A DNA stretch of 64,000 bases, taken from positions 62,001-126,000 of the forward strand of contig LNIY01000073.1 of NCBI GenBank assembly GCA_001449105.1. Reading direction: 5' to 3'. Positions 1 to 64,000 of this stretch are shown here, piece after piece (the first letter of the stretch is position 1; each line of letters begins with the position of its first letter). This DNA is from Caulobacter vibrioides. Its GTDB lineage: Bacteria; Pseudomonadota; Alphaproteobacteria; Caulobacterales; Caulobacteraceae. Made by a program: the position numbers and the translations under genes. The notes under the pieces are model-generated. The model worked only from the letters and a program-made list of their open reading frames with translations. It made no database searches and had not been told where the DNA came from.

Positions 1-1
1 C

Positions 2-940
2 GACGGCGAGCGGTGGTCAGAATGGCTGCAGTTCCGCACCGCCGCGACGACCGCCAAGCCGTTCACGTTCCTCTACATGGGGGACATGCAGAACAACATC
101 CTCAGCGAGGCCTCGCGGACGATGCGGATGGCGTTCCGCAAGGCCGGCGACGCGGCCTTCGTCATCCACGCGGGCGACCTGATCAATCGCCACGACAGCG
201 ACAACGAGTGGGGCGAATGGTTCGCCGCCGGCGGCTTCCTCTACGCCCAGACGCCGCAGATGCCGACGCCGGGGAACCATGAGTACGGCCGCGGCCCGGT
301 GCTGAACCCGCAATGGCGCCGCCAGTACACCCTGCCCGAGACCGGACCGGCCGGAGTCGAGAAGCTGAAGGAGACGGCCTGGACCGTCGACTACCAGGGC
401 CTGCGCCTGATCTCGGTCGACGCGCCGCTGTTCCATGGCGACGAAGCCATGCGGGCTGAGATGGTGCGCTGGCTGGACGGCCTGCTGGCGAACAATCCCA
501 ATCGCTGGACGGTGCTGTTCCTGCACTTCCCGCTGTTCTCGATCGATCCCGATCGCGACAACGAGCGGGTGCGCGATGCGCTGAAGCCCCTGATCGACAA
601 GTACAAGGTCGACCTGGTGCTGCAGGCCCACGACCACGGCTACGCTCGCGGCGCCATCGGCGCCGGGGCGATGACCAACGCGGGCCCGGGGCATCCGTCC
701 GACCAGGGCTCGACCTACGTCGTCTCGGTCGCCGGGCCGAAGATGTACCCGGTCGCCGACCTCAGCTGGGCCACGCGCTCGGCGGCGCGCACCCAGACCT
801 TCCAGACCCTGGACGTGTCGCCCGAAGCCGTGACCTATCGCGCCTTCACCGCGACGGGCCGAGAGCTGGACGCCTTCCGCCTGACCAAGGACGCCAAGGG
901 CGTGGCGCGGGTGAAGACGCTCCCTGTACGAGGCCAGTAG
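2..940 (+). CDS. Secreted metallophosphoesterase (purple acid phosphatase-like), 5' truncated
   Basis: The reading frame is open to the left edge, so the N-terminus and any signal peptide are missing; an ATG at position 77 lies inside the domain and is not the start. The visible part carries the calcineurin-like metallophosphatase signature in order: GDMQ near the edge, AGDLINRHD, TPGNHEY, a lone His in FLHFPLF and AHDHGYAR (the usual GHxH). These bind the dinuclear metal centre that hydrolyses phosphate esters. The spacing fits the purple acid phosphatase/phosphodiesterase group, which is normally exported. The substrate cannot be told. A long hairpin follows the stop codon. The family call is firm, the precise activity is not. 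Confidence 0.85.
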   Translation, partial: DGERWSEWLQFRTAATTAKPFTFLYMGDMQNNILSEASRTMRMAFRKAGDAAFVIHAGDLINRHDSDNEWGEWFAAGGFLYAQTPQMPTPGNHEYGRGPVLNPQWRRQYTLPETGPAGVEKLKETAWTVDYQGLRLISVDAPLFHGDEAMRAEMVRWLDGLLANNPNRWTVLFLHFPLFSIDPDRDNERVRDALKPLIDKYKVDLVLQAHDHGYARGAIGAGAMTNAGPGHPSDQGSTYVVSVAGPKMYPVADLSWATRSAARTQTFQTLDVSPEAVTYRAFTATGRELDAFRLTKDAKGVARVKTLPVRGQ

Positions 941-950
941 GTTTCTCCCG

Positions 951-994
951 GCCAGGCAAGCGCGGATCGTGGGGGCGATCCGCGCTTGCCTGGC
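951..994. terminator. Perfect 19-bp hairpin after the phosphatase gene
   Basis: Positions 951-969 are exactly complementary to 976-994, with a 6-nt loop (TGGGGG). The hairpin begins 10 nt after the phosphatase stop codon. There is no T-tract on either side, so it is not a textbook intrinsic terminator; it could stabilise the 3' end of the message or act as an inefficient terminator. Confidence 0.45.
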
Positions 995-1008
995 GCCGAA
1001 ATATCGCG

Positions 1009-1034
1009 TGAGGGATTGGGCCGTGTCCGACGTA
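1009..1034 (+). promoter_or_regulatory. Predicted ECF-sigma promoter of the metal-sensing module
   Basis: TGAGGG at 1009-1014 is separated by 16 nt from CGTA at 1031-1034, 30 nt before the first gene of the sigma/anti-sigma module. The same two blocks with the same spacing recur before copA (2367-2392). ECF sigma factors usually drive their own operon and targets from matching bipartite promoters, so this is inferred to be the autoregulatory promoter of the sigma factor at 1786. Confidence 0.55.
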
Positions 1035-1063
1035 TTGTCGTCTGGATGGCCAAGGGAACCGAC

Positions 1064-1351
1064 ATGGGCGAAGAGCTCGACCACTTGATGGAGGCGATGC
1101 GTCGTCAGCCGCAAGCGCGTCTGGACGGCCTGGAAGGGCGGGTCTGGGCGCGGATCGACGGCCTGCGCCGGACTGGCCGCGCGATGCCGCTGCTGACGCC
1201 GCTGCGGGCGGCGTCGGTCATGGCGGCCCTGGGCTTGGGCATGCTCGGCGGCAGCCTCGTTTCCCAGCCTTCAGCGCGGGGCGCGGTCGAGGTCTCGGCC
1301 TTCTCGGTGGATGCGCACCTGGCGCCGTCGACCCTGCTGGACGGCCGCTAG
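1064..1351 (+). CDS. CnrY-like membrane anti-sigma factor
   Basis: A 95-aa protein with a soluble N-terminal half rich in Arg, Asp and Glu and one predicted membrane segment (around LRAASVMAALGLGMLGG), followed by a short periplasmic tail. Size, topology and position match CnrY, the anti-sigma factor that holds CnrH at the membrane; the sequence itself is poorly conserved in this family, so the call rests mainly on context. The ATG at 1064 is chosen because AAGGGA lies 6 nt upstream; another ATG at 1046 is in frame. The stop codon directly abuts the ATG of the sensor gene. Confidence 0.65.
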   Translation: MGEELDHLMEAMRRQPQARLDGLEGRVWARIDGLRRTGRAMPLLTPLRAASVMAALGLGMLGGSLVSQPSARGAVEVSAFSVDAHLAPSTLLDGR

Positions 1352-1789
1352 ATGCCGGCGATCTCGCGCGGCGCGGTGCTGACCGTCGTCCTGGCCCTGC
1401 TGGCGGGCGTGGCGGGCGGCTGGCTGGGCTCGGGCCGGATTTTCGCCAAGCCGGAGCGCCCGTCGCTTCATGCCGTCGTCCACGGGCTGGAGCTGACGGC
1501 CGAGCAGGATCGCCGGATCAAGGCGCTGGAGCAGGATTTCGCTGGTCGTCGTCGCACGCGCGAGGCCGAGCTGCGCGCGGCCAACGCCCAGTTGGCCGCG
1601 GCGATCCAGGCCCGGCACGAGTACACGCCCGAGGTCGCCGCCGCGGTCGAGCGGTTCCATGTCGCCATGGGGACCCTGCAGAAGGAAACCGTCGAGCACG
1701 TGCTGGCCATCCGCAAGGTGCTCACGCCCGAGCAGGCGGCCAGGTTCGATCGCCGCGTCAGCGAAGCGCTCACCGCCGAAACCCCGTGA
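1352..1789 (+). CDS. CnrX-like periplasmic metal sensor
   Basis: This 145-aa protein has an N-terminal membrane anchor (about residues 8-26) and a periplasmic helical hairpin of the heavy-metal-resistance (CnrX/Spy-like) type, with a final LTPEQ turn. His40 and His44 form an HxxxH pair, followed by Glu60 and His103/Met106. This resembles the ligand set of CnrX (two His, Glu, then His and Met). In Cnr systems metal binding to CnrX releases the sigma factor from CnrY. The gene lies between the anti-sigma and sigma genes and overlaps the latter by 4 nt. The neighbours handle copper, so copper is the likely cue here rather than Ni/Co; that is inference. Confidence 0.75.
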   Translation: MPAISRGAVLTVVLALLAGVAGGWLGSGRIFAKPERPSLHAVVHGLELTAEQDRRIKALEQDFAGRRRTREAELRAANAQLAAAIQARHEYTPEVAAAVERFHVAMGTLQKETVEHVLAIRKVLTPEQAARFDRRVSEALTAETP

Positions 1790-2358
1790 CCGACCCGTCG
1801 GGCGAAGACGACGACGGCGCGCTGGTCCTCCGCGCGGCGCGGGGCGACGATCTCGCCTTCAGCCTGCTCATGCGCCGCCACAAGGGGCGGCTGCACGCCT
1901 TCGCGCGACGCCATCTGGGCGACGCCGACGCGGCCCTCGATGTCGTGCAGGAAAGCTTCGTCGCGGCCTGGAAGGCCCTGGATCGCTACGATCCGGCGCG
2001 TCCCTTCGGCGCCTGGCTAAGCGCCATCGCCCTGAACAAGTGTCGCGATCGCGGGCGGCGCCTGAAGGTGCGGCGCCTGATCCTGGGCGAGCGTTCGATC
2101 GACGCGCCCGGCAGCCCCGACTACGCCGATCCGGCCGTCGGACCGGAGGGGCAAGCCCTGCGCTCGGAGCGGATGGCGCGGCTGGAGGCGGCGATCGCGC
2201 GCCTGCCCGACCGTCTGAAGGAGCCGCTGATCCTCACCGGCCTGGAAGGCTATTCCCAGCAGGCGGCCGCCGAGGTCCTGAAGGTGTCGGTCAAGACCGT
2301 CGAGACCAGGGTCTATCGCGCCCGCAAGCGACTGGCCGAGTGGCTCGCCGGAGACTGA
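1786..2358 (+). CDS. ECF RNA polymerase sigma factor (CnrH-like)
   Basis: A 190-aa sigma-70 family protein of ECF size with only regions 2 and 4. Region 2 contains the VQESFVAAWKALDRYDP and ARPFGAWLSAIALNKCRD stretches; region 4 has a C-terminal helix-turn-helix (YSQQAAAEVLKVSVKTVETRVYRARKRL). The GTG start at 1786 overlaps the sensor stop codon (GTGA), so the two are translationally coupled. It is the third gene of a Y-X-H module and ends just before copA. It probably reads the paired promoters at 1009 and 2367 and so turns on copper resistance when the sensor binds metal. Confidence 0.88.
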   Translation: MTDPSGEDDDGALVLRAARGDDLAFSLLMRRHKGRLHAFARRHLGDADAALDVVQESFVAAWKALDRYDPARPFGAWLSAIALNKCRDRGRRLKVRRLILGERSIDAPGSPDYADPAVGPEGQALRSERMARLEAAIARLPDRLKEPLILTGLEGYSQQAAAEVLKVSVKTVETRVYRARKRLAEWLAGD

Positions 2359-2366
2359 AACTTTTG

Positions 2367-2392
2367 TGAGGGGCGCGAGCCCTGGGCGCGTA
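2367..2392 (+). promoter_or_regulatory. Predicted ECF-sigma promoter of copA
   Basis: TGAGGG (2367-2372), 16 nt, CGTA (2389-2392). This is identical in both blocks and in spacing to the element at 1009-1034, and GTGTC/TGTCG-like bases follow in each. It lies 64 nt before the copA start, so copA could be expressed apart from the sensor module. Confidence 0.55.
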
Positions 2393-2455
2393 GCACTGTC
2401 GAGACCGCGCCGCGCGCTCCTGGAGTTCGCCGGCGCGCCGTATCGAAGGTTCGAC

Positions 2456-4168
2456 ATGCGTAGCACTCGCGCGCCCCTGGGGCGCCGTCATTTCCTGCAG
2501 TCCCTGGCGCTTCTCGGCGGCGGCGCGGCGTTGCCCGGTCTCCTGCCGGCCTGGGCGCGGGCGGCCGATATGGACGCCGCCGCGAAATCCCCGGCGGCGC
2601 TTTCGGGCGACGACATCCGGCTGACCATCGGCCACACCCCCGTCTTGGTGGATGGCCGCGCGGCGCACGCGGTGACTATCAACGGTACTGTGCCCGGGCC
2701 GCTGATCCGGCTGAAGGAAGGCCAGAATGTCCGCCTGTCCGTCACGAACAGCCTGGAGGAAGAGACCTCGATCCACTGGCACGGCCTTCTGGTGCCGTTC
2801 GAGATGGACGGCGTGCCGGGCGTCAGCTTCCCTGGCATCAAGCCGGGCGAGACCTTCGTCTACGAGTTCAAGGTCAAGCAGTCGGGGACCTTCTGGTACC
2901 ACAGCCATTCGGGGCTGCAGGAGCAGATGGGCCACTACGGGCCGATGATCATCGACCCCGCCGGAGAGGATCCCGTGGCGTTCGATCGCGAGCATGTCGT
3001 CGTGCTTTCGGACCACAGCCAGATCCACCCGCACCAGATATTCCGCCGGCTCAAGCAGCAGAGCGGCGCCTTCAACTTCCAGCGCCAGACCATCGCCGGC
3101 CTGCTTCGCGGGGAGGACCAGCCGCTCGCCGAGCGCCTGGAGTGGAGCCGGATGCTGATGGATCCGACCGACATCTCCGACGTCACCGGGGCGGCCTACA
3201 CTTTCCTGATCAACGGCCGCGGACCCAAGGACAACTGGACGGGACTGTTCACGCCCGGCGAGCGGGTTCGCCTGAGGTTCATCAACGCCGCCGCCCAGTC
3301 GGTGTTCAACGTCCGCATCCCGGGCCTGAAGCTCACCGTGGTCGCCGCCGACGGCCAGCACGTTCGGCCCGTCGAGGTCGATGAGTTCCAGATCGGCAAT
3401 GCCGAGACCTACGACGTCATCGTCCAGCCCACCGAGGACAAGGCCTTCACCATCGTCTCGGAGTCGGTCGACCGGTCAGGGCTTGGCCGCGCCACCCTGG
3501 CGCCGCGCCCGGGCATGAGCGCCGAGGTTCCACAGGTGCGCGAGCGGCCGCTGACCACCATGCGCGACATGGGCATGGACATGAGCGGGATGGATCACGG
3601 CGACATGGACATGTCGATGCGCAATCCGGACAACGCGCCCCAGGTCAAGCTGGGGCCGGGCGTCCAGATGCTGGCCCCCATGGCGGTGGACCGCACGGGC
3701 GAGCCCGGCCAGGGCCTGGAAGGCGTCGGTCACAAGGTGCTGGTCTATCGCGATCTCGTGGCCCTGGAGCCCAATCCCGACCAGCGCGCGCCGGAACGCT
3801 CGCTGGAGATCCACCTGACCGGCAACATGGAACGGTTCATGTGGGGCTTCGACGGCCGCAAGTTCAGCGAACGTCCGTCGCCCTACGCCTTCCGCGCCGG
3901 AGAGCGGGTGCGGGTGGTGCTGATCAACGACACCATGATGGCGCACCCCATCCACCTGCACGGCCACTATTTCGAGCTGGCCTTCGGTCCCGCCGGACAC
4001 ATGCCGCGCAAGCACACGGTGATCGTGCTGCCGGGCGGCCGGGCGACCTTCGACTTCACGGCCGAGACCGGCGACTGGGCCTTCCACTGCCACATGCTCT
4101 ACCACATGCACGCGGGGATGTTTCAGGTCTTCAGCGTAAGGGACGGCCAAGGGGAGGGCGCGCGATGA
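2456..4168 (+). CDS. copA: Copper-resistance multicopper oxidase CopA (PcoA type)
   Basis: A 570-aa periplasmic multicopper oxidase thought to detoxify copper by oxidising Cu(I). A twin-arginine signal (RRHFLQSLALLGGGAALPGLL) shows folded export. The three cupredoxin domains keep all copper motifs: HWHG (His107, His109), WYHSHSG (His149, His151), HPIHLHGH (His497, 500, 502) and HCHMLYHMHAGM (His544, Cys545, His546, His550, Met555). A Met/His-rich loop (MGMDMSGMDHGDMDM) typical of CopA lies near residue 375. The ATG at 2456 is preceded by GAAGG; upstream in-frame GTG codons would bury the Tat signal. The last codon overlaps copB (ATGA), forming an operon. Confidence 0.95.
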   Translation: MRSTRAPLGRRHFLQSLALLGGGAALPGLLPAWARAADMDAAAKSPAALSGDDIRLTIGHTPVLVDGRAAHAVTINGTVPGPLIRLKEGQNVRLSVTNSLEEETSIHWHGLLVPFEMDGVPGVSFPGIKPGETFVYEFKVKQSGTFWYHSHSGLQEQMGHYGPMIIDPAGEDPVAFDREHVVVLSDHSQIHPHQIFRRLKQQSGAFNFQRQTIAGLLRGEDQPLAERLEWSRMLMDPTDISDVTGAAYTFLINGRGPKDNWTGLFTPGERVRLRFINAAAQSVFNVRIPGLKLTVVAADGQHVRPVEVDEFQIGNAETYDVIVQPTEDKAFTIVSESVDRSGLGRATLAPRPGMSAEVPQVRERPLTTMRDMGMDMSGMDHGDMDMSMRNPDNAPQVKLGPGVQMLAPMAVDRTGEPGQGLEGVGHKVLVYRDLVALEPNPDQRAPERSLEIHLTGNMERFMWGFDGRKFSERPSPYAFRAGERVRVVLINDTMMAHPIHLHGHYFELAFGPAGHMPRKHTVIVLPGGRATFDFTAETGDWAFHCHMLYHMHAGMFQVFSVRDGQGEGAR

Positions 4169-5091
4169 AGGTCTCCCTGGCCGCGCTCCTGCCGATGCTT
4201 TGGGCCGGGCCCGCCCTGGCGCAGCATGCCCACCACGCGCCTCCGGCCGCGTCCGCCGTTCCGCCGCAAGGCGAGGCGGCGCAGGCCGATCCGCATGCCG
4301 GCCACGACATGGGCGGCATGGCCGCTGGCCCGTCGACCGAGCCGCCGCCGCTGCCCGATCGTGAAACCGCCGCGCCGGCGGCGCCGACCGATCACCTGGC
4401 CGACGCGATCTTCGACCCCGCCGCCATGGAGCGCGCGCGAGCCGTCCTGCGCCAGGAGCATGGCGGGGCCCAGGCGTCCCAGGTGATGCTGAACCTCTTC
4501 GAGCACCGGGCCCGATCCGGGGGAGACGGCTATCACTGGGCCGGCGAGGCCTGGTTCGGCGGCGATATCGACCGTCTGGTCATCAAGTCCGAAGGCGAGG
4601 GCGATCGTCACGGCGTCGAAAGCGGCGAGGTCCAGGCGCTCTACTCGCGCGCCATGGGGCTCTACACCGATTTCCAGGTTGGGGTTCGCCAGGACTTCGA
4701 GCCCAGGTCGCGCACCTATGCGACCGTCGGTTTCGAGACCCTGCTGCCTTACTGGATCGAGGCCGAGGGCGCCGTCTTCGTGTCCTCCAAGGGCGATGTC
4801 CTGGCCCGGGGCGAGGGCGCGATCGACTGGCGGCTCACCCAGCGCCTGATCCTGCAGCCCCGCGCCGAACTGAACTTCGCGGCCCAGGACGTTCGCGAGA
4901 CCGGCACGGGTTCGGGCCTGTCGGAGGCCGAGATCGGCCTTCGGCTCCGCTACGAGATCCGGCGCGAGTTCGCACCCTATGTCGGCCTCGCCCACGGCCG
5001 GCGCTTCGGGCGCACCGCCGACTATGCGCGGGCCGACGGCCAGTCGGCGTCCGACACCAGCGTGGTGCTTGGCGTTCGCGCCTGGTTCTAG
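4165..5091 (+). CDS. copB: Outer-membrane copper-resistance protein CopB (PcoB type)
   Basis: A 308-aa protein with a signal peptide (MKVSLAALLPMLWAGPALAQ), a His/Met-rich N-terminal segment (HAHHAPP, HAGHDMGGMAAG) able to bind copper, and a C-terminal part of alternating beta strands with a terminal aromatic residue (LGVRAWF), as in beta-barrel outer-membrane proteins. CopB is the usual partner of CopA. The start overlaps the copA stop by 4 nt, which fixes it against a longer in-frame extension. CopB is believed to sequester or export copper at the outer membrane, but its exact mechanism is unsettled. Confidence 0.93.
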   Translation: MKVSLAALLPMLWAGPALAQHAHHAPPAASAVPPQGEAAQADPHAGHDMGGMAAGPSTEPPPLPDRETAAPAAPTDHLADAIFDPAAMERARAVLRQEHGGAQASQVMLNLFEHRARSGGDGYHWAGEAWFGGDIDRLVIKSEGEGDRHGVESGEVQALYSRAMGLYTDFQVGVRQDFEPRSRTYATVGFETLLPYWIEAEGAVFVSSKGDVLARGEGAIDWRLTQRLILQPRAELNFAAQDVRETGTGSGLSEAEIGLRLRYEIRREFAPYVGLAHGRRFGRTADYARADGQSASDTSVVLGVRAWF

Positions 5092-5130
5092 GCGCCGCGA
5101 CCGCAGACCATTCGTTCACGGAGTAAGTAC

Positions 5131-5460
5131 ATGAAGGTTCTTTCCATCGCCGCCGGTTTCGCGGCCGCCGTGCTCATGGCCCAGCCCGTTCTCGCCCAGG
5201 CGGACGATCACGCCGGGCATGCGGGTCACGCGGGCCATGCCGCCGCGCCGGCGGTCGAGGGCGTCGGCGTGGTCCGCGCGATCGACGCCAAGGCCGGAAA
5301 GGTCACCCTGGCGCATGAAGCGATCCCCGCCCTCAAGTGGCCGCCGATGACCATGGCTTTCAAGGTCGCCGACCCGGCGCTGCTCAAGGACCTCGGCGTC
5401 GGGACCAAGATCCGGTTCAAGCTGAACGGCCAGACCATCGTCGGCCTGACCGCGCTCTGA
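5131..5460 (+). CDS. Periplasmic CusF-like copper-binding protein
   Basis: A 109-aa exported protein: signal peptide to about residue 23, a short His-rich linker (DDHAGHAGHAGHA) and a small OB-fold CusF domain. His62, Trp70, Met73 and Met75 have exactly the spacing of the Cu(I) ligands of E. coli CusF (His36, Trp44, Met47, Met49), including the cation-pi tryptophan. It lies 39 nt after copB with GGAG before the ATG, so it is probably the last gene of the copper operon. No CusCBA efflux pump is present nearby, so it may serve CopA/CopB or a pump elsewhere. Confidence 0.9.
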   Translation: MKVLSIAAGFAAAVLMAQPVLAQADDHAGHAGHAGHAAAPAVEGVGVVRAIDAKAGKVTLAHEAIPALKWPPMTMAFKVADPALLKDLGVGTKIRFKLNGQTIVGLTAL

Positions 5461-5492
5461 GCCGTCCGGAGGTCGACGACGCTTACAGCGCT

Positions 5493-5506
5493 TGATATCG
5501 ATATCA
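5493..5506. promoter_or_regulatory. LacI-type operator upstream of the GH97 gene
   Basis: A perfect 14-bp palindrome, TGATATCGATATCA, 54 nt before the GH97 start. It is one of nine copies of this motif in the locus. Even length and a central CG are typical of LacI-family operators. A TATCAT stretch inside and just after it could be the -10 element, so bound repressor would block transcription. Confidence 0.75.
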
Positions 5507-5560
5507 TAATGTGTAGCCTGCCCCCAAATCGATAAGGCGATCAAAAGGGGAGGCGACGCC

Positions 5561-7513
5561 ATGAAGCCCACACGTCGAGACATGGTCGCGCTGGCGGTGA
5601 TGTCGAGCGCCACGGCCGGCGGCGCCGCCAAGGCGGCCGCCGCGCAGGGATCGCGCGTCCACACGCTCGCCTCGCCCGACGGCCGCCTGAAGGCGACGCT
5701 GGACGCCTCGGGGACCACGCCGAAATGGAGCGTGACCCATGACGGCAAGCCGCTGCTGCTGCCGTCGGAGCTGGGGCTGTGGCTGGCCGAGGGCCGGCTG
5801 CTGGGCGAGGGAGGCAAGGTCGCCGGTGTTACGCCGGAGACCTTCGAGGGCGACTGGACGCCGGTGTTCGGCCAGTCGTCGCGCTACGACCAGTCGGGGC
5901 GGCAGATCACCCTGCACATGGTCGATCCCAAGGCCGGCGTCCGCTTCGACATCGTGCTGCGGGTGCTGAACGGCGCGGCCGCGGTGCGTTACGTCCTGAC
6001 CGGCCTGCCGAAGGGCGGGAAGCTGTCCCTGATGGGCGAGCGCACTCGTTTCCGGTTTCCCGATACGGCGCGGCTCTACGCCAGCCGCGACGAGGGCGAC
6101 ATCCATGTCTCGACCCAGGCCGCCCTGGCGCCGCTTGAGCACCCGGACCTGACGGGCTCGTCCGACAAGGGGCCCTATGCCGACCTGCCGATCACGGTGG
6201 ACGCCGGCAACGGCGTCTTCGGTTTCCTGGCCGAGTCCGACCGGTTGCACTACCCGCGCTGCATGGCCCGGGCGCATGAGCAGGGAGGGCTCGTCACCTA
6301 CCTGATGCGCTATCCGGGGCGGGCGACCGGCTGGGGCGGCGAAGACGACACGCCGCAGGAGCCGACCTTCGAGATCGAGGTCGGCCAGAAGACGCCCTGG
6401 CGCATCCTCCTGGCGGCCGACAGCGCCAAGGGACTGATCGAGCTGCACCACGTGGTCCCGACCCTGGCGACCCCGAACCAGCTGGGCGACGTCTCGTGGG
6501 TGAAGCCGGGCCACGCCTTCCGGATCATGAAGCCCTATTCGACGCAGGCCTCGCTGAAGGCGGTCGATTTCGCGCAGAAGCGCAACATCGGCTACGTGCT
6601 GTTCGACGCCCACTGGTACGGCGACGGGACAGACGCCTCGGATCCTACCGCGCCGATCGCGGCTTTGGACCTGCAACGGGTGATCGACTACGCCAGGGCC
6701 CGGAACATCGGCGTGCTGGTCTATATCGACCGCGTGGCCGTGACCAAGGCGCTGGCCGACATGTGCCGCCTGTATCAGCGCTGGGGTCTGGCGGGCGTGA
6801 AGCTGGGCTTCATGTGGGAGGGGCGCCAGTCGGATGTCGATTTCATCACCAAGGTCGTGCGGGCCTTTGGTGAGCACGGCATGGTCGTGAACCTGCACGA
6901 CAACCTGCGGCCGGCCGGCCTGGAGCGGACCCTGCCCAACTACCTGACCCTGGAGGGGGTGAAGGGCAACGAGCAGTTCCCCGCCGCGCGTCACCACGTG
7001 AACCTGGCCTTCACCCGGCCGATCGCCGGGCCGATCGACTACACCATCTGCTACGCCCAGGAGCGCAACCAGACCACCAACGCCCACCAGCTGGCCCTGG
7101 CGGTCACCTGCTACAGCCCGCTGACGCTGCTCTACTGGTACGACAAGCCCGAGAAGTACGAGGACAAGCCCTGGCCGGAGCTGGAGTGGTTCGACGCCTG
7201 CCCCACGACCTGGGACGAGACCCGGGCGATCGCCGGCGAGCTTGGCGAGTATGTCGTCATCGCCCGGCGCAAGGGCGCGACCTGGTATCTCGGCGCGTTG
7301 ACCAACGAGATGGAGCGGCGCCTGGATCTGGATCTCGGCTTCCTGGGACAGGGGCGCTGGACGGCGGTGCGCTACAAGGACGGCGATCTGGCCCGGCCCG
7401 CCAATCGCACCCGCGTGGTGATCGAGCGACAGGCCGTCGACGCCAAGACGCGCCTGCGCCTGCAACTGAACGCGGCCGGCGGCCAGGCCATCCGTTTCGA
7501 GCCGGCTTCCTGA
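5561..7513 (+). CDS. Glycoside hydrolase family 97 (alpha-glucosidase/alpha-galactosidase type)
   Basis: A 650-aa exported enzyme with the GH97 order: signal sequence with an RR pair (TRRDMVAL...), N-terminal beta-sandwich (SPDGRLKATLDASG to about residue 270), central TIM barrel (GYVLFDAHWYG, GVLVYIDR, MVVNLHDNLRPAG, GNEQF) and a C-terminal beta domain. In retaining GH97 members an Asp nucleophile sits in a K[IV]DF-type strand; here this is KLGFM with Gly416, so the enzyme should belong to the inverting, SusB-like subgroup, with acidic residues Asp447, Glu465 and Glu471 as candidates. GGGGAGG precedes the ATG. A 14-bp operator controls it. Expected role: removing alpha-linked hexoses from oligosaccharides in the periplasm. 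Confidence 0.9.
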   Translation: MKPTRRDMVALAVMSSATAGGAAKAAAAQGSRVHTLASPDGRLKATLDASGTTPKWSVTHDGKPLLLPSELGLWLAEGRLLGEGGKVAGVTPETFEGDWTPVFGQSSRYDQSGRQITLHMVDPKAGVRFDIVLRVLNGAAAVRYVLTGLPKGGKLSLMGERTRFRFPDTARLYASRDEGDIHVSTQAALAPLEHPDLTGSSDKGPYADLPITVDAGNGVFGFLAESDRLHYPRCMARAHEQGGLVTYLMRYPGRATGWGGEDDTPQEPTFEIEVGQKTPWRILLAADSAKGLIELHHVVPTLATPNQLGDVSWVKPGHAFRIMKPYSTQASLKAVDFAQKRNIGYVLFDAHWYGDGTDASDPTAPIAALDLQRVIDYARARNIGVLVYIDRVAVTKALADMCRLYQRWGLAGVKLGFMWEGRQSDVDFITKVVRAFGEHGMVVNLHDNLRPAGLERTLPNYLTLEGVKGNEQFPAARHHVNLAFTRPIAGPIDYTICYAQERNQTTNAHQLALAVTCYSPLTLLYWYDKPEKYEDKPWPELEWFDACPTTWDETRAIAGELGEYVVIARRKGATWYLGALTNEMERRLDLDLGFLGQGRWTAVRYKDGDLARPANRTRVVIERQAVDAKTRLRLQLNAAGGQAIRFEPAS

Positions 7514-7529
7514 GGCCGCGCACAGGGCG

Positions 7530-7557
7530 AAAAAAAAGGGCGCCTGCAGGGGCGCCC
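7530..7557 (-). terminator. Intrinsic terminator reading leftward
   Basis: On the minus strand a GGGCGCC/GGCGCCC stem (7557-7551 with 7544-7538, 6-nt loop) is followed by eight U residues (7537-7530). This is a classic rho-independent terminator. It can end the GH43 transcript, and also any short transcript starting at the operator/promoter at 7621-7654. On the plus strand no T-tract follows, so it should not stop GH97 transcription. Confidence 0.85.
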
Positions 7558-7619
7558 GCCTTGGAGTGATGGAGGAAAGTAGATCCAAGAAGGCGGCGTC
7601 GCAGAACACCGCTGAAGAC
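7530..7619 (-). ncRNA. Candidate operator-controlled small RNA
   Basis: On the minus strand TTGACT (7654-7649), a 17-nt spacer and TATCGA (7631-7626) form a promoter-like pair, with the 14-bp operator (7634-7621) across the -10. Transcription from about 7619 would reach the strong terminator at 7557-7530, giving an RNA of roughly 90 nt. There is no clear ribosome-binding site plus ATG in it. It holds a UUUCCUCC stretch (7578-7571) complementary to Shine-Dalgarno sequences, a hallmark of base-pairing regulators. The same segment could simply be the GH43 3' UTR with a spare operator. All of this is prediction. Confidence 0.35.
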
Positions 7620-7620
7620 G

Positions 7621-7634
7621 TGGTATCGATATCA
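7621..7634. promoter_or_regulatory. LacI-type operator between convergent GH97 and GH43 genes
   Basis: TGGTATCGATATCA, one base off the perfect palindrome found elsewhere. It is the only copy of this motif that does not precede a protein-coding gene: GH97 ends at 7513 on the plus strand and GH43 ends at 7690 on the minus strand. It may control a small RNA, serve as an auxiliary looping site, or be the relic of a lost gene. Confidence 0.7.
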
Positions 7635-7689
7635 AAATCTGAGCTCGCAGTCAAGCGCTCGGTGTTCGTCGAGCGCTGTGCTGCGCTTC

Positions 7690-9432
7690 CTAGCGCGTCA
7701 CCTGGAAGCCGTCGAAGTCGGTCCAGCCGATGCGGGTCGAGGTGTTGGCCGGCGTGCCGGCAGGAGCCTGGGAGAAGACGCCGATCTGGCTGCCGACCCA
7801 GCGTCCCGGGCGGCTGAGGAACGGCGCGCCGACGGGGGTGAAGGTCTTGCCGTCGGCGCTGTAGCTCAGGGTCACCTTGGCGTGCATCGATCGCAGCATC
7901 GAGGGCCAGTAGGGCGAGAAGTCCGGCGGAGGATCGGCCACGACCACGGGCTCGGCGGTCATCCGCAGCCAGACGGCGGCGGCCGGGGCCTTGGCCTGGA
8001 TCACCTCGACGCGCTCGGGCTGGAACTTGTCGGCGCCCAGGCGGTCAACGCGGACCAGGGCCGGTCCCGTCGCCGTGTTCTGCAGGCCGATCCAGGCATA
8101 GTCCGAGCCGAACATCAGCAGGCCCGCGCGCTCGCCGACCGCCTTGGGCGCGAAGTCGAGCCTGGTAGTGACGGTGAAGCGCTCGGCCGGCAGTTTCTGG
8201 GTCAGCAGGGCGCCGGTTTCCCAGAGATTCTCCGGCGAGGAGATCGATTTGAGGCGCAGCTTGCCCGGCGCGGCCTTCAGGTCGGCCCAGTCGCCGGCGG
8301 GATTGGCGTTCCACTGCCAGGCCGGCGACAGCGCGCCGTCGAAGTCGTCGCTGTCCTGCGGAGCCAGGCGCGGGGAGGGGACTTTCGAGGCCGGCTTGCG
8401 ATGGGTCAGCACCGGCTGGCCGATGCCGTCGCCGTCCTTGTCCTCGCCGATCACCGGCCAGCCGTCCTTCCAGGCCATGGGTTGCAGCCAGACGCGGCGG
8501 CCGTAGGAGTCGGCGTCCTGGAAATGCAGGAACCAGTCCTCGCCGGTCGGCGTGGTCACCCACGCGCCCTGGTGGGGGCCATTGACCTCGGTGCGACCCT
8601 GGTCGAGCACGTTGCGGCCCTCGTAGGGCCCCTCCAGCCTGCGCGAGCGGAACACGCCCTGCCAGCCGCCCTTCACGCTGCCGCTGGGCACGAAGAGGTA
8701 GTACCAGCCGTCGCGCTTGTAGAGCTTGGGGCCCTCGGTGGTCATCCATGGGAACGGCCCGCGTGAGGTCATGACCTTCGGCTGCTTGTCGCCCTCGACC
8801 AGGGTGATCGCCTCGCCCTCGGCCTTGTCGCCGGCCTTGTTCAGGCGGCGGGCGGTGACGACATTGGCGAAGCCGGCGCGGCTGCGGGCGAAGGCGGTGA
8901 CCAGCCAGCCCTGGCCGTCGTCGTCCCAGAAAGGCGCGGGATCGATGACGCCGCGCCGGTCGTCGACCAGCACCGGCTTGGACCACGGCCCGGCCGGATC
9001 CTTGGCCCGGACCACGAACACGCCGAAGTCGGGATCGGGGTAGTAGATCAGGAACTCGCCGTCGCGGTGACGGATCGCTGGGGCCCAGACGCCGCCGCCG
9101 CGACGGGGCGTGGCGTGGTGCGCCTCGGGTGTGTTGGCGGTCAGGGCGTGGCCGATGATCGTCCAGTTGACGAGATCCGTCGACTTCAGGATCGGCAGGC
9201 CCGGGACGTTGGTGAACGAGGACGAGACCAGGTAGTAGGCGTCGCCCACGCGGATGGCGTCGGGATCGGAATAGTCGCCGGCCAGGACGGGGTTCTTGTA
9301 GGTTCCGTCGCCGAGATCGGGCAGCCAGGCGCGTTCGCTTCCAGCGTTATCGGCCGCCGAGGCGGAGGTCGCCAGCAGGACCGCCGCGGCGATCAATCCC
9401 AGTCCGAGCGAGGTGCGACCCGAGCCTGCCAT
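7690..9432 (-). CDS. Glycoside hydrolase family 43 (beta-xylosidase/alpha-arabinofuranosidase type)
   Basis: A 580-aa secreted enzyme: signal peptide (to about residue 27), five-bladed beta-propeller and a C-terminal beta-sandwich (from about residue 350) like that of two-domain GH43 enzymes. The catalytic triad is visible: base Asp56 in DYSDPDAI, pKa-modulating Asp164 in VIDPAPFWD and acid Glu233 in TTEGPKLY. GH43 enzymes remove beta-xylosyl or alpha-arabinosyl side groups, or cleave galactan chains; the exact specificity is not readable here. It is a single-gene unit with its own operator (9455-9468) and an intrinsic terminator at 7530-7557. Confidence 0.92.
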   Translation of the reverse strand: MAGSGRTSLGLGLIAAAVLLATSASAADNAGSERAWLPDLGDGTYKNPVLAGDYSDPDAIRVGDAYYLVSSSFTNVPGLPILKSTDLVNWTIIGHALTANTPEAHHATPRRGGGVWAPAIRHRDGEFLIYYPDPDFGVFVVRAKDPAGPWSKPVLVDDRRGVIDPAPFWDDDGQGWLVTAFARSRAGFANVVTARRLNKAGDKAEGEAITLVEGDKQPKVMTSRGPFPWMTTEGPKLYKRDGWYYLFVPSGSVKGGWQGVFRSRRLEGPYEGRNVLDQGRTEVNGPHQGAWVTTPTGEDWFLHFQDADSYGRRVWLQPMAWKDGWPVIGEDKDGDGIGQPVLTHRKPASKVPSPRLAPQDSDDFDGALSPAWQWNANPAGDWADLKAAPGKLRLKSISSPENLWETGALLTQKLPAERFTVTTRLDFAPKAVGERAGLLMFGSDYAWIGLQNTATGPALVRVDRLGADKFQPERVEVIQAKAPAAAVWLRMTAEPVVVADPPPDFSPYWPSMLRSMHAKVTLSYSADGKTFTPVGAPFLSRPGRWVGSQIGVFSQAPAGTPANTSTRIGWTDFDGFQVTR

Positions 9433-9454
9433 TCCGTGTTTCCATCCCTTGTTA

Positions 9455-9468
9455 TGATATCGTTACCA
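9455..9468. promoter_or_regulatory. LacI-type operator upstream of the GH43 gene
   Basis: TGATATCGTTACCA lies 23 nt before the GH43 start codon (minus strand). One half-site is perfect; the other has TTACCA in place of ATATCA, a variant also allowed at other copies (ATACCA, ATAACA). Its closeness to the start suggests it covers the promoter or early leader. Confidence 0.65.
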
Positions 9469-9499
9469 GTAACATGGGACGGGGCTTTGGCAAGGGCGC

Positions 9500-10522
9500 T
9501 CAGGCCGGTGGAGGGGCTGTCGAGGCGCGCTGGATCAGCTGCAGCTGCGCCTGCACGTGGCCGCCGGGTTCGGCGCTGGGGCGGGCCAGGTCCATGGCCA
9601 GCAGCACGGCCGAGGCCGCCATGTCGGCGATGGGCTGACGGATGGTGGTCAGCTCCGGCCAGACCGTGGTGGCCACCGAGGTGTCGTCGAAACCCGCGAT
9701 GCTGAGATCGCTGGGGATCGACAGGCCCAGGCCGTGGGCCACGGCGCTGATCGCCGCGGCCATGTCGTCGTTGGCCGCGAAGATCGCCGACGGGCGGCGG
9801 CGCAGGCCCAGCAGATGCCGCGCCGCGTCGAGGCCGCCGCGATAGCTGAAGCCGCCGTCGGCGACATAGGCCTCATTCACGGTCAGGCCGGCGGCGGCCA
9901 TGGTCTCGCGGAAGCCCTTCTCGCGCAGCTGGGCCGTGGAGTGGGCCGGATCGCCGCGTACGAAGGCGATGTCGACATGGCCCAGGTCCAGCAGGTGCTG
10001 GGTCATCATCCGGGCGCCCTCGAAGTCGTCGATGAACACCGCCGGCGCGCCCTCTCGGGGGCGAGCCGTGGCGAAGCTCACCGCCCCGACCCCGGCCTTT
10101 TCCAGCGACTCCAGGATCGCTGCGTCGTCGCACAGCGGTGGCGGCAGGATCACCGCTCCCACGCCTGCGTCGACCAGCTTCTGCACCGCCTGGGCGGGCG
10201 TCGGGTGTGCCTGGCTGGGCTCGATCAGCAGCTGGCAGCCGCTGAGGCTGGCCTGTCGGAACGCGCCCATCAGGTAGTTCGACAGGTTCGACGAGCTGGC
10301 GTTGGAATACAGCATGCCGATCTGCGAGACGCCGGTGCGGGTGGCCCTGGCCAGTGAGTTCGGCCGATAGCCCAGCGCCTTGATGGCTTCCTCGACCTTC
10401 TCGCGCACGGCCGGCCGCACGTGGGGATAGCCGTTGACCACGCGGGAGGCGGTCATCGAGGACACGCCGGCGTGCTGCGCCACGTCATGGATGGTCGGCG
10501 CCTGTCGCCTCTGCGTGGTCAA
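9500..10522 (-). CDS. LacI-family transcriptional regulator (first of two)
   Basis: A 340-aa LacI/GalR regulator: HTH at residues 10-33 (TIHDVAQHAGVSSMTASRVVNG), hinge at about 56-62 and a periplasmic-binding-like sugar sensor domain (RPSAIFAANDDMAAAI, DLSIAGFDDT). It starts with TTG at 10522 preceded by GGCGAGGA; no ATG fits. It is divergent from, and clearly paralogous to, the second LacI gene at 10663 (both carry LPPPLCD, IDDFEGA and similar stretches). In the hinge, ARAT replaces the usual ARSL. It is a candidate repressor for the 14-bp operators of the locus. Confidence 0.93.
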   Translation of the reverse strand: MTTQRRQAPTIHDVAQHAGVSSMTASRVVNGYPHVRPAVREKVEEAIKALGYRPNSLARATRTGVSQIGMLYSNASSSNLSNYLMGAFRQASLSGCQLLIEPSQAHPTPAQAVQKLVDAGVGAVILPPPLCDDAAILESLEKAGVGAVSFATARPREGAPAVFIDDFEGARMMTQHLLDLGHVDIAFVRGDPAHSTAQLREKGFRETMAAAGLTVNEAYVADGGFSYRGGLDAARHLLGLRRRPSAIFAANDDMAAAISAVAHGLGLSIPSDLSIAGFDDTSVATTVWPELTTIRQPIADMAASAVLLAMDLARPSAEPGGHVQAQLQLIQRASTAPPPA

Positions 10523-10655
10523 GGAATCCTCGCCTCAATACGACTCTCTGCGGGTCGCCGCGCAGTCTAGCGAGGACAGGACGGGTAAGTCCAAGGTTGC
10601 GGGCCCAACATCCGTTTTTGCTCTGGTGCGGCTGGCGCGCGTCGCTAGGATGCAT

Positions 10656-10669
10656 TGGTATCGTGAACA
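10656..10669. promoter_or_regulatory. Degenerate LacI-type operator at the start of the second LacI gene
   Basis: TGGTATCGTGAACA keeps the left half-site of the locus operator and part of the right (two departures from the consensus). It overlaps the likely GTG start codon at 10663. If used it would give autoregulation, but the match could be chance. Confidence 0.35.
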
Positions 10670-11784
10670 ATGGTGGTGCGTCGTTGAAAAGTCCCCGCAA
10701 AGCCAAGGCGGCCGCGCCGTCTTCAGCGCGTGGCTCGTCGCCCAACCCCAGGCCGGGGCCCAAGACGATCACCATCCATGACGTGGCGCGCCACGCCGGC
10801 GTCGGCTCGATGACCGTCTCGCGGGTGATCCGCGGGGCCGGCAATGTCAGCGCGGGCATGCGCGAGAAGGTCGAGGCCTCGGTCCGCGCCCTGAACTACC
10901 AGGTCAATGTCGCCGCCCGCGCCACCCGCTCGCGCTCGGCCGCGGCGCGGGTCGGGATTCTCTACAGCAACCCCAGCGCCTCCTATCTCAGCGAGATCAT
11001 GGTCGGCGGGCTGGAGCAGAGCTCGCGCCTGGCCAGCCACCTGATCCTGGAGCGATGCGAGGGGCTGGCGGGCCAGAAGCAGGCGGTCAAGCGCCTGCTG
11101 GCCGCCGGCGTCGACGGGGTGATCCTGCCGCCGCCGCTGTGCGACTCCCGCCAGACCATCAACATGCTGCGCGCCGAGGGCGTGACGGTGCTGGCCCTGG
11201 CCACCGCCCGGCCGATGATCGACGTCTCCAGCGTGCGCATCGACGACTTCGAGGGCGCGCTGGCCATGACCCGCCACCTCATCGCCCTGGGCCATCGCGA
11301 CATCGCCTTCATCAAGGGCGATCCTCAGCACACCCCGACCGAGCTGCGCTACGAAGGCTTCCTGGCCGGCATGGCGGAAGCGGGCCTGACCGTGCGGCCC
11401 GAATGGGTGGCCCAAGGGCTGTTCACCTACCGCTCGGGCCTGGCGGCGGCGGAGAAGCTGTTCGAGGCGCGGCTGCGGCCCAGCGCCATCTTCGCCAGCA
11501 ACGACGACATGGCCGCCGCCGCCCTGGCCGTGGCCCACGGCCGCCAGATCGCCGTGCCGCGCGACCTGACCATCTGCGGCTTCGACGACACCGCCGTCGC
11601 CAGCACCGTCTGGCCCGAGGTGACGACCATCCACCAGCCGATCGCCGAGATGGGCCGCGCGGCCGTTCGGCTGATCGTCGACGAGATCCGCGCCCGCAAG
11701 GCCGGCGGCGACCCCGCGCCCGTCCATCACCTGCTGCCGTTCACGCTGATGGACCGGGACTCGTCGGGCCCCGCGCCGCCTTAG
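10663..11784 (+). CDS. LacI-family transcriptional regulator (second of two)
   Basis: A LacI/GalR regulator of about 373 aa. A basic, low-complexity leader (KSPRKAKAAAPSSARGSS) precedes the HTH (TIHDVARHAGVGSMTVSRVIRG), then an ARATRS hinge and the sugar-binding domain (RPSAIFASNDDMAAAA, DLTICGFDDT). The start is uncertain: GTG 10663 and TTG 10684 both fit and neither has a strong ribosome-binding site. It is a divergent paralogue of the neighbouring regulator with a nearly identical recognition helix, so both may compete for the same operators but answer to different sugars. Its stop codon overlaps that of the convergent ROK kinase gene. Confidence 0.9.
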   Translation: MNNGGASLKSPRKAKAAAPSSARGSSPNPRPGPKTITIHDVARHAGVGSMTVSRVIRGAGNVSAGMREKVEASVRALNYQVNVAARATRSRSAAARVGILYSNPSASYLSEIMVGGLEQSSRLASHLILERCEGLAGQKQAVKRLLAAGVDGVILPPPLCDSRQTINMLRAEGVTVLALATARPMIDVSSVRIDDFEGALAMTRHLIALGHRDIAFIKGDPQHTPTELRYEGFLAGMAEAGLTVRPEWVAQGLFTYRSGLAAAEKLFEARLRPSAIFASNDDMAAAALAVAHGRQIAVPRDLTICGFDDTAVASTVWPEVTTIHQPIAEMGRAAVRLIVDEIRARKAGGDPAPVHHLLPFTLMDRDSSGPAPP

Positions 11785-12713
11785 GCGGCCGGGGCGGCCA
11801 GCAGCGCGCGGGCCTCTTCCACGCTCCACAGCCGCGCGGCGCCGCGCACGCCCGAGGCGTCGCCCCAGACGGCCGGCTTGATCCGGGTGCTCCAGCGGTC
11901 GGCGAAGACGTGGCGCGAGATGAGGTCGGGCAGGCGCTGGCAGACTTCGGGCACGTTCGACAGCCCGCCGCCGACGACGATGGCGTCGGGGTCGAGGATG
12001 TTGCACAGCACCGCCACCGAGCGGCCCAGGCGGTCCATCAGCCGGTCGAAGGCGGTGGTGGCGGCCGGATCGCCGGCCCGCCAGGCGGCTATGATCTGCT
12101 CGCCGCTCCAGTTTTGACCCGTGGTCTCCTGGAAGTCGCGCCGCAGGCCGGTGCCCGACACCCACATCTCCAGGCAGCCGTTCTGGCCGCACCAGCAGCG
12201 GGGACCTTCGCGTTCCTCGACGGTGGGCCAGGGCAGGGGCATGTGGCCCCATTCGCCGGCGATGCCGTTCTCGCCCTCGATAAGCTTGCCGTCGACGACG
12301 AGGCCGCCGCCGCAGCCGGTGCCCAGGATGATGGCGAACACCACCCGCGCGCCCGCGCCGGCGCCGTCGACGGCTTCCGACAGGGCCAGGCAGTTGGCGT
12401 CGTTGGCCAGCCGCACCGGCCGCTGCAACGCCTCGGACAGGTCCTCGCGAAAGCGCCGGCCGTTCAGGTACAGCGAATTGGCGTTGCGCATCACGCCGGT
12501 GGCCGGCGAGATAGAGCCCGGTGCGCCGACGCCTAGCGTGCCGCGCGCGCCGAGCTTGTGTTCCAGGCCCGTCACCAGGTCGCGGACGGTGCTCAGCGCC
12601 TTGTCGTAGTCGCCCGGGTTGGGAACGCGGGCCTTGGCCAGCAGCTTGCCGCTGGCGTCCAGGGCGGCGGCCTCCACCTTGGTGCCGCCGAAATCCACGC
12701 CGATCTGAATCAC
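11781..12713 (-). CDS. ROK-family sugar kinase
   Basis: A 310-aa cytoplasmic ROK kinase. The N-terminal phosphate-binding loop (DFGGTKVEAAALD), the ROK signature region (GTGCGGGLVVDGKLIEGENGIAGEWGH) and the zinc motif CWCGQNGCLE are intact, as in fructokinase, glucokinase and N-acetylhexosamine kinases of the group; the sugar cannot be assigned. The GTG start at 12713 overlaps the TGA of the GH88 gene (GTGA) with GGGAG upstream, so it is the third gene of an MFS-GH88-ROK operon. It probably phosphorylates a hexose released by the locus enzymes. Its stop overlaps that of the convergent LacI gene. Confidence 0.88.
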   Translation of the reverse strand: MIQIGVDFGGTKVEAAALDASGKLLAKARVPNPGDYDKALSTVRDLVTGLEHKLGARGTLGVGAPGSISPATGVMRNANSLYLNGRRFREDLSEALQRPVRLANDANCLALSEAVDGAGAGARVVFAIILGTGCGGGLVVDGKLIEGENGIAGEWGHMPLPWPTVEEREGPRCWCGQNGCLEMWVSGTGLRRDFQETTGQNWSGEQIIAAWRAGDPAATTAFDRLMDRLGRSVAVLCNILDPDAIVVGGGLSNVPEVCQRLPDLISRHVFADRWSTRIKPAVWGDASGVRGAARLWSVEEARALLAAPAA

Positions 12714-13912
12714 CAGTAGGGCTCCCAAACCCGCGTGAGGCGCACCAGCGCCTCGAGAAAGAAGTAGTCGCCCCAGATGCAGGCCTCATCGACGCCGACG
12801 CGGTTGGGCATGTGGTAGACGCCGTGGGCCAGGAGGCCGGTCCCGGGCTGGCCCAGCGGCAGCAGATAGTGCTCGCCCAGGGTCTCGACCATCGCCAGGG
12901 CGGCGGCCTCGTAGGTCGCGCGATCGGGATCGGCCAGCGGCAGGGCGCGGGCCAGCTCCAGCAGACCGCAGGCGGCGATGGCGGCGGCCGAACTGTCGCG
13001 CTCGTGCGGAGCGTCGGTGAAGACCAGGTCCCAGCAGCAGATCAGGTCGCCCGGCAGGCGGTTGAGGAAGTAGTTGGCCAGCCGCCCCGCCAGGTCGATC
13101 AGGCCAGGATCGGCCTTGTAGCGATGCACCAGCGGAAAGCCCGACACGCCCCAGGCCTGGCCTCGCGCCCAGCACGAGCTGTCGCTGAAGCCCTGGTGGG
13201 TCTTGCCGCCCACCGGCCGGCCGGTCCTGGGGTCCATGTAGAAGGTGTGGAAGGTCGAGGCGTCGGGCCGCACGATATGCTTGGCGGCCTGGGCGATGTG
13301 GCGGTCGGCGGCGTCACGGAAACTCCGATCGCCGGTCTCCTCGCTGGCCCAGTAGAGCAAGGGGAGGTTCAGGTTGCAGTCGATGATCATCCGCCCGGCC
13401 TGCTCGGGATCGGAAAGATCGCCCCAGGCCTGGATGATGCCGGCGGTCGGCAGGTAGCGGGTCATCAGCCGGCGAGCCGCCGCCAGGGCCGCTTCTCGGC
13501 CGCTGGTGCTGCCTGTCAGCTTCCAGGCCGCCACGCATGACAGCGAATAGAGGAAGCCCAGGTCGTGGTGGTCGACGTTGACCTCGCGCTCGATCCGGTC
13601 GCGGAAGTTCTCGACCTGGCGCTCGGCGGCGGCGCGGTAACGAGCCTCGCCGCTGGCCTCGTAGGCCAGCCACAGCATCCCGGTCCAGAAGCCGTTGGTC
13701 CACTCGGTGTTGTCCATCGCCGCATAGACCCCGTCCTCGCTCGAGGGTCTGGGGAAGGCGTCGGTGAAGAGGTCGAGGCTGGCGTCGATGCGGGCCAGGA
13801 CGGCGGCCAGGATGGCGTCGAGCTTGGCCCCGTCCGGGCGGGGGCGCGCCAGGATCTCCCGGGCGCGGACAAGCGGTTCGCGCGGGATGGCGCTGGAAGC
13901 GGAATGGGACAT
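12710..13912 (-). CDS. Glycoside hydrolase family 88 unsaturated uronyl hydrolase
   Basis: A 400-aa (alpha/alpha)6-barrel enzyme without signal peptide, so cytoplasmic. GH88 enzymes add water to the double bond of the unsaturated uronic acid left by polysaccharide lyases and so free it from the neighbouring sugar. The two catalytic Asp of the Bacillus enzyme correspond to Asp117 (VDHHDLGFLYS) and Asp178 (MIIDCNLNLPLLYWAS); NTEWTNGFWTGM is also typical. The gene lies 2 nt after the MFS carrier gene and overlaps the ROK kinase gene, which makes import, cleavage and phosphorylation one transcription unit. Its presence is the best evidence that the substrate is a uronic-acid polymer cut by elimination. 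Confidence 0.93.
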   Translation of the reverse strand: MSHSASSAIPREPLVRAREILARPRPDGAKLDAILAAVLARIDASLDLFTDAFPRPSSEDGVYAAMDNTEWTNGFWTGMLWLAYEASGEARYRAAAERQVENFRDRIEREVNVDHHDLGFLYSLSCVAAWKLTGSTSGREAALAAARRLMTRYLPTAGIIQAWGDLSDPEQAGRMIIDCNLNLPLLYWASEETGDRSFRDAADRHIAQAAKHIVRPDASTFHTFYMDPRTGRPVGGKTHQGFSDSSCWARGQAWGVSGFPLVHRYKADPGLIDLAGRLANYFLNRLPGDLICCWDLVFTDAPHERDSSAAAIAACGLLELARALPLADPDRATYEAAALAMVETLGEHYLLPLGQPGTGLLAHGVYHMPNRVGVDEACIWGDYFFLEALVRLTRVWEPYW

Positions 13913-13914
13913 CG

Positions 13915-15192
13915 TCAGTTGACCTTGGCCACGTCGGCGCCGCCCAGGTCGGCTTGCGCCAGGGCCGGGTCGGGCTCGGCGTCCTTGGCGGGCGGGACTT
14001 CACGCGGGGTGGGGGAGAGGGCGAACACCGAGGCCACCCAGAAGGCGGCGGCGAACAGGGCGATCAGCAGGTAGGTGCTGGGGAAGCCGATCAGGTCGTA
14101 GCTCTTGCCGACGATCGGCGAGAGGATCGCCAGGCCCAGCGAATGGCCGAAGCTGACGCCTACCAGGTAGAGCGTCGAGGCCAGGCGGCTTTCGAAATGG
14201 AAGGCGATGTAGCGGAAGATCGACACCACCAGGATCGGCAGTTCCAGCGAGTGCAGCATCTTCATCGCCGAGATCGGCGCCGGGCCGTGCACCAGGCCCG
14301 AGCCGGCGATGCGCACGATCATGATCGCCGCGGCCAGCAGCAGGCCGTTCTTGGCCCCGATCCTGTTAACGACGAACGGAGCCACGAACAGCATGCCGGC
14401 CTCGAGGAATATCTGGGCCGAGTTCAGGTAGCCGAACATGGCCGCGCCCTGCTTGGGGTCGGCGAAGTGCGAGGCGTAGAAGGCCGGGAACTGCTGGTCG
14501 TAGACGAGGTAGAGGTTCGTCACGCCCAGGATCAGAACCATGAAGCCCCAGAACTTCGGCAGCTTGAAGATGGCCATGGCGTCGGTGGCCTTCAGCGCGC
14601 TGGAGCTCTCGCGCTCGTCGGCGCTGGGCTCGATCCTGGCGAAGGCCAGCAGCGGCAGCAGGATCAGGCCCGCGCACGAAGCCAGGGCGAAGTTGTAGAG
14701 CGGGTCGAGGTTGAACAGTCGGCCCGAGAAGAAGGCGGCGGCCGCGAAGCCCAGCGAGCCCCACAGGCGCGCGCGGCTGTATTCGAAGCCGTACTTGCGG
14801 CCCACGCGATCGACGAACGATTCCAGGGCGTAGCTGCCGGCGATGAAGGTGACGCCCAGATAGGCCCCGCCGGCGATCGCGCCCAGCAGCAGGTTGGTCT
14901 TCAGCAGCGGGCCGTAGACGAAGGCGAAGAAGGCTCCCGACAGCACGACCAGCACGCTGATCAGCCACAGGACGGTCTTGCGCAGGCCCACCTTGTCGGA
15001 AACGAAGCCGTACAAGGGCTGGGAGATCATCGCGAAGATGAAGTTGGCGGCGAATACCACGCCGGTCTCGGCGCCGGAAAGGCCCAGGGTCCGCTTCAGC
15101 CACAGGGCCAGCAGGGAGATGCTCATGGCCTGGGCGAAAAAGTAGAAGAAGAGGAAGGCGCTCAGCAGCGCGTAGTTCTTCCTGATGGCCAT
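13915..15192 (-). CDS. MFS oligosaccharide:H+ symporter
   Basis: A 425-aa major facilitator carrier with 12 predicted membrane helices. The N-terminus (YALLSAFLFFYFFAQAMSISLLALWLKRTLGLSGAETGVVFAANF), the ISQPLYGFVSDKVG loop and ALESFVDRVGRKYGFEYSRARLWGSLG resemble the LacY/oligosaccharide-proton symporter group. It heads the operon with GH88 and a ROK kinase, so it probably brings unsaturated uronate-capped di- or oligosaccharides from periplasm to cytoplasm. GGGAGGG precedes the ATG; the operator at 15261-15274 lies 69 nt upstream. Confidence 0.88.
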   Translation of the reverse strand: MAIRKNYALLSAFLFFYFFAQAMSISLLALWLKRTLGLSGAETGVVFAANFIFAMISQPLYGFVSDKVGLRKTVLWLISVLVVLSGAFFAFVYGPLLKTNLLLGAIAGGAYLGVTFIAGSYALESFVDRVGRKYGFEYSRARLWGSLGFAAAAFFSGRLFNLDPLYNFALASCAGLILLPLLAFARIEPSADERESSSALKATDAMAIFKLPKFWGFMVLILGVTNLYLVYDQQFPAFYASHFADPKQGAAMFGYLNSAQIFLEAGMLFVAPFVVNRIGAKNGLLLAAAIMIVRIAGSGLVHGPAPISAMKMLHSLELPILVVSIFRYIAFHFESRLASTLYLVGVSFGHSLGLAILSPIVGKSYDLIGFPSTYLLIALFAAAFWVASVFALSPTPREVPPAKDAEPDPALAQADLGGADVAKVN

Positions 15193-15260
15193 GCGACACC
15201 CTCCCGCGCCGGCCGCGCTGCGTGGCGCGACTGGTCCGACCCTTCGGTCATAGACTGATC

Positions 15261-15274
15261 TGATAACGATACCA
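15261..15274. promoter_or_regulatory. LacI-type operator upstream of the MFS-GH88-ROK operon
   Basis: TGATAACGATACCA, a two-variant form of the palindrome, in the divergent region between the MFS operon (minus) and the GH28 gene (plus). Together with the copy at 15327 it gives each direction its own site, 52 nt apart start to start (about five helical turns). Confidence 0.7.
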
Positions 15275-15326
15275 AGTGCTTTTGGCGTCGTTTTCGCTCG
15301 CTGGGCCGGGGCTTGCGCGAGTGATA

Positions 15327-15340
15327 TGATATCGATATCA
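15327..15340. promoter_or_regulatory. LacI-type operator upstream of the first GH28 gene
   Basis: A perfect TGATATCGATATCA palindrome 118 nt before the GH28 start. TTGCGC at 15313 and TATCAA at 15336, 17 nt apart, would place the -10 inside the operator. Confidence 0.75.
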
Positions 15341-15458
15341 ATATTCGTGTTCGAGCGATCCGCAAGACTTTTCGACGCCCAGCGTCGACCGCGGCGCTCG
15401 ATGCGGAAAACAACGACGCCGCCGGACGGGCAGAGCGTCGCCTGGGGAGGAGTGCGCG

Positions 15459-16889
15459 ATGGGGTTCACGGCTCGAAAATCGTCCTGGCTGGCGTGCGTC
15501 GGCGCGGCCGTCCTGGCGCTCGCGGCGGGATCGGCCTCGGCGGCCGACCAGGCCGACGCGTCTGGGCTGTACGTCTATCCGCTGCCGCCGGGCGGCCTGT
15601 TCTACAGCATGCACAACGATGCCTTCACGGTCCGGGTGCGCAAGCCGGGCGGCACCTGGCGCGACCTCTACGAATACAGCGCCAAGGTCGATTCCGACGG
15701 GCCCAGCGACGTCTCGGTCGTGCAGTTCGACTTTACGGGCCAGGTCGAGATCGGCGTGCGCAAGAACAACGGGGACTTCAGGCGCGTCGAGGTGAGGCCC
15801 GCCAGCAAGGCGATCAGGCACAGGGTCGAGAACGGCATCGTACTGTTCACCATCGACAGGCCGCAGAACCTGTCGGTCGAATTCGACGGCGACCGGCTGC
15901 ACAACCTGCACATCTTCGCCGGTGCGCCGATCGCCAGGCCCGCGCCCGGCCCTGACGTGGTGTTCTACGAACCCGGACTGCACGCGCCGCCGGGCGGGGT
16001 GTTTCCCGTGAAGTCGGGCCAGACGATCTACGTGGCCGGCGGCGCGATCCTGCAGGGCGTGTTCAAGCCGGAGAAGGTCGAGAACGTACGCATCATCGGT
16101 CGCGGCATCATCGACCGGCCGGCCGACCAGCTGGTCGTGCAGGACTCGAGGAACGTCACCGTCGAAGGGCTGACCTTCCTGACGCCCAAGCACGGCACCA
16201 TCGCCTGCTCCTCGTCCAGCGACGTGACCTTCAAGGACATCAAGACCTTGAGCAACGGGTCGTGGTCGGACGGCGTCAACGTCTTCGCGTGCAGCGACGT
16301 CACGGTCGAGCGCGCCTTCATACGCACCTCCGACGACAGCGTCGCGGTCTACGCGACCCGCAAGTCCGGCGTCGGCGACACCAGGCGCGTGCGGGTGCGC
16401 GACTCGATCTTCTGGCCCGACGTGGCGCACGCGGTGTTCATCGGCCTGCACGGCGACACCAAGGCCCGCAACGTGCTGGAGGACCTGCGCTTCGAGAACA
16501 TCGACATCCTGGGCCTCGACGAGGACGACCCCGAGTACCAGGGCGCGCTGGCGATCAGCGCCGGCGACGACAACACCGTCCGCGACGTGTTGTTCGACGA
16601 CATCCGCGTCGAGCAGATCGAGGAGGGCAAGCTGTTCAACGTCCGCACCGTGTTCAACGCCAAGTACGGCACGAGCCCGGGCCTGCTGGTCGACGGCGTG
16701 CGGTTCCGCGACATCGCCTTCACCGGCGCGGGCTGGCCAAGCCCGTCGACGATCTCGGGCTTCGGGCCTGATCGGCCGGTGAGGAGCATCAGCTTCGAGA
16801 ACGTGACCATCGCCGGCAAGCGCCTGAAGGCCGCCGATCCGGCGGTGATCGAGATCGGTCCCAATGTCGAAGGCGTGACCTTCAAGTAG
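15459..16889 (+). CDS. GH28-like right-handed beta-helix glycosidase (first of two)
   Basis: A 476-aa exported protein: signal peptide (to about residue 29), an N-terminal beta domain (residues 35-155, with MHNDAFTVRVRKPGG and WRDLYEYSAKVD) and a pectate-lyase/GH28 beta-helix. The GH28 acidic core is present (WSDGVN with Asp271; TSDDS with Asp292/293), but the GHG motif is IGLHGD (His331) and the RIK motif is missing. It is therefore GH28-like, with specificity uncertain; the N-terminal domain also recalls dextranase-type GH49 proteins. A paralogue lies at 30356. GGGGAGGAG precedes the ATG. A 14-bp operator lies upstream. Confidence 0.8.
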   Translation: MGFTARKSSWLACVGAAVLALAAGSASAADQADASGLYVYPLPPGGLFYSMHNDAFTVRVRKPGGTWRDLYEYSAKVDSDGPSDVSVVQFDFTGQVEIGVRKNNGDFRRVEVRPASKAIRHRVENGIVLFTIDRPQNLSVEFDGDRLHNLHIFAGAPIARPAPGPDVVFYEPGLHAPPGGVFPVKSGQTIYVAGGAILQGVFKPEKVENVRIIGRGIIDRPADQLVVQDSRNVTVEGLTFLTPKHGTIACSSSSDVTFKDIKTLSNGSWSDGVNVFACSDVTVERAFIRTSDDSVAVYATRKSGVGDTRRVRVRDSIFWPDVAHAVFIGLHGDTKARNVLEDLRFENIDILGLDEDDPEYQGALAISAGDDNTVRDVLFDDIRVEQIEEGKLFNVRTVFNAKYGTSPGLLVDGVRFRDIAFTGAGWPSPSTISGFGPDRPVRSISFENVTIAGKRLKAADPAVIEIGPNVEGVTFK

Positions 16890-16908
16890 CCGGGGAGGGC
16901 GTCGCGAA

Positions 16909-17196
16909 GTGGTTCATCTGTCCGGCCGGGGCGTCTGCTGGGCGCCGTTGCAGCGCACCGGGCGCGTGGCGCTGTACCGCCAGATCGCCGACCGGCTGCG
17001 GACGGCGATCCTCGACGGCGAGCGCCGCCTGCCGACCGAGCGCGAACTGGCCAGCGGCTTCACCGTCGCCCGGATCACCGTCCGCGCGGCCCTGGATCTG
17101 CTGGCGGCCGACGACCTGATCTCGCGCCGGCGACGGCACGGCACCGTGGTTCGCGACGGCGCTTGCAGAGGCGTCAATTCGACCCTGCCCATGTAA
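16909..17196 (+). CDS. HTH-only GntR-like protein
   Basis: A 95-aa protein consisting almost only of a GntR winged helix (VALYRQIADRLRTAILDGE, LPTERELASGFTVARITVRAALDLL, ISRRRRHGTVVRDG). The effector domain of 130 residues or more found in GntR, FadR or UTRA regulators is absent; the frame stops at 17196 and no continuation is seen in other frames. It starts with GTG, 19 nt after the GH28 stop codon, with GGGGAGGG upstream, so it may be cotranscribed. It is either a degraded regulator or a small constitutive DNA-binding protein. No transposon scar is visible. Confidence 0.6.
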   Translation: MVHLSGRGVCWAPLQRTGRVALYRQIADRLRTAILDGERRLPTERELASGFTVARITVRAALDLLAADDLISRRRRHGTVVRDGACRGVNSTLPM

Positions 17197-17532
17197 TGGA
17201 GAGCGCGGCGCGCAAGGGTATAGCGCCCGCTGAATGCATCCCTGGATAATCTGAGTCGACCGGCCTGTGTCGGATCGAACGCGATTTCACGTCGGTATGG
17301 CGGACGTTATTTCACTCTTCGTCGATAGGTTGGAAACGCATCAATAAAGCTGGCGCGAATGCTGCGAAAAATCATCGTCGCGAATCCCGTTGACAGTTCT
17401 CGAAATGCGCTGGTATCGATAACAACAAGCCGATCGGAGCCGTCGTCGCGACGTCTTCGAAAACGGCGCGCGGTCGGGGTGTCGGCCTCGGCGCAGAGCG
17501 ACGTCGGACCAAAGTCCGAAGGGGAGGATAGG
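17197..17532. other. Intergenic region before the first TonB receptor
   Basis: No gene is seen in these 336 bases. They hold a promoter-like pair and the 14-bp operator (17390-17424), followed by a leader of about 105 nt and AGGGGAGGATAGG just before the ATG. The reading frame of the receptor stays open upstream to 17359, but that stretch contains the operator and has no signal-peptide character. Confidence 0.6.
17390..17424 (+). promoter_or_regulatory. Promoter with overlapping LacI-type operator before the first TonB receptor
   Basis: TTGACA at 17390-17395, an 18-nt spacer and TATCGA at 17414-17419 look like a housekeeping promoter. The operator TGGTATCGATAACA (17411-17424) covers the -10, the standard place for a repressor. 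It lies about 110 nt before the receptor ATG. Confidence 0.7.
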
Positions 17533-20394
17533 ATGGCTGATCTCGGCCCTCAGCGCGGTCGCAACCGCGCGCTGCAAGTTTCTCACATGGTCCTGGCGCT
17601 GGCCGCCGGCGCGAGCGCGCTGTCGGCGACGGCCGCGCACGCCCAGTCCACGGCGGCCGCCCAGGCCGCCGACAAGCCGGTCACGGTCGAGACCACGGCC
17701 GTCGACGAGGTGATCGTCACCGGCGTCATGGTCGGCACCGCCGCCAAAAAGGCCAATGTCTCGTTCTCGGTGCTGTCCGAGGACGACATGAGCAAGTTCA
17801 CCCCGATCAGCGCCGACGACATGCTGCGCGACATGCCCGGCGTGGTGGTCGAGTCCAATGACGGCGTGGCCCGCAACGAGGTCTTCACCCGCGGCATGAC
17901 CATCGGCACCGGGGCCAACACCTCGGGCTATTTCTGGACCACGATCCTCGAGGACGGCCTGCCGGTCGTGCCGTTCAAGTTCAGCGGCTTCCAGGACGGC
18001 TATTTCTATCGCGCCGACATCTCGACCAGCCGGGTGGAGTCGGTGCGCGGCGGTTCGTCGGCCACGGGCGTCACCACCTCGGTCGGCGCGACCTTCAACT
18101 ACATCACCGGCAAGGTGAAGCCGGGCGCGATCATCCAGACCCGCGTGGGCTTCGAGGGCGAGGACCTGCACCTGTCGTGGAAGCAGGTCGACGGCGCCTA
18201 CGGCTGGGTCAACGAGGCTGGCGACATGGGCGTGGGCGTCAGCGGCTTCTATCGCCGCTCGAACGGCCAGGTGAACCCGGGCTGGGACCTGAACCACGGC
18301 GGCCAGTTCCGTCTGAACCTCTACAAGGACTACGACACCTCGAACGGCTCGGGCTCGTTCAACCTGGTCTACAAGCATCTCGACGACACCAACGCCGAGT
18401 TGACCACCTTCCAGCAGCCGACCTACGGTTACCAGAACCCGCAGGAGATCCCGGGCTTCGGCCGCGACGTGAACCTGTTCATGAACGGCGGCAAGCAGAC
18501 GGTCCCGAACTACTTCCGGGACGGCAGCCACAGCTTCGATCCCTCGGATGGCTACCGCTACAAGCAGGACGCCCTGTCGCTGCGCTGGAACCACGACATC
18601 GGCGAGCGCCTGACCTTCACCGGCTCGGCGCGGATCCAGAAGTCGACCTATCGCGGCCAGTCCTACAAGCCCCAGCAGCTGGCTTCGCTGGCCTCGGCGG
18701 CGGCGACGCGAGAGCGCTTCGGCCTCAACATCAACAATCTCGACCGCACGCCCGGCTACTACGTGTTCAGCAACGCCGCCGGCCAGGAAGTGGCGCGCGT
18801 GGCCAACAACGTCGCCGGCTCGCAACTGGGCGCCAACTACCGCACCGGCGCGGCCTGTCCGCGGGTGACGGCGACCACCTGGCAGAGCAACAGCCTCTGC
18901 ATCGTCGGCAACACCTTGCCCAACCGCGACATCGACATGCGCGGCGGCGTGGTCAACGGCGTCAATCTGCCGGCGGAAAGCGCCACCCAGGACCTGGTGC
19001 TGCTGACCCGCGCCGAGGACAACTACCGTGAATCCGTCGACTACATGGGCAACTTCACGGCCACCTATCGCGGCGAGACGTGGAGCATCAACGGCGGCCT
19101 CTACGTCTCGCGCTCGGAGCAGGTGAACGACAACTGGGCCAACGGCCTGGGCGTCTCGGCCTGGGCCGACGGCCAAGTGCAGAACCTGAACGTCAAGTAC
19201 GTCACCCAGGGCGGCACGAGCTACCAGCTGACCGACGGTGGCGGCTGGGGCTCATACGGCAGCGGCCTGTTCACCACCGTCTCGCAACGCGCGCGGATCA
19301 TGGAGCTGTCGCCCTATGCGGGCTTCGCCTGGTCGCCGACCAAGCATTGGGATTTCAACGCCAGCATCAAGTACCAGTACTTCCACGCCCGCACCTATTC
19401 GGAGACGTGGGACACCCGCAATTCCGGCGCGGCCTCGCTGACCAACGGCGGCCTCGATGGCGATCCGCTGACCGTCTACGACAACGTCTACATGACCAGG
19501 ACCGCGTCGAAGATGATCGGCGCCGACAAGGATCTTGGCCTCGTCGATTACAGCGTGGCCGTGGGCTATAATTTCAACGACAAGCACAAGATCTATTATC
19601 GCTACACCGACGCCAAGCAGCCGTCGTCGGGCGTGATCAACCGCTACTCGACCGCGGCCACCCTGGTGCGCCCGCTCGGCCCGACGGCCTACATCAAGGG
19701 CCACGAGTTCGCCTACACGTTCGGCGATCGTCGCTTCAACGGCCAGATCACCTATTTCTACCAGAACTTCGCGGTGAACGATTACCCGACCGCGATCGAC
19801 AAGGATAACGTCTCGACCTACCTGCTGCCGGACAACTTCAACAAGTACTTCACGCGCGGCGTCGAGTCCTGGGCCAAGTGGCGGGTCACCAAGAACCTCG
19901 AATGGATGCCGTCGGTGACGTTCCTGAACGGCAAGACGACCGAGGCCTACATCTGGCTAAACACCGGCGCCAACGGCAACGGCGCGGACGACGACGTGCT
20001 GCGCGTCGACGCTGGCCTGCTGGCGCGCTCGCCCAAGTGGACGCTCAGCAACACGGTGTCCTATCGCTACAAAGACTTCCGCTTCAACGTCCGCCACCGC
20101 TGGATGGACGAGCGCAAGCTGAACACCAACTCGCTCGATCATCGCTTCCTGCCGGCCCAGGACAACCTGGACGTCTCGATGCAGTACACGGGCCTGAAGA
20201 AGACGCTGGTCACGCTCGACGTCCGCAACGTGCTCGATAAGGCCTACATCTCGGCCTACGACCCGATGATCAGCAGCAACCTTCCGTCCGGCGTGCAGGT
20301 CTACGACGTCGTCGAGCAGCTTCCGGAGTCCGGCTTCCTGGTCAAGCGCAACGCGCCGCGATCGGTGTGGCTGACCGTCCGCAAGGAGTTCTAG
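17533..20394 (+). CDS. TonB-dependent outer-membrane receptor (first of the polysaccharide locus)
   Basis: A 953-aa TonB-dependent receptor: signal peptide ending near AAHAQ, TonB-box-like segment (VDEVIVTGVMVG), plug domain (MLRDMPGVVVESNDGVARNEVFTRGM) and 22-strand-type barrel ending in LTVRKEF with a C-terminal Phe. There is no STN domain, so it is a pure transporter rather than a signalling receptor. The ATG at 17533 is chosen for its strong ribosome-binding site and signal peptide. Controlled by the operator at 17411, it should import oligosaccharides produced by the surface enzymes. A 12-bp hairpin separates it from the next gene. Confidence 0.92.
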   Translation: MADLGPQRGRNRALQVSHMVLALAAGASALSATAAHAQSTAAAQAADKPVTVETTAVDEVIVTGVMVGTAAKKANVSFSVLSEDDMSKFTPISADDMLRDMPGVVVESNDGVARNEVFTRGMTIGTGANTSGYFWTTILEDGLPVVPFKFSGFQDGYFYRADISTSRVESVRGGSSATGVTTSVGATFNYITGKVKPGAIIQTRVGFEGEDLHLSWKQVDGAYGWVNEAGDMGVGVSGFYRRSNGQVNPGWDLNHGGQFRLNLYKDYDTSNGSGSFNLVYKHLDDTNAELTTFQQPTYGYQNPQEIPGFGRDVNLFMNGGKQTVPNYFRDGSHSFDPSDGYRYKQDALSLRWNHDIGERLTFTGSARIQKSTYRGQSYKPQQLASLASAAATRERFGLNINNLDRTPGYYVFSNAAGQEVARVANNVAGSQLGANYRTGAACPRVTATTWQSNSLCIVGNTLPNRDIDMRGGVVNGVNLPAESATQDLVLLTRAEDNYRESVDYMGNFTATYRGETWSINGGLYVSRSEQVNDNWANGLGVSAWADGQVQNLNVKYVTQGGTSYQLTDGGGWGSYGSGLFTTVSQRARIMELSPYAGFAWSPTKHWDFNASIKYQYFHARTYSETWDTRNSGAASLTNGGLDGDPLTVYDNVYMTRTASKMIGADKDLGLVDYSVAVGYNFNDKHKIYYRYTDAKQPSSGVINRYSTAATLVRPLGPTAYIKGHEFAYTFGDRRFNGQITYFYQNFAVNDYPTAIDKDNVSTYLLPDNFNKYFTRGVESWAKWRVTKNLEWMPSVTFLNGKTTEAYIWLNTGANGNGADDDVLRVDAGLLARSPKWTLSNTVSYRYKDFRFNVRHRWMDERKLNTNSLDHRFLPAQDNLDVSMQYTGLKKTLVTLDVRNVLDKAYISAYDPMISSNLPSGVQVYDVVEQLPESGFLVKRNAPRSVWLTVRKEF

Positions 20395-20416
20395 GCCCGG
20401 CGCCTGAACCCGGAAC

Positions 20417-20453
20417 GGCCGGCGGGCGATGGGCTTTGCCCCGCTCGCCGGCC
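20417..20453. terminator. Intercistronic hairpin after the TonB receptor
   Basis: GGCCGGCGGGCG pairs with CGCTCGCCGGCC (one G-U pair) and an inner GGGC/GCCC helix continues the stem. No T-tract follows, so it probably attenuates or protects the upstream message rather than fully terminating; the next gene starts 28 nt later without an operator of its own. Confidence 0.45.
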
Positions 20454-20481
20454 TGATCTCAACCTCATCGGCGAGGGGCGC

Positions 20482-22821
20482 ATGACCCGGTATCGGCTGA
20501 TCCTCGGCGCGAGCGCGCTGCTCGGCTTCATGGCGAGCCAGGCCCAGGCGGCCACGCCGTTGATCGACAAGATCGTCTTCGGCGACGCCGCCTCGGAGAC
20601 CGCGCACAAGGTGGACGCCTCGGCGTCCGAGCGGGTGACCGGCGGCCTGGGCGTCGCCGCTCGGCGGTTGCCGCCGAGCGAGCCCGGCGCGCGCTTCAGC
20701 GGCGACCTGAAGTTCACCCTGGCCGTCGATCCCGCGATCCAGAACTACGCCTCGATCCGCCTGTGGGGCGGCGACGTCAACGACGGCAAGCTGACCCTGT
20801 TCTGCGACGGCAAGCAGGTCGGCTATCGCCACCTCGGCGACGTCGAGATCCTCGACATCGGAACCCAGGCGCCGCCCTTCGCCGGGCGCTTCACCTATCG
20901 CACCTTTCCGCTGCCGATCACCTTGACCAAGGGGCGCAAGGCGCTGGACTGCGCCATCCGCGCCAGCGGGCCCTACGCGGTCTACACCCAGAAATTCGAG
21001 ACCTTCCAGAAGCCGATGACCCAGGCGTCGCGGCCGGTCTACGCGCTCTATGTCCACGCCGATCCTTTCCTCGACAGCGGCGATCCGGCCGGCCGGGCGC
21101 CGCCGCCGGCGGCCGCGCCTTCGGTCGGGCCAGAGGTGCTCGACGAACTGAAGGCCCGCGTGAACCGCGAGATCGATCGCAAGCTGGCCCAGCCCGGACC
21201 GCTGGAGGTGCTGGAAGCCCAGTTCGTCGCCCGCGCCTACGGCCTGGCCTGGACCAAGGCCTACAAGAACCCCGAGGCGGTCAGGAAGCTCGTCCAGAGC
21301 GGCGACGCCTACTACGCCCGCTTCCTGGCCGATCCTACGAGCGCCTATGTCGACGCCAGCCGCACCAATCCCGATTGGGAGGTGTTGGGCCCCTACGGCA
21401 AGGCGATCCGTCTGCTGGGCGCGGACCTTGCTCCCTATCTCGATGCGCCGACCGAGGGCGGGCAGGGGGCCAGCCGCCGCGAGGCCTACGCGCGAATGCT
21501 GGACTTCGGCCTTCGCTACGCCCTGACGCATCGCCGGCTCTACACCAACCAGTCGATGATCGTGGACCTGCAGGGCGTCTACTGGAGCAACGAGGGCCTG
21601 CGGGCCCTGGCCAGTCCGCAGGCGCGGCCCGAGGCCGACATGCGCCGTTTCCTCTACGAGTCGATGGGCCTGTCGCCCTGGACCGGCAGCCTGGACGAGG
21701 CGGGCAAGCCGACCTTCTCCAGCTCGGCGGCCGATACGGGCAGCTTCCGCTCGGCGAACGACTACGGGCTCTTCACCAAGGCCGGGCTCTCCAAGGAGCT
21801 TGGCTATGTCGGCAGCTACGGCGAGATCCTCGACTGGGCGACCTCCATCTACCTGGCCACGGCTTCAAAGCAGGGCGAGGCCGGCGATCCGATCCTGCGC
21901 GACCAACTCCTGAAGATGGCCCGGGCGCGCATGCCGTTCCGCTATCCGGGCATCGACGCCGAGGGCGCGCGGACCATGCTGCTGGAGGCGGCGATCGGCT
22001 GGCGCGATCCGGTCTATCCGGGCGCGACCACCTATGTGCAGAAGTCCGGCTGGGACAACACGCCGTTCCAGATCGCCGTCGCCACCCGCGATCCGCAACT
22101 GATGGCCGTGGCCCGTCAGGCGCTGGACGACGGCCAGTACTACGCCGTGCTGCGCGACCGCCTGAAGGACAAGAACCAGCGCACCACCATCGGCCTGCTC
22201 GACGCCTATGACGAATGGCTGGCGGTGAAGGCCTGGCCGAAGTCCGACGTCCGGCTGCCGATGACCTCTGGCCGGCCGGATTTCGTGTTCGCCGATCCCG
22301 AGGACGGGGTGGTGGCGGTCAAGAACGGCGACGAGGTGCTGTACGCCTCGCTCTACTGGCGGGCCAACTGCGGGGTGAACCGCTTGGCGCGCTTCCACTA
22401 CCAGACCCCGAGCGTGGACCGTATCGCGACCATCGCCGCGCGGGTGGATTTCGAGCCCAGCGGCAAGACCTGCGTGCGTCGTGCGACGCCGCACGTCTCG
22501 GCCGGTTCGATCCCGATCGTCGCATATCCCGGCGAGGCGCCGGCCGCGCTGGAAGGCGAGGTGCTACCCGTGGCCAAGGGGCCGCCGGAGGCCCGCTACA
22601 AGGACCAGGACAACCCTTATGCGGGTCGTGGTTCGTACTACGAGGCTACGTATGGGCCGTATCTGATCGCGATGAACGCCGGGAGCAAGGCGATGGTTGT
22701 CGACCTGCCCAAGGCGGCCGAGCGGATCGATCTGGTGAGCAAGCATCAGTTGGAATTGGGCGCGACGAGCATGACCCTGGCGCCGGGCGCGACGGCGGTG
22801 ATTTACTCGTCGGGGCAGTAG
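20482..22821 (+). CDS. Large secreted protein of unrecognised family, polysaccharide lyase-like layout
   Basis: A 779-aa exported protein (signal peptide to about residue 24). I do not recognise a named family. The N-terminal 180 residues look like a beta-sandwich (FSGDLKFTLAVDPAIQNYASIRLWGGD, a carbohydrate-binding-like jelly roll). Residues of about 220-570 are helix-rich (AQFVARAYGLAWTKAYK, YTNQSMIVDLQGVYWSNEGLRAL, SYGEILDWATSIYLATA), as in an (alpha/alpha) toroid; the C-terminal 200 residues return to beta strands. Toroid plus sandwich is the layout of several polysaccharide lyase families. It lies downstream of a TonB receptor in the same transcription unit, with GAGGGG before the ATG. 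The predicted role is attack on the polysaccharide backbone; this is inference. Confidence 0.6.
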   Translation: MTRYRLILGASALLGFMASQAQAATPLIDKIVFGDAASETAHKVDASASERVTGGLGVAARRLPPSEPGARFSGDLKFTLAVDPAIQNYASIRLWGGDVNDGKLTLFCDGKQVGYRHLGDVEILDIGTQAPPFAGRFTYRTFPLPITLTKGRKALDCAIRASGPYAVYTQKFETFQKPMTQASRPVYALYVHADPFLDSGDPAGRAPPPAAAPSVGPEVLDELKARVNREIDRKLAQPGPLEVLEAQFVARAYGLAWTKAYKNPEAVRKLVQSGDAYYARFLADPTSAYVDASRTNPDWEVLGPYGKAIRLLGADLAPYLDAPTEGGQGASRREAYARMLDFGLRYALTHRRLYTNQSMIVDLQGVYWSNEGLRALASPQARPEADMRRFLYESMGLSPWTGSLDEAGKPTFSSSAADTGSFRSANDYGLFTKAGLSKELGYVGSYGEILDWATSIYLATASKQGEAGDPILRDQLLKMARARMPFRYPGIDAEGARTMLLEAAIGWRDPVYPGATTYVQKSGWDNTPFQIAVATRDPQLMAVARQALDDGQYYAVLRDRLKDKNQRTTIGLLDAYDEWLAVKAWPKSDVRLPMTSGRPDFVFADPEDGVVAVKNGDEVLYASLYWRANCGVNRLARFHYQTPSVDRIATIAARVDFEPSGKTCVRRATPHVSAGSIPIVAYPGEAPAALEGEVLPVAKGPPEARYKDQDNPYAGRGSYYEATYGPYLIAMNAGSKAMVVDLPKAAERIDLVSKHQLELGATSMTLAPGATAVIYSSGQ

Positions 22822-22865
22822 GTCATGGCCTCTATGAAGACCAAGAGCGTGCTTCCCCCTCCACC

Positions 22866-22977
22866 GTCATCCCGGCCGCAGCGAAGCGGAGAGCCGGGAC
22901 CCAGGGGCCGGCGCACTGCCCGTGGCCCCTGGGTCCCGGGTCTTCAGACCGCTGCGCGGCCCTTCGCCCGGGATGAC
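22866..22977. repeat. REP-like nested inverted repeat
   Basis: GTCATCCCGG at the left is mirrored by CCCGGGATGAC at the right, and inside this GGGACCCAGGGGCC (22896-22909) pairs with GGCCCCTGGGTCCC (22924-22937). The whole can fold into one long cruciform or mRNA hairpin between the 779-aa protein gene and the oxygenase gene. It resembles dispersed extragenic palindromes of high-GC alphaproteobacteria, but copy number cannot be judged from one window. Confidence 0.7.
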
Positions 22978-23015
22978 GAGAAGAGGGGGCGGGTCTGGTT
23001 TCCTGGAGAGCGGCC

Positions 23016-23672
23016 ATGAACCACGACCTGCGCCTCGTCGCGCCGTTCAGCCCCACGATCATCAAGGCGACCTTGCCGCCGGACCTGGTCGAGCGCCTGA
23101 ACGCGCGCGTCGACCAGATCGTGGCAAGCGGCGAAGAGGTCGCCGCCCGTGACTGGTCGGCCCATCTGGCCGGCGCGGTCAGCACCGAGATCCGCTTCAC
23201 CGACGTGATCCGTGAAACGGCCGAGCTGTCCGACTTCCTCTACGATGTGGCCCGCACCTTCACCTACCGGTGCGAGAACGCCCTGATGCACTTTAGCGAC
23301 TACGAGCGCACCGAGGAGCTCGAAGCCAAGAAGCTGCGCATCGAGATCAAGGAAGGCTGGATCAACGACATGGTCGCCGGCGACTACAACCCGGCCCATT
23401 TTCACCAGGGCTGCCTCTATTCCAGCGTCGGCTTCCTGCGGGTTCCTCCCGGCTACGATGCCGAGTTCGCCGCCGACAAGGCCCGGCAGAACACCGCCGG
23501 CTGCCTGCAGTTCATCGACAGCCGCAGCGCCGTGGGCGTGAAGAACCTTTTCACCGTCAAGCCGGTGGTCGGCGACTTCTACCTGTGGCCCTCGTGGATG
23601 CTGCACTGTGTCTACCCGTTCAGGAGCCAGGGCGTGCGGCGGTCGATGGCGGTCAATCTGGCCCTGGCCTGA
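23016..23672 (+). CDS. 2OG-Fe(II) oxygenase-like protein
   Basis: A 218-aa protein without signal peptide and with the double-stranded beta-helix pattern of 2-oxoglutarate/Fe(II) oxygenases. DYNPAHFHQGCLYSSVGFLRVPP offers an iron-binding H-x-H pair (His128, His130), WPSWMLHCVYPF the distal His197, and GVRRSMAVNLAL the Arg (208 or 209) that would hold 2-oxoglutarate. This is the layout of the small bacterial oxygenase group often annotated only as putative 2OG-Fe(II) oxygenase. The substrate is unknown. It sits between two polysaccharide-degrading genes with GGAGAG before its ATG, after a REP-like dyad, and has no operator of its own. Confidence 0.7.
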   Translation: MNHDLRLVAPFSPTIIKATLPPDLVERLNARVDQIVASGEEVAARDWSAHLAGAVSTEIRFTDVIRETAELSDFLYDVARTFTYRCENALMHFSDYERTEELEAKKLRIEIKEGWINDMVAGDYNPAHFHQGCLYSSVGFLRVPPGYDAEFAADKARQNTAGCLQFIDSRSAVGVKNLFTVKPVVGDFYLWPSWMLHCVYPFRSQGVRRSMAVNLALA

Positions 23673-23707
23673 ACCTGGCGGGCGCCGAGCCCGCTTGCAC
23701 GTCAATC

Positions 23708-23721
23708 TGATATCGATATCA
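23708..23721. promoter_or_regulatory. LacI-type operator upstream of the lyase gene
   Basis: A perfect TGATATCGATATCA palindrome 36 nt before the GTG start of the lyase. TTGCAC at 23695 and TATCAT at 23717, 16 nt apart, form a possible promoter whose -10 overlaps the operator. Confidence 0.75.
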
Positions 23722-23757
23722 TAATCTGAAGCCGCAAGAGCGTACGGGGAGAAGCGC

Positions 23758-26070
23758 GTGAAGAGTCGAGTGAAGCGGACGGTGTCCGGCCTGGCCCTGG
23801 CGGCCTGCCTCCTGGCCGGCGGCGCGCAGGCCCAGACCCTGAAGTCGGGCCATCCCTACCTCACCTTCAGCGACAGCCACGTCTCGCGGTTCAAGGCCCG
23901 CGTGGCCGAGGATCCCGACGCCAAGGCCGCCTGGGCCAAGGCCCGCGCCGACGCCGATGCGGCCCTGGCCCGCAAGCCGGCCAACGATCGCGAGTTGAAC
24001 GCGGCCTTGATGGGCCTGTCGCTGACCTACCGCATGACCGGCGAGCGCAAGTACGCCGACCGCGCCAAGGCCCTGCTCGACGTCTATGCCGGCCGCACCA
24101 ACTGGGTGACCGACAAGCCGCTGCTGGCCCGCAATCCGGTATGGAACTCCGACCTCGGCATGGGGACCAGCGCCTACACTTTCGGTCTCACGTTCGACGC
24201 CATCTACGACGCCCTGACCCCCGCCGAGCGCGATCGCCTGGCCAAGGCGCTGGTCAAGGGCGCGATCCGTCCGACCCTGAACGACTGGATCGACGGCGAG
24301 GAGCGCATCCACAGCCTCGACACCATGGGCCACAACTGGTTCAGCCACATCGTGTTCGGGGCCGGTGTGGCGGCGATCGCCATCAAGACCGACGAGCCGC
24401 AAGCCGACGACTGGATCCGCCGCATCGACGAGGCGGCGCAGGAGTGGGCCAACTACGACGGCAGCGCCATCGAGACCAAGCCCGCCCACTTCGCCTCGAA
24501 CGGGGCCTTCGTCGAAAGCATCAACTACGCCGACTTCGCCGCCGAAGGCTATCTGCGCTTCAAGCGCGCCTGGCTGGACGCCTTCAAGGAAAAGCCCGCG
24601 GAAACGCCACGCCTGGCGGGGTTGGGCGACTACTTCATCCAGAACCTCTACCCGACCGCCGGCGGCTTCTTGTCGACCAACTTCGGCGACGGCAATCCGA
24701 CCTCCAGCGGGGCCAGCGCCATCGCCAACCTCTGGGCGACCGGCGACCAGCAGGCCCGTTATCTCTGGTACCTGAACACCGTGCGTCCCGATCCCAAGCA
24801 GGACGTCTTCGCCGAGCCCGAAAACATGGTGCAGTGGCCCTCGGCCAAGGCCCGGGCATCCGTGGGCAAGGGACCAGGCCTGCCGACCAGCTGGATCGAC
24901 AGCGACCTTGGGGCGGCGACCCTGCGCTCGTCGTGGGCGCCGGACGCCACCTTCCTGGCCCTGCGCTCGGGCTTCACCTGGAACCACAACCACGCCGACG
25001 CCGGCGGCTTCATCCTCTGGCACAAGGGCAAGCAGCTGCTGATCGACTCCGGCAACAGCAGCTACGCCCGGCCCGAGTACGACGGCTACTACCGCCAGAG
25101 CGTGGCCCACAACATCGTCACCCTGGACGGCAAGGCCGAGCCGGAAACCAACACCTACAACGGCTCGCACTTCGTGGGGCGCGTGGATCACCTGGTCGAC
25201 GCCGGCGACCTGCGCTTCGTCTGGGCCGACGCCACCGGTCCCAACGCCCGGACCTTTGAGCGCAAGTACCGCAGCTTCATGTGGATCGGCGACACGATCC
25301 TGGTCATCGACGACCTCAAGGGCTGGGAGCCCGGCAAGTTCGAATGGCTGATGCACTACGAGGGCGAGGCCAGGCGCCAGGGGCAGGTGATCAACGTGAA
25401 GAACGGCGACGCAGAGGTCGCCGTGCGGCCGCTGTTTCCCGAGACCCTGCCGGACGCGGGCCTGTTCACCGACTATCCCGAGCTGATGCGCATGGCCGAG
25501 GGCAAGGGACTGAAAGACCACGCCCCCGACGAGGCCCAGCCCTATCTGCGCCTGCAGGCCCCCGGCGTGACCGACCGCGCCAAGTTCGTGGTCGCCCTGA
25601 CGCCCAACGGCTCGGGCCCCGCGCCGAAGATCGAGAAGGTCGAGACCAAGGACTGGCTGATGGTGCGCATCGCCCAGAAGGGCGAGGTCACCGAGGTCTA
25701 TTTCAACCTGCTGGCCGACGGCCGCATCCGCCACCGCAACGCCAACGCCGATCTCGGCGGCTGGCGGACCGACGCCTACATTCTCGCCGTGACCTATCCG
25801 GAAGGCGGCAGCGCGGCCAAGCCCCGGCGGTGGTTCGTCGCCGACGGCAGCTATCTGCGCCGCGACGGCCGTGTGGAGCTGGACAGCCTGTCCAAGGCCT
25901 TCGTGGTCAAGGACAAGGCGGGGCAGGGCGTCGAGGCCAGCATCCAGGGTCAGCCGACCTACGCCGTTCGCCTGGCCTGCGACGGCGTGCGCTCGATCAA
26001 GGTCGACGGCGCGGCCAAGGCCTGCCAGGGCGACGTGGCGCTGGCTCGGCGGTCGCTGCCGCCTCGCTGA
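23758..26070 (+). CDS. Heparinase II/III-family polysaccharide lyase
   Basis: A 770-aa secreted protein: signal peptide (to about residue 26), an (alpha/alpha) toroid (residues of about 50-360, with DTMGHNWFSHIVFGAG and FVESINYADFAAEGYLRF) and the heparinase II/III beta domain with its signature TWNHNHADAGGFILWHKGKQLLIDSG (His410, Asn411, His412) and SVAHNIVTLDGK. Members cleave uronic-acid polymers (heparin, alginate, glucuronan, rhamnogalacturonan) by beta-elimination and leave a 4,5-unsaturated uronate, exactly the substrate of the GH88 enzyme in this locus. It starts with GTG after GGGGAG. The exact polymer is not readable. Confidence 0.88.
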   Translation: MKSRVKRTVSGLALAACLLAGGAQAQTLKSGHPYLTFSDSHVSRFKARVAEDPDAKAAWAKARADADAALARKPANDRELNAALMGLSLTYRMTGERKYADRAKALLDVYAGRTNWVTDKPLLARNPVWNSDLGMGTSAYTFGLTFDAIYDALTPAERDRLAKALVKGAIRPTLNDWIDGEERIHSLDTMGHNWFSHIVFGAGVAAIAIKTDEPQADDWIRRIDEAAQEWANYDGSAIETKPAHFASNGAFVESINYADFAAEGYLRFKRAWLDAFKEKPAETPRLAGLGDYFIQNLYPTAGGFLSTNFGDGNPTSSGASAIANLWATGDQQARYLWYLNTVRPDPKQDVFAEPENMVQWPSAKARASVGKGPGLPTSWIDSDLGAATLRSSWAPDATFLALRSGFTWNHNHADAGGFILWHKGKQLLIDSGNSSYARPEYDGYYRQSVAHNIVTLDGKAEPETNTYNGSHFVGRVDHLVDAGDLRFVWADATGPNARTFERKYRSFMWIGDTILVIDDLKGWEPGKFEWLMHYEGEARRQGQVINVKNGDAEVAVRPLFPETLPDAGLFTDYPELMRMAEGKGLKDHAPDEAQPYLRLQAPGVTDRAKFVVALTPNGSGPAPKIEKVETKDWLMVRIAQKGEVTEVYFNLLADGRIRHRNANADLGGWRTDAYILAVTYPEGGSAAKPRRWFVADGSYLRRDGRVELDSLSKAFVVKDKAGQGVEASIQGQPTYAVRLACDGVRSIKVDGAAKACQGDVALARRSLPPR

Positions 26071-26117
26071 GACACAATCATCTCATTTGTCTGACAAAAG
26101 CTCTTGTCAGGCATTTA

Positions 26118-26131
26118 TGATATCGATAACA
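26118..26131. promoter_or_regulatory. LacI-type operator upstream of the second TonB receptor
   Basis: TGATATCGATAACA, 160 nt before the receptor ATG. TTGTCA at 26104 and TAACAA at 26127, 17 nt apart, may be the promoter. Just upstream CTGACAA and TTGTCAG (26091-26110) form a small stem after the lyase gene. The long leader contains a CCCGC/GCGGG hairpin. Confidence 0.72.
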
Positions 26132-26291
26132 AGACTATGTGGTTGGAGAAGATCGCCGTCCAGGCGACGCCCCGACCCGGGAGTGAAACAGAGGGCGCGC
26201 CAAGCGTCCGAGCCAACAGGGAACCCGCTTCGCGCGGGAACTGACGGGCCGCGCCGGCTTATCGGGCGCGGGCCCCGCAGGAGGGGAAGCC

Positions 26292-29201
26292 ATGAAGTCC
26301 GCGTATCAATCGCGTCTGTTCCTGACCGCATCGACGCTGGCCGTCGCGCTCGGTGTATCCGGCACCGCCGGCGCCCAGACCGCGCCGCCCCCGGCGACCG
26401 AGGAGGCCGTCGAGGAGGTGGTCGTCACCGGCATCCGCCAGAGCCTGCAGTCGGCCGTGCAGGTCAAGAAGAACACCATGGAGGTCGTCGACTCCATCCG
26501 CGCCGAGGACATCGGCAAGCTGCCCGACCCCAATGTCGCCGAGACCCTGACCCGCATCCCGGGCGTGCAGGGCTACCGCTACGGCGGCGAGGGGGCCTCG
26601 CCTGTCGGCGCCGGTTCGGGCCTGACGATCCGCGGCCTGTCGGGCCAGACCGCCTCGCAGGTCGACGGCCGCTCGTACTTCACCGCCGGCGGCAGCGAGT
26701 TCAACATCGAGGCCGCCATTCCCGGCATGATCGCGGGCCTGGACGTCTACAAGAACCCCTCGGCCGAGCACATCGAGGGCGGCATCGGCGGCCTGGTGGA
26801 CATCAAGACCCGCCGCCCGCTGGACCTGCCGAAGATGTCGGGCAGCGTCGCGATCTCCGGTCGCTACAATGACATGGTCAAGCAGATGCAGCCCGAGTAC
26901 TTCGGCCTCGTCTCGCACAAGTGGGACGTGGGCGAGGGCGAGATGGGCCTGCTGCTCGGCGCCAATTATCAGAAGAGCTGGAACCGCTCGGACAACGCGC
27001 CGGGCCCCGGCGGGACCAACCTGCGCCGCGTGGTGCGCGCCGACAGCGCCGAGTACATCGGCAACAGCGCCTACAACCAGGCCTATGCGGGCCGCAGCGA
27101 CGTCGCCTTCCTGGCCGACGTGGCCAATCCGCTGGCCCTAGGCGCCGCCGACCGCGCCAACCTGGTCAACATGGCCGGCGTGCAGATCAACGTGAACGAA
27201 GAGGACATCCAGCGCACCCGCAAGGGCTTCGCCGGCGCCTTCCAGTGGAAGGTGCGCCCGGGTCTCGAGTTCTATGTCGACGGCAACTACAATTCGTACC
27301 TGTACCACCAGGGCTATCGCTTCCTGAACGGCGTCGACAGCCGTTACGTCCAGGGCCTGGCGACCACGCCATTCAGCACCACCGAGGGCCTGGCCAGCCG
27401 CAACGCCAACGGCGGCGAGGACGCGGTGCTGGCCGGCCAGCGCTTCGACCGGGGCACGTTCCTGGGCTCCAGCTTCTCGTCGATCGGGGGCGACGAGCAC
27501 CGCATCTACAAGACCTGGATCCTGGCCGGGGGCGCCAAGTGGTCGCCGACCGACGACCTCGACCTCAAGGCCGACCTTTCCTACGTCAAGGCCGACCAGC
27601 ACCAGGACAACCGCTCGGTGACCATGACCCCGCGCGCGGGCCTGGCCTGGGACGTGACCCGTACGGTTGGAACGCCCCAGCGCCTGTCGATCAGCGGCCC
27701 GGACCTGTCGAACCCGGCCAACTGGGTGCTGGTGAACTACGCCAACGGTACCAACAACGTCTATGACGACGCCGGCCTGGCCGCCCAGTTCGACGGCAAG
27801 CTGCGCGTCAACGACAGCTTCATCAAGGCCGTGAAGTTCGGCGCGCGCTACTACCGAAAGAAGTCGAAGTTCTACAACTACTCCTTCAGCGGCAAGAACC
27901 TGACCACCGATGGCCTGGCGCTTACGGCCAGCCAGTCGAACGGGATCCTCGCCTCGACCGTGCAGGACCTCGTCGCCGGCTCGCACACCAACTGGTTCGA
28001 CGGCGAGGCCGGCTATTCGGGCGGCTTCCTGACCTTCTCGCCCGACGCCCTGCTTGGCGACAACGTCCGCAACCGCTTCGCCCTGGCCGGCATACCGGCC
28101 GAGGACTCGCTGCCCGAGGTGCTGCTGTCGCGCCGCAAGGCGGTGGAGGAGACCCTGGCGGGCTACGGCGTGGTCGACTTCGCCTTCCTGAACGACCGCA
28201 TCCGCGGCAACGCCGGCGTGCGGGTGGTGCGCACCGATCTCGACGCCGAGGCCCGGGTTTCCGACACCAGCGGCGGCACGGCGGTGATCGTGCCCAAGAG
28301 CCAGGGCAACAGCTACACCGACGTGCTGCCCACGCTGAACGTCACCGGCTACATCCAGGACGACCTCCTGCTGCGCTTCGGCTTCGGCAAGGGCATGACC
28401 CGGCCCAGCGTCGGAGACATCAACCCGACCGTGGCGGTCAACCTGACCAGCGGCACGGGCAGCCAGGGCAACGCCAACCTGCAGCCGTTGCGGGCCTACA
28501 GCTACGACCTGTCGCTGGAGAAGTACTTCGGCGCGACCAGCTATGTCTCGGCCGCGGCGTTCTACAAGAAGGTCGACGGCTTCCCGATCGGGGTCGAGAG
28601 CTGTCAGACGGTTGCGACCTCGCAGCCCTATACCGGCGTGACGCCCAACAACTGCCCCACCGGCCAGTTCCGCATCACCCAGACCCAGAACGCCGACCCC
28701 GGCTTCGCAAAGGGTGTCGAGCTCGCCGCCCAGACCTTCTTCGACTACGACTTCCTGCCGGAGGTCCTGCACGCTTTCGGCGTCCAGGGCTCGTACACCT
28801 GGGTCAAGACCGAGCTGCCGATCCTGATCAACGGCCAGGTGGTCAAGGTGCGCCAGCCGTTCCAGTCCGACCAGAACTGGAGCCTGGCGGGCCTCTACGA
28901 GAACAAGCGGCTGTCGGCGCGCCTCGTCTACACCTACCGCTCGGACTACGTGCTGTTCGGGATCTCGCCCAACCCGATCGACGGCCGCTACCTGAAGGGC
29001 TACGGCCTGCTCGACGCCTCGGTGAACGTCAATCTGCGCGACGACCTGACCCTGTCGCTGACGGCCTCCAACCTGACCAACAAGGCGCCGATCCGCTACG
29101 TCGGCGAGCCGGACAACGGCTACGACACCGACATCCTGCGCCAGTACTTCATGAACGGCCGGGTCTACGGGGTCAGCCTTCGCTACAAGTTCGGCGGCTG
29201 A
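26292..29201 (+). CDS. TonB-dependent outer-membrane receptor (second of the polysaccharide locus)
   Basis: A 969-aa receptor: signal peptide ending GTAGAQ, TonB-box/plug start EEVVVTGIRQSLQSAVQVKKNTMEVVD, plug with LPDPNVAETLTRIPGVQ and IEGGIGGLVDIKTRRPLDL, and a barrel ending in VSLRYKFGG. The VVVTGIR...IGKLPDPNVAE pattern is that of the carbohydrate-type receptors abundant in Caulobacter and Xanthomonas. There is no STN domain. AGGAGGGG lies 6 nt before the ATG. It is controlled by the operator at 26118 and closed by a clear terminator at 29226-29257. It probably imports a different-sized oligomer than the first receptor. Confidence 0.93.
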   Translation: MKSAYQSRLFLTASTLAVALGVSGTAGAQTAPPPATEEAVEEVVVTGIRQSLQSAVQVKKNTMEVVDSIRAEDIGKLPDPNVAETLTRIPGVQGYRYGGEGASPVGAGSGLTIRGLSGQTASQVDGRSYFTAGGSEFNIEAAIPGMIAGLDVYKNPSAEHIEGGIGGLVDIKTRRPLDLPKMSGSVAISGRYNDMVKQMQPEYFGLVSHKWDVGEGEMGLLLGANYQKSWNRSDNAPGPGGTNLRRVVRADSAEYIGNSAYNQAYAGRSDVAFLADVANPLALGAADRANLVNMAGVQINVNEEDIQRTRKGFAGAFQWKVRPGLEFYVDGNYNSYLYHQGYRFLNGVDSRYVQGLATTPFSTTEGLASRNANGGEDAVLAGQRFDRGTFLGSSFSSIGGDEHRIYKTWILAGGAKWSPTDDLDLKADLSYVKADQHQDNRSVTMTPRAGLAWDVTRTVGTPQRLSISGPDLSNPANWVLVNYANGTNNVYDDAGLAAQFDGKLRVNDSFIKAVKFGARYYRKKSKFYNYSFSGKNLTTDGLALTASQSNGILASTVQDLVAGSHTNWFDGEAGYSGGFLTFSPDALLGDNVRNRFALAGIPAEDSLPEVLLSRRKAVEETLAGYGVVDFAFLNDRIRGNAGVRVVRTDLDAEARVSDTSGGTAVIVPKSQGNSYTDVLPTLNVTGYIQDDLLLRFGFGKGMTRPSVGDINPTVAVNLTSGTGSQGNANLQPLRAYSYDLSLEKYFGATSYVSAAAFYKKVDGFPIGVESCQTVATSQPYTGVTPNNCPTGQFRITQTQNADPGFAKGVELAAQTFFDYDFLPEVLHAFGVQGSYTWVKTELPILINGQVVKVRQPFQSDQNWSLAGLYENKRLSARLVYTYRSDYVLFGISPNPIDGRYLKGYGLLDASVNVNLRDDLTLSLTASNLTNKAPIRYVGEPDNGYDTDILRQYFMNGRVYGVSLRYKFGG

Positions 29202-29225
29202 GCCTCGCCGCATAAGTCCCGCCTG

Positions 29226-29257
29226 GGGTGCCGTCATCGACGGCGCCCTTCTTTTTT
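29226..29257 (+). terminator. Intrinsic terminator after the second TonB receptor
   Basis: GGGTGCCGTC (29226-29235) pairs with GACGGCGCCC (29239-29248) with one G-U pair and a 3-nt loop, followed by TTCTTTTTT. It starts 25 nt after the receptor stop codon. Confidence 0.88.
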
Positions 29258-29322
29258 GCGTCATCGCCATCGAAACGCCGCGCCCGCCCAGAAGCTTCGC
29301 TGGAGTTTCGAGGGGAGGGGTG

Positions 29323-30330
29323 ATGCGCGGTTTCTGCGTGGGTCTGGCGGCGCTGGCGTTTCTGTGGCCGTCCTTGGCGTCGGCGCGGGCGGCGCCCCCG
29401 GCGATGTCGGCGGGCAGCCCTGAGATGCTCGACAAGCGCCTGTTCGACATCGGCGGCGGCCGGCGGCTGAACATGGTCTGCATCGGCAAGGGCTCGCCGA
29501 CCGTGGTGTTCGACCAAGCCCTCGGCGGCGCGATCCTGGACTGGCAGTACATCCAGGCGCAGGTCAGCCAGACCAACCGCGCCTGCTTCTACGATCGCGC
29601 GGGCTATGGCCGCAGCGACGCCGCCGACAGCCCCCGCTCGCCCCGCAACGTCACCGACGACCTGCATGCCCTTCTGCGCGAGGCGGGCGAGCGCGAGCCG
29701 GTGGTGCTGGTGGGGCACTCGATCGGCGGCCGATACGCGGCCTACTATTACGAACGCTTCCCCGCCGAGGTCGCGGGCATGGTGCTGGTGGATCCTGGCT
29801 TCGCGGGACAGGACGACCTGGGCCTGTCCGCCGACGAACAGGCGTTCTTCGACGGACTGCGGGACAAGGCGCTGCGGAAGTGGTCGAACTGCGCCGAGGC
29901 GGCGCGCAAGGGCGCGATCACTCTGGAAGAGCCCCAGGGCTGCTTCGCGGCGAAGCTGCGATACTACACGCGCGACGAGGCGGCGCTCATGCTGCCCGTC
30001 TACCAGCGCCCCGAGCGCTGGGAGACGATCGCCTCGGAATACGCCCATGTGGACGAGGACAAAGGGCCGCAACGCGACTGGGGCGCGCTTCCGCTCGTGG
30101 TTCTGACGCGCGACCGGTTCCAGCCAACGCCGGGTGCGTCCGGCGCTTTCAATCAGTCCGTCGAGGCGGTCTGGAAGCGCGGACACGAGGCTCTGGCGGC
30201 GCGATCAAGCCGTGGCGAGGCGATCTCCGTGCCGAACTCCGACCATTACATGCAGGCCAATCGGCCAGAGCCGGTCCTCGCCGCGATCCGCAAGGTCCTG
30301 GCCGAGATCGGGACGCCGCCCGCGCGGTGA
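29323..30330 (+). CDS. Secreted alpha/beta hydrolase
   Basis: A 335-aa alpha/beta-hydrolase with a signal peptide (to about ARAAPP). The nucleophile elbow GHSIGG (Ser133), a possible acid in the LVDPGF strand or later, and His308 in NSDHYMQANRPE give the triad; CFYDRAGYGRSD is the usual oxyanion/strand-4 region. Such enzymes are esterases or lipases; deacylation of decorated polysaccharide would suit the neighbours, but nothing in the sequence proves it. The ATG at 29323 follows GGGGAGGGG. There is no 14-bp operator upstream, and it lies outside the terminator of the receptor unit, so it may not belong to the regulon. Confidence 0.82.
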   Translation: MRGFCVGLAALAFLWPSLASARAAPPAMSAGSPEMLDKRLFDIGGGRRLNMVCIGKGSPTVVFDQALGGAILDWQYIQAQVSQTNRACFYDRAGYGRSDAADSPRSPRNVTDDLHALLREAGEREPVVLVGHSIGGRYAAYYYERFPAEVAGMVLVDPGFAGQDDLGLSADEQAFFDGLRDKALRKWSNCAEAARKGAITLEEPQGCFAAKLRYYTRDEAALMLPVYQRPERWETIASEYAHVDEDKGPQRDWGALPLVVLTRDRFQPTPGASGAFNQSVEAVWKRGHEALAARSSRGEAISVPNSDHYMQANRPEPVLAAIRKVLAEIGTPPAR

Positions 30331-30355
30331 GCGGCGCCCGTCTCGGGGAAGCCTT

Positions 30356-31837
30356 CTATCGGATCTTCAGGCCCACGACCTCGCCGCTGACCGCGATGTC
30401 GCCGTCGGCGGCCGAGCGGACGGGCTTGCCGCCGATGGTCAGGTTCTCGATCGTGACGTTCCTGACCGCCGTCTGTGGCGACAGCCCCCTGACGATCGAC
30501 CGGCTAGGCATGCCCTGGCCGGTGTAGGCGACGTTGCGGATCGTCAGGCCGTCGATCCCGCGTCCGGGGGCCTTGTTGTAGCGTGGGTTGTTCCCGGCCA
30601 CGATGTTGATCAGCTTGCCTTCCTCGATGCGGTCGACCCGCACGTTGCTGAAGGTGATGTTCCGGATCAGCGTGCTGTCGCCCGAATAGGCCGCGATCGC
30701 GCCTTCCCAGTCCGGATCGTCCTCGTCCAGGTTGGCGACGTCGATGTTGTCGAAGGTCACGTCGCGAATGGTGCGCGGGTCGGCGTTGTCGCCGAAGTGG
30801 CCGATATAGAGGGCGTGGGCGACGTCGACCCACAGACGCATGTTCGAGACCCGGATGTCGAAGGTGTCGCCCGGCGGATTGGGATCGGGGATCCCGGTCT
30901 GGGCGGCCTTCTGGCGGCAGATCGGACAGTCGGCCACGGCGTAGACCACGACCGCGTCGTCCGACACCCGCAGATAGCCGTCGCGCACCGTCACGTGGCG
31001 CGAGGTCGAGATGTTGATCCCGTCAGACCACTTGCCCGAGGTGAAGCCGGTCAGTTCGCTGACGGCGACGTTTTCGGAATTGCGGATGTTCATCACCCGC
31101 GCGGCGTCCTTGCGGTCGCTGTTGACGATGATCAGGTCCGAGACCTCGACGTTCCGGGCCTTCTCCAGGTCGATCGCCCGGCCCGGATCCCACAGCAGGC
31201 CGCGCCCGGAGATGTTCACGTCGCTGACGCCGGAAAGGTCGAAGGCGCCCTTCAGCACCGCGCCGCCGTCCATGTAGACCCGCTGGCCCGACTTGACCGG
31301 GAAGTGGTCGAGGCCCGTCGGCGGCGTGTGGAAGCCGGGTCCGAAATAGACGACGTCGGCGCCGGTCGGGCGGGGAGGGGGAAGCTTGCCCGCCACGATG
31401 TGCAGGTTGCGCAGGCGATCGTCGTCGAACTGCAGCGAGAATCGCTCGGGCTTGGTCAGGGTCATGCGCAGGATCGAGCCCCGGCGACTCGGCTGCACCA
31501 CGCTCGACAGCGGCGCGACCGAAACCTCGGCGAAGCGGCCGTTGTTCTTCATCACCTCGATCTCGACCGTTCCGTCGAAGTCGAAATAGACCAGCGAGGC
31601 GTTCTGCCTGGTGTCGGTGTCGACCTGCACCCGGTACTCGTAGAGGTCGCGCCATTCGCCGCCGGGCGTGCGCACCCGCACCGTGAAGTCGTCGTTGTGG
31701 GCGGTGTACATCAGCTGCGGCGGGACCGGATAGGTCAGCAGCGTGTCGGCCAGCGCCGCGCTCGCGGCGGTTCCCGCCAGCAAGGCGGCGATCAGCGCGG
31801 TGGCGGCGCGGCGGGCCGGATTGTTCTGTCGGCTCAT
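30356..31837 (-). CDS. GH28-like right-handed beta-helix glycosidase (second of two)
   Basis: A 493-aa exported paralogue of the protein at 15459 with the same layout: signal peptide (to about residue 30), N-terminal beta domain (AHNDDFTVRVRTPGGEWRDL) and GH28-type beta-helix. Candidate acids are Asp272 (WSDGIN) and Asp293/294 (VSDDA), with His347 (IGHFGD) in place of the GHG histidine; the RIK motif is absent. It differs from its paralogue by an insertion with a CPIC pair (Cys304, Cys307). It stands alone, convergent with the hydrolase gene. The Shine-Dalgarno sequence is buried in a hairpin (31841-31860) and an operator lies at 31873. Confidence 0.8.
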   Translation of the reverse strand: MSRQNNPARRAATALIAALLAGTAASAALADTLLTYPVPPQLMYTAHNDDFTVRVRTPGGEWRDLYEYRVQVDTDTRQNASLVYFDFDGTVEIEVMKNNGRFAEVSVAPLSSVVQPSRRGSILRMTLTKPERFSLQFDDDRLRNLHIVAGKLPPPRPTGADVVYFGPGFHTPPTGLDHFPVKSGQRVYMDGGAVLKGAFDLSGVSDVNISGRGLLWDPGRAIDLEKARNVEVSDLIIVNSDRKDAARVMNIRNSENVAVSELTGFTSGKWSDGINISTSRHVTVRDGYLRVSDDAVVVYAVADCPICRQKAAQTGIPDPNPPGDTFDIRVSNMRLWVDVAHALYIGHFGDNADPRTIRDVTFDNIDVANLDEDDPDWEGAIAAYSGDSTLIRNITFSNVRVDRIEEGKLINIVAGNNPRYNKAPGRGIDGLTIRNVAYTGQGMPSRSIVRGLSPQTAVRNVTIENLTIGGKPVRSAADGDIAVSGEVVGLKIR

Positions 31838-31840
31838 GTT

Positions 31841-31860
31841 CTCTCCCTCGTTCGGGAGAG
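31841..31860 (-). promoter_or_regulatory. Hairpin sequestering the Shine-Dalgarno of the second GH28 gene
   Basis: On the minus strand CTCTCCC, a 6-nt loop (GAACGA) and GGGAGAG form a perfect 7-bp stem, and the 3' arm is the ribosome-binding site, 3 nt before the ATG. Translation should need this stem to open, which makes it a candidate site for translational control. Confidence 0.5.
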
Positions 31861-31872
31861 CATCGACGATTA

Positions 31873-31886
31873 TGATATCGATATCA
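31873..31886. promoter_or_regulatory. LacI-type operator upstream of the second GH28 gene
   Basis: A perfect TGATATCGATATCA palindrome 36 nt before the GH28 start (minus strand). It is the rightmost copy of the motif and marks the edge of the regulon; the Mrp operon starts 145 nt to its right on the other strand. Confidence 0.72.
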
Positions 31887-32030
31887 ATAACGTCGACATG
31901 TGTGACGAAGCGTGACTTTCGGAACCGTCGCTTTGACGCATGGGACCGGTCTTCCTATGGTGGTCGTCGAGGCCTGTTAGGCGTCGGACCCCGGCTAGAC
32001 CCGTTCCGTGGCAGGAGGCCCCCAACCGTT

Positions 32031-34958
32031 TTGTCTTCCAACCTTCTCCTTCTCGTGATCCTGGCGGCGCCGTTCCTGGGCGCGGCCGTGGCGGCCGGCC
32101 TTCCGCGACATGCGCGGACGGCGGCGGCGGTTCTGTCCTGGCTGGTGTCGCTGGTCTCCCTGGTGAGCCTGGCTGCGCTCTGGCCCCGGTTCGCGGATGG
32201 AGAGGTGCTGCGGCTGGCGATTCCCTGGCTGCCCTCGCTGGGCGTCAGCCTGATCCTGAGGCTGGACGGCCTGTCGTGGATCTTCGCCGCCCTGATCCTC
32301 GGGATCGGCGCGCTGGTCGTGCTCTACGCCCGCTACTACATGTCGCCGAAGGACCCGGTGCCCCGGTTCTTCTCGTTCCTGCTGGCCTTCATGGGCGCGA
32401 TGCAGGGCGTGGTGCTGTCGGGCAACCTGATACAGCTGGCCGTTTTCTGGGAGCTGACCAGCCTCTTCTCGTTCCTGCTGATCGGCTACTGGCACCAGAA
32501 CCCCTCGGCGCGTGAAGGCGCGCGCATGGCCCTGACGGTCACGGCCCTGGGCGGGCTGTGCCTGCTGGTCGGCATGATCCTGATCGGCGCGATCGCCGGC
32601 AGCTACGACCTTGACGACGTGCTGGCCGCCAAGAGCGTGATCCTCGCCGATCCCCGGTCCGTGCCGGCCCTTGCGTTGGTGCTGATGGGGGCCCTGACCA
32701 AGAGCGCCCAGTTCCCGTTCCACTTCTGGCTGCCGCGCGCCATGGCCGCGCCGACCCCGGTCAGCGCCTACCTGCACTCGGCGACCATGGTGAAGGCGGG
32801 GATCTTCCTGCTGCTGCGCATGTGGCCGATCTTCGGCCAGACCGAGCTGTGGTACTTCGTCGTCGCGGGCGCGGGCGTGGCCACGCTGCTGATCGGCGCC
32901 TGGTGCGCCATCTTCCAGCACGACCTGAAGGGCCTGCTGGCCTACTCGACCATCAGCCACCTTGGCTTGATCGTGCTGCTGCTGGGTCTGGGCTCGCCGC
33001 TCGGCGCCATCGCGGCGATCTTCCATACGGTCAACCACGCCACCTTCAAGGCGTCGCTGTTCATGGCCGCGGGCATCATCGACCACGAGGCCGGCACCCG
33101 CGACATGCGCAAGCTGAGCGGCCTCTACAGGTTCATGCCCATAACCGGCACACTGGCCATCGTCGCGGCCGCGGCCATGGCCGGGGTGCCGCTGCTGAAC
33201 GGCTTCCTGTCCAAGGAGATGTTCCTGGCCGAGGTGGTGGCCGGCAGCGACGGCCATGCGCTCAACAGCGCGCTTCCCGTGCTGGCCACGCTGGCGAGCG
33301 CGTTCGGCGTGCTCTATTCGCTGCGCTTCATCCTGGCGACCTTCTTCGGCCCGCCGCCGACGGCGCTGGACAAGGTTCCGCACGAGCCGCCGGCCTGGAT
33401 GCGCCGCCCGGTCGAGATCCTGGTCGCCCTCTGCCTTCTGGTCGGCGTGCTGCCGGCCATCACCGTGGGTCCGTTCCTGCGCAGCGCCGCCGTGGCCGTT
33501 CTGGGCTTCGATGATCTGCCTTACTACAGCCTGGCGCTCTGGCACGGCTTCAACATGCCGCTGCTGCTCAGCGTTCTGGCCCTGGCCGGCGGCGTCCTGG
33601 CCTACGCCCTGTTCGGCAAGGCGCTGAACAACAATCCGCGCGGCGGCCCCTGGGGGCTGAAGCGCCTGAACGGCGGCTATCTGTTCGAGAAGGCCATGTC
33701 GGGCATCGTCAAGGGCGCGCGCTGGGCGGAGAGCCGGCTCGGCGCCGACCGGATGCAGCCGCAGTTGCGCCTCGTGGTGCTGGCCGCGCTGGCGGCCGGC
33801 GCGGCGGCGGCCTTCGCGGGCGGGGTGGCGATCCGGCCGACCTGGGCCGCGCCCGGCGCCGCCGAGCTGGTGTTCGCCGTCCTGTGGCTGACCGGCGGCG
33901 CCTGCGCCGTCGCGGCCGCCTGGCAGGCCAAGTATCACCGCCTGGCCGCGGTGGTGCTGATGGGCGGGGCGGGCCTCGTCAGCTGCATCACGTTCGTCTG
34001 GCTGTCGGCGCCGGATCTCGCCCTGACCCAGCTGCTGGTCGAGGTGGTCACCACCGTGCTGCTGCTGCTGGGCCTGCGCTGGCTGCCCAAGCGGCTGGAG
34101 GACATCCAGGTCGCGCCGGCCGAGCTTTCCCGCTCGCGCCGCCGCCGTCGGGTCGATCTCGTCGTGGCGGCCGTCGTGGGCCTGTCCCTGGCCTTCGTCT
34201 CCTACGCCGTCATGAGCCGGCCGATGGTCGAGGGGATCTCGCGCTTCTTCGTCGAGCGGGCCTACAGCGAAGGCGGCGGGCGCAACGTCGTCAACGTCAT
34301 CCTGGTCGACTTCCGGGCCTTCGACACCTTCGGCGAGATCACCGTCCTGGGCATCGTGGGCCTGACCGTGCTGGCCCTGCTGCGCCGCTTCCGCCCGGCC
34401 AGCGACAGCCTGCCGTCGCCCGACCAGAAGCAGGCGCGGGAGCGCGAAGGCCCCGTCGCCGAAGGCCGCAAGGCGGGCGACGCCCTGCGCGACACCATGC
34501 TGATCCCGCGCGTGGTCATGCGCTGGATGTTCCCGTTCGTCATCGTGCTGGCGGTGCACCTGTTCCTGCGCGGCCATGACCTGCCGGGCGGGGGCTTCGC
34601 GGCCGGGGTGGCGCTGTCGATCGCGGTGCTGCTGCAGTACATGGCCAACGGCGCGCGCTGGGTGGAGGAGCGGCTGCTGTTGCGCCCGATCCTCTGGATC
34701 GGCTGGGGCCTGACCATCGCGGCGGGCTGCGGCCTCGTGGCGATCGGCTTCAACCGACCGTTCCTGACCTCGGCCTTCCAGTACGTGAACCTGCCGCTGC
34801 TTGGCCGCGTGCCGCTGGCCAGCGCGGTGGTGTTCGACCTCGGGGTCGTGCTTCTGGTGGTCGGCGCGACCGTGCTGATGCTGGTGGCCCTGGCCCACCA
34901 GTCGCTGCGCCGCGCCAAGGACGACGGAGAGCCGGCTCAAGCGGAGGAGGGCGCATGA
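32031..34958 (+). CDS. mrpA: Mrp/Pha cation:proton antiporter subunit A (fused A and B domains)
   Basis: A 975-aa polytopic protein homologous to complex I NuoL/NuoM, the largest subunit of the Mrp Na+(K+)/H+ antiporter. The proton-channel motifs LTKSAQFPFHFWLPRAM, HSATMVKAGIFLL and NHATFKASLFMAAGIIDHEAG are intact. From about residue 823 it carries an MrpB-type domain (MRWMFPFVIVLAVHLFLRGHDLPGGGFAAG), so no separate mrpB is needed. TTG at 32031 is the best start (AGGAGG at 32013, slightly distant); the frame upstream codes for no plausible protein. It overlaps mrpC by 4 nt. Confidence 0.93.
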   Translation: MSSNLLLLVILAAPFLGAAVAAGLPRHARTAAAVLSWLVSLVSLVSLAALWPRFADGEVLRLAIPWLPSLGVSLILRLDGLSWIFAALILGIGALVVLYARYYMSPKDPVPRFFSFLLAFMGAMQGVVLSGNLIQLAVFWELTSLFSFLLIGYWHQNPSAREGARMALTVTALGGLCLLVGMILIGAIAGSYDLDDVLAAKSVILADPRSVPALALVLMGALTKSAQFPFHFWLPRAMAAPTPVSAYLHSATMVKAGIFLLLRMWPIFGQTELWYFVVAGAGVATLLIGAWCAIFQHDLKGLLAYSTISHLGLIVLLLGLGSPLGAIAAIFHTVNHATFKASLFMAAGIIDHEAGTRDMRKLSGLYRFMPITGTLAIVAAAAMAGVPLLNGFLSKEMFLAEVVAGSDGHALNSALPVLATLASAFGVLYSLRFILATFFGPPPTALDKVPHEPPAWMRRPVEILVALCLLVGVLPAITVGPFLRSAAVAVLGFDDLPYYSLALWHGFNMPLLLSVLALAGGVLAYALFGKALNNNPRGGPWGLKRLNGGYLFEKAMSGIVKGARWAESRLGADRMQPQLRLVVLAALAAGAAAAFAGGVAIRPTWAAPGAAELVFAVLWLTGGACAVAAAWQAKYHRLAAVVLMGGAGLVSCITFVWLSAPDLALTQLLVEVVTTVLLLLGLRWLPKRLEDIQVAPAELSRSRRRRRVDLVVAAVVGLSLAFVSYAVMSRPMVEGISRFFVERAYSEGGGRNVVNVILVDFRAFDTFGEITVLGIVGLTVLALLRRFRPASDSLPSPDQKQAREREGPVAEGRKAGDALRDTMLIPRVVMRWMFPFVIVLAVHLFLRGHDLPGGGFAAGVALSIAVLLQYMANGARWVEERLLLRPILWIGWGLTIAAGCGLVAIGFNRPFLTSAFQYVNLPLLGRVPLASAVVFDLGVVLLVVGATVLMLVALAHQSLRRAKDDGEPAQAEEGA

Positions 34959-35299
34959 CCGAGTTCGTGCTCGCGGCCGCCATCGGCGTGCTGTCCGCCG
35001 CCGGAACCTGGCTGCTGCTGCGGCCCCGCACCTTCCAGGTGATCATGGGGCTGTCGCTGCTGTCCTACGCGGTGAACCTGTTCATCTTCTCCATGGGGCG
35101 CCTGCGCTCGGGCATGCCGCCGATCACGGCCAAGGGCGCCGAGCGGCCGGAACTCTACGCCGACCCCACGCCCCAGGCCCTGGTGCTGACGGCCATCGTC
35201 ATCAGCTTCGCCCTGACGGCCCTGTTCCTGGTGGTCCTGCTGGCCTCGCGCGGCGCGACCGGCAGCGACCACGTCGATGGACGGGAGCCGGCCGAATGA
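34955..35299 (+). CDS. mrpC: Mrp antiporter subunit C
   Basis: A 114-aa NuoK-like subunit with three membrane helices. It keeps the typical VIMGLSLLSYAVNLFIFSMGRL segment and the DPTPQALVLTAIVISFALTALFL stretch that identifies MrpC. The ATG overlaps the mrpA stop and the end overlaps mrpD, both by 4 nt, so the subunits are translationally coupled. Confidence 0.94.
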   Translation: MTEFVLAAAIGVLSAAGTWLLLRPRTFQVIMGLSLLSYAVNLFIFSMGRLRSGMPPITAKGAERPELYADPTPQALVLTAIVISFALTALFLVVLLASRGATGSDHVDGREPAE

Positions 35300-36888
35300 G
35301 CCTCTGGGACCATCACCTGATCCTGCTGCCGATCCTGCTGCCGATGATCATGGCCTCGGCGATGCTGCTGTTCGACGAGCGTCGGCGGCGGCTGAAGAGC
35401 GTCATCAGCCTGACGGCCATGGCCGCGATCCTGCTGGTCGCCCTGGCCCTGCTGCACGAGAGCGTCACGGGCGCGGCAGACGGCGGCGACACCGCGCGGG
35501 TCTACCGCCTGGGCGACTGGGACGCGCCGTTTGGCATCGTGCTGGTGGCCGATCGGCTGTCGGCGATGATGGTGGCGCTGACCAGCGTGCTCGGCGCCGG
35601 CGTCCTGGCCTTCGCCCTGGCGCGCTGGGATCGGGCCGGACCGCGCTTCCACGCGCTGTTCCTGTTCCTGATCATGGGCGTCAACGGGGCCTTCCTGACG
35701 GGCGACCTGTTCAACCTGTTCGTCTTCTTCGAGATCATGCTGGCGGCGTCCTACGGCCTGGCCCTGCACGGCTCGGGCGAGGCGCGGATCCGGGCGGGCC
35801 TGACCTACATCGCCATCAACCTGACGGCCTCGCTGCTGTTCCTGATCGGGGTGTCGGTGCTCTACGGCGTGACCGGCACGCTGAACATGGCCGAGTTCGC
35901 CCTGAAGGTGCGGACCATCGCGCCCGACGACCTTGGCCTGCTGCACGTCGGCGCGGCCATCCTGGGCACGGCGTTCCTGATCAAATGCGCGGCCTGGCCG
36001 CTGGGCTTCTGGCTGGCGCCCACCTATACGGCCGCCAGCGCGCCGGCGGCGGCGGCCTTCGCGATCCTGTCCAAGGTCGGGGTCTATGTGGTGCTGCGTC
36101 TGAGCCTGCTGGCGTTCGGCGACCAGGCCGGCGCCTCGGCGCATTTCGGCCAGCACTGGCTGCTGTTCGTCGGCCTGGCGACGCTGGCGTTCGGCACCCT
36201 GGGCCTGATGGCCTCGCGAGACCTGTCGCGCGCCGCCGCCTACGCCGTCATGGTGTCGTCCGGCACGATCCTGGCCGTGGCCGGCGTCGGCGACAAGGCC
36301 GTGCTGGGCGGGGCGCTGTTCTACCTGATCGGCTCCACCCTGGCCTGCGGGGCGATGTTCCTGCTGGCCGAGGTGCTGCAGCGGGGCGTGGACTCCGGCG
36401 CCCAGCGCGAGCGGGCGGTGTTCGACGACGAGTACCGCGATCCGTTCGACGACGACGAGCGCAACGAGCCCGGCCTGGTCATCCCCGCCGCGGTGGCCGC
36501 CCTGGGCGGGGCCTTGCTGATCTGCACCCTGATGATCGCCGGCCTGCCGCCGTTGTCGGGCTTCATCGGCAAGCTGGCCATGCTGGACGGCCTGGTGCGG
36601 ACGATCGGACCGGCCAGCATCGCCGTGATCGTGGGCCTGTCGCTTTCCAGCCTCGGCGGCCTGATCGGCCTGACGCGGCTGGGCGTGGGCGCGCTGTGGG
36701 CTCGCGACGAGGACGCGCCCGAGCTGGTGGTCGGCGCGGCCGAACTGGCCGGCATGGGCGGGCTGCTGGCGGCCTGCGTGCTGCTCGCCGTCTTCGGCGG
36801 CGTGGGGCTCAGCTTCGCCGAGCACACCGCCGAATGGCTGGGCCGTCCCGACGCCTACATCCGCGCCGTCCTGGGGACCCTGCCATGA
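35296..36888 (+). CDS. mrpD: Mrp antiporter subunit D
   Basis: A 530-aa NuoM/N-like antiporter subunit with about 14 membrane helices. GDLFNLFVFFEIMLAASYGL and LIKCAAWPLGFWLAPTYTAASAPAAAAFAILSKVGVYVVLR are diagnostic; the Glu and Lys in these stretches correspond to the proton-pathway residues of the family. It overlaps mrpC and mrpE by 4 nt each. It is needed with MrpA for ion exchange. Confidence 0.94.
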   Translation: MSLWDHHLILLPILLPMIMASAMLLFDERRRRLKSVISLTAMAAILLVALALLHESVTGAADGGDTARVYRLGDWDAPFGIVLVADRLSAMMVALTSVLGAGVLAFALARWDRAGPRFHALFLFLIMGVNGAFLTGDLFNLFVFFEIMLAASYGLALHGSGEARIRAGLTYIAINLTASLLFLIGVSVLYGVTGTLNMAEFALKVRTIAPDDLGLLHVGAAILGTAFLIKCAAWPLGFWLAPTYTAASAPAAAAFAILSKVGVYVVLRLSLLAFGDQAGASAHFGQHWLLFVGLATLAFGTLGLMASRDLSRAAAYAVMVSSGTILAVAGVGDKAVLGGALFYLIGSTLACGAMFLLAEVLQRGVDSGAQRERAVFDDEYRDPFDDDERNEPGLVIPAAVAALGGALLICTLMIAGLPPLSGFIGKLAMLDGLVRTIGPASIAVIVGLSLSSLGGLIGLTRLGVGALWARDEDAPELVVGAAELAGMGGLLAACVLLAVFGGVGLSFAEHTAEWLGRPDAYIRAVLGTLP

Positions 36889-37376
36889 TCCGCGCACTGT
36901 TTCCCCATCCGGTCCTGGCGCTGGGCCTGTTCGCCGCCTCGCTGCTGATGAGCGGCTCGGTCGAGCCCCCGGCCATAGCCCTGGCCGCCGTCCTGGCCCT
37001 GGCCACGCCCCAGGTGATGCGAGCGCTCGACGCCCAGACCATCCGCATCCGTTCGCCCGGCTCCATCCTCACCCTGGCCGGCTGCGTGGTGATCGATGTC
37101 CTGCGCTCGAACTGGGCGGTGGCCGGGATCATCCTGGGCCGTCGCAGGCATGAGCGCCGGTCGGGCTTCATCCACGTGCCGCTCGACCTGAAGGACCGCT
37201 ACGCCCTGGCCGTGCTGGCCGTGATCCTGACCGCGACGCCGGGCACCCTCTGGGTCGAGTACGACAGCGCCACCGGCCGCCTGCTGCTGCACGTGCTGGA
37301 CCTGGTCGAGGAGGAAGAGTGGGTCCACCTGATCAAGACCCGGTACGAGCGCCGCCTGATGGAGATATTCGAATGA
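36885..37376 (+). CDS. mrpE: Mrp antiporter subunit E
   Basis: A 163-aa protein with two N-terminal membrane helices and a cytoplasmic domain. DVLRSNWAVAGIILG and ILTATPGTLWVEYDSATGRLLLHVLD are the usual MrpE blocks. The ATG at 36885 overlaps the mrpD stop (ATGA) and rules out the long upstream extension of the frame. It is an accessory subunit required for full activity of the complex. Confidence 0.93.
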   Translation: MIRALFPHPVLALGLFAASLLMSGSVEPPAIALAAVLALATPQVMRALDAQTIRIRSPGSILTLAGCVVIDVLRSNWAVAGIILGRRRHERRSGFIHVPLDLKDRYALAVLAVILTATPGTLWVEYDSATGRLLLHVLDLVEEEEWVHLIKTRYERRLMEIFE

Positions 37377-37654
37377 GCCAGGCCATCCTGCTCTGGTGCC
37401 TGACCGGCGCCCAGGCGCTGCTGGCGGGGGCGATGGCGCTGGCCGCCTGGCGCGTCGTGCGCGGCCCCCGCGCCCAGGACCGGGTGCTGGGCCTCGACAC
37501 CCTCTATCTGAACGGCATGCTGCTCCTGCTGGTGTTCGGCGTTCGCGCGGGCAGCTCGATCTATTTCTACGCGGCGCTGATCATCGGCATGCTCGGCTTC
37601 GCCGCCACCGTGGCTCTGGCCAAGTTCCTCATGCGCGGCGAGGTGATCGAATGA
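37373..37654 (+). CDS. mrpF: Mrp antiporter subunit F
   Basis: A 93-aa protein with three membrane helices and the family segment RGPRAQDRVLGLDTLYLNGMLLLLVFG. The start is the ATG at 37373 overlapping the mrpE stop; an in-frame GTG 54 nt earlier would lie within mrpE. It overlaps mrpG by 4 nt. Confidence 0.93.
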   Translation: MSQAILLWCLTGAQALLAGAMALAAWRVVRGPRAQDRVLGLDTLYLNGMLLLLVFGVRAGSSIYFYAALIIGMLGFAATVALAKFLMRGEVIE

Positions 37655-37995
37655 CGCCTCCGGACCTGCCCGCCTGGGCCGCCGTGACCGTGGGCGTGCT
37701 GGCCGTCGCCGGCGCGGGCCTGTCGTTCCTCGGCGCCGTGGGCCTTTGCGGCTTCAAGACCTTCTACGAGCGCGTCCACGCCCCGACCCTCGGCGCGACC
37801 CTTGGAATGGCGCTGATCGTCGCCGCCTCGATCCTGTTCTTCACCTTCGCCGAGGGACGGCTGATGCCCCGGGAGCTGCTGATCGGCGTCTTCCTGACGG
37901 TGACCACGCCGGTGACCCTGATCCTCCTGGCGCGGGCGGCCCTGTTCCGCGACCGCGTCGAGCGGGGCCGGGACGAGACCTCCGGCGAGCCCTAG
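37651..37995 (+). CDS. mrpG: Mrp antiporter subunit G
   Basis: A 114-aa three-helix protein with the MrpG pattern (LGAVGLCGFKTFYERVHAPTLGATLGMALIVAASILFF). It closes the six-gene operon (A/B-C-D-E-F-G), which has the gene order of the Mrp/Pha complexes of Sinorhizobium and relatives. The complex exports Na+ or K+ in exchange for protons and supports alkali and salt tolerance. The TAG stop overlaps the stop codon of the convergent universal stress protein gene. Confidence 0.93.
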   Translation: MTPPDLPAWAAVTVGVLAVAGAGLSFLGAVGLCGFKTFYERVHAPTLGATLGMALIVAASILFFTFAEGRLMPRELLIGVFLTVTTPVTLILLARAALFRDRVERGRDETSGEP

Positions 37996-38792
37996 CCTTC
38001 CTTGATCACCAGGGTGTCGACGCCGGTGCGCTCCAGCAGCGACGAGGCGACGCTGCCGATAGCCGCCTGCATCAGGCCGCTGACGCCGCGCGCGCCGATC
38101 ACCACCAGGTCCGGCCAGACCCGGCCGGCGACATTTTCCAGTACGGTCCCCGGCTCGCCGGCCCCCAGGTGTGGCTCGATGCGGGCGCGGACGTCCTGCG
38201 GCAGCTCGGCCAGCAGGGCGTCGAGCTTCTGCCGCGCCTCCGAGCGGGCGATGTCGCGAATGTCCTCCGACTTGATCCGACTCTCGAACGGCACGTGATA
38301 GGCGTGCACGAGGTGCAGCCGGGCCTGCGGGAACAGCGCCGCCGCTCCCAAAAGCGCCGCCTTGGCGCCCCGCGAGAAGTCGCTGGCGATCAGCGGGCGC
38401 TGGTAGGGGCCGTGAGGCCTCTGCTTGACCACCAGGACGGGACAGGGGGCGTTGCGCACCACATGGTCCACCGCCGTGCCCAGAAGGTAGTCGCCCAGAT
38501 GGTTATAGCGCGCGACGCCGATGACCAGCAGGTCGGCGCCGATCTCGCGCGCCGTGTCGGTTATGGCCTTGGGCGCTGGTCCGTAGGGCAGGCTGACGGC
38601 AGCCTTGGCGCCGGGATCGGGCAGCGCGCGGCGCACGTCGAGCGCGGTGGTCGGCGCGTCCCGCTCGATCGCGTGAACGACATGGACCTCCGCGTTCCAC
38701 TCGCGGCCCAGTTCCAGCGCCCGGTCGACGGCCCTGTCGCTGCGCGGCGCCAGGTCGGTGGCCACCAGGATCGAGCGCACGGGGTGGGTCAT
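37992..38792 (-). CDS. Tandem universal stress protein
   Basis: A 266-aa cytoplasmic protein with two UspA domains (about residues 5-137 and 143-266). The first has ILVATDLAPRSDRAVDRALELG and ends in GVARYNHLGDYLLGTAVDHVVRNAPCPVLVVK; the second ends in VIGARGVSGLMQAAIGSVASSLLERTGVDTLVIKEG. The G-x2-G-x9-G-S/T-like ATP-binding pattern is visible in both in loose form. The ATG at 38792 follows AAGGAG; the frame continues upstream without coding character. It is convergent with the Mrp operon, sharing the CTAG at their ends. Confidence 0.9.
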   Translation of the reverse strand: MTHPVRSILVATDLAPRSDRAVDRALELGREWNAEVHVVHAIERDAPTTALDVRRALPDPGAKAAVSLPYGPAPKAITDTAREIGADLLVIGVARYNHLGDYLLGTAVDHVVRNAPCPVLVVKQRPHGPYQRPLIASDFSRGAKAALLGAAALFPQARLHLVHAYHVPFESRIKSEDIRDIARSEARQKLDALLAELPQDVRARIEPHLGAGEPGTVLENVAGRVWPDLVVIGARGVSGLMQAAIGSVASSLLERTGVDTLVIKEG

Positions 38793-38996
38793 CGGCGAAC
38801 TCCTTACTGACGGGATCCGGGCGGCCGGCCGGAGCGGCGTCGAGGGTGGCCTCGGCTCGCGCGCGTTGCAACGCAAAACGGCCTGCATCTGCGGTTGCGT
38901 CGCCCCAGGGCGCTGTCTTTCCTGGTGAATTCGGCGCCTGCCGGGCGAGCAGTTGACGTCGCCGTCATCCGCTTGCAGAGCTAGGCCGTTGACGGC

Positions 38997-39527
38997 ATGG
39001 CGCGCCGGACCAGAAGAAGCGCGCCTCCGAGGGCGGGCAGAGGCGAGCGGGTTTTGAAGGACGAGGGGTGGCGCGGGCTCGTGCGCCGGATCACGCGGAT
39101 CACCCGTGATCCTTCGGGCGCCGAGGACGTCGTGCAAACGGCGGTGGTGCGTATGCTGGAATACCGGCGCGCCAATACGCTCGCGAATCCGGAAGGGTTC
39201 GTCGCTCGCGCCGCGGTCAATCTGGCGATCGACGAGCGCCGCCAGCGGGCCCGGCGGCCGGAGGAGGGGCTGGACTTCGTCGAGGAAGCCCTGGCCGACG
39301 CCGGACCTCTGCAGGACGAGGTGTTGCGGGCGAGGGAGCGCCTGGCCAGGCTGAAGCTGGGGCTGGCGCGTCTCAGTCCGCGCACCCGCGAAGTCTTTTT
39401 GCTTCACCGGCTGGAAGGGCTGAAGTATCGGGAGATTGCGGAGCGCTTGGGCATCACGGTCAGCGCGGTGGAAAAGCACGTGGCCAAGGCGGCCCTCTTC
39501 CTGACGAAATGGACCGAGAAGTGGTGA
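38997..39527 (+). CDS. ECF sigma factor, FecI type
   Basis: A sigma-70 family protein of up to 176 aa with region 2 (DPSGAEDVVQTAVVRMLEYRRAN, NPEGFVARAAVNLAIDERRQRARR) and region 4 (LSPRTREVFLLHRLEGLKYREIAERLGITVSAVEKHVAKA). The last stretch is typical of FecI-like factors that transcribe TonB receptor genes on a signal relayed by FecR. The start is uncertain: ATG 38997 or TTG 39054, with homology beginning at about residue 22. It overlaps the FecR gene by 19 nt and precedes an STN-type receptor. Confidence 0.87.
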   Translation: MARRTRRSAPPRAGRGERVLKDEGWRGLVRRITRITRDPSGAEDVVQTAVVRMLEYRRANTLANPEGFVARAAVNLAIDERRQRARRPEEGLDFVEEALADAGPLQDEVLRARERLARLKLGLARLSPRTREVFLLHRLEGLKYREIAERLGITVSAVEKHVAKAALFLTKWTEKW

Positions 39528-40468
39528 AGCCTGAGCGCGATCTCGACGCCGTCCGCCGGCAAGCGGCCGACTGGCTGGCGCGCCTGCGCAGCGAGTCGCG
39601 CACCCAGGCCGACGAGGCCGGCTTCAAGGCCTGGCTGGATCGTTCCGAGGATCATCGCACCACCTTCGACACCCTGACCGCGACCTGGGAGCTGGCGGGC
39701 GCCCTGCGCCACGATCCGGAGATCGCCGAGGCGGCGCCGCGCAGGCCGGCGCGCCTGGCCCGGCGCGCGGTGCTGGCCGGGGCCGGCGTCTCGGCGGTCG
39801 GCCTGGGCTGGCTGGCGCTGGCGCCGGAAGTCTACGCCACCGGCGTGGGCGAGACCCGCACCCTGCACCTGGACGACGGCTCGTCGGTGCTGCTCGACGC
39901 CGACAGCAGGCTCAGCGTCCGCATCGACGGCCGCCAGCGCCGGGCGGGCCTGGACAAAGGGCGGGCCTTCTTCCGCGCCGCCCGCGATCCGGCCCGGCCG
40001 TTCGTGGTGGCGGCGGAGGGACGCGAGATCGTCGGCGACGGCGGCGACGCCTTCGGGGTGTCGGTCCTGTCGCAGACCGTGTCGGTGGTCGCGGTGGAGG
40101 GGCAGGTGCTGATCATGACCCCCGGCCAGCCGTCGGGACGCATCACCGCTGCGGCCGGCCAGCGGGTGATCGCGACGGGGCAGGGGCCCGCGCGCCGCGA
40201 GAGCGCCGACGTGCAGTCGGCCACGGCCTGGCGCTTCGGCCAGGCGGTGTTCGACGACCAGACCCTGGCCGAGGCCCTGGCCGAGATGAACCGCTACAGC
40301 CGCCGGCGGATCGTGCTGTCCGATCCGGCCCTGGAGGATCTGCGGATCAGCGGCGTCTACAAGGCCGGCGACAACGAGGCCTTCGCCCGTTCGGTGGCGA
40401 CCCTGCTCGACCTTGACGTCCGCGCCAACGGCGGCGGCCTGCTGATCGAGCCGCGCGGCGGGGCATGA
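39509..40468 (+). CDS. FecR-family sigma regulator
   Basis: A 319-aa protein: N-terminal sigma-binding DUF4880-type segment (RRQAADWLARLRSE, FKAWLDRSEDHRTTFDTLTATWEL), a membrane helix near residue 95 (AVLAGAGVSAVGLGWLAL), the periplasmic FecR domain (GETRTLHLDDGSSVLLDADSRLSV, GRAFFRAARDPARPFVVAA) and a C-terminal STN-like fold (LAEMNRYSRRRIVLSDPALEDLRISGVYKAGD). It would sense the loaded receptor encoded next and control the upstream sigma factor. It starts inside the sigma gene, consistent with coupled translation. Confidence 0.9.
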   Translation: MDREVVKPERDLDAVRRQAADWLARLRSESRTQADEAGFKAWLDRSEDHRTTFDTLTATWELAGALRHDPEIAEAAPRRPARLARRAVLAGAGVSAVGLGWLALAPEVYATGVGETRTLHLDDGSSVLLDADSRLSVRIDGRQRRAGLDKGRAFFRAARDPARPFVVAAEGREIVGDGGDAFGVSVLSQTVSVVAVEGQVLIMTPGQPSGRITAAAGQRVIATGQGPARRESADVQSATAWRFGQAVFDDQTLAEALAEMNRYSRRRIVLSDPALEDLRISGVYKAGDNEAFARSVATLLDLDVRANGGGLLIEPRGGA

Positions 40469-40573
40469 ACCGGTCGCCGCGACCGTTCGAAAAAAGTTGC
40501 TGAGGAAAAATCGACCTCCGTCGTCAGGCCTCTTAAGCCCGAAAACGTCGGGCCGAGAGGGGACTGGAATTTC

Positions 40574-43500
40574 ATGACTATGGGGAAAGACGGCCGTCTG
40601 CGCCGGATGCTGGCCGGATCCGCGGCTCTGGGCGTTCTGCTGGTCGCCGGGGCGGCCTTCGCCCAGACGGTGACCGTGGACGTGCAGGCGCAGTCGCTGG
40701 ACAAGGCGCTGCGCGAACTGGGCAAGGAAACGGGGACCAACATCCTGTTCTCGCCCAAGATGGTCGCCGGTCGTCGCTCGGCCGCCGTGGTCGGCAAGTA
40801 CACGCCGCTGGAAGCCGCCCGCCGCATGGCCGGTTCGGCCGGCCTGGAGGTCGTCGAGGACGGCGCCGGCGCCCTGATCGTCCGCACCCCGGGCGCCGCG
40901 CCCGCCGCCACCCTGCAGCCGGCCTCCTTCCAGACCGTAGATCAAAGCCCTGCTGTCCAGGTTGAAGAGGTCGTGGTGACGGGCTCGCGCCTGCGCCGCA
41001 CCACGTTCGACAGCCCGTCGCCCGTCGTCGAGATCGAGCGCGAGGACCTGCTGGAAAGCGGCTACGTCGACATCGCCGAAGCCCTGACCGACATGCCGGG
41101 CGTCGACATCGGCGTGAACCTGTCGACCAGCCAGTCGGCGGTCCAGGACAACGGCCTGTCCACCGTCAGCCTTCGGGGCCTCGGCCAGAACCGCACCCTG
41201 ACCCTGATCGACGGCCACCGCACGGTGTCCAACGCCGGCAACATGAACGCGGTGAGCCTCAGCTCCATCCCGCAGTTCTTCGTCGACCGCGTCGAGGTCA
41301 GCACCGGCGGCGCCTCGGCCGTCTACGGCTCGGACGCCATCTCCGGCGTGGTCAACGTCATCACCACCAGCAAGCTTGACGGCGTGCGCGCCCGCGTCGT
41401 GGCCGGCGCCACCGACAACGGCGGCGGCAGCAGCACCGAATACTCGGTGGCGGCCGGCAAGCGCTTCCTGAACGACAAGCTGTTCGTCATGGCCGGCGGC
41501 ACCTTCGAAAAGCAGGACGCCCTGAACGCGACCGACCGCAAGTGGGCGCTGCAGTCGGTGGTCTATGACCCCGACACCAACACGGTCTCGGGTCCCGACC
41601 TGTCGACCTACACCCCGGGCGGACGCTTCCGCACCAACGCCTTCTACTACGACGAAGGCGGCCTGAAGCAGAACTTCGTCACCGCCGTGAACGGCTACGA
41701 GACCCGCACCAACGGCACCCTGATCACCCCGGCCAAGCGCTCGTCCGGCGCGCTCAAGATCGCCTACGACGTGACGCCGGGCTTGAAGCTCTGGGCCCAG
41801 TTCCAGGCCTCGCGCGTGACCACCAACTCGGTGCGCGAGCCCTACGGCCTCTACAATTCCACCGCCTACGGCGTGAACGACGAATTCACGATCGGCAACA
41901 TCTCGCGGACCAATCCGTACGTCCCGACCGCGATCTATGCGGCGGCGAACACCACGATCAACTTCCGTCGTCGGATGACCGAGGTCGGCGAGCTCGAGAT
42001 CTACAACCGCCGCACCACGCTGCGCGGCTGGGCCGGCGCCGAGGGCAAGGCGTTCGGCGACTGGGACTGGGGCCTGACCTACGGCTACGGCGAGTACGAC
42101 GGCTACCAGGTCCGTCGCAACGGCCTGAACATGGCCAACGTCAAGAACGCCCTGAACGCTGAGCGCCTCTCGGACGGCACGATCCAGTGCAAGGACGCCG
42201 CCGCCCGCGCCGCGGGCTGCGTGGCGCTGAACCTGTTCGGCATCGGCTCGATCACGCCGGAAATGGCCGACTATATCCGCGCCAACGTCTGGTACCGGCC
42301 GCAGAACCGCCAGGACACCGTCGAGGGCCACATGACCGGCGAGCTGTTCAAGCTGCCGGCCGGCCCGATCCAGACGGCCTTCGGCTTCGAGATGCGTCGC
42401 GACAAGACCCGCACCACCACCGACGAGCTGACCCAGAACGGCCTGACCAACTTCGCCTACATCCCCGAGTACAGCGGCGTGGTGAAGACCAAGGAAGCCT
42501 TCATCGAGGCCTCCGCGCCGCTGCTGAAGGACCTGCCGTTCGCCTACCGCCTGGAAATCGACGGCGCCGTGCGCGTGGCCGACTACAATCTCAAGAACGT
42601 CGGCACGACGCTCAGCTATCGCGGCGGCCTGCAATGGGCGCCGGTCAGGAGCCTGCGTTTCCGGACGGCCTGGAGCCGGGCCCAGCGCGCGCCCGACACC
42701 ACCGAGCTCTACTCGCCGCCGCGCGACGACTATGACTCGATCACCGATATCTGCTCGGGCGTGACGGCCAGCACTTCGGGAACGGTGGCGCAGAACTGCC
42801 GCGCCAACCCGGGCATCGCTGCGGCCATCGCATCCGGCGGGGTGTTCACCTCCGAGGTCACCAGCGTCAACGCGCCCAACGGCGGCAATGTCGACCTGAA
42901 GGAAGAGACCGCCGACACCCTGACGGTGGGCTTCGTCCTCCAGCCGACCTTCCTGCGCGGCTTCAACCTCAGCCTCGACTACTACGACATCAAGATTTCG
43001 GACGCGATCTCGTCGCTGTCGAACGCCCAGCTGATGGCCGAGTGCTACGGCTCGACCGGCGGCACGGACAACCGTTTCTGCAACGTCATCACCCGTGACG
43101 CCGAGGGCCAGATCACCCGGATCCTGAACCTGGAAGAGAACCTGGACGACCTGCGCGCCAGCGGCGTCGACGTGGCCATGCGCTATCGCTTCGACCTCGA
43201 CCGCTGGAACGTGCCGGGCGACTTCACCTTCAGGGCCAACTACAGCCGCCGCCTGAAGCTGGAGACGCGCTATCAGGGGATCAACGGCACGATCCTCAAC
43301 GACGACCTGGGCGAGGTCGGCTCCTCGGAGCACGAGGGCAAGGCCAGCATCGCCTGGCGCAACAGCCACTGGAACCTGCAGTGGACGGCGACCTACATCG
43401 GCAAGGCCGTCGACGACAACGACCTGGCCGCCGCCTACGCCGAAGCCGGCCTGGGCACGCCGCTGTTCTCGAACGTCGCCGCCTTCTGGCGCCACGACCT

Positions 43501-43687
43501 GTCGGTGCGGTTCTCGCCCGATCCGAAGAACAAGGACCTGCGCGTGTTCGGCACGGTGCGGAACGTGTTCGACAACGAAGGTCCGTTCCTGCCCAGCGGC
43601 ACGGAGTCGGGCAACGACTACAACTACAGCGCCGTCTACGGCGTCACCGGCCGAACCTTCACCCTGGGTCTGCAGCTGGCGTTCTGA
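40574..43687 (+). CDS. STN-domain TonB-dependent transducer receptor
   Basis: A 1037-aa outer-membrane receptor: signal peptide to about residue 30, an STN signalling domain (VDVQAQSLDKALRELGKETGTNILFSPKMV, residues of about 35-110), TonB-box/plug start EEVVVTGSRLRRTTFDSPSPV, and a barrel ending in FTLGLQLAF. The STN domain and the adjacent sigma/FecR genes show that it signals its own induction. The RTTFDSPSP/plug type is common in receptors next to peptidases, and an S9 peptidase gene follows; a peptide or peptide-like ligand is plausible. A FecI-type promoter probably lies in 40490-40560. Confidence 0.92.
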   Translation: MTMGKDGRLRRMLAGSAALGVLLVAGAAFAQTVTVDVQAQSLDKALRELGKETGTNILFSPKMVAGRRSAAVVGKYTPLEAARRMAGSAGLEVVEDGAGALIVRTPGAAPAATLQPASFQTVDQSPAVQVEEVVVTGSRLRRTTFDSPSPVVEIEREDLLESGYVDIAEALTDMPGVDIGVNLSTSQSAVQDNGLSTVSLRGLGQNRTLTLIDGHRTVSNAGNMNAVSLSSIPQFFVDRVEVSTGGASAVYGSDAISGVVNVITTSKLDGVRARVVAGATDNGGGSSTEYSVAAGKRFLNDKLFVMAGGTFEKQDALNATDRKWALQSVVYDPDTNTVSGPDLSTYTPGGRFRTNAFYYDEGGLKQNFVTAVNGYETRTNGTLITPAKRSSGALKIAYDVTPGLKLWAQFQASRVTTNSVREPYGLYNSTAYGVNDEFTIGNISRTNPYVPTAIYAAANTTINFRRRMTEVGELEIYNRRTTLRGWAGAEGKAFGDWDWGLTYGYGEYDGYQVRRNGLNMANVKNALNAERLSDGTIQCKDAAARAAGCVALNLFGIGSITPEMADYIRANVWYRPQNRQDTVEGHMTGELFKLPAGPIQTAFGFEMRRDKTRTTTDELTQNGLTNFAYIPEYSGVVKTKEAFIEASAPLLKDLPFAYRLEIDGAVRVADYNLKNVGTTLSYRGGLQWAPVRSLRFRTAWSRAQRAPDTTELYSPPRDDYDSITDICSGVTASTSGTVAQNCRANPGIAAAIASGGVFTSEVTSVNAPNGGNVDLKEETADTLTVGFVLQPTFLRGFNLSLDYYDIKISDAISSLSNAQLMAECYGSTGGTDNRFCNVITRDAEGQITRILNLEENLDDLRASGVDVAMRYRFDLDRWNVPGDFTFRANYSRRLKLETRYQGINGTILNDDLGEVGSSEHEGKASIAWRNSHWNLQWTATYIGKAVDDNDLAAAYAEAGLGTPLFSNVAAFWRHDLSVRFSPDPKNKDLRVFGTVRNVFDNEGPFLPSGTESGNDYNYSAVYGVTGRTFTLGLQLAF

Positions 43688-43693
43688 CGCATC

Positions 43694-43719
43694 TCGCCGG
43701 TGCCTTCGGGCGCCGGCGA
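43694..43719 (+). terminator. UUCG-loop hairpin between receptor and peptidase genes
   Basis: TCGCCGGTGCC pairs with GGCGCCGGCGA around a TTCG tetraloop (one G-U pair), followed by the pyrimidine run TCTCTTCTTCC. It begins 7 nt after the receptor stop and ends 21 nt before the peptidase ATG. It is probably a partial terminator that lowers peptidase expression relative to the receptor. Confidence 0.55.
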
Positions 43720-43740
43720 TCTCTTCTTCCGGAGCTTCCC

Positions 43741-45762
43741 ATGACCTTTTCCCGTCTGGCGGCCCTGGCCGCCGGAGGCCTGCTGGCGTTCACCGCGCCC
43801 GTCGCCTGGTCCGCGCCGCGCGCCATGACCGCCGTCGACCTCGTGGGTCTGGAGAAGCTTTCGGATCCCAAGGTCTCGCCCGACGGCCGGTTCGTCCTCT
43901 ATTCGGTTGGCCGCGTCGACTGGAAGGCCAACGCCGTGCAGGACGACCTCTGGCGCGTCGGCCTCGACGGGGCGGATCCCCGCCGGATGGTCGAGGGACC
44001 GGTCTCGGGCGCGGCCTGGGCCCCCGACGGCAAGCGCTTCGCCTTCGTCGCCAAGCGCGACGGCGACGGCACGCGCCAGATCTACATTTCCCCCATCGAC
44101 GGCGGTGAACCGCATCGCCTGGGCAAGCTGCGCACCAGTCCTTCGTCGCTGCTCTGGTCGCCCGACGGCTCGGCGATCTATTTCCTGGCCGCCGCGCCCG
44201 ACGGCAAGGCGATGGCCAAACGCAAGCGTGAGAAGGACGACATGCTGTCGTTCGAGACCCCGCAGGGCCGCGGCCGGCTGTGGCGCGTCACCCTGGCCGA
44301 CGGCAAGGCCCAGCCGGTGATCGAAGGCGAGTTCGAGGTCGAGGCCTTTGACCTGTCGGCCGACGGCAAGACCATCCTCTATCGCCGCGCGCCCTCCGAC
44401 CTGCTGGACGACAACCCCAAGTCCGAGCTGTGGCTGAAGGAAGGGAAGGGGGCTGACCGCCGCCTGACGGATAACGACTTCCAGGAAAGCGGTCCGCGCC
44501 TGTCGCCGGACGGTCGCTGGGCGCTGTTCCTGGCCACCGCCGAGAACGGCCGCTACGGCACGGTCAATCCGAACCTCTTCGTACTGCCGGCGGCCGGCGG
44601 CGCGCCGCGCGAGCTGGCCCACGGCCTGCCCTACGAGATCGAGGACGCGGTCTGGTCGGCCGACGGCCGCGAAATCTACATCACCGCCACCACCGGCGTT
44701 CGCCGCGAACTCTTCGCCATAGACCTCAAGAGCGAGGCCGTGCGGCCGCTGGCGCGGGGCGACCATGCCGCCGGCGACGTCACCCTGACCCGCGACGGCA
44801 AGACCGTGGTGTTCTTCAAGGCCTCGGCCACGTCGCCGGGCGAGGTGTTCCGGATCGACCCGGCCCGGCCCGCGCCCGCGCAGGTGACCCACCTCAACGA
44901 CGACATCGCCGAGCGCTTTCGCCTGCCGCGCCAGGAGGCGATCCAGTGGACCGCGCCCGACGGCCAGGCGCTGGAAGGCCTCGTCACCTATCCGCTCGAC
45001 TACCAGCCGGGGCGGCGCTACCCGCTGATCGTCCAGAGCCACGGCGGGCCGCGCTCTTCGGACGTGTTCAACATCTTCGCCTACGGCCGTTTCAACCCGC
45101 TGCTGGCGGCCAAGGGCGTGATGACCCTCAGCGTCAACTACCGGGGCGGCACCGGCTACGGCGACGAATTCCTGCAAGGCATGAACGCCGGCTACTTCCG
45201 TCATGCCGACAAGGACGTGCTGTCGGGCGTCGACAACCTGATCGCCAAGGGCCTGGTCGATCCGGACAAACTGGGCGTGATGGGTTGGAGCGCCGGCGGT
45301 CACATGACCAATCGCCTGATCACCGTCACCGACCGCTTCAAGGCCGCGTCCTCGGGGGCGGGCGCGGTCGACTGGCCGTCAATGTACCTGACGTCCGATA
45401 CCCGCTGGCAACGCAGCGAATGGTTCGTGACCCCGCCCTACGGCTCGGCCGCGCGTCGCGACCTCTATGTCGACAATTCGCCGCTCAGCCAACTCGACAA
45501 GGTCAGGACGCCGACCCTGATCCTGGCCGGCGCCGAGGACGAGCGCGTGCCCTGGACCCAGTCTGTCATGCTGCACCGGGCGCTGAAGGCGCTGGGCGTC
45601 GAGACCGAGCTCTACCTGGCGCCGCGCGAGCCGCATAACTTCCGCGAGCTGCGCCACCGCCTGTTCCAGGTGAACGTCCAGATGGACTGGTTCAGCAAGC
45701 GCGTCCTGGGCCAGGACTACGACTGGAGCCAAGCTCCCGACGCCAAGGACGAGACCGACTAG
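43741..45762 (+). CDS. Secreted S9-family prolyl oligopeptidase-like peptidase
   Basis: A 673-aa protein: signal peptide (to about residue 24), WD40-like beta-propeller (repeated SPDGR/APDGKRFAFVAK/SPDGSAIYFLA blades, residues of about 40-390) and a C-terminal alpha/beta hydrolase domain. The catalytic triad is Ser517 (GWSAGGH), Asp600 (AGAEDERVP) and His632 (EPHNF), as in dipeptidyl/acylaminoacyl peptidases. Such enzymes cut short peptides after entry into the central pore. It sits just after a TonB receptor, so it should digest imported peptides in the periplasm. GGAG precedes the ATG. Confidence 0.92.
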   Translation: MTFSRLAALAAGGLLAFTAPVAWSAPRAMTAVDLVGLEKLSDPKVSPDGRFVLYSVGRVDWKANAVQDDLWRVGLDGADPRRMVEGPVSGAAWAPDGKRFAFVAKRDGDGTRQIYISPIDGGEPHRLGKLRTSPSSLLWSPDGSAIYFLAAAPDGKAMAKRKREKDDMLSFETPQGRGRLWRVTLADGKAQPVIEGEFEVEAFDLSADGKTILYRRAPSDLLDDNPKSELWLKEGKGADRRLTDNDFQESGPRLSPDGRWALFLATAENGRYGTVNPNLFVLPAAGGAPRELAHGLPYEIEDAVWSADGREIYITATTGVRRELFAIDLKSEAVRPLARGDHAAGDVTLTRDGKTVVFFKASATSPGEVFRIDPARPAPAQVTHLNDDIAERFRLPRQEAIQWTAPDGQALEGLVTYPLDYQPGRRYPLIVQSHGGPRSSDVFNIFAYGRFNPLLAAKGVMTLSVNYRGGTGYGDEFLQGMNAGYFRHADKDVLSGVDNLIAKGLVDPDKLGVMGWSAGGHMTNRLITVTDRFKAASSGAGAVDWPSMYLTSDTRWQRSEWFVTPPYGSAARRDLYVDNSPLSQLDKVRTPTLILAGAEDERVPWTQSVMLHRALKALGVETELYLAPREPHNFRELRHRLFQVNVQMDWFSKRVLGQDYDWSQAPDAKDETD

Positions 45763-45765
45763 GGG

Positions 45766-45945
45766 CTACTGCAGGGGCGTGTCGTAGGGGCGCGGGTCGT
45801 CGGGATCGAGCGGCGGCGAGGCCGGCGGATCCTCGAACGGCACGACCGGGTCGTCGATCTCCGGCGGCGGGCCGTCGGGCGGGATCTCGGGCGGCGGACG
45901 GCCGGGCGTGGGGTCGGGTTGCGGCGGCGCGATCGGATCGGTCAT
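45766..45945 (-). CDS. Small proline-rich protein of unknown function
   Basis: A 59-aa acidic protein in which about 40% of residues are Pro (PPPEIPPDGPPPEIDDPVVPF). It has no signal peptide or membrane segment and is surely disordered. The ATG at 45945 (MTDPIAPPQ) is preferred to upstream in-frame codons. It ends 3 nt from the convergent S9 peptidase stop codon. Low complexity means that the frame could be a compositional accident, but length, start and position suggest a real small gene. Confidence 0.5.
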   Translation of the reverse strand: MTDPIAPPQPDPTPGRPPPEIPPDGPPPEIDDPVVPFEDPPASPPLDPDDPRPYDTPLQ

Positions 45946-46000
45946 GAGCATGTGCATGATCGACCAACGCGCGCGCCTGCGGTGCAGGTCCGCTGAAAGT

Positions 46001-46231
46001 CTACTGGCAGGCCGAAGTCTCGCCGCTCTCGAAATCGACGCGGAAGCAGTGCTCGACGCCGGTCTCGACGTCGCGGACCACGACGGACGCCTGGCCGTAG
46101 GAATCCACCTCCGGATGCCAGGCCTCCATGAACGCCACGGCGGCCTCTTCGAACGTTTCCGCATCGACGCCATGGGCATGGTCGCAGCCGTCGTGCAGGG
46201 CGTGAACGCGGAAGGTGCGGGTCTCGAGCAT
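46001..46231 (-). CDS. Small conserved-type acidic protein of unknown function
   Basis: A 76-aa protein (MLETRTFRVHALHDG..., ending SGETSACQ) rich in Asp, Glu and His, with no signal peptide. GGAGGAAA lies 5 nt before the ATG at 46231, which is strong support for a real gene and for this start over upstream codons in the same frame. The alternating pattern (SVVVRDVETGVEHCFRVDFESG) suggests a small alpha/beta fold. I do not recognise a function. It probably shares a promoter with the proline-rich gene downstream. Confidence 0.65.
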   Translation of the reverse strand: MLETRTFRVHALHDGCDHAHGVDAETFEEAAVAFMEAWHPEVDSYGQASVVVRDVETGVEHCFRVDFESGETSACQ

Positions 46232-46559
46232 GGCGTTTCCTCCGGGCATCCAACGCATGGCGAGCGCGTAGGATTCAACGCCCGTCGCCGTTCGTCGTCC
46301 AGAGGGCGAGGTCGAATTCCGCGTCCGGGCCAAGCGAGTAAGGCTCAACAGTCTTATCGGAGTCTCTCAAGGCGAGCGTAAGGCTCTGGAATAGCTGGAT
46401 GTTTCGCGCCGTGGTTCGAGTCGCTCGGGCCGCCTGAGAAGTTCTGTGCGTCCGCCCTGAATTTCTGGCCGTCGGTTTCGCGGCGAAGGTCAGGTCGCGG
46501 CCTTACCTATGCCGCCAGTTCAGGCCGGGCCGCGCCCGCCTGCCGCGGTGGAGGGTAGC
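46232..46559. other. Intergenic region without a recognised gene
   Basis: 328 bases between the small protein gene (minus) and the MFS gene (plus), less GC-rich than the genes around it. They must hold the two divergent promoters, but no operator, hairpin or RNA gene could be recognised. GGAGGG lies just before the MFS start at 46560. Confidence 0.5.
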
Positions 46560-47804
46560 ATGCAGAGTTCAGTAGCGGCCGAGCGCGTCGAGGACGAAGC
46601 GGGTCCGGAGGCGCAGGTCGAGCCGCCCGCCGCATGGCCGGGCGTGATCGCCCTGACCATGGGCGTCTTCGCCCTGGTGACGTCGGAGTTCCTGCCCGCC
46701 AGCGTCCTGACGCCGCTGGCCGCCGACCTCGGGGTCAGCGTCGGGGCGGCGGGGCAGGCGGTGACGGCCACGGCCGTGGTCGGCGCCTTCGCGGCCCCGC
46801 TGACGCCGGTGCTGACCGGCCGGTTCGACCGTCGCCTGGTGATGCTGGGCCTGATGGCTGTGCTGGCGATCTCCAACCTGCTGACCATCTTCGCCGCCAA
46901 CCTGCCGGTTCTGCTGGTCGCGCGGGTGCTGCTGGGCGCGGCCCTGGGCGGCTTCTGGTCGATGGCCGCGGCCCTGGGCATGCGGCTGGTGCCGAAGGCG
47001 GCGATCCCCAAGGCGATGTCGCTGATCTTCACCGGCGTGTCGGTGGCGACGGTCTCGGCCGCGCCGGTCGGCGCCTATGTCAGCGATACGCTGGGCTGGC
47101 GGGCCGCCTTCGTCATCGCCGGGATCGTGGGTCTCGCCGCCCTGGCCGCGCAGGCCCTGACCCTGCCGCGCCTGGCCCCGACCTCGGTTCCGCGCCTGGG
47201 CGGCCTGGTCGAGGTGGCCAGACGTCCGGCGGTGGCCGCCGCCCTGGTCGGCGTGCTGCTGGTGATCTCGGGCCACTTCGCCGGCTTCACCTATGTGCGG
47301 CCGGTGCTGGAGCAGGTGTCGGGCCTCGACGTCGCGGCGATCTCGCTCAGCCTGCTGGCCTTCGGCGTCGCCGGCTTCTTCGGCAACCTGGCCGGTGGAG
47401 CGCTGGTCGGCCGTGACCCGCGCCTGTCGATCCTGGGCGGGGCGGGCCTGATCACGGTCGCGGCCGTGGCCATCGTCGCCCTGGGAAGCGTCGGCTGGAT
47501 CGCGGCCCTGGCGCTGACGCTTTGGGGCTTCGCCTTCGCCATGCTGCCCGTCGGCTTCCAGGCCTGGGCGACCTCGGCGGCGACCGACCAGGCCGAACTG
47601 GCCGGCGGCCTTCTGACCTCGACCTTCCAGGTGGCCATCGCGCTGGGCGCGGTGCTGGGCGGCCTGCTGGTCGACCGGCTGGGTCCGCTCAGCGCCCCCG
47701 GCTACGCCGCCAGCGCGGCCCTGGCCGGGGTGATCCTGGTGCTGGCGGTGCGTCGCGGCGCCGCCCGGCAAGCGCCGGAGGCCGTCTGCCGGGCCTGCGG
47801 CTAG
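46560..47804 (+). CDS. MFS efflux transporter, AraJ/NepI-like
   Basis: A 414-aa major facilitator with 12 predicted helices. The first helix (WPGVIALTMGVFALVTSEFLPASVLTPLAADLGVSVGAAGQAVTATAVVGAF) is characteristic of the DHA1 drug/nucleoside/arabinose efflux branch (AraJ, NepI, YdhP). The export substrate is unknown. The ATG at 46560 is chosen because GGAGGG lies 5 nt upstream; the frame is open 51 nt further. Its TAG stop overlaps the stop codon of the convergent MFS gene within a shared CTAG. Confidence 0.87.
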   Translation: MQSSVAAERVEDEAGPEAQVEPPAAWPGVIALTMGVFALVTSEFLPASVLTPLAADLGVSVGAAGQAVTATAVVGAFAAPLTPVLTGRFDRRLVMLGLMAVLAISNLLTIFAANLPVLLVARVLLGAALGGFWSMAAALGMRLVPKAAIPKAMSLIFTGVSVATVSAAPVGAYVSDTLGWRAAFVIAGIVGLAALAAQALTLPRLAPTSVPRLGGLVEVARRPAVAAALVGVLLVISGHFAGFTYVRPVLEQVSGLDVAAISLSLLAFGVAGFFGNLAGGALVGRDPRLSILGGAGLITVAAVAIVALGSVGWIAALALTLWGFAFAMLPVGFQAWATSAATDQAELAGGLLTSTFQVAIALGAVLGGLLVDRLGPLSAPGYAASAALAGVILVLAVRRGAARQAPEAVCRACG

Positions 47805-49312
47805 TCCTCGTCCCGGCGCCGGCCGCTGAGGTCGGCGCCGGCGTCCGGCGCGAACCGCCGGTTCCAGATCGTCGCCGAGGCCGAGATCGCCGTGACGATC
47901 AGGAAGGCCAGGGTGAAGTCCGCCAGCCTCGGACCCGAATGGCCGCCCGCCAGCATGCCGACGTGCAGCGCCAGGGCCCCGGCGCACACCCCCAGCGACA
48001 GCATCAGCTGCTGGAAGGTGGCGTAGAAGCTGGTCGCCGCGCTCATCCGCTCGGGCGGGATCTCGTCATAGGCGATGGTGTTGTAGGCGGTGAACTGGAA
48101 CGACATGCAGAAGCCGCTGATCATCAGGGTCAGAAAGATCAGCCAGGTCGGCCAGCCGGGCCGGAACAGGCCGCAGACCGCGTAGCCGGCGCTGGCCGCC
48201 AGCCCGCCGACGATCATGCTGTTGCGGAACCCGAAGCGGCGCAGGACGCGCGGGGCCAGGCTCTTCATCGCCAGCGAGCCGATCGCTCCGGCGATGGTGA
48301 TCGTGCCGCTGGCCGCGGCGGTCATGCCAAAGCCCAGCTGCAGCATCAGCGGCAGCAGGAAGGGCTGGGCGCCCTGGGTGATGCGGGTCAGCGAGCCGCC
48401 GATCACCGATAGCCTGAACGACGGCACGGCCATCAGCGACAGATCCAGGATCGGGTCGGCGCGGCGCCGGGCGTGGCGCAGGTACAGGCCGCCCGCGACC
48501 AGGCCGACGGCGATCAGCGCCAGGGCCATGGGCAGCTCGCCGCTGCGGCTGGTCATCTCGAAGCCGAACAGCAGGCAGCCCAGCGACGCGCCCGACAGCA
48601 GGAAGCCGACCGGATCGGCGCGCACCGGCGCCTCGCCGCGCACCTCGTCGATGAACAGGGTGACCAGCACGATGCCCAGGATCCCGATCGGGATGTTCAG
48701 GTAGAAGATCCACCGCCAGTCCAGATAGGTGACGATGAAGCCGCCGATCGGCGGTCCCAGGATCGGGCCGATCAGGGCGGGGATGATCAGCCACGACATC
48801 GCCGAGACCATGTCCTGCTTGGCCACCGAGCGCAGCAGCACCAGGCGTCCGATCGGGATCATCATCGCCCCGCCCACGCCTTGCAGGAAACGGGCGAAGA
48901 TCAGGAAGGGCAGGTTGGTCGCCTGGCCGCACAGCACCGAGCCGCAGACGAAGATGGCGATGGCCAGGCGGAACACGGTCTTGGAGCCGAAGCGGTCGGC
49001 CAGGCGTCCGCTGGCCGGAATGAAGATCGCCAGGGCCAGCAGGTAGGCCGTCAGGGCCGAGCTGAGGCTGGTGGCCGGCACGCCGAAGTCCCGCGCCATG
49101 GTCGGCAGGGCCGTGGCCAGCACCGTGGCGTCCATCTGCTCGATGAAGAGCGCGCAGGCGATGATGACGGCGACCAGGCGGTAGGGCGGTCGCTTGGCGA
49201 GATCCTGCTCGGGCGGGCCGGGCGCGCGGGTGACGCCGTCGGCGGCGGGAAGGATGCCGTCGCGGACCTCGGAATTGATCGAGGCCAGGCCGCGCCGTCT
49301 CAGCCTCGTCAC
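47801..49312 (-). CDS. MFS multidrug transporter, DHA2 (EmrB/QacA) type
   Basis: A protein of about 503 aa with 14 predicted helices. FIEQMDATVLATALPTMARDFG, GRLADRFGSKTVFRLAIAIFVCGS and LQGVGGAMMIPIGRLVLLRS (motif A and C regions) identify the DHA2 drug:H+ antiporter group. No membrane-fusion or outer-membrane partner gene lies nearby. The start is uncertain; GTG 49312 with GGGAGA upstream is preferred, while the frame extends to 49444 without signal. It is convergent with another MFS exporter. Confidence 0.87.
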   Translation of the reverse strand: MTRLRRRGLASINSEVRDGILPAADGVTRAPGPPEQDLAKRPPYRLVAVIIACALFIEQMDATVLATALPTMARDFGVPATSLSSALTAYLLALAIFIPASGRLADRFGSKTVFRLAIAIFVCGSVLCGQATNLPFLIFARFLQGVGGAMMIPIGRLVLLRSVAKQDMVSAMSWLIIPALIGPILGPPIGGFIVTYLDWRWIFYLNIPIGILGIVLVTLFIDEVRGEAPVRADPVGFLLSGASLGCLLFGFEMTSRSGELPMALALIAVGLVAGGLYLRHARRRADPILDLSLMAVPSFRLSVIGGSLTRITQGAQPFLLPLMLQLGFGMTAAASGTITIAGAIGSLAMKSLAPRVLRRFGFRNSMIVGGLAASAGYAVCGLFRPGWPTWLIFLTLMISGFCMSFQFTAYNTIAYDEIPPERMSAATSFYATFQQLMLSLGVCAGALALHVGMLAGGHSGPRLADFTLAFLIVTAISASATIWNRRFAPDAGADLSGRRRDED

Positions 49313-49509
49313 GCACCCGTCTCCCGAGGGAAAGTCGTCGGTGTCGTGGCGGGGAAGGAAAAGCTGACTGGCACGGGCGGTCCTGGAGAGGTGGTCGAAC
49401 GGGCGGGCGCAAACTCGTTCGTAACGGCAAGCTGGGTCAAGCAATCGTCAGGTTTTCTAAATTCCTACTGAATTGATCTGAATTGTGATCAAGATCGCCA
49501 AGAGGCCTG

Positions 49510-50235
49510 ATGCGACGAAAGCCAAGCTTCGTCCGTAAGAGTTTCCCGATGACCGATCCGACCCCCTCCGCCCGCGCCGTCACGCACGACGAGCCCGAGA
49601 TCCAGCGCCGCAACCTGCTGCTGGCCGGCGGTGTCGCGGCCGCGGCGGCGGGTCTGGCCGCGCCCGGCGTCGGCAAGGCGCAGGAGGGCCCGTCCGTTCC
49701 GCCGCCCGCCCGCCAGCCACGTGCGCCGGCCGGCGGCAAGAGCCCGTGGGGCTACGACACCTGGAAGCAGGCCACGCCGCAACCCGTTTCGATCCGCCCG
49801 GGAGAGACGCCTCTGCCCGAGCGCCCGCGCGCCTATACCGACATCAAGAGCTATCACGCCCACGTCTATTTCGACGAGGACACCTCGCAGAAGGCGGCCC
49901 TGCTGCGCCGCTGGGTGTCCGAGCGCTTCACCGTCGAGCTGGGCGACTGGAACCTGACGCCGCGCGGCCCGCACGTGACGCCGTCCTTCTATTTCGGCTT
50001 CACCAACGACCTGCTACACGTGATCCTGCCGTGGCTGCAGCTTAACAGCCTGGGCCTGACGATCCTGCTGCACCCGAACACCGACGACCCGCGCTCGGAC
50101 CACCTCTACTACACCGCCTGGATCAACCGCTCGCAGCCGGTGAACGGCTACGGCATGAAGAAGCCGGGCGAGAACGAGCCGACGGTCGAGCTGATCTATC
50201 CCAACACCAAGCCGTTCGTGCCGATCGAGACCTGA
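49510..50235 (+). CDS. DOPA 4,5-dioxygenase-like protein with Tat-type leader
   Basis: A protein of 228-241 aa. The core (YHAHVYFDEDTSQKAALLRRW, GPHVTPSFYFGFT, LTILLHPNTDDPRSDHLYYTAWI) is that of the DOPA-4,5-dioxygenase family, small iron enzymes that open catechol rings; the conserved His residues are all present. Bacterial members are usually about 110 residues and cytoplasmic. Here a leader with RRNLLLAGGVAAAAAGLAAPG looks like a twin-arginine signal, which would place it in the periplasm. The start may be ATG 49510 or 49549. The substrate is unknown. Confidence 0.8.
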   Translation: MRRKPSFVRKSFPMTDPTPSARAVTHDEPEIQRRNLLLAGGVAAAAAGLAAPGVGKAQEGPSVPPPARQPRAPAGGKSPWGYDTWKQATPQPVSIRPGETPLPERPRAYTDIKSYHAHVYFDEDTSQKAALLRRWVSERFTVELGDWNLTPRGPHVTPSFYFGFTNDLLHVILPWLQLNSLGLTILLHPNTDDPRSDHLYYTAWINRSQPVNGYGMKKPGENEPTVELIYPNTKPFVPIET

Positions 50236-50257
50236 GACAGGCGGGCGAGGGGGCTTC

Positions 50258-51325
50258 TTAGGCGCCGATCATGTTGCCGTAGCCGATGACCACGGTCGCG
50301 CCGACCAGCAGGGCCACGCCGCTCCAGACCATGTTGCGCACGGCGGGGCGGGCGTCCTTCCACTCCTTGAAGGCGAAGCCCCACAGGGTGCCGAAGATGA
50401 TGATGCTGGCCATGTGCAGGGTCCAGCTGGAGAAGCCGAACTTGCCCATCTGGCTTTCGCCCATGGTGTAGAAGAAGAACTGGAAGTACCAGGCCACGCC
50501 GGCCAGGGCGCTGAGCAGGTAGTTGGCCAGCAGCGGCGGCTTGTCGGCGGATTCCTTGGCGTCGGCGGTGCGGCCCAGCCACTGGCCGGCGCTGCGGTTC
50601 TTGACGATCAGCATGGCGCACCAGACGCCGTTGGTGATCAGGCCGCCGAACATCACCAGACACAGCACCGGCAGGCCGGTCCATAGCGGGCCGGTGCCGG
50701 CCGCCGCCGAGATCGCCTTGATCGGCTCGCCGGCCGCCAGGCCGAAGGCGAAGCAGGCCGACATGATCCCCGAGAAGATCGCCACGGCCAGGCCCTTCCT
50801 GAAGTCGAACTCGGCCACGGCCGCGCGCTTCTCCTCGGGCGACAGGTCGCCGTCCTTCTTGGCCCCGGCCCAGGCGACGACGACGATGCCGGCGACCGTC
50901 ATCAAGAGGCCCAGCAGGATGATGCGGCCCGACGTGGTGGTCAGCAGCGCGTCGGCGAAGGTTCCGCGCACCAGCGGCGGGATCAGCGTGCCGAAGACGG
51001 TGCACAGGCCCAGCACCACGGCCATGCCCAGCGACAGGCCCAGATACCGCATGGTCAGGCCGTAGGTCAGGCCGCCGAAGCCCCAGAGCACGCCGAACAG
51101 GATGCACAGACCCGCGATGTGCGGCGGAACCTGTCCCATCACGCCCAGCAGGTCGCGGGTTTGCAGCGAGGCGAAGAACCAGGGGGCGAAAAGCCAGGAG
51201 AACACGCCCCCGGTCAGCCAGTAGATCTCCCACGACCAGCGGCGCACGCCGCGGAAGGGCACGTAGAAGCTGGCCGAGGCGAGGCCGCCCAGCCAGTGGA
51301 AGAAAACGCCAAGCAGCGGATTCAT
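50258..51325 (-). CDS. rhaT: L-rhamnose/H+ symporter RhaT family
   Basis: A 355-aa inner-membrane protein with 10 predicted helices. FHWLGGLASASFYVPFRGVRRWSWEIYWLTGGVFSWLFAPW and GLCTVFGTLIPPLVRG are characteristic of RhaT, which imports L-rhamnose with protons. It begins with ATG after GGGAG. No rhamnose catabolic genes lie in the window. A TonB receptor is divergently encoded 280 nt away, so the pair may take up a rhamnose-containing glycan across both membranes; that link is inference. Confidence 0.9.
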   Translation of the reverse strand: MNPLLGVFFHWLGGLASASFYVPFRGVRRWSWEIYWLTGGVFSWLFAPWFFASLQTRDLLGVMGQVPPHIAGLCILFGVLWGFGGLTYGLTMRYLGLSLGMAVVLGLCTVFGTLIPPLVRGTFADALLTTTSGRIILLGLLMTVAGIVVVAWAGAKKDGDLSPEEKRAAVAEFDFRKGLAVAIFSGIMSACFAFGLAAGEPIKAISAAAGTGPLWTGLPVLCLVMFGGLITNGVWCAMLIVKNRSAGQWLGRTADAKESADKPPLLANYLLSALAGVAWYFQFFFYTMGESQMGKFGFSSWTLHMASIIIFGTLWGFAFKEWKDARPAVRNMVWSGVALLVGATVVIGYGNMIGA

Positions 51326-51511
51326 CGGCGTTCACTCCCGTATATTGAAACGATTATCTAATTAATGGGATCATCGCGAGCGCCTGCGGCTTTGTCAACG
51401 AAGGGCGCGGGCGGGGAGCAGCCGTAGCAAGACGGCCACGGTCGAAGGTGTTTCCGTAACGAAACACTGTGGGGCGCTCGACATGAGGCCGTTAACGCGG
51501 TTATCGTCCCG

Positions 51512-51535
51512 ATTATAGGGAATATATCCCATAAT
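51512..51535. promoter_or_regulatory. Inverted repeat between rhaT and a TonB receptor gene
   Basis: ATTAT(A)GGGA, 5-nt spacer ATATA, TCCCATAAT: a nearly perfect dyad with one extra base in the left arm. It lies 70 nt before the receptor start in an AT-rich stretch of the divergent intergenic region, and a further TCCC half-site (51507) precedes it. The size and symmetry suggest an operator; the regulator is not encoded next to it. Confidence 0.5.
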
Positions 51536-51605
51536 ATGAAATTTGTCGACCTTGGCGTCACCTGGTGGCCCTGAGCAACGACAGGTCGCAACTGGAGAGG
51601 AAACC

Positions 51606-54398
51606 ATGAAGAACACCATCAGCGCCCAGCTGCGGGCAAGCGCCTCGCGCCTCACCGTCGCGGCTGTCCTGCTTTCGGCTCCCGCCATCGCTTACGCCCA
51701 GGCCGCGCCCCCGGCGGGCCAGACCACCGAGCCCGACGCCGTCGAGGAAGTGGTCGTCACCGGCATCCGCGCCTCGCTGCGCAGCGCCATGGACGTCAAG
51801 CGCAACTCGCTGCAGGTGGTCGACACCATCTCGGCCGAGGACATCGGCGACTTCCCCGACAAGAACCTCTCCGAAGCCCTGCAACGGGTGACCGGCGTGC
51901 AGATCAGCCGCCAGGACGGCGAAGGCCGCGGCGTCAGCATCCGCGGCGCCGATCCCAGCCTCAACCGCGTCGAGATCAACGGCTCGTCGGCCCTGTCCCT
52001 GACCGTCGGCGGCGGCGACCGCGCGGTCGACTTCCGCGACATCCCCGTCGAGTTCGTCTCGCGCCTGGACGTGGTCAAGTCGCCGACGGCCGACATGGCC
52101 GAAGGCGGCATCGGCGGCACGGTGCGGGTCATCACCCGCCGTCCGTTCGACAGCAGGAAGCCCTTCGTCGCCGGCTCGGTGCAGGGCGTCTATTCGAACC
52201 TGGCCAAGGAATACGATCCCAAGCTCGCCCTGATCGGCAGCCGCACCTTCTTCGACGACACGGTCGGCGTCCTGCTGTCGGGCACCTGGGAGAACCGCCA
52301 CCTCAACAGCAACAACGCCCGCACCACGGGCTGGATTCGTCGCGCGGCCACGGCCACCGGCGCCGGCGCGACCCCCGGGCGAAGCACCGACGTCAACGGC
52401 GACGGCACGCTGGACTGGATCCCCGAGATCCCGCGCCTGATCATCGACCGCCGCGAGACCGAGCGCAAAGCGCTGAGCGGCGTGCTGGAATGGCGTCCGA
52501 ACGACAGCTTCAAGGCTTATCTCGACGCCACCTACGCCACCGCCAAGGAAGAGGTGAACAGCTCCTTCCTGCAGCTGGGCGCCTCGGGCGGCCTGATCGA
52601 CTACAGCAAGACCACGCTGGGCGCCGACAACACGGTCAACCACATCGAGCTGACCAGCAGCGCGGCCTTCCCGATGGACCTGGCCTATCGCAACATCCTC
52701 GGCGACCTTGAGCGCACCCAGTACACCACGGCCCTGGGCGGCGAATGGAAGGTCGGCCAGTGGGTCTTCGACGCCCGCCTCGACTACTCCAACGCCGAGG
52801 TCCAGAACAACGAGATCAACTCGACCGCCACGGTGTTCGGCGTGCCGCGCGCCGTCGTCGACTACACCGGCGGCCAGCGCGCCCCGAACTTCTCGTTCCC
52901 GGGCCTGGACGTCACCACCGGCCAGGGCGTCAACCGCATCGACGCGCTGTTCAATCCCCGGAACAACACTTCCGAGGAGACGGCCCAGCAGTTCAACGTC
53001 ACCTACAAGCCGAACATCGCCTGGCTGACCTCGATCAAGGCCGGCGTCCAGGGCCGACAGTTCGAGACCGACCAGATCCTCTACCAGCGCACCACGCGCC
53101 TGACCTGCCGCGGCGACGCCAGCAGCGGCGCCATCATCGCCGTGGCCGCGCCGTGCTCGACCCTGGAGGCGATCGTCAACACCAACTCGGTGGTCAACAG
53201 CATCCCGTTCTTCAAGACCGGCGACCTGGGCTATTCGGGCGGCATCCGCCAGTGGAACGACAACACCATGGCCACCTACGCCGCCACCCTGGCGACGGCG
53301 GGCCTGGTCAACGACGTCTATGCGGTCAATCCCAACGCCAACACCGCCCAGAACGCGGGCGGTCCCGGCAGCTTCCAGGCCTTCCTGGACACCTGGTCGG
53401 TCGAGGAGAAGACCAAGAGCGGCTACGTCCAGGCCAATTTCGACTTCCAGGACCTGCCGGTCCGCGTCAGCGGCTCGCTCGGCGTGCGGGTGGTCGACAC
53501 CCAGACCACCTCGACCGGCTATAACCGCGTGCAGAGCGGCAGCACGGTGAACTTCGTGCAGGCCTCGCAGGACGGCGGCTACACCAAGACCCTGCCGTCG
53601 CTGAACCTGCGCTTCGAGCTGATCCCCAACACCCTGATCGGCCGCGCCGCCGCCAGCAAGGTGATGGCCCGCGCCGCGCCGGCCCAGCTGGCCCTGCGCC
53701 GCAGCATCGACGTCGTCGGCCTGACCGGCTCGCGCGGCAACCCCGACCTGCAGCCGTTCGAGGCCACCGCCTACGACGCCGGCCTGGAGTGGTACTTCGC
53801 CAAGGACAGCTTCGTCTCGGCGACCTACTTCCGGAAGGAAATCTCGTCCTTCATCATCAACCAGGCCTCGGCCGAGGTGATCGACGGCACGACCTACAAC
53901 ATCACCCGCCCGGTCAACGGCACCGACGCGGTGACCATCAACGGCCTGGAAATCGGCGGCCAGTACGCCTTCACCTTCCTGCCCGCGCCGTTCGACGGCT
54001 TCGGCGTCCTGGCCAACTACACCTACCAGAAGGACCAGGGCTTCAAGGGCACGAACCTGCTGACCGGCGAGATCCTGCCGTTCCCGGGCCTGTCGCGTAA
54101 GAGCTACAACGTCTCGCTCTACTATGAGAACGAGAAGTTCAGCGCCCGCGCCTCCTACAACTGGCGCGACCAGTGGCTGATCACGGCCGCCGGCCGCGGC
54201 AGCCTGCCGGAGTTCAACGAGGCCTACGGCTCGCTGGACGCCTCGGCGAGCTACAACATCAACGACAACTTCACGGTCTTCCTCGAGGGCGTGAACCTGA
54301 CCGACGAAGTGCGGATCGAGAACAACAACGCCGTCCGCCGCATCGGCAACGAGACCTTCGGCTCGCGCGTGTTCTTCGGCGTCCGCGCGAAGTTCTAA
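51606..54398 (+). CDS. TonB-dependent outer-membrane receptor next to rhaT
   Basis: A 930-aa receptor: signal peptide ending AIAYAQ, plug start EEVVVTGIRASLRSAMDVKRNSLQVVDTISAEDIGDFPDKNLSEALQRVTGVQISR, and a barrel ending in FFGVRAKF. The VVVTGIRASL...DFPDKNLSEALQRVTGV pattern marks the large carbohydrate-associated receptor group of Caulobacter and Xanthomonas. It has no STN domain. GAGAGGAAA lies before the ATG at 51606. It is divergent from rhaT, with a possible operator between, and none of the TGATATCGATATCA motifs, so it belongs to another regulon. Confidence 0.93.
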   Translation: MKNTISAQLRASASRLTVAAVLLSAPAIAYAQAAPPAGQTTEPDAVEEVVVTGIRASLRSAMDVKRNSLQVVDTISAEDIGDFPDKNLSEALQRVTGVQISRQDGEGRGVSIRGADPSLNRVEINGSSALSLTVGGGDRAVDFRDIPVEFVSRLDVVKSPTADMAEGGIGGTVRVITRRPFDSRKPFVAGSVQGVYSNLAKEYDPKLALIGSRTFFDDTVGVLLSGTWENRHLNSNNARTTGWIRRAATATGAGATPGRSTDVNGDGTLDWIPEIPRLIIDRRETERKALSGVLEWRPNDSFKAYLDATYATAKEEVNSSFLQLGASGGLIDYSKTTLGADNTVNHIELTSSAAFPMDLAYRNILGDLERTQYTTALGGEWKVGQWVFDARLDYSNAEVQNNEINSTATVFGVPRAVVDYTGGQRAPNFSFPGLDVTTGQGVNRIDALFNPRNNTSEETAQQFNVTYKPNIAWLTSIKAGVQGRQFETDQILYQRTTRLTCRGDASSGAIIAVAAPCSTLEAIVNTNSVVNSIPFFKTGDLGYSGGIRQWNDNTMATYAATLATAGLVNDVYAVNPNANTAQNAGGPGSFQAFLDTWSVEEKTKSGYVQANFDFQDLPVRVSGSLGVRVVDTQTTSTGYNRVQSGSTVNFVQASQDGGYTKTLPSLNLRFELIPNTLIGRAAASKVMARAAPAQLALRRSIDVVGLTGSRGNPDLQPFEATAYDAGLEWYFAKDSFVSATYFRKEISSFIINQASAEVIDGTTYNITRPVNGTDAVTINGLEIGGQYAFTFLPAPFDGFGVLANYTYQKDQGFKGTNLLTGEILPFPGLSRKSYNVSLYYENEKFSARASYNWRDQWLITAAGRGSLPEFNEAYGSLDASASYNINDNFTVFLEGVNLTDEVRIENNNAVRRIGNETFGSRVFFGVRAKF

Positions 54399-54410
54399 GG
54401 CAAGGCGCGA

Positions 54411-55319
54411 TCAGCCCGGCTCGGTCAGCTTCAGGAAGTTGGCCAGGGTCGGGCTGATCTCTCCCTTCCGCCAGGCCAGGCCCGTCTCCAGCTCGGGGGC
54501 GGTCCCGGCCAGCGGCACATAGGTGACGCCGGTCCGCGCCAGGTTGCGCAGCGAGGCCGGGACCAGGGCGATCCCTAGCCCGCTCGACACCAGGCTGATG
54601 ATCGTCTGCATCTGGATGGCCTCCTGGGCGATGCGCGCGTCGCCGCCCAGCAGCCTGTAGTGACCGGTGACCAGGTCGTGGAAGGCCGGCGCCACGTGCT
54701 TGGGAAACAGGATCAGCGGCGAGGCCAGCAGCTCGTCGGCCGGCAGCACGTCGTCGCTGGCGATGCGGCCTTCGTCGATCCAGGCGCTGGGCACGGCCGC
54801 CACAAGGGGCTCGCGCAGCAGGCGGCGATAGGCGAGGGCGGCGGGCAGGGGCTGGTCGGTCGGCGGGATGATGATCCCCGCATGCCGCTCGCCCTCGATC
54901 AGGGCCGGCAACTGCACGTCGCTGGTCGCTTCGAACAGGCGGATCTCCACCTCCGGATAGGCCTGCGAATAGCGCCGCACCAGCGACGGCAGCACGCTGT
55001 AGTCGGCGGTGCTGACGAACGACAGCGCCAGATACCCGCTCTGGCCGTCGCGCATCCGCCGCGCCGCGCCGGGCAGCGCGTCCAGCGCCGCCAGCGCCTC
55101 TTGCACCTGCGGCAGCCACTGTTCACCCAGGGCGGTCAGCCGCACGTTGCGCTTGGTGCGCACGAACAGCGCCGCGCCCAACTCCTTCTCCAGCGCCATG
55201 ATCGACTGGCTGAGCGGCGGCTGGGTCATGCGCAACCGCTCGGCGGCCCGGCCGAAGTGCAGGGTCTCGGCCACGGCGGCGAAATGGCGAAACTGCCGGA
55301 CGTCCATCTGATATCTCAT
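54411..55319 (-). CDS. LysR-family transcriptional regulator
   Basis: A 302-aa LysR regulator: N-terminal winged helix (VRQFRHFAAVAETLHFGRAAERLRMTQPPLSQSIMALEKELGAALFVR) and a periplasmic-binding-like effector domain (YLALSFVSTADYSVLPSLV, VSSGLGIALVPASL). The start is ATG 55319 or the classical MDVRQF start at 55307. It is divergent from ilvD with 84-96 nt between them, the usual arrangement when a LysR protein controls its neighbour, but control of branched-chain amino acid synthesis is only inferred. Confidence 0.92.
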   Translation of the reverse strand: MRYQMDVRQFRHFAAVAETLHFGRAAERLRMTQPPLSQSIMALEKELGAALFVRTKRNVRLTALGEQWLPQVQEALAALDALPGAARRMRDGQSGYLALSFVSTADYSVLPSLVRRYSQAYPEVEIRLFEATSDVQLPALIEGERHAGIIIPPTDQPLPAALAYRRLLREPLVAAVPSAWIDEGRIASDDVLPADELLASPLILFPKHVAPAFHDLVTGHYRLLGGDARIAQEAIQMQTIISLVSSGLGIALVPASLRNLARTGVTYVPLAGTAPELETGLAWRKGEISPTLANFLKLTEPG

Positions 55320-55403
55320 GCGACCTAATGATCGCCTTTTAATATATTTTGCTCGCGTGGTCAGCGGCGGTAATAACCCCACAGCCGACACTGAGATTTT
55401 CCC

Positions 55404-57260
55404 ATGCCTCCCTATCGCTCACGCACCTCCACCCACGGCCGCAACATGGCCGGCGCCCGCGGCCTTTGGCGCGCCACCGGCATGAAGGACAGCGACTTCG
55501 GCAAGCCGATCATCGCGGTGGCCAACAGCTTCACCCAGTTCGTCCCGGGCCACGTGCACCTGAAGGACCTGGGCCAGCTGGTCGCCCGCGAGATCGAGGC
55601 CGCAGGCGGCGTGGCCAAGGAATTCAACACCATCGCCGTCGACGACGGCATCGCCATGGGCCACGGCGGGATGCTGTACTCGCTGCCCAGCCGCGAGCTG
55701 ATCGCCGACGCGGTCGAGTACATGGTCAACGCCCACTGCGCCGACGCGATCGTCTGCATCTCCAACTGCGACAAGATCACGCCCGGCATGCTGATGGCCG
55801 CCATGCGCCTGAACATCCCGGTCGTCTTCGTCTCGGGCGGGCCGATGGAGGCCGGCAAGGTGCAGATCAAGGGTGCGATCCGCTCGCTCGACCTAGTCGA
55901 CGCCATGGTCGTGGCCGCCGACGACAAGTACACCGACGAAGAGGTCGAGGCGATCGAGAAGGCCGCCTGCCCGACCTGCGGCTCGTGCTCGGGCATGTTC
56001 ACCGCCAACTCGATGAACTGCCTGACCGAAGCCCTGGGCCTGTCGCTGCCGGGCAACGGCTCGGTCCTGGCAACTCACGCCGACCGCGAAGCCCTGTTCA
56101 AGGAAGCCGGCCGCCTGATCGTCGACCTGTGCCAGCGCTGGTACGAGCAGGAGGACGTCACGGCCCTGCCGCGCGGGATCGCCACGCGCGAGGCGTTCGA
56201 GAACGCCATGAGCCTCGATATCGCCATGGGCGGCTCGACCAACACCGTGCTGCACCTGCTGGCCGCGGCCAGCGAGGGCGGCGTCGAGTTCTCGATGGCC
56301 GACATCGACCGCCTGTCGCGCCGCGTGCCCTGCCTGTCGAAGGTCGCGCCCGCCAAGGCCGACGTGCACATGGAGGATGTCCACCGCGCCGGCGGCGTGC
56401 CCGCCATCCTGGGTGAACTGGAGAAGGGCGGCCTGATCGACGCCAGCCAGCCGACGGTACACGCCGCCACCATGGCCGAGTCCCTGGCTCGCTGGGATAT
56501 CGGCCGCACCAACAGCGGCACGGCCCAGGAGTTCTTCCGCGCCGCGCCGGGCGGCAAGCCGACCCAGGTCGCCTTCAGCCAGGCCGCCCGCTGGGAGGAA
56601 CTGGATCTGGACCGCGAGAAGGGCGTCATCCGCTCGGTCGAGCACCCGTTCTCCAAGGACGGCGGCCTGGCCGTCCTGTTCGGCAACCTGGCACCGGAAG
56701 GCTGCATCGTGAAGACGGCCGGGGTCGACGAGTCGATCCTGACTTTCCGCGGCACGGCGCGCGTGTTCGAAAGCCAGGAAGACGCCGTCAGCGGCATCCT
56801 GGGCGGCAAGGTCACGGCCGGCGAGGTCGTGGTCATCCGCTACGAGGGGCCCAAGGGCGGTCCGGGCATGCAGGAGATGCTGTATCCGACCACCTATCTG
56901 AAATCGAAGGGCCTCGGCGCTGCCTGCGCCCTGATCACCGACGGCCGTTTCTCGGGCGGCACCTCGGGCCTGTCGATCGGCCACGTCTCGCCCGAAGCCG
57001 GCGAAGGCGGCCTGATCGCCCTGGTCGAGACCGGCGACAGCATCCTGATCGACATCCCCAACCGCGGCATCCAGCTGGAAGTCTCCGAGGCGGTGCTGGC
57101 GCAGCGCCACGCCGCCCAGCTGGCTCGCGGCAAGGACGCCTGGAAGCCCAAGGACCGCAAGCGCGAGGTTTCTCCCGCCCTGCGCGCCTACGCGGCCATG
57201 ACCACCAACGCCGCCCGCGGCGCGGTGCGCGACGTCAGCCAGGTCGAGCGCCAGAACTAA
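55404..57260 (+). CDS. ilvD: Dihydroxy-acid dehydratase IlvD
   Basis: A 618-aa Fe-S dehydratase that turns 2,3-dihydroxy-isovalerate or -methylvalerate into the 2-oxo acids for valine, leucine and isoleucine. It is collinear with E. coli IlvD from the start ([48 protein letters not shown]). The cluster cysteines are in [10 protein letters not shown] and [25 protein letters not shown], and [22 protein letters not shown] holds the C-terminal active-site Ser. The length and motifs separate it from the sugar-acid dehydratases of the same superfamily. Confidence 0.97.
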
Positions 57261-57391
57261 GGCTGAAAGCGGCCGGGCTCGCCCGAGCTCGGTCGCGCAA
57301 TCCTGGGGTGAGTTTTTCTGCCCGCGCGGCGAGAATATCGGTCGTGCGGAGGAGGGCTGGACGGGTCAGGTTTTCGACATCGACGTAAAAA

Positions 57392-57405
57392 GCTTCAGGA
57401 GAAGC
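57392..57405 (+). promoter_or_regulatory. Small hairpin presenting the ribosome-binding site of the sulfhydrylase gene
   Basis: GCTTC and GAAGC pair around AGGA, so the Shine-Dalgarno sequence (AGGAG) lies in the loop and stem of a 5-bp hairpin, 2 nt before the ATG. It may simply be chance, but could tune translation. No SAM-II riboswitch signature was found in the leader. Confidence 0.3.
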
Positions 57406-57407
57406 CG

Positions 57408-58724
57408 ATGTCCGACCGCAAGCTCCATCCCGAGACTCTGGCCCTGCATGCCGGCTGGCGGGCCGATCCGACCACGGGGGCCGTGGCGCCGCCGATCTAC
57501 CAGACCACCTCGTACCAGTTCCAAAGCGCCGAGCATGCGGCCGACCTCTTCGCCCTGCGTCAGCTGGGCAACATCTACACCCGCATCGGCAACCCCACGA
57601 TCGACATCCTCGAGCAGCGCCTGGCCGCCCTCGAAGGCGGGGCCGCCGCGCTCGCCGTGGCCTCGGGCCAGGCGGCTTCGGCCTTCGCCATCCAGAACCT
57701 GGCCCGGGCCGGCGACAATATCGTCAGCTCCACCGACCTTTACGGCGGCACCTGGAACCTCTTCGCCAACACCCTGCGCGACCAGGGGATCGAGGTCCGC
57801 TTCGTCGATCCGGAAGACCCGCAGGCCTTCGCCCGCGCCACCGACGAGCGCACGCGCGCCTACTACGCCGAGACCCTGCCCAATCCGAAACTGACCGTCT
57901 TCCCGATCGCCGAGGTCGCCGCCATCGGCCGCGCGCACGGGATCCCGCTGATCGTCGACAACACCGCCGCCCCGTTGCTGGCCCGGCCGCTGGAGCACGG
58001 CGCGGCGATCGTCGTCTATTCGACCACCAAGTACATCGGCGGCCACGGCACCTCGATCGGCGGCGTCATCATCGACGGCGGCAATTTCGACTGGGAGGCC
58101 CATCCCGAGCGCCAGCCGCTGCTCAACACGCCCGACCCCAGCTATCACGGCGCGGTCTGGGCGCAGGCGGCCAAGCCGCTCGGCCCCATCGCCTACATCC
58201 TGCGGGTCCGCACGGTGCTGCTGCGCGACCTCGGGGCTGCGCTGTCGCCGTTCAACGCCTTCCAGATCCTTCAGGGGCTGGAGACCCTGCCGCTGCGCAT
58301 CGCCCGCCATTCGCAGAACGCGCAAGGCGTGGTCGACTTCCTGGCCAAGCGCCTGGAGGTGATCCAGGTGATCTATCCCACCGCCCAGGACGGCCTTCGC
58401 CGCGAGCGGGCCGATCGCTACCTGTCGGGCGGCTACGGCGGCCTGGTCGGCTTCGAGCTGGCCGGCGGGCGCGAGACCGGCAAGCGGTTCATCGACGCGC
58501 TCAAGCTGTTCTACCACGTGGCCAATATCGGCGACGCGCGCAGCCTGGCCATCCACCCGGCCTCGACCACCCACTCCCAGCTTAGCGCCGAGGACCAGGC
58601 CGCGACCGGCGTCTCCGAAGGCTATGTGCGCCTGTCGGTGGGGCTGGAGCACATCGACGACATCCTGGCCGACCTCGACCAGGCCCTGGCCGCCTCGGAA
58701 GGCCTGCGCGTCGCGGCCGAGTAA
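57408..58724 (+). CDS. O-acetylhomoserine sulfhydrylase-type PLP enzyme
   Basis: A 438-aa Cys/Met-metabolism PLP enzyme. ETLALHAGWRADPTTGAVAPPIYQTTSYQF, YTRIGNPTIDILEQRLAALEGG and YSTTKYIGGHGTSIGGVIIDGG (the Lys that binds PLP) are the signature of O-acetylhomoserine aminocarboxypropyltransferase (MetY), which makes homocysteine from O-acetylhomoserine and sulfide. The length of about 430 aa fits MetY better than MetB or MetC (about 390). AGGAG precedes the ATG. It is a single gene closed by a strong terminator. Confidence 0.92.
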   Translation: MSDRKLHPETLALHAGWRADPTTGAVAPPIYQTTSYQFQSAEHAADLFALRQLGNIYTRIGNPTIDILEQRLAALEGGAAALAVASGQAASAFAIQNLARAGDNIVSSTDLYGGTWNLFANTLRDQGIEVRFVDPEDPQAFARATDERTRAYYAETLPNPKLTVFPIAEVAAIGRAHGIPLIVDNTAAPLLARPLEHGAAIVVYSTTKYIGGHGTSIGGVIIDGGNFDWEAHPERQPLLNTPDPSYHGAVWAQAAKPLGPIAYILRVRTVLLRDLGAALSPFNAFQILQGLETLPLRIARHSQNAQGVVDFLAKRLEVIQVIYPTAQDGLRRERADRYLSGGYGGLVGFELAGGRETGKRFIDALKLFYHVANIGDARSLAIHPASTTHSQLSAEDQAATGVSEGYVRLSVGLEHIDDILADLDQALAASEGLRVAAE

Positions 58725-58730
58725 CGAAAA

Positions 58731-58759
58731 AGCCCGCCAGGTCAGTGACCTGGCGGGCT
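58731..58759. terminator. Bidirectional intrinsic terminator
   Basis: AGCCCGCCAGGTCA and TGACCTGGCGGGCT are exact complements around a single G (a loop of a few bases in practice). TTTC follows on the right and AAAAA precedes on the left, so it can end the sulfhydrylase transcript and, from the other side, the dipeptidase transcript. Confidence 0.9.
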
Positions 58760-58815
58760 TTCTTCATGCTGTTACCGATTTGCGGTTCGGTTGAATTGGA
58801 GCGCTCCGATCCGCC

Positions 58816-60033
58816 CTAGTGCTTCGAGGTCTGCTCCACCGCGCGGAAGACGCGCAGGTAGTTGCCGCCCCACAGCTTGCCGATGTCGGCCTCGGAATAG
58901 CCGCGCGCCACCAGCTCGGCGGTGACGTTGCCGGCCTCGCCCTCGTTGGCCCAGCCGACGACGCCGCCGCCGTGATTGAAGTCCGACGACAGTCCCACGT
59001 GGTCGACCCCCGCGCGCCTCACCGCATAGTCGACGGAGTCGACCAGGTCCTTGACCGTCGCCTTGGGCAGCAGGGCGTTGACGGCGTGGCTGTAGTCCAG
59101 GCGCTTCTCGGGCGACAGCGCCTCCGTGCCGTCTGCGGGGCGGACATAGGTCGCCGGCAGGCCGTATTGCGCGCGCAGGGCCGCCACCTTCGGCGCGAAG
59201 TCCGGGCCGGGCTTGACCAGGTAGGGACCAAAGGCCACCACCTGCACGACCCCGCCCTTGGCCGCGATGGCGTCGAGCTCGGCGTCCGACAGGTTGCGCG
59301 GGCTGTCGACCACGCCCTGCACGCCCGAGTGGCTGGCCACCACCGGCGCGCGGCTCAGCGCCAGCACCTGCTTGACCCCGTCGGGCGTCAGCTGAGACAC
59401 GTCGATGATCACGCCCAGGTCGTTGAGCCGGCCAACCGCCTGCTTGCCCAGGGGCGACAGCCCGCCCCATTCGACCTTGGTCCCGCCGCTGGGCCGCGAG
59501 GAGTCGGCGAAGGCGTTGTTGCCCGCGTGGACGAAGCCGAAGCTGCGCACGCCGCCGGCGTAGTAGGCGTCCAGCAGCGACAGGTCCTCGCCGAACGGGT
59601 AGGCGTTCAGGAAGCCGACCACGATCGCCCGCTTGCCGGCCTTGGCGGCGGCCTCGACGTCGTCGGCCTTCAAGGCCAGCACGGCGCGGTCGGGATGGCG
59701 CTCGGCGACGGCGCGAATGGCCGCCAGCTTGGTGTCGGCGTCCTTGCGGGCCTTGGCGTAGCCTTCCGGCGTGCGCGGTCCCTGCGGGACGAACACCGCC
59801 AGCACGGCCGCGTCGACCCCGCCGCGCTCCAGCTTGGGCAGGTCGACCTGTCCGTCGCCGTCGACGGCGGCCTCGTGGGCGCCGACGCCCAGGTCGGCGG
59901 GCACGTCCGCGTGGCTGTCGAGCACCAGGGTGCGGGCGTGGACGGCGGCGGCGTCGAGATCGGCGGATAGCGCGGGGGCGGCGCTGGTCAGGGCCAAGGC
60001 GGCGGCGGTGGCCAGAAGGATGGGGCGAAGCAT
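58816..60033 (-). CDS. Secreted M19 (renal/membrane) dipeptidase
   Basis: A 405-aa zinc dipeptidase with signal peptide (to about residue 23). The metal site begins with LDSHADVP (H-x-D), continues with VASHSGVQGV (His of the second metal pair) and ends with DHVGLSSDFNHGGGV. M19 enzymes hydrolyse dipeptides, including D-amino acid and some beta-lactam substrates, usually in the periplasm or on the surface. It is a single gene on the minus strand, divergent from the aldo/keto reductase by 214 nt, a region in which nothing but a GC-rich hairpin (near 60076-60098) was seen. Confidence 0.92.
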   Translation of the reverse strand: MLRPILLATAAALALTSAAPALSADLDAAAVHARTLVLDSHADVPADLGVGAHEAAVDGDGQVDLPKLERGGVDAAVLAVFVPQGPRTPEGYAKARKDADTKLAAIRAVAERHPDRAVLALKADDVEAAAKAGKRAIVVGFLNAYPFGEDLSLLDAYYAGGVRSFGFVHAGNNAFADSSRPSGGTKVEWGGLSPLGKQAVGRLNDLGVIIDVSQLTPDGVKQVLALSRAPVVASHSGVQGVVDSPRNLSDAELDAIAAKGGVVQVVAFGPYLVKPGPDFAPKVAALRAQYGLPATYVRPADGTEALSPEKRLDYSHAVNALLPKATVKDLVDSVDYAVRRAGVDHVGLSSDFNHGGGVVGWANEGEAGNVTAELVARGYSEADIGKLWGGNYLRVFRAVEQTSKH

Positions 60034-60247
60034 GGCGTCGTCTTTCTTGTCGTTGGTCGGGGAGGGCGCCTCGCCGCGCGCCGGGCCCCTCGGCGCGCTC
60101 GTGCAGGCCCGCCGACGCTAGCCGCCGTGCGGCCGATCCGACCAACGCGGTGTTCTCATGCTCGATATTGCCGTCGGTAAAGCTTGCGCGACGGTCGCCT
60201 GGTCGGTCATGTCGGCGTCCCCGATCCAGCCGTGAGTTCAGTTTCCC

Positions 60248-61159
60248 ATGCTCGACGACCGCCAGCCCCACCAAGACCGCCCGCTCGGCAAGAGCGGCCT
60301 CGTCGTGTCGCCGCTGGCCTGGGGCATGTGGCGCTTCAAGGGCGAATCCGTCGCCGACGCCCGCCATCTGGTCGAGACCGCGCTGGAGAGCGGCATCACC
60401 CTGCTCGACACCGCCGACATCTACGGCGCCGACACGCCCTACGGCTTCGGCTCGGCCGAGGTGCTGCTGGGCAAGGTGCTGCACGACGCCCCGCAACTGC
60501 GCGAGAAGTTCGTCCTGGCCTCCAAGGGCGGCATCGTCCTAGGCGTGCCCTACAACTCCAGCGCCGATTACCTGGTCACCGCCTGCGAAGCCTCGCTGCA
60601 GCGCCTGGGCGTCGAGAAGATCGATCTCTACCAGATCCACCGTCCCGACGTTCTGACCCATCCGGCCGAGATCGCCGCAGCCCTGGTCAAGCTGCGCGAG
60701 CAGGGCAAGATCGACGCCGTGGGCGTCTCCAACTACCTGCCCAGCCAGGTCGCCGCCCTGCAGGCGCACCTGCCGTTCCCGCTGGCCAGCATCCAGCCGG
60801 AGTTCTCGCCGCTGACCATCGAGCCGCTGTCGGACGGCGTGCTCGACCAGGCGCTGGAACGCGACATGGCGGTCCTGGCCTGGTCGCCGCTGGGCGGCGG
60901 ACGCCTGACGGGCGAAGGGATCGACGATCGCGGCCGGGCGGTGATCGACGCCCTGGACGCCGTGGCCCGTCCGCAGCATGTCGACCGCGCCGCCGTGGCC
61001 CTGGCGTGGATCATGGCCCACCCGTCGCGGCCGATCCCGATCGTCGGCTCCCAGACGCCCGAGCGCATCAAGGCCTCGGCCGACGCCCTTCGCGTCCACA
61101 TGACCCGCGCCCAGTGGTACGCGATCCTGACCGCCAGCCGGGGCGTTCCGCTGCCCTAG
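60248..61159 (+). CDS. Aldo/keto reductase
   Basis: A 303-aa NAD(P)H-dependent reductase with the TIM-barrel pattern of the superfamily. The catalytic tetrad is visible as Asp54 and Tyr59 (LLDTADIYG), Lys93 (LASKGG) and His131 (LYQIHRPD); the nucleotide-binding end has IPIVGSQTPERIKASADAL. The overall sequence resembles the YdhF branch of E. coli. No signal peptide; cytoplasmic. The substrate is unknown. Confidence 0.93.
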   Translation: MLDDRQPHQDRPLGKSGLVVSPLAWGMWRFKGESVADARHLVETALESGITLLDTADIYGADTPYGFGSAEVLLGKVLHDAPQLREKFVLASKGGIVLGVPYNSSADYLVTACEASLQRLGVEKIDLYQIHRPDVLTHPAEIAAALVKLREQGKIDAVGVSNYLPSQVAALQAHLPFPLASIQPEFSPLTIEPLSDGVLDQALERDMAVLAWSPLGGGRLTGEGIDDRGRAVIDALDAVARPQHVDRAAVALAWIMAHPSRPIPIVGSQTPERIKASADALRVHMTRAQWYAILTASRGVPLP

Positions 61160-61185
61160 ACGGGACTGGGCGTCATTTGTTTGGG

Positions 61186-61304
61186 CCGATTTTCACCGAG
61201 CATCCCCGCGAAGGCGGGGATCCAAGCCGAGATCGGGGAAGACCCGCGGCTGAGCCGCATTCCGAAAATCAGCTTGGGCCCCCGCCTTCGCGGGGGATGA
61301 GCGG
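61186..61304. repeat. REP-like long inverted repeat
   Basis: The left arm at 61201-61227 (CATCCCCGCGAAGGCGGGGA then TCCAAGC) is mirrored by 61272-61299 (GCTTGGGC then CCCCGCCTTCGCGGGGGATG). Each arm is itself a hairpin (CCCCGC-GAAG-GCGGGG), and GATTTTC/GAAAATC near the ends also pair. It lies between the aldo/keto reductase gene and the iron-uptake operon, and has the look of a dispersed bacterial extragenic palindrome. Confidence 0.75.
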
Positions 61305-61389
61305 AGTTGGGGAGGGCGGCTAATCTCGACTGTCCTGAAAGCGGTCGCCTTTGACGGGCGGCGGCGAGGTCGCTAGATCATGGCGCGGT

Positions 61390-61408
61390 AATGAGAATCG
61401 TTCTCATT
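61390..61408. promoter_or_regulatory. Fur box of the iron-uptake operon
   Basis: AATGAGAATCGTTCTCATT is an 8-3-8 palindrome matching the Fur consensus core (TGAGAAT...TTCTCA). It lies 13-31 nt before the likely sigma-factor start and thus overlaps promoter or leader. It marks the operon as iron-repressed. Confidence 0.88.
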
Positions 61409-61420
61409 CGGGGTGGCGTC

Positions 61421-61966
61421 ATGCGATCTGGCCAGAGGGGAACGGCTTCCGACCTGACCGGCCTGTTGGAGACCCATTACGAGGATCTCCGCCGTTTCGC
61501 CGCCCGCAAGGCGCGCTCGGCCAGCCTGGCCGACGACGTCATGCAAGACGCCTGGCTGAAGCTGTCGGACCTGACCCGCGCCCCGGGTTTCGACGGGGCT
61601 GCGGTGCGTAACCCGCTCAGCTACCTGCGCCGGATCATCGCCAACCTCGTCGTCGACCGGCAGCGGCAGGCGGCGGCCCAGGCCCGGCGGGTCACCGCCG
61701 GCGATCTGCCGCTCGACGCCGGCAGCGATGCGCCTTCGGCCTTCCAGGTGCTGGCCGGCCGCCAGGAGATCGCCGTCGTCCAGGCCGCCATCGCCGAACT
61801 GCCCGACAAGTGCCGGCAGGTGATCCTGCTCTATCGCGGCCACGACCTGACCATGCAGCAGGTGGCCGACCGGCTGGGGATCTCGCCGCGCACGGTCGAG
61901 AACCACCTGGCCAAGGCCATGAGCCACTGCCGCCGCCGGCTGAAGGAAGCGCGCGGCGATGACTGA
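61421..61966 (+). CDS. FecI-like ECF sigma factor (iron uptake)
   Basis: A 181-aa sigma factor: region 2 (LLETHYEDLRRFAARKARSASLADDVMQDAWLKL, NPLSYLRRIIANLVVDRQRQ) and region 4 (LPDKCRQVILLYRGHDLTMQQVADRLGISPRTVENHLAKAMSHCRRRL), the latter diagnostic of the FecI group. ATG 61421 is preferred; an in-frame ATG at 61391 lies inside the Fur box and would make the operator coding sequence. It is followed, with overlap, by FecR and then an STN receptor, the standard surface-signalling order. Confidence 0.92.
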   Translation: MRSGQRGTASDLTGLLETHYEDLRRFAARKARSASLADDVMQDAWLKLSDLTRAPGFDGAAVRNPLSYLRRIIANLVVDRQRQAAAQARRVTAGDLPLDAGSDAPSAFQVLAGRQEIAVVQAAIAELPDKCRQVILLYRGHDLTMQQVADRLGISPRTVENHLAKAMSHCRRRLKEARGDD

Positions 61967-62990
61967 CACTAGGGGAAGCGCGGGCGCCGGTTCGTCCTGT
62001 CCATCGGGAGGACCAAAAGCCCACATGAGCGACAAGGACAAAACCGGGGGCGAGGCGCTGTTCGAGGCGGCGGCGCGGCGGACGCTGCGGCTTCGCGAGG
62101 GGGGCGACCCCGCCGAGCACGCCGCCTGGCTGGCGGCCGGTCCCGAACGTGCCGCGGCGATGGCCGAGGCCGACCATGTGCTGTCGCTGATCGGCGCGGC
62201 GACGGCGCCTTTGGCGAGCGAGCCGTTCCAGCCGCGACGCCGACGGGATATCGCAACGCCGCCGCGAGCGCGCCGCCGGGCCTGGCGCATACCGGCCGCC
62301 GCCGCGGCCTGCCTGGTGTTGGCCCTCGGGACCGGCGTCGCCTTCAAGGCCTTCGCGCCCGACGATCCCGATCACCTGGTCGCCGAGATCGGGCAGGTTC
62401 GCCGGGAAGTGCTGGCCGACGGCAGCGCGGTCACGCTCAACACCGGCGCCGTGCTCGATGTCCGCTACGGCCCCGACGGGCGCAAGGTGCGGCTGCTGAG
62501 GGGCGAGGCCTTCTTCGACGTGGTCCACGATCCCTCGCGGCCGTTCGTGGTCGAGAGCCGGGCCGGCAGCGCCCGGGTGCTGGGCACGGCCTTCGACGTG
62601 CGCCTGAGGGGCGATGCAGCCCGGGTCAGCGTCCTGCGCGGCGCGGTGCGGGTCGAGCCGGCCAGCGGGCAGGGCGCGGCCGTGCTGCGGGCGGGGCAGG
62701 GGGCCTGGCTCGACGGCGCCGCGCCCAGGGCCGTGGCGCTGGAGGATCCGGCGGCGGTCGACGCCTGGCGTCAGGGCCGGCTGGTCGTCTATCACCGGCC
62801 GCTGTCCGAGGTGGTCGACGAGATCGGCCGCTATCGGCGCGGCAAGGTCTTCGTACGTGGACAGGCCCTGGCCGCCCGGCCGGTCTCGGGCGTGTTCGAC
62901 GTCGCCAGGCCCGACGACGCCATCGACGCCCTGGCCGCGTCGCTGAACCTGCGCACCGCGCGCCTGGGCGGTTTGGTCCTGCTCTACTGA
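61959..62990 (+). CDS. FecR-family sigma regulator (iron uptake)
   Basis: A protein of up to 343 aa: cytoplasmic sigma-binding part (FEAAARRTLRLREGGDPAEHAAWLAAGPERAAAMAEAD), membrane helix (IPAAAAACLVLALGTGVAF), FecR domain (GQVRREVLADGSAVTLNTGAVLDVRY, LRGEAFFDVVHDPSRPFVVESRAG, VLGTAFDVRL) and a C-terminal STN-like segment (PLSEVVDEIGRYRRGKVFVRG). The ATG at 61959 overlaps the sigma gene; ATG 62025 with GGGAGG upstream is an alternative. It passes the signal of the loaded receptor to the sigma factor. Confidence 0.92.
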   Translation: MTDTRGSAGAGSSCPSGGPKAHMSDKDKTGGEALFEAAARRTLRLREGGDPAEHAAWLAAGPERAAAMAEADHVLSLIGAATAPLASEPFQPRRRRDIATPPRARRRAWRIPAAAAACLVLALGTGVAFKAFAPDDPDHLVAEIGQVRREVLADGSAVTLNTGAVLDVRYGPDGRKVRLLRGEAFFDVVHDPSRPFVVESRAGSARVLGTAFDVRLRGDAARVSVLRGAVRVEPASGQGAAVLRAGQGAWLDGAAPRAVALEDPAAVDAWRQGRLVVYHRPLSEVVDEIGRYRRGKVFVRGQALAARPVSGVFDVARPDDAIDALAASLNLRTARLGGLVLLY

Positions 62991-63129
62991 CCGCCGCGTA
63001 ACGGCTTCGCAAAAAAATCGCCGCGACCGCTAGGGGATCGCACGGCCGGGTTTCGTCTCACCATCATAAGATGCAATTGAGTGTCGCTCGCAATAATGGG
63101 CGGCCCGTGAGACGAGACCGACCGAAGAC

Positions 63130-64000
63130 ATGACGACGCCTGCTTTCCGTTCCGGCCTGCTGCCCCGTATCCGCCGGCTGTCGTTGTGCCTGGCCCTGGC
63201 CTCGGCCAGCCCGCTGGCCCTTGGCGCGTTGCCCGCCGCCGCCCAGGAGAGCGCGGCCTTCTCGGTCGACATTCCCGCCCAGCCGCTGCCCCAGGCGCTG
63301 AGCCAGTTCTCGCTACAGACCCGCGTCCAGATCGTCTACGCCGTCGAGGCTCCGTATGGCCGTCGCGCCCCCGCCGTGCGCGGCCGCTTCAGCCAGGGCG
63401 AGATCCTGTCGCGCCTGCTGGCCGGCAGCGGCGTCACCTGGCGCGAGGTGCGTCCCGGCGTCGTCACCCTGGAAGCCGCCCCCAGCGGCAAGGGAGCGGT
63501 GGTCACCGACGCCCTGCGCGTCGAGGGCGCATCCGGCGGCGGCGAGGCGCTGAGTGCCCGCGACGCCCTCGGCTACGACAGCGTCTACGATCTCGACGGC
63601 GCCTCGACCTACGCCGGCAAGAGCCAGGTCGAGCGCTACAAGGGCGTCAGCCCCGCCGACGTGCTCAAGGGCATGGTCGGCGTCTACAGCGGCGACGCCC
63701 GAAACAGCGGCGCGCTCGATCCCAGCGTCCGCGGCGTCGAGGGTCCCGGCCGCGTGCCGGTGATCATCGACGGCGGCGAGCAGGCCCTGACCGTCTGGCG
63801 CGGCTACAACGGCGCCAACAACCGCAGCTACATCGACCCCAGCCTGGTCGGCGGCGTGCAGGTGCTGAAAGGTCCGTCCCTGACCGCCGGCGTCCACACC
63901 TCGGTCGGCGGTGCGGTGGTCATCGACACCCTGTCGCCGCGCGACATCCTGCGCGAAGGCGAGCGCTACGGCGCCGAGGTCCGCATCGAGGGTGGCAACA
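63130..64000 (+). CDS. STN-domain TonB-dependent receptor (FecA type), 3' truncated
   Basis: The frame is open from ATG 63130 to the window end, about 290 residues. It shows a signal peptide ending LPAAAAQ, an STN domain (FSVDIPAQPLPQALSQFSLQTRVQIVYAVEAP, RGRFSQGEILSRLLAGSGVTWREV) and the beginning of the plug (ADVLKGMVGVYSGDARNSGALDPSVRGVEGPGRVPVIIDGGEQALTVWRGY). This matches siderophore transducer receptors such as FecA and FhuE-like proteins. With the sigma factor, FecR and Fur box upstream it forms an iron-chelate uptake operon. The ligand is not readable. The barrel lies outside the window. Confidence 0.9.
   Translation, partial: MTTPAFRSGLLPRIRRLSLCLALASASPLALGALPAAAQESAAFSVDIPAQPLPQALSQFSLQTRVQIVYAVEAPYGRRAPAVRGRFSQGEILSRLLAGSGVTWREVRPGVVTLEAAPSGKGAVVTDALRVEGASGGGEALSARDALGYDSVYDLDGASTYAGKSQVERYKGVSPADVLKGMVGVYSGDARNSGALDPSVRGVEGPGRVPVIIDGGEQALTVWRGYNGANNRSYIDPSLVGGVQVLKGPSLTAGVHTSVGGAVVIDTLSPRDILREGERYGAEVRIEGGN

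Follow-up and report, generated by a model that had tools for sequence, protein, structure and literature searches.

Control of polysaccharide-utilization loci (PULs) in Proteobacteria is usually described as the work of transcription factors only. RsaI of Staphylococcus aureus is a small RNA (sRNA) controlled by CcpA, that is, by a LacI/GalR-family regulator together with the sugar supply. In Bacteroides, the PUL-linked sRNAs GibS and FopS tune the expression of polysaccharide loci at translation initiation (PMC11697453). FopS is expressed from sigma-ABfr promoters and GibS responds to an unknown activating factor; a LacI-type operator has been shown for neither. In Caulobacter crescentus, the alphaR8 (MmgR/SisA) RNA SisA represses TonB-receptor and other mRNAs through an anti-Shine-Dalgarno 10-mer core, which is UUUCCUCCCU in SisA-D, and this core is bound by CrfA, a carbon-starvation RNA that acts as an Hfq-dependent sponge (PMC12559287). 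The alphaR8 paralogues differ in their promoters and have links with TonB receptors and carbon use (PMC12559287). Among open-licence papers, we found no sRNA in a proteobacterial PUL, no alphaproteobacterial one under a LacI operator specific to a PUL, and no anti-Shine-Dalgarno or PUL sRNA paired with LacI.

The gene cluster described here is a Caulobacter PUL for the digestion of plant polysaccharides. It carries a predicted sRNA gene whose product shares with the alphaR8 RNAs (RF00519; SisA-D) a length of about 80-90 nt, one or more hairpins, the UC-rich UUUCCUCC(CU), and a strong terminator with a U tract. Unlike alphaR8, the locus RNA has its promoter under a PUL operator, and a CUUGG/CCAAG hairpin carries its seed in the loop, whereas that of alphaR8 is single-stranded after a short hairpin. 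CrfA is likewise a small RNA linked to carbon source choice, but it presents the opposite, G/A-rich strand and would be a partner of the locus RNA rather than a relative. GibS and FopS differ in belonging to another phylum and in their link to RbpB, and FopS has as its seed the 5' end, which is single-stranded. RsaI is unrelated as an RNA, and CcpA acts globally in catabolite regulation rather than as the local repressor of a PUL.

The window, the whole stretch of 64,000 nucleotides that was analyzed, holds every copy of the PUL operator. The pattern TGRTATCGATAYCA occurred in five exact copies in the 5,322,177-base genome, each within the PUL; with one mismatch allowed, nine copies were found genome-wide, all within the window, while the reversed pattern, used as a control, had no match in the genome. 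With up to three mismatches, the window contained 11 matches versus 1.6 expected. Eight of the nine operators fall within the upstream regions of PUL coding genes or close by, among them those for GH97, GH43, a LacY-type MFS transporter, GH28, and TonB receptors. The ninth lies between the convergent ends of the GH97 and GH43 genes with no gene behind it. The confinement of nine LacI-type palindromes to a stretch of about 27 kb delimits a sharply bounded regulon for one polysaccharide locus. A search of the genome with PF07715 also returned 121 TonB-receptor plug domains in 5.3 Mb, an unusually large repertoire for outer-membrane uptake. The relevant features of the locus are as follows.

5493, 7621, 9455, 15261, 15327, 17411, 23708, 26118, and 31873: positions of the nine operators with at most one mismatch
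5561-7513, plus strand: GH97 enzyme gene, convergent to the sRNA unit and to GH43
7690-9432, minus strand: GH43 enzyme gene, upstream of the sRNA unit on the same strand
9500-10522, minus strand: LacI-family regulator, candidate owner of the operator
10597-11784, plus strand: second LacI-family regulator, the other candidate owner of the operator

The preliminary description had placed promoter hexamers, an operator, a seed, a terminator stem, and a run of eight T around the ninth operator, and these coordinates proved exact to the base on the minus strand. The parts of the unit, at 7530-7654, are given below.

7654-7649, minus strand: -35-like hexamer TTGACT, of which TTGAC is invariant in all aligned close relatives
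7631-7626, minus strand: -10-like hexamer TATCGA, inside the operator and separated from the -35 by a 17-nt spacer
7634-7621, minus strand: operator copy heading no gene, TGATATCGATACCA, overlapping the -10
7620-7530, minus strand: predicted small RNA of 91 nt, with a start near 7620-7618
7612-7593, minus strand: hairpin 1, GCGGUGUU-CUGC-GACGCCGC, containing a CUGCGA motif
7590-7559, minus strand: hairpin 2, UCUUGG...CCAAGG, with an 18-nt pyrimidine-rich loop
7578-7571, minus strand: anti-Shine-Dalgarno-like stretch UUUCCUCC, unpaired in the loop of hairpin 2
7557-7530, minus strand: intrinsic terminator, a 7-bp stem GGGCGCC/GGCGCCC (7557-7538) followed by eight T (7537-7530)

As in a LacI-type PUL regulon, a locus-specific operator overlaps the promoter of this unit. 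The promoter hexamers failed a strict sigma-70 scan, TATCGA being without the final T, and for the terminator alone a simple scan gave no more than chance would (one found versus 1.8 expected); both therefore gain weight only from conservation. The predicted fold of 7530-7620 (minus strand), two hairpins and then the terminator, was better than that of 200 of 200 dinucleotide shuffles (z = -3.4). No start codon was common to the relatives across the sRNA region, and in one of them, L005, a 7-nt deletion breaks the frame. Together these argue against coding, and a small protein-coding gene was rejected. The unit thus combines what is expected of an sRNA gene, namely its own promoter, its own terminator, and the lack of a conserved reading frame.

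Six further Caulobacter genomes (L001-L006) have GH97 and GH43 as convergent neighbors, as does an eighth genome, G197 (L035). All of these have the RNA and, in the same place, the operator, and in all of them TTGAC precedes TATCGA by about 17 nt. Six of six relatives and the eighth genome retain the promoter, the operator, both hairpins, and the terminator, and the terminator stem is invariant in alignment A3. Mean pairwise identity among the window and L001-L005 was 0.86 for both the RNA and the promoter/operator, versus 0.70 for the flanking spacer before the unit and 0.35 after it. The operator lies 56 nt past the GH43 stop codon in most members of the clade; in L006 this gap is 209 nt, with the unit from promoter to terminator intact. 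The insert in L006 (Caulobacter sp. D5; 2640-2815), which separates GH43 from the sRNA promoter, adds about 150 bases that contain GC-rich palindromic repeats, and it resembles an intergenic repeat element. In L005 (C. endophyticus BI; 11967-12051), little of the 5' arm of hairpin 2 survives the 7-nt deletion, and in this strain the RNA may be changed or in decay. In L001, L005, and L035, the long hairpin has a competitor in an inner one that partly hides the seed (UUGGA...UCCAA in L001).

We then looked beyond this clade and searched 75 Caulobacter genomes with a covariance model, R1, whose seven source sequences were those of the window and L001-L006. Matches directly behind an operator were obtained in G188 (46.9 bits) and G111 (37.9 bits), with weaker ones in L020 and L013. 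A second model, R2, which adds G188, G111, and L020, was searched in 390 Caulobacteraceae genomes and added G191 (49.4 bits), G086 (42.1 bits), G215 (25.8 bits, beginning at the last base of the operator), and G077, whose 63.7-bit match is not independent because its cassette reads identical to that of L020 in R2. Matches without an operator reached at most about 32 bits and were taken as terminator noise. Inspection of the DNA around further operators added G200, G194, and a second copy in G188, for a total of 17 operator-RNA cassettes in 16 Caulobacter genomes. None was found at the operators of the Asticcacaulis and sphingomonad loci (listed as L007-L012 and L017-L022). An R1/R2 match in the window itself at 29175-29256 (22 bits), along with its orthologues, was rejected as a second cassette, as it is the 3' end and terminator of a TonB gene. 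Apart from the cassettes and a few false matches, mostly inside MFS coding sequence, the other operator copies have no terminator behind them.

The cassettes fall into three groups by position. Those of group A, the window clade and G188, lie behind GH43; the G188 copy (L039) is beside GH43 and next to a thiolase-like gene, without GH97. Group B cassettes lie between MFS and GH28 (G111, G077, G086, and G191) or beside MFS (the second G188 copy) and mostly carry CCUGCGAA and a CUCGG/CCGAG-type hairpin. In group C (G194, G200, and G215), the cassettes have MFS on one side and GH28 or a TonB receptor on the other, and they contain a short GUCC-type inverted repeat and then a CU-rich stretch; their assignment, based on position and 22-26 bits, is the least certain. 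In eight genomes, a cassette adjoins the MFS transporter instead of GH43, and no coding gene lies upstream on the same strand of the group B and C copies. The L068 cassette stands between an MFS gene and a TonB receptor gene, the latter with operators of its own. The order of repeat and CU-rich stretch in the group C cassettes (L068 1488-1584, L131 349-444, and L133 373-467) is like that of alphaR8, with UUCCUCCCU in L068. Although group C is thus nearer to alphaR8, Rfam gave no suhB match for its copies. G188 holds two cassettes, one behind GH43 (L039 1488-1595) and one beside MFS (L143 256-349), which suggests that the cassette was duplicated or moved.

In the model-fitted alignment of the family, 94% of cells are paired, and both sides have changed in 11 of the 21 pairs, although this count leans toward the structure because the alignment was fitted to the model. 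Shuffles gave a mean of 2.3 such pairs, with none of 500 reaching 11, and slid controls gave at most three. The close clade alone provides weak evidence, with two covarying pairs and 45 of 500 shuffles as high. A structure conserved by compensatory changes, as in an sRNA gene, is therefore seen on the fitted alignment and only weakly in the close clade. Read directly from the sequences, hairpin 2 stays paired in both groups, a U-A pair of group A being replaced by C-G in group B.

These comparisons supported the proposal of a stand-alone non-coding sRNA unit under a LacI-type operator: promoter, operator, and terminator are kept in relatives, the unit recurs behind the operator elsewhere, and conservation of the operator where GH97 and GH43 stay neighbors, which the preliminary description had named among the points on which the idea could fail, was found in all six relatives. 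Of the promoter, seed, and terminator expected in related genomes, the first and last were retained, but the seed drifts in distant members, to UUCCCCCC in G111, UUCCUGCC in G077, and UUUUCC in G086. The embedding of the RNA in the GH43 3' region is a local matter, given the L006 insert and the eight genomes with a cassette beside MFS.

The seed UUUCCUCC represents 8 of 10 nt of the SisA-D core UUUCCUCCCU. An Rfam scan of the whole window nonetheless returned no family at gathering threshold; the best weak match was suhB. Against RF00519 (suhB/MmgR), the locus RNA scored 22.8 bits, below the gathering score of 41, while three true alphaR8 RNAs in the same genome scored 53.8-61.9 bits (C142:7391, C138:16223, and C24:18288). 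Two sub-threshold alphaR8 look-alikes, C107:10520 and C139:24422, were also seen, with UAUCCUCCC and AUUUCCUCCCC cores. The locus RNA has the Rho-independent terminator of the alphaR8 RNAs, but the UUUCCUCCCU core, single-stranded after a weak hairpin in that family, is here 8/10 complete and in the loop of hairpin 2. Because of the sub-threshold score and the different structural place of the core, we did not file the RNA as alphaR8. We regard it as a new family of predicted sRNAs that may work like an alphaR8 RNA.

The suggestion that the RNA retunes translation of TonB receptors found no backing in the complementarity comparisons. Complementarity to receptor leaders averaged -9.0 kcal/mol (26 receptors) versus -10.1 kcal/mol for 23 dehydrogenase controls, no excess, in a comparison that used rough start calls and covered 26 of the 121 receptors. 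A search of the whole genome for the extended 13-nt target TGGAGGAAAGTAG with at most one mismatch returned only the sRNA gene itself.

The nearest rival to a SisA-like mode of action is competition for CrfA or other SisA partners. In its strict form, the RNA would pair with no mRNA and would be a decoy that titrates CrfA, sustaining SisA-type repression while glycan is available. The RNA does have the core that CrfA binds in SisA-D (PMC12559287), but that core is incomplete, with 8 of 10 nt here and fewer elsewhere, and CrfA was not located in the genome. We consider the strict decoy improbable, if the best placed of the alternatives.

Another rival holds that the unit gives rise to no transcript of its own. 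LacI-type repressors often work with several operators, and the ninth operator could be an auxiliary site for looping or a roadblock, with the hairpin and U tract serving as the GH43 terminator. Operator and terminator can each be explained separately in this way, and the promoter hexamers do fail the strict scan. Neither function, however, accounts for an intervening sequence that is conserved and structured, nor for the recurrence of the unit where there is no gene to terminate, for example, between divergent MFS and GH28 genes, and this explanation seems to us quite unlikely. About as unlikely is derivation of the RNA from the GH43 3' UTR by mRNA processing without a promoter of its own. 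In keeping with such an origin, most clade members have the unit 56 nt past the GH43 stop codon, and the RNA and the GH43 mRNA would share a terminator. Against it, the unit has its own conserved promoter/operator, copies in groups B and C lack a same-strand coding gene upstream from which to be processed, and the L006 insert separates GH43 from an intact unit, which is therefore not simply the GH43 3' UTR. A cis-acting leader or attenuator, whose terminator would govern read-through into a downstream gene such as the same-strand GH28 of G111, G194, and others, is very improbable, since the window clade has antisense GH97 downstream and so no gene to control, and the GH28 or TonB genes behind cassettes mostly have their own operator.

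The sequence by itself establishes an operator/promoter, a conserved, structured, non-coding unit with a terminator, and the recurrence of that unit always behind the operator. That this is a genuine sRNA gene of the PUL regulon we regard as highly probable. With somewhat less confidence, though still as the likely reading, we take 7620-7530 (minus strand) to be a stand-alone PUL sRNA gene that is controlled by the repressor and acts in trans in the manner of SisA or by competing for SisA partners. Anti-Shine-Dalgarno pairing as the mode of action stands at about even chances, and any particular class of targets is less probable than that. Transcription, the identity of the repressor, induction by sugar, use of Hfq, and pairing with mRNA are what we infer for this RNA.

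Since the sRNA promoter overlaps the PUL operator, a LacI repressor should silence the sRNA when sugar is lacking; one of the two neighboring LacI-family proteins would do so until the inducing sugar appears. After release of the repressor, the RNA would be produced alongside the PUL enzymes, transporter, and receptors. The two-hairpin RNA would display the UC-rich UUUCCUCC, potentially able to cover Shine-Dalgarno sequences, and would act in trans, probably on Hfq, like Caulobacter SisA. It would in this way lower the translation of some mRNAs during glycan use, or alternatively it may compete with SisA for common partners, including the sponge CrfA.

A conserved RNA gene within the regulon of a local repressor would give the PUL a second, post-transcriptional output. 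As its seed matches the SisA core, one glycan may be linked to the SisA/CrfA feast-famine circuit, a suggestion open to direct testing. Much more tentatively, and as a generalization we think rather unlikely to hold in full, alphaproteobacterial polysaccharide loci might possess their own repressor-controlled sRNA gene, which moves and duplicates within the locus and on substrate induction takes over the seed used by the housekeeping carbon circuit of alphaR8 and CrfA, so that each glycan would re-rank the other uptake systems post-transcriptionally.
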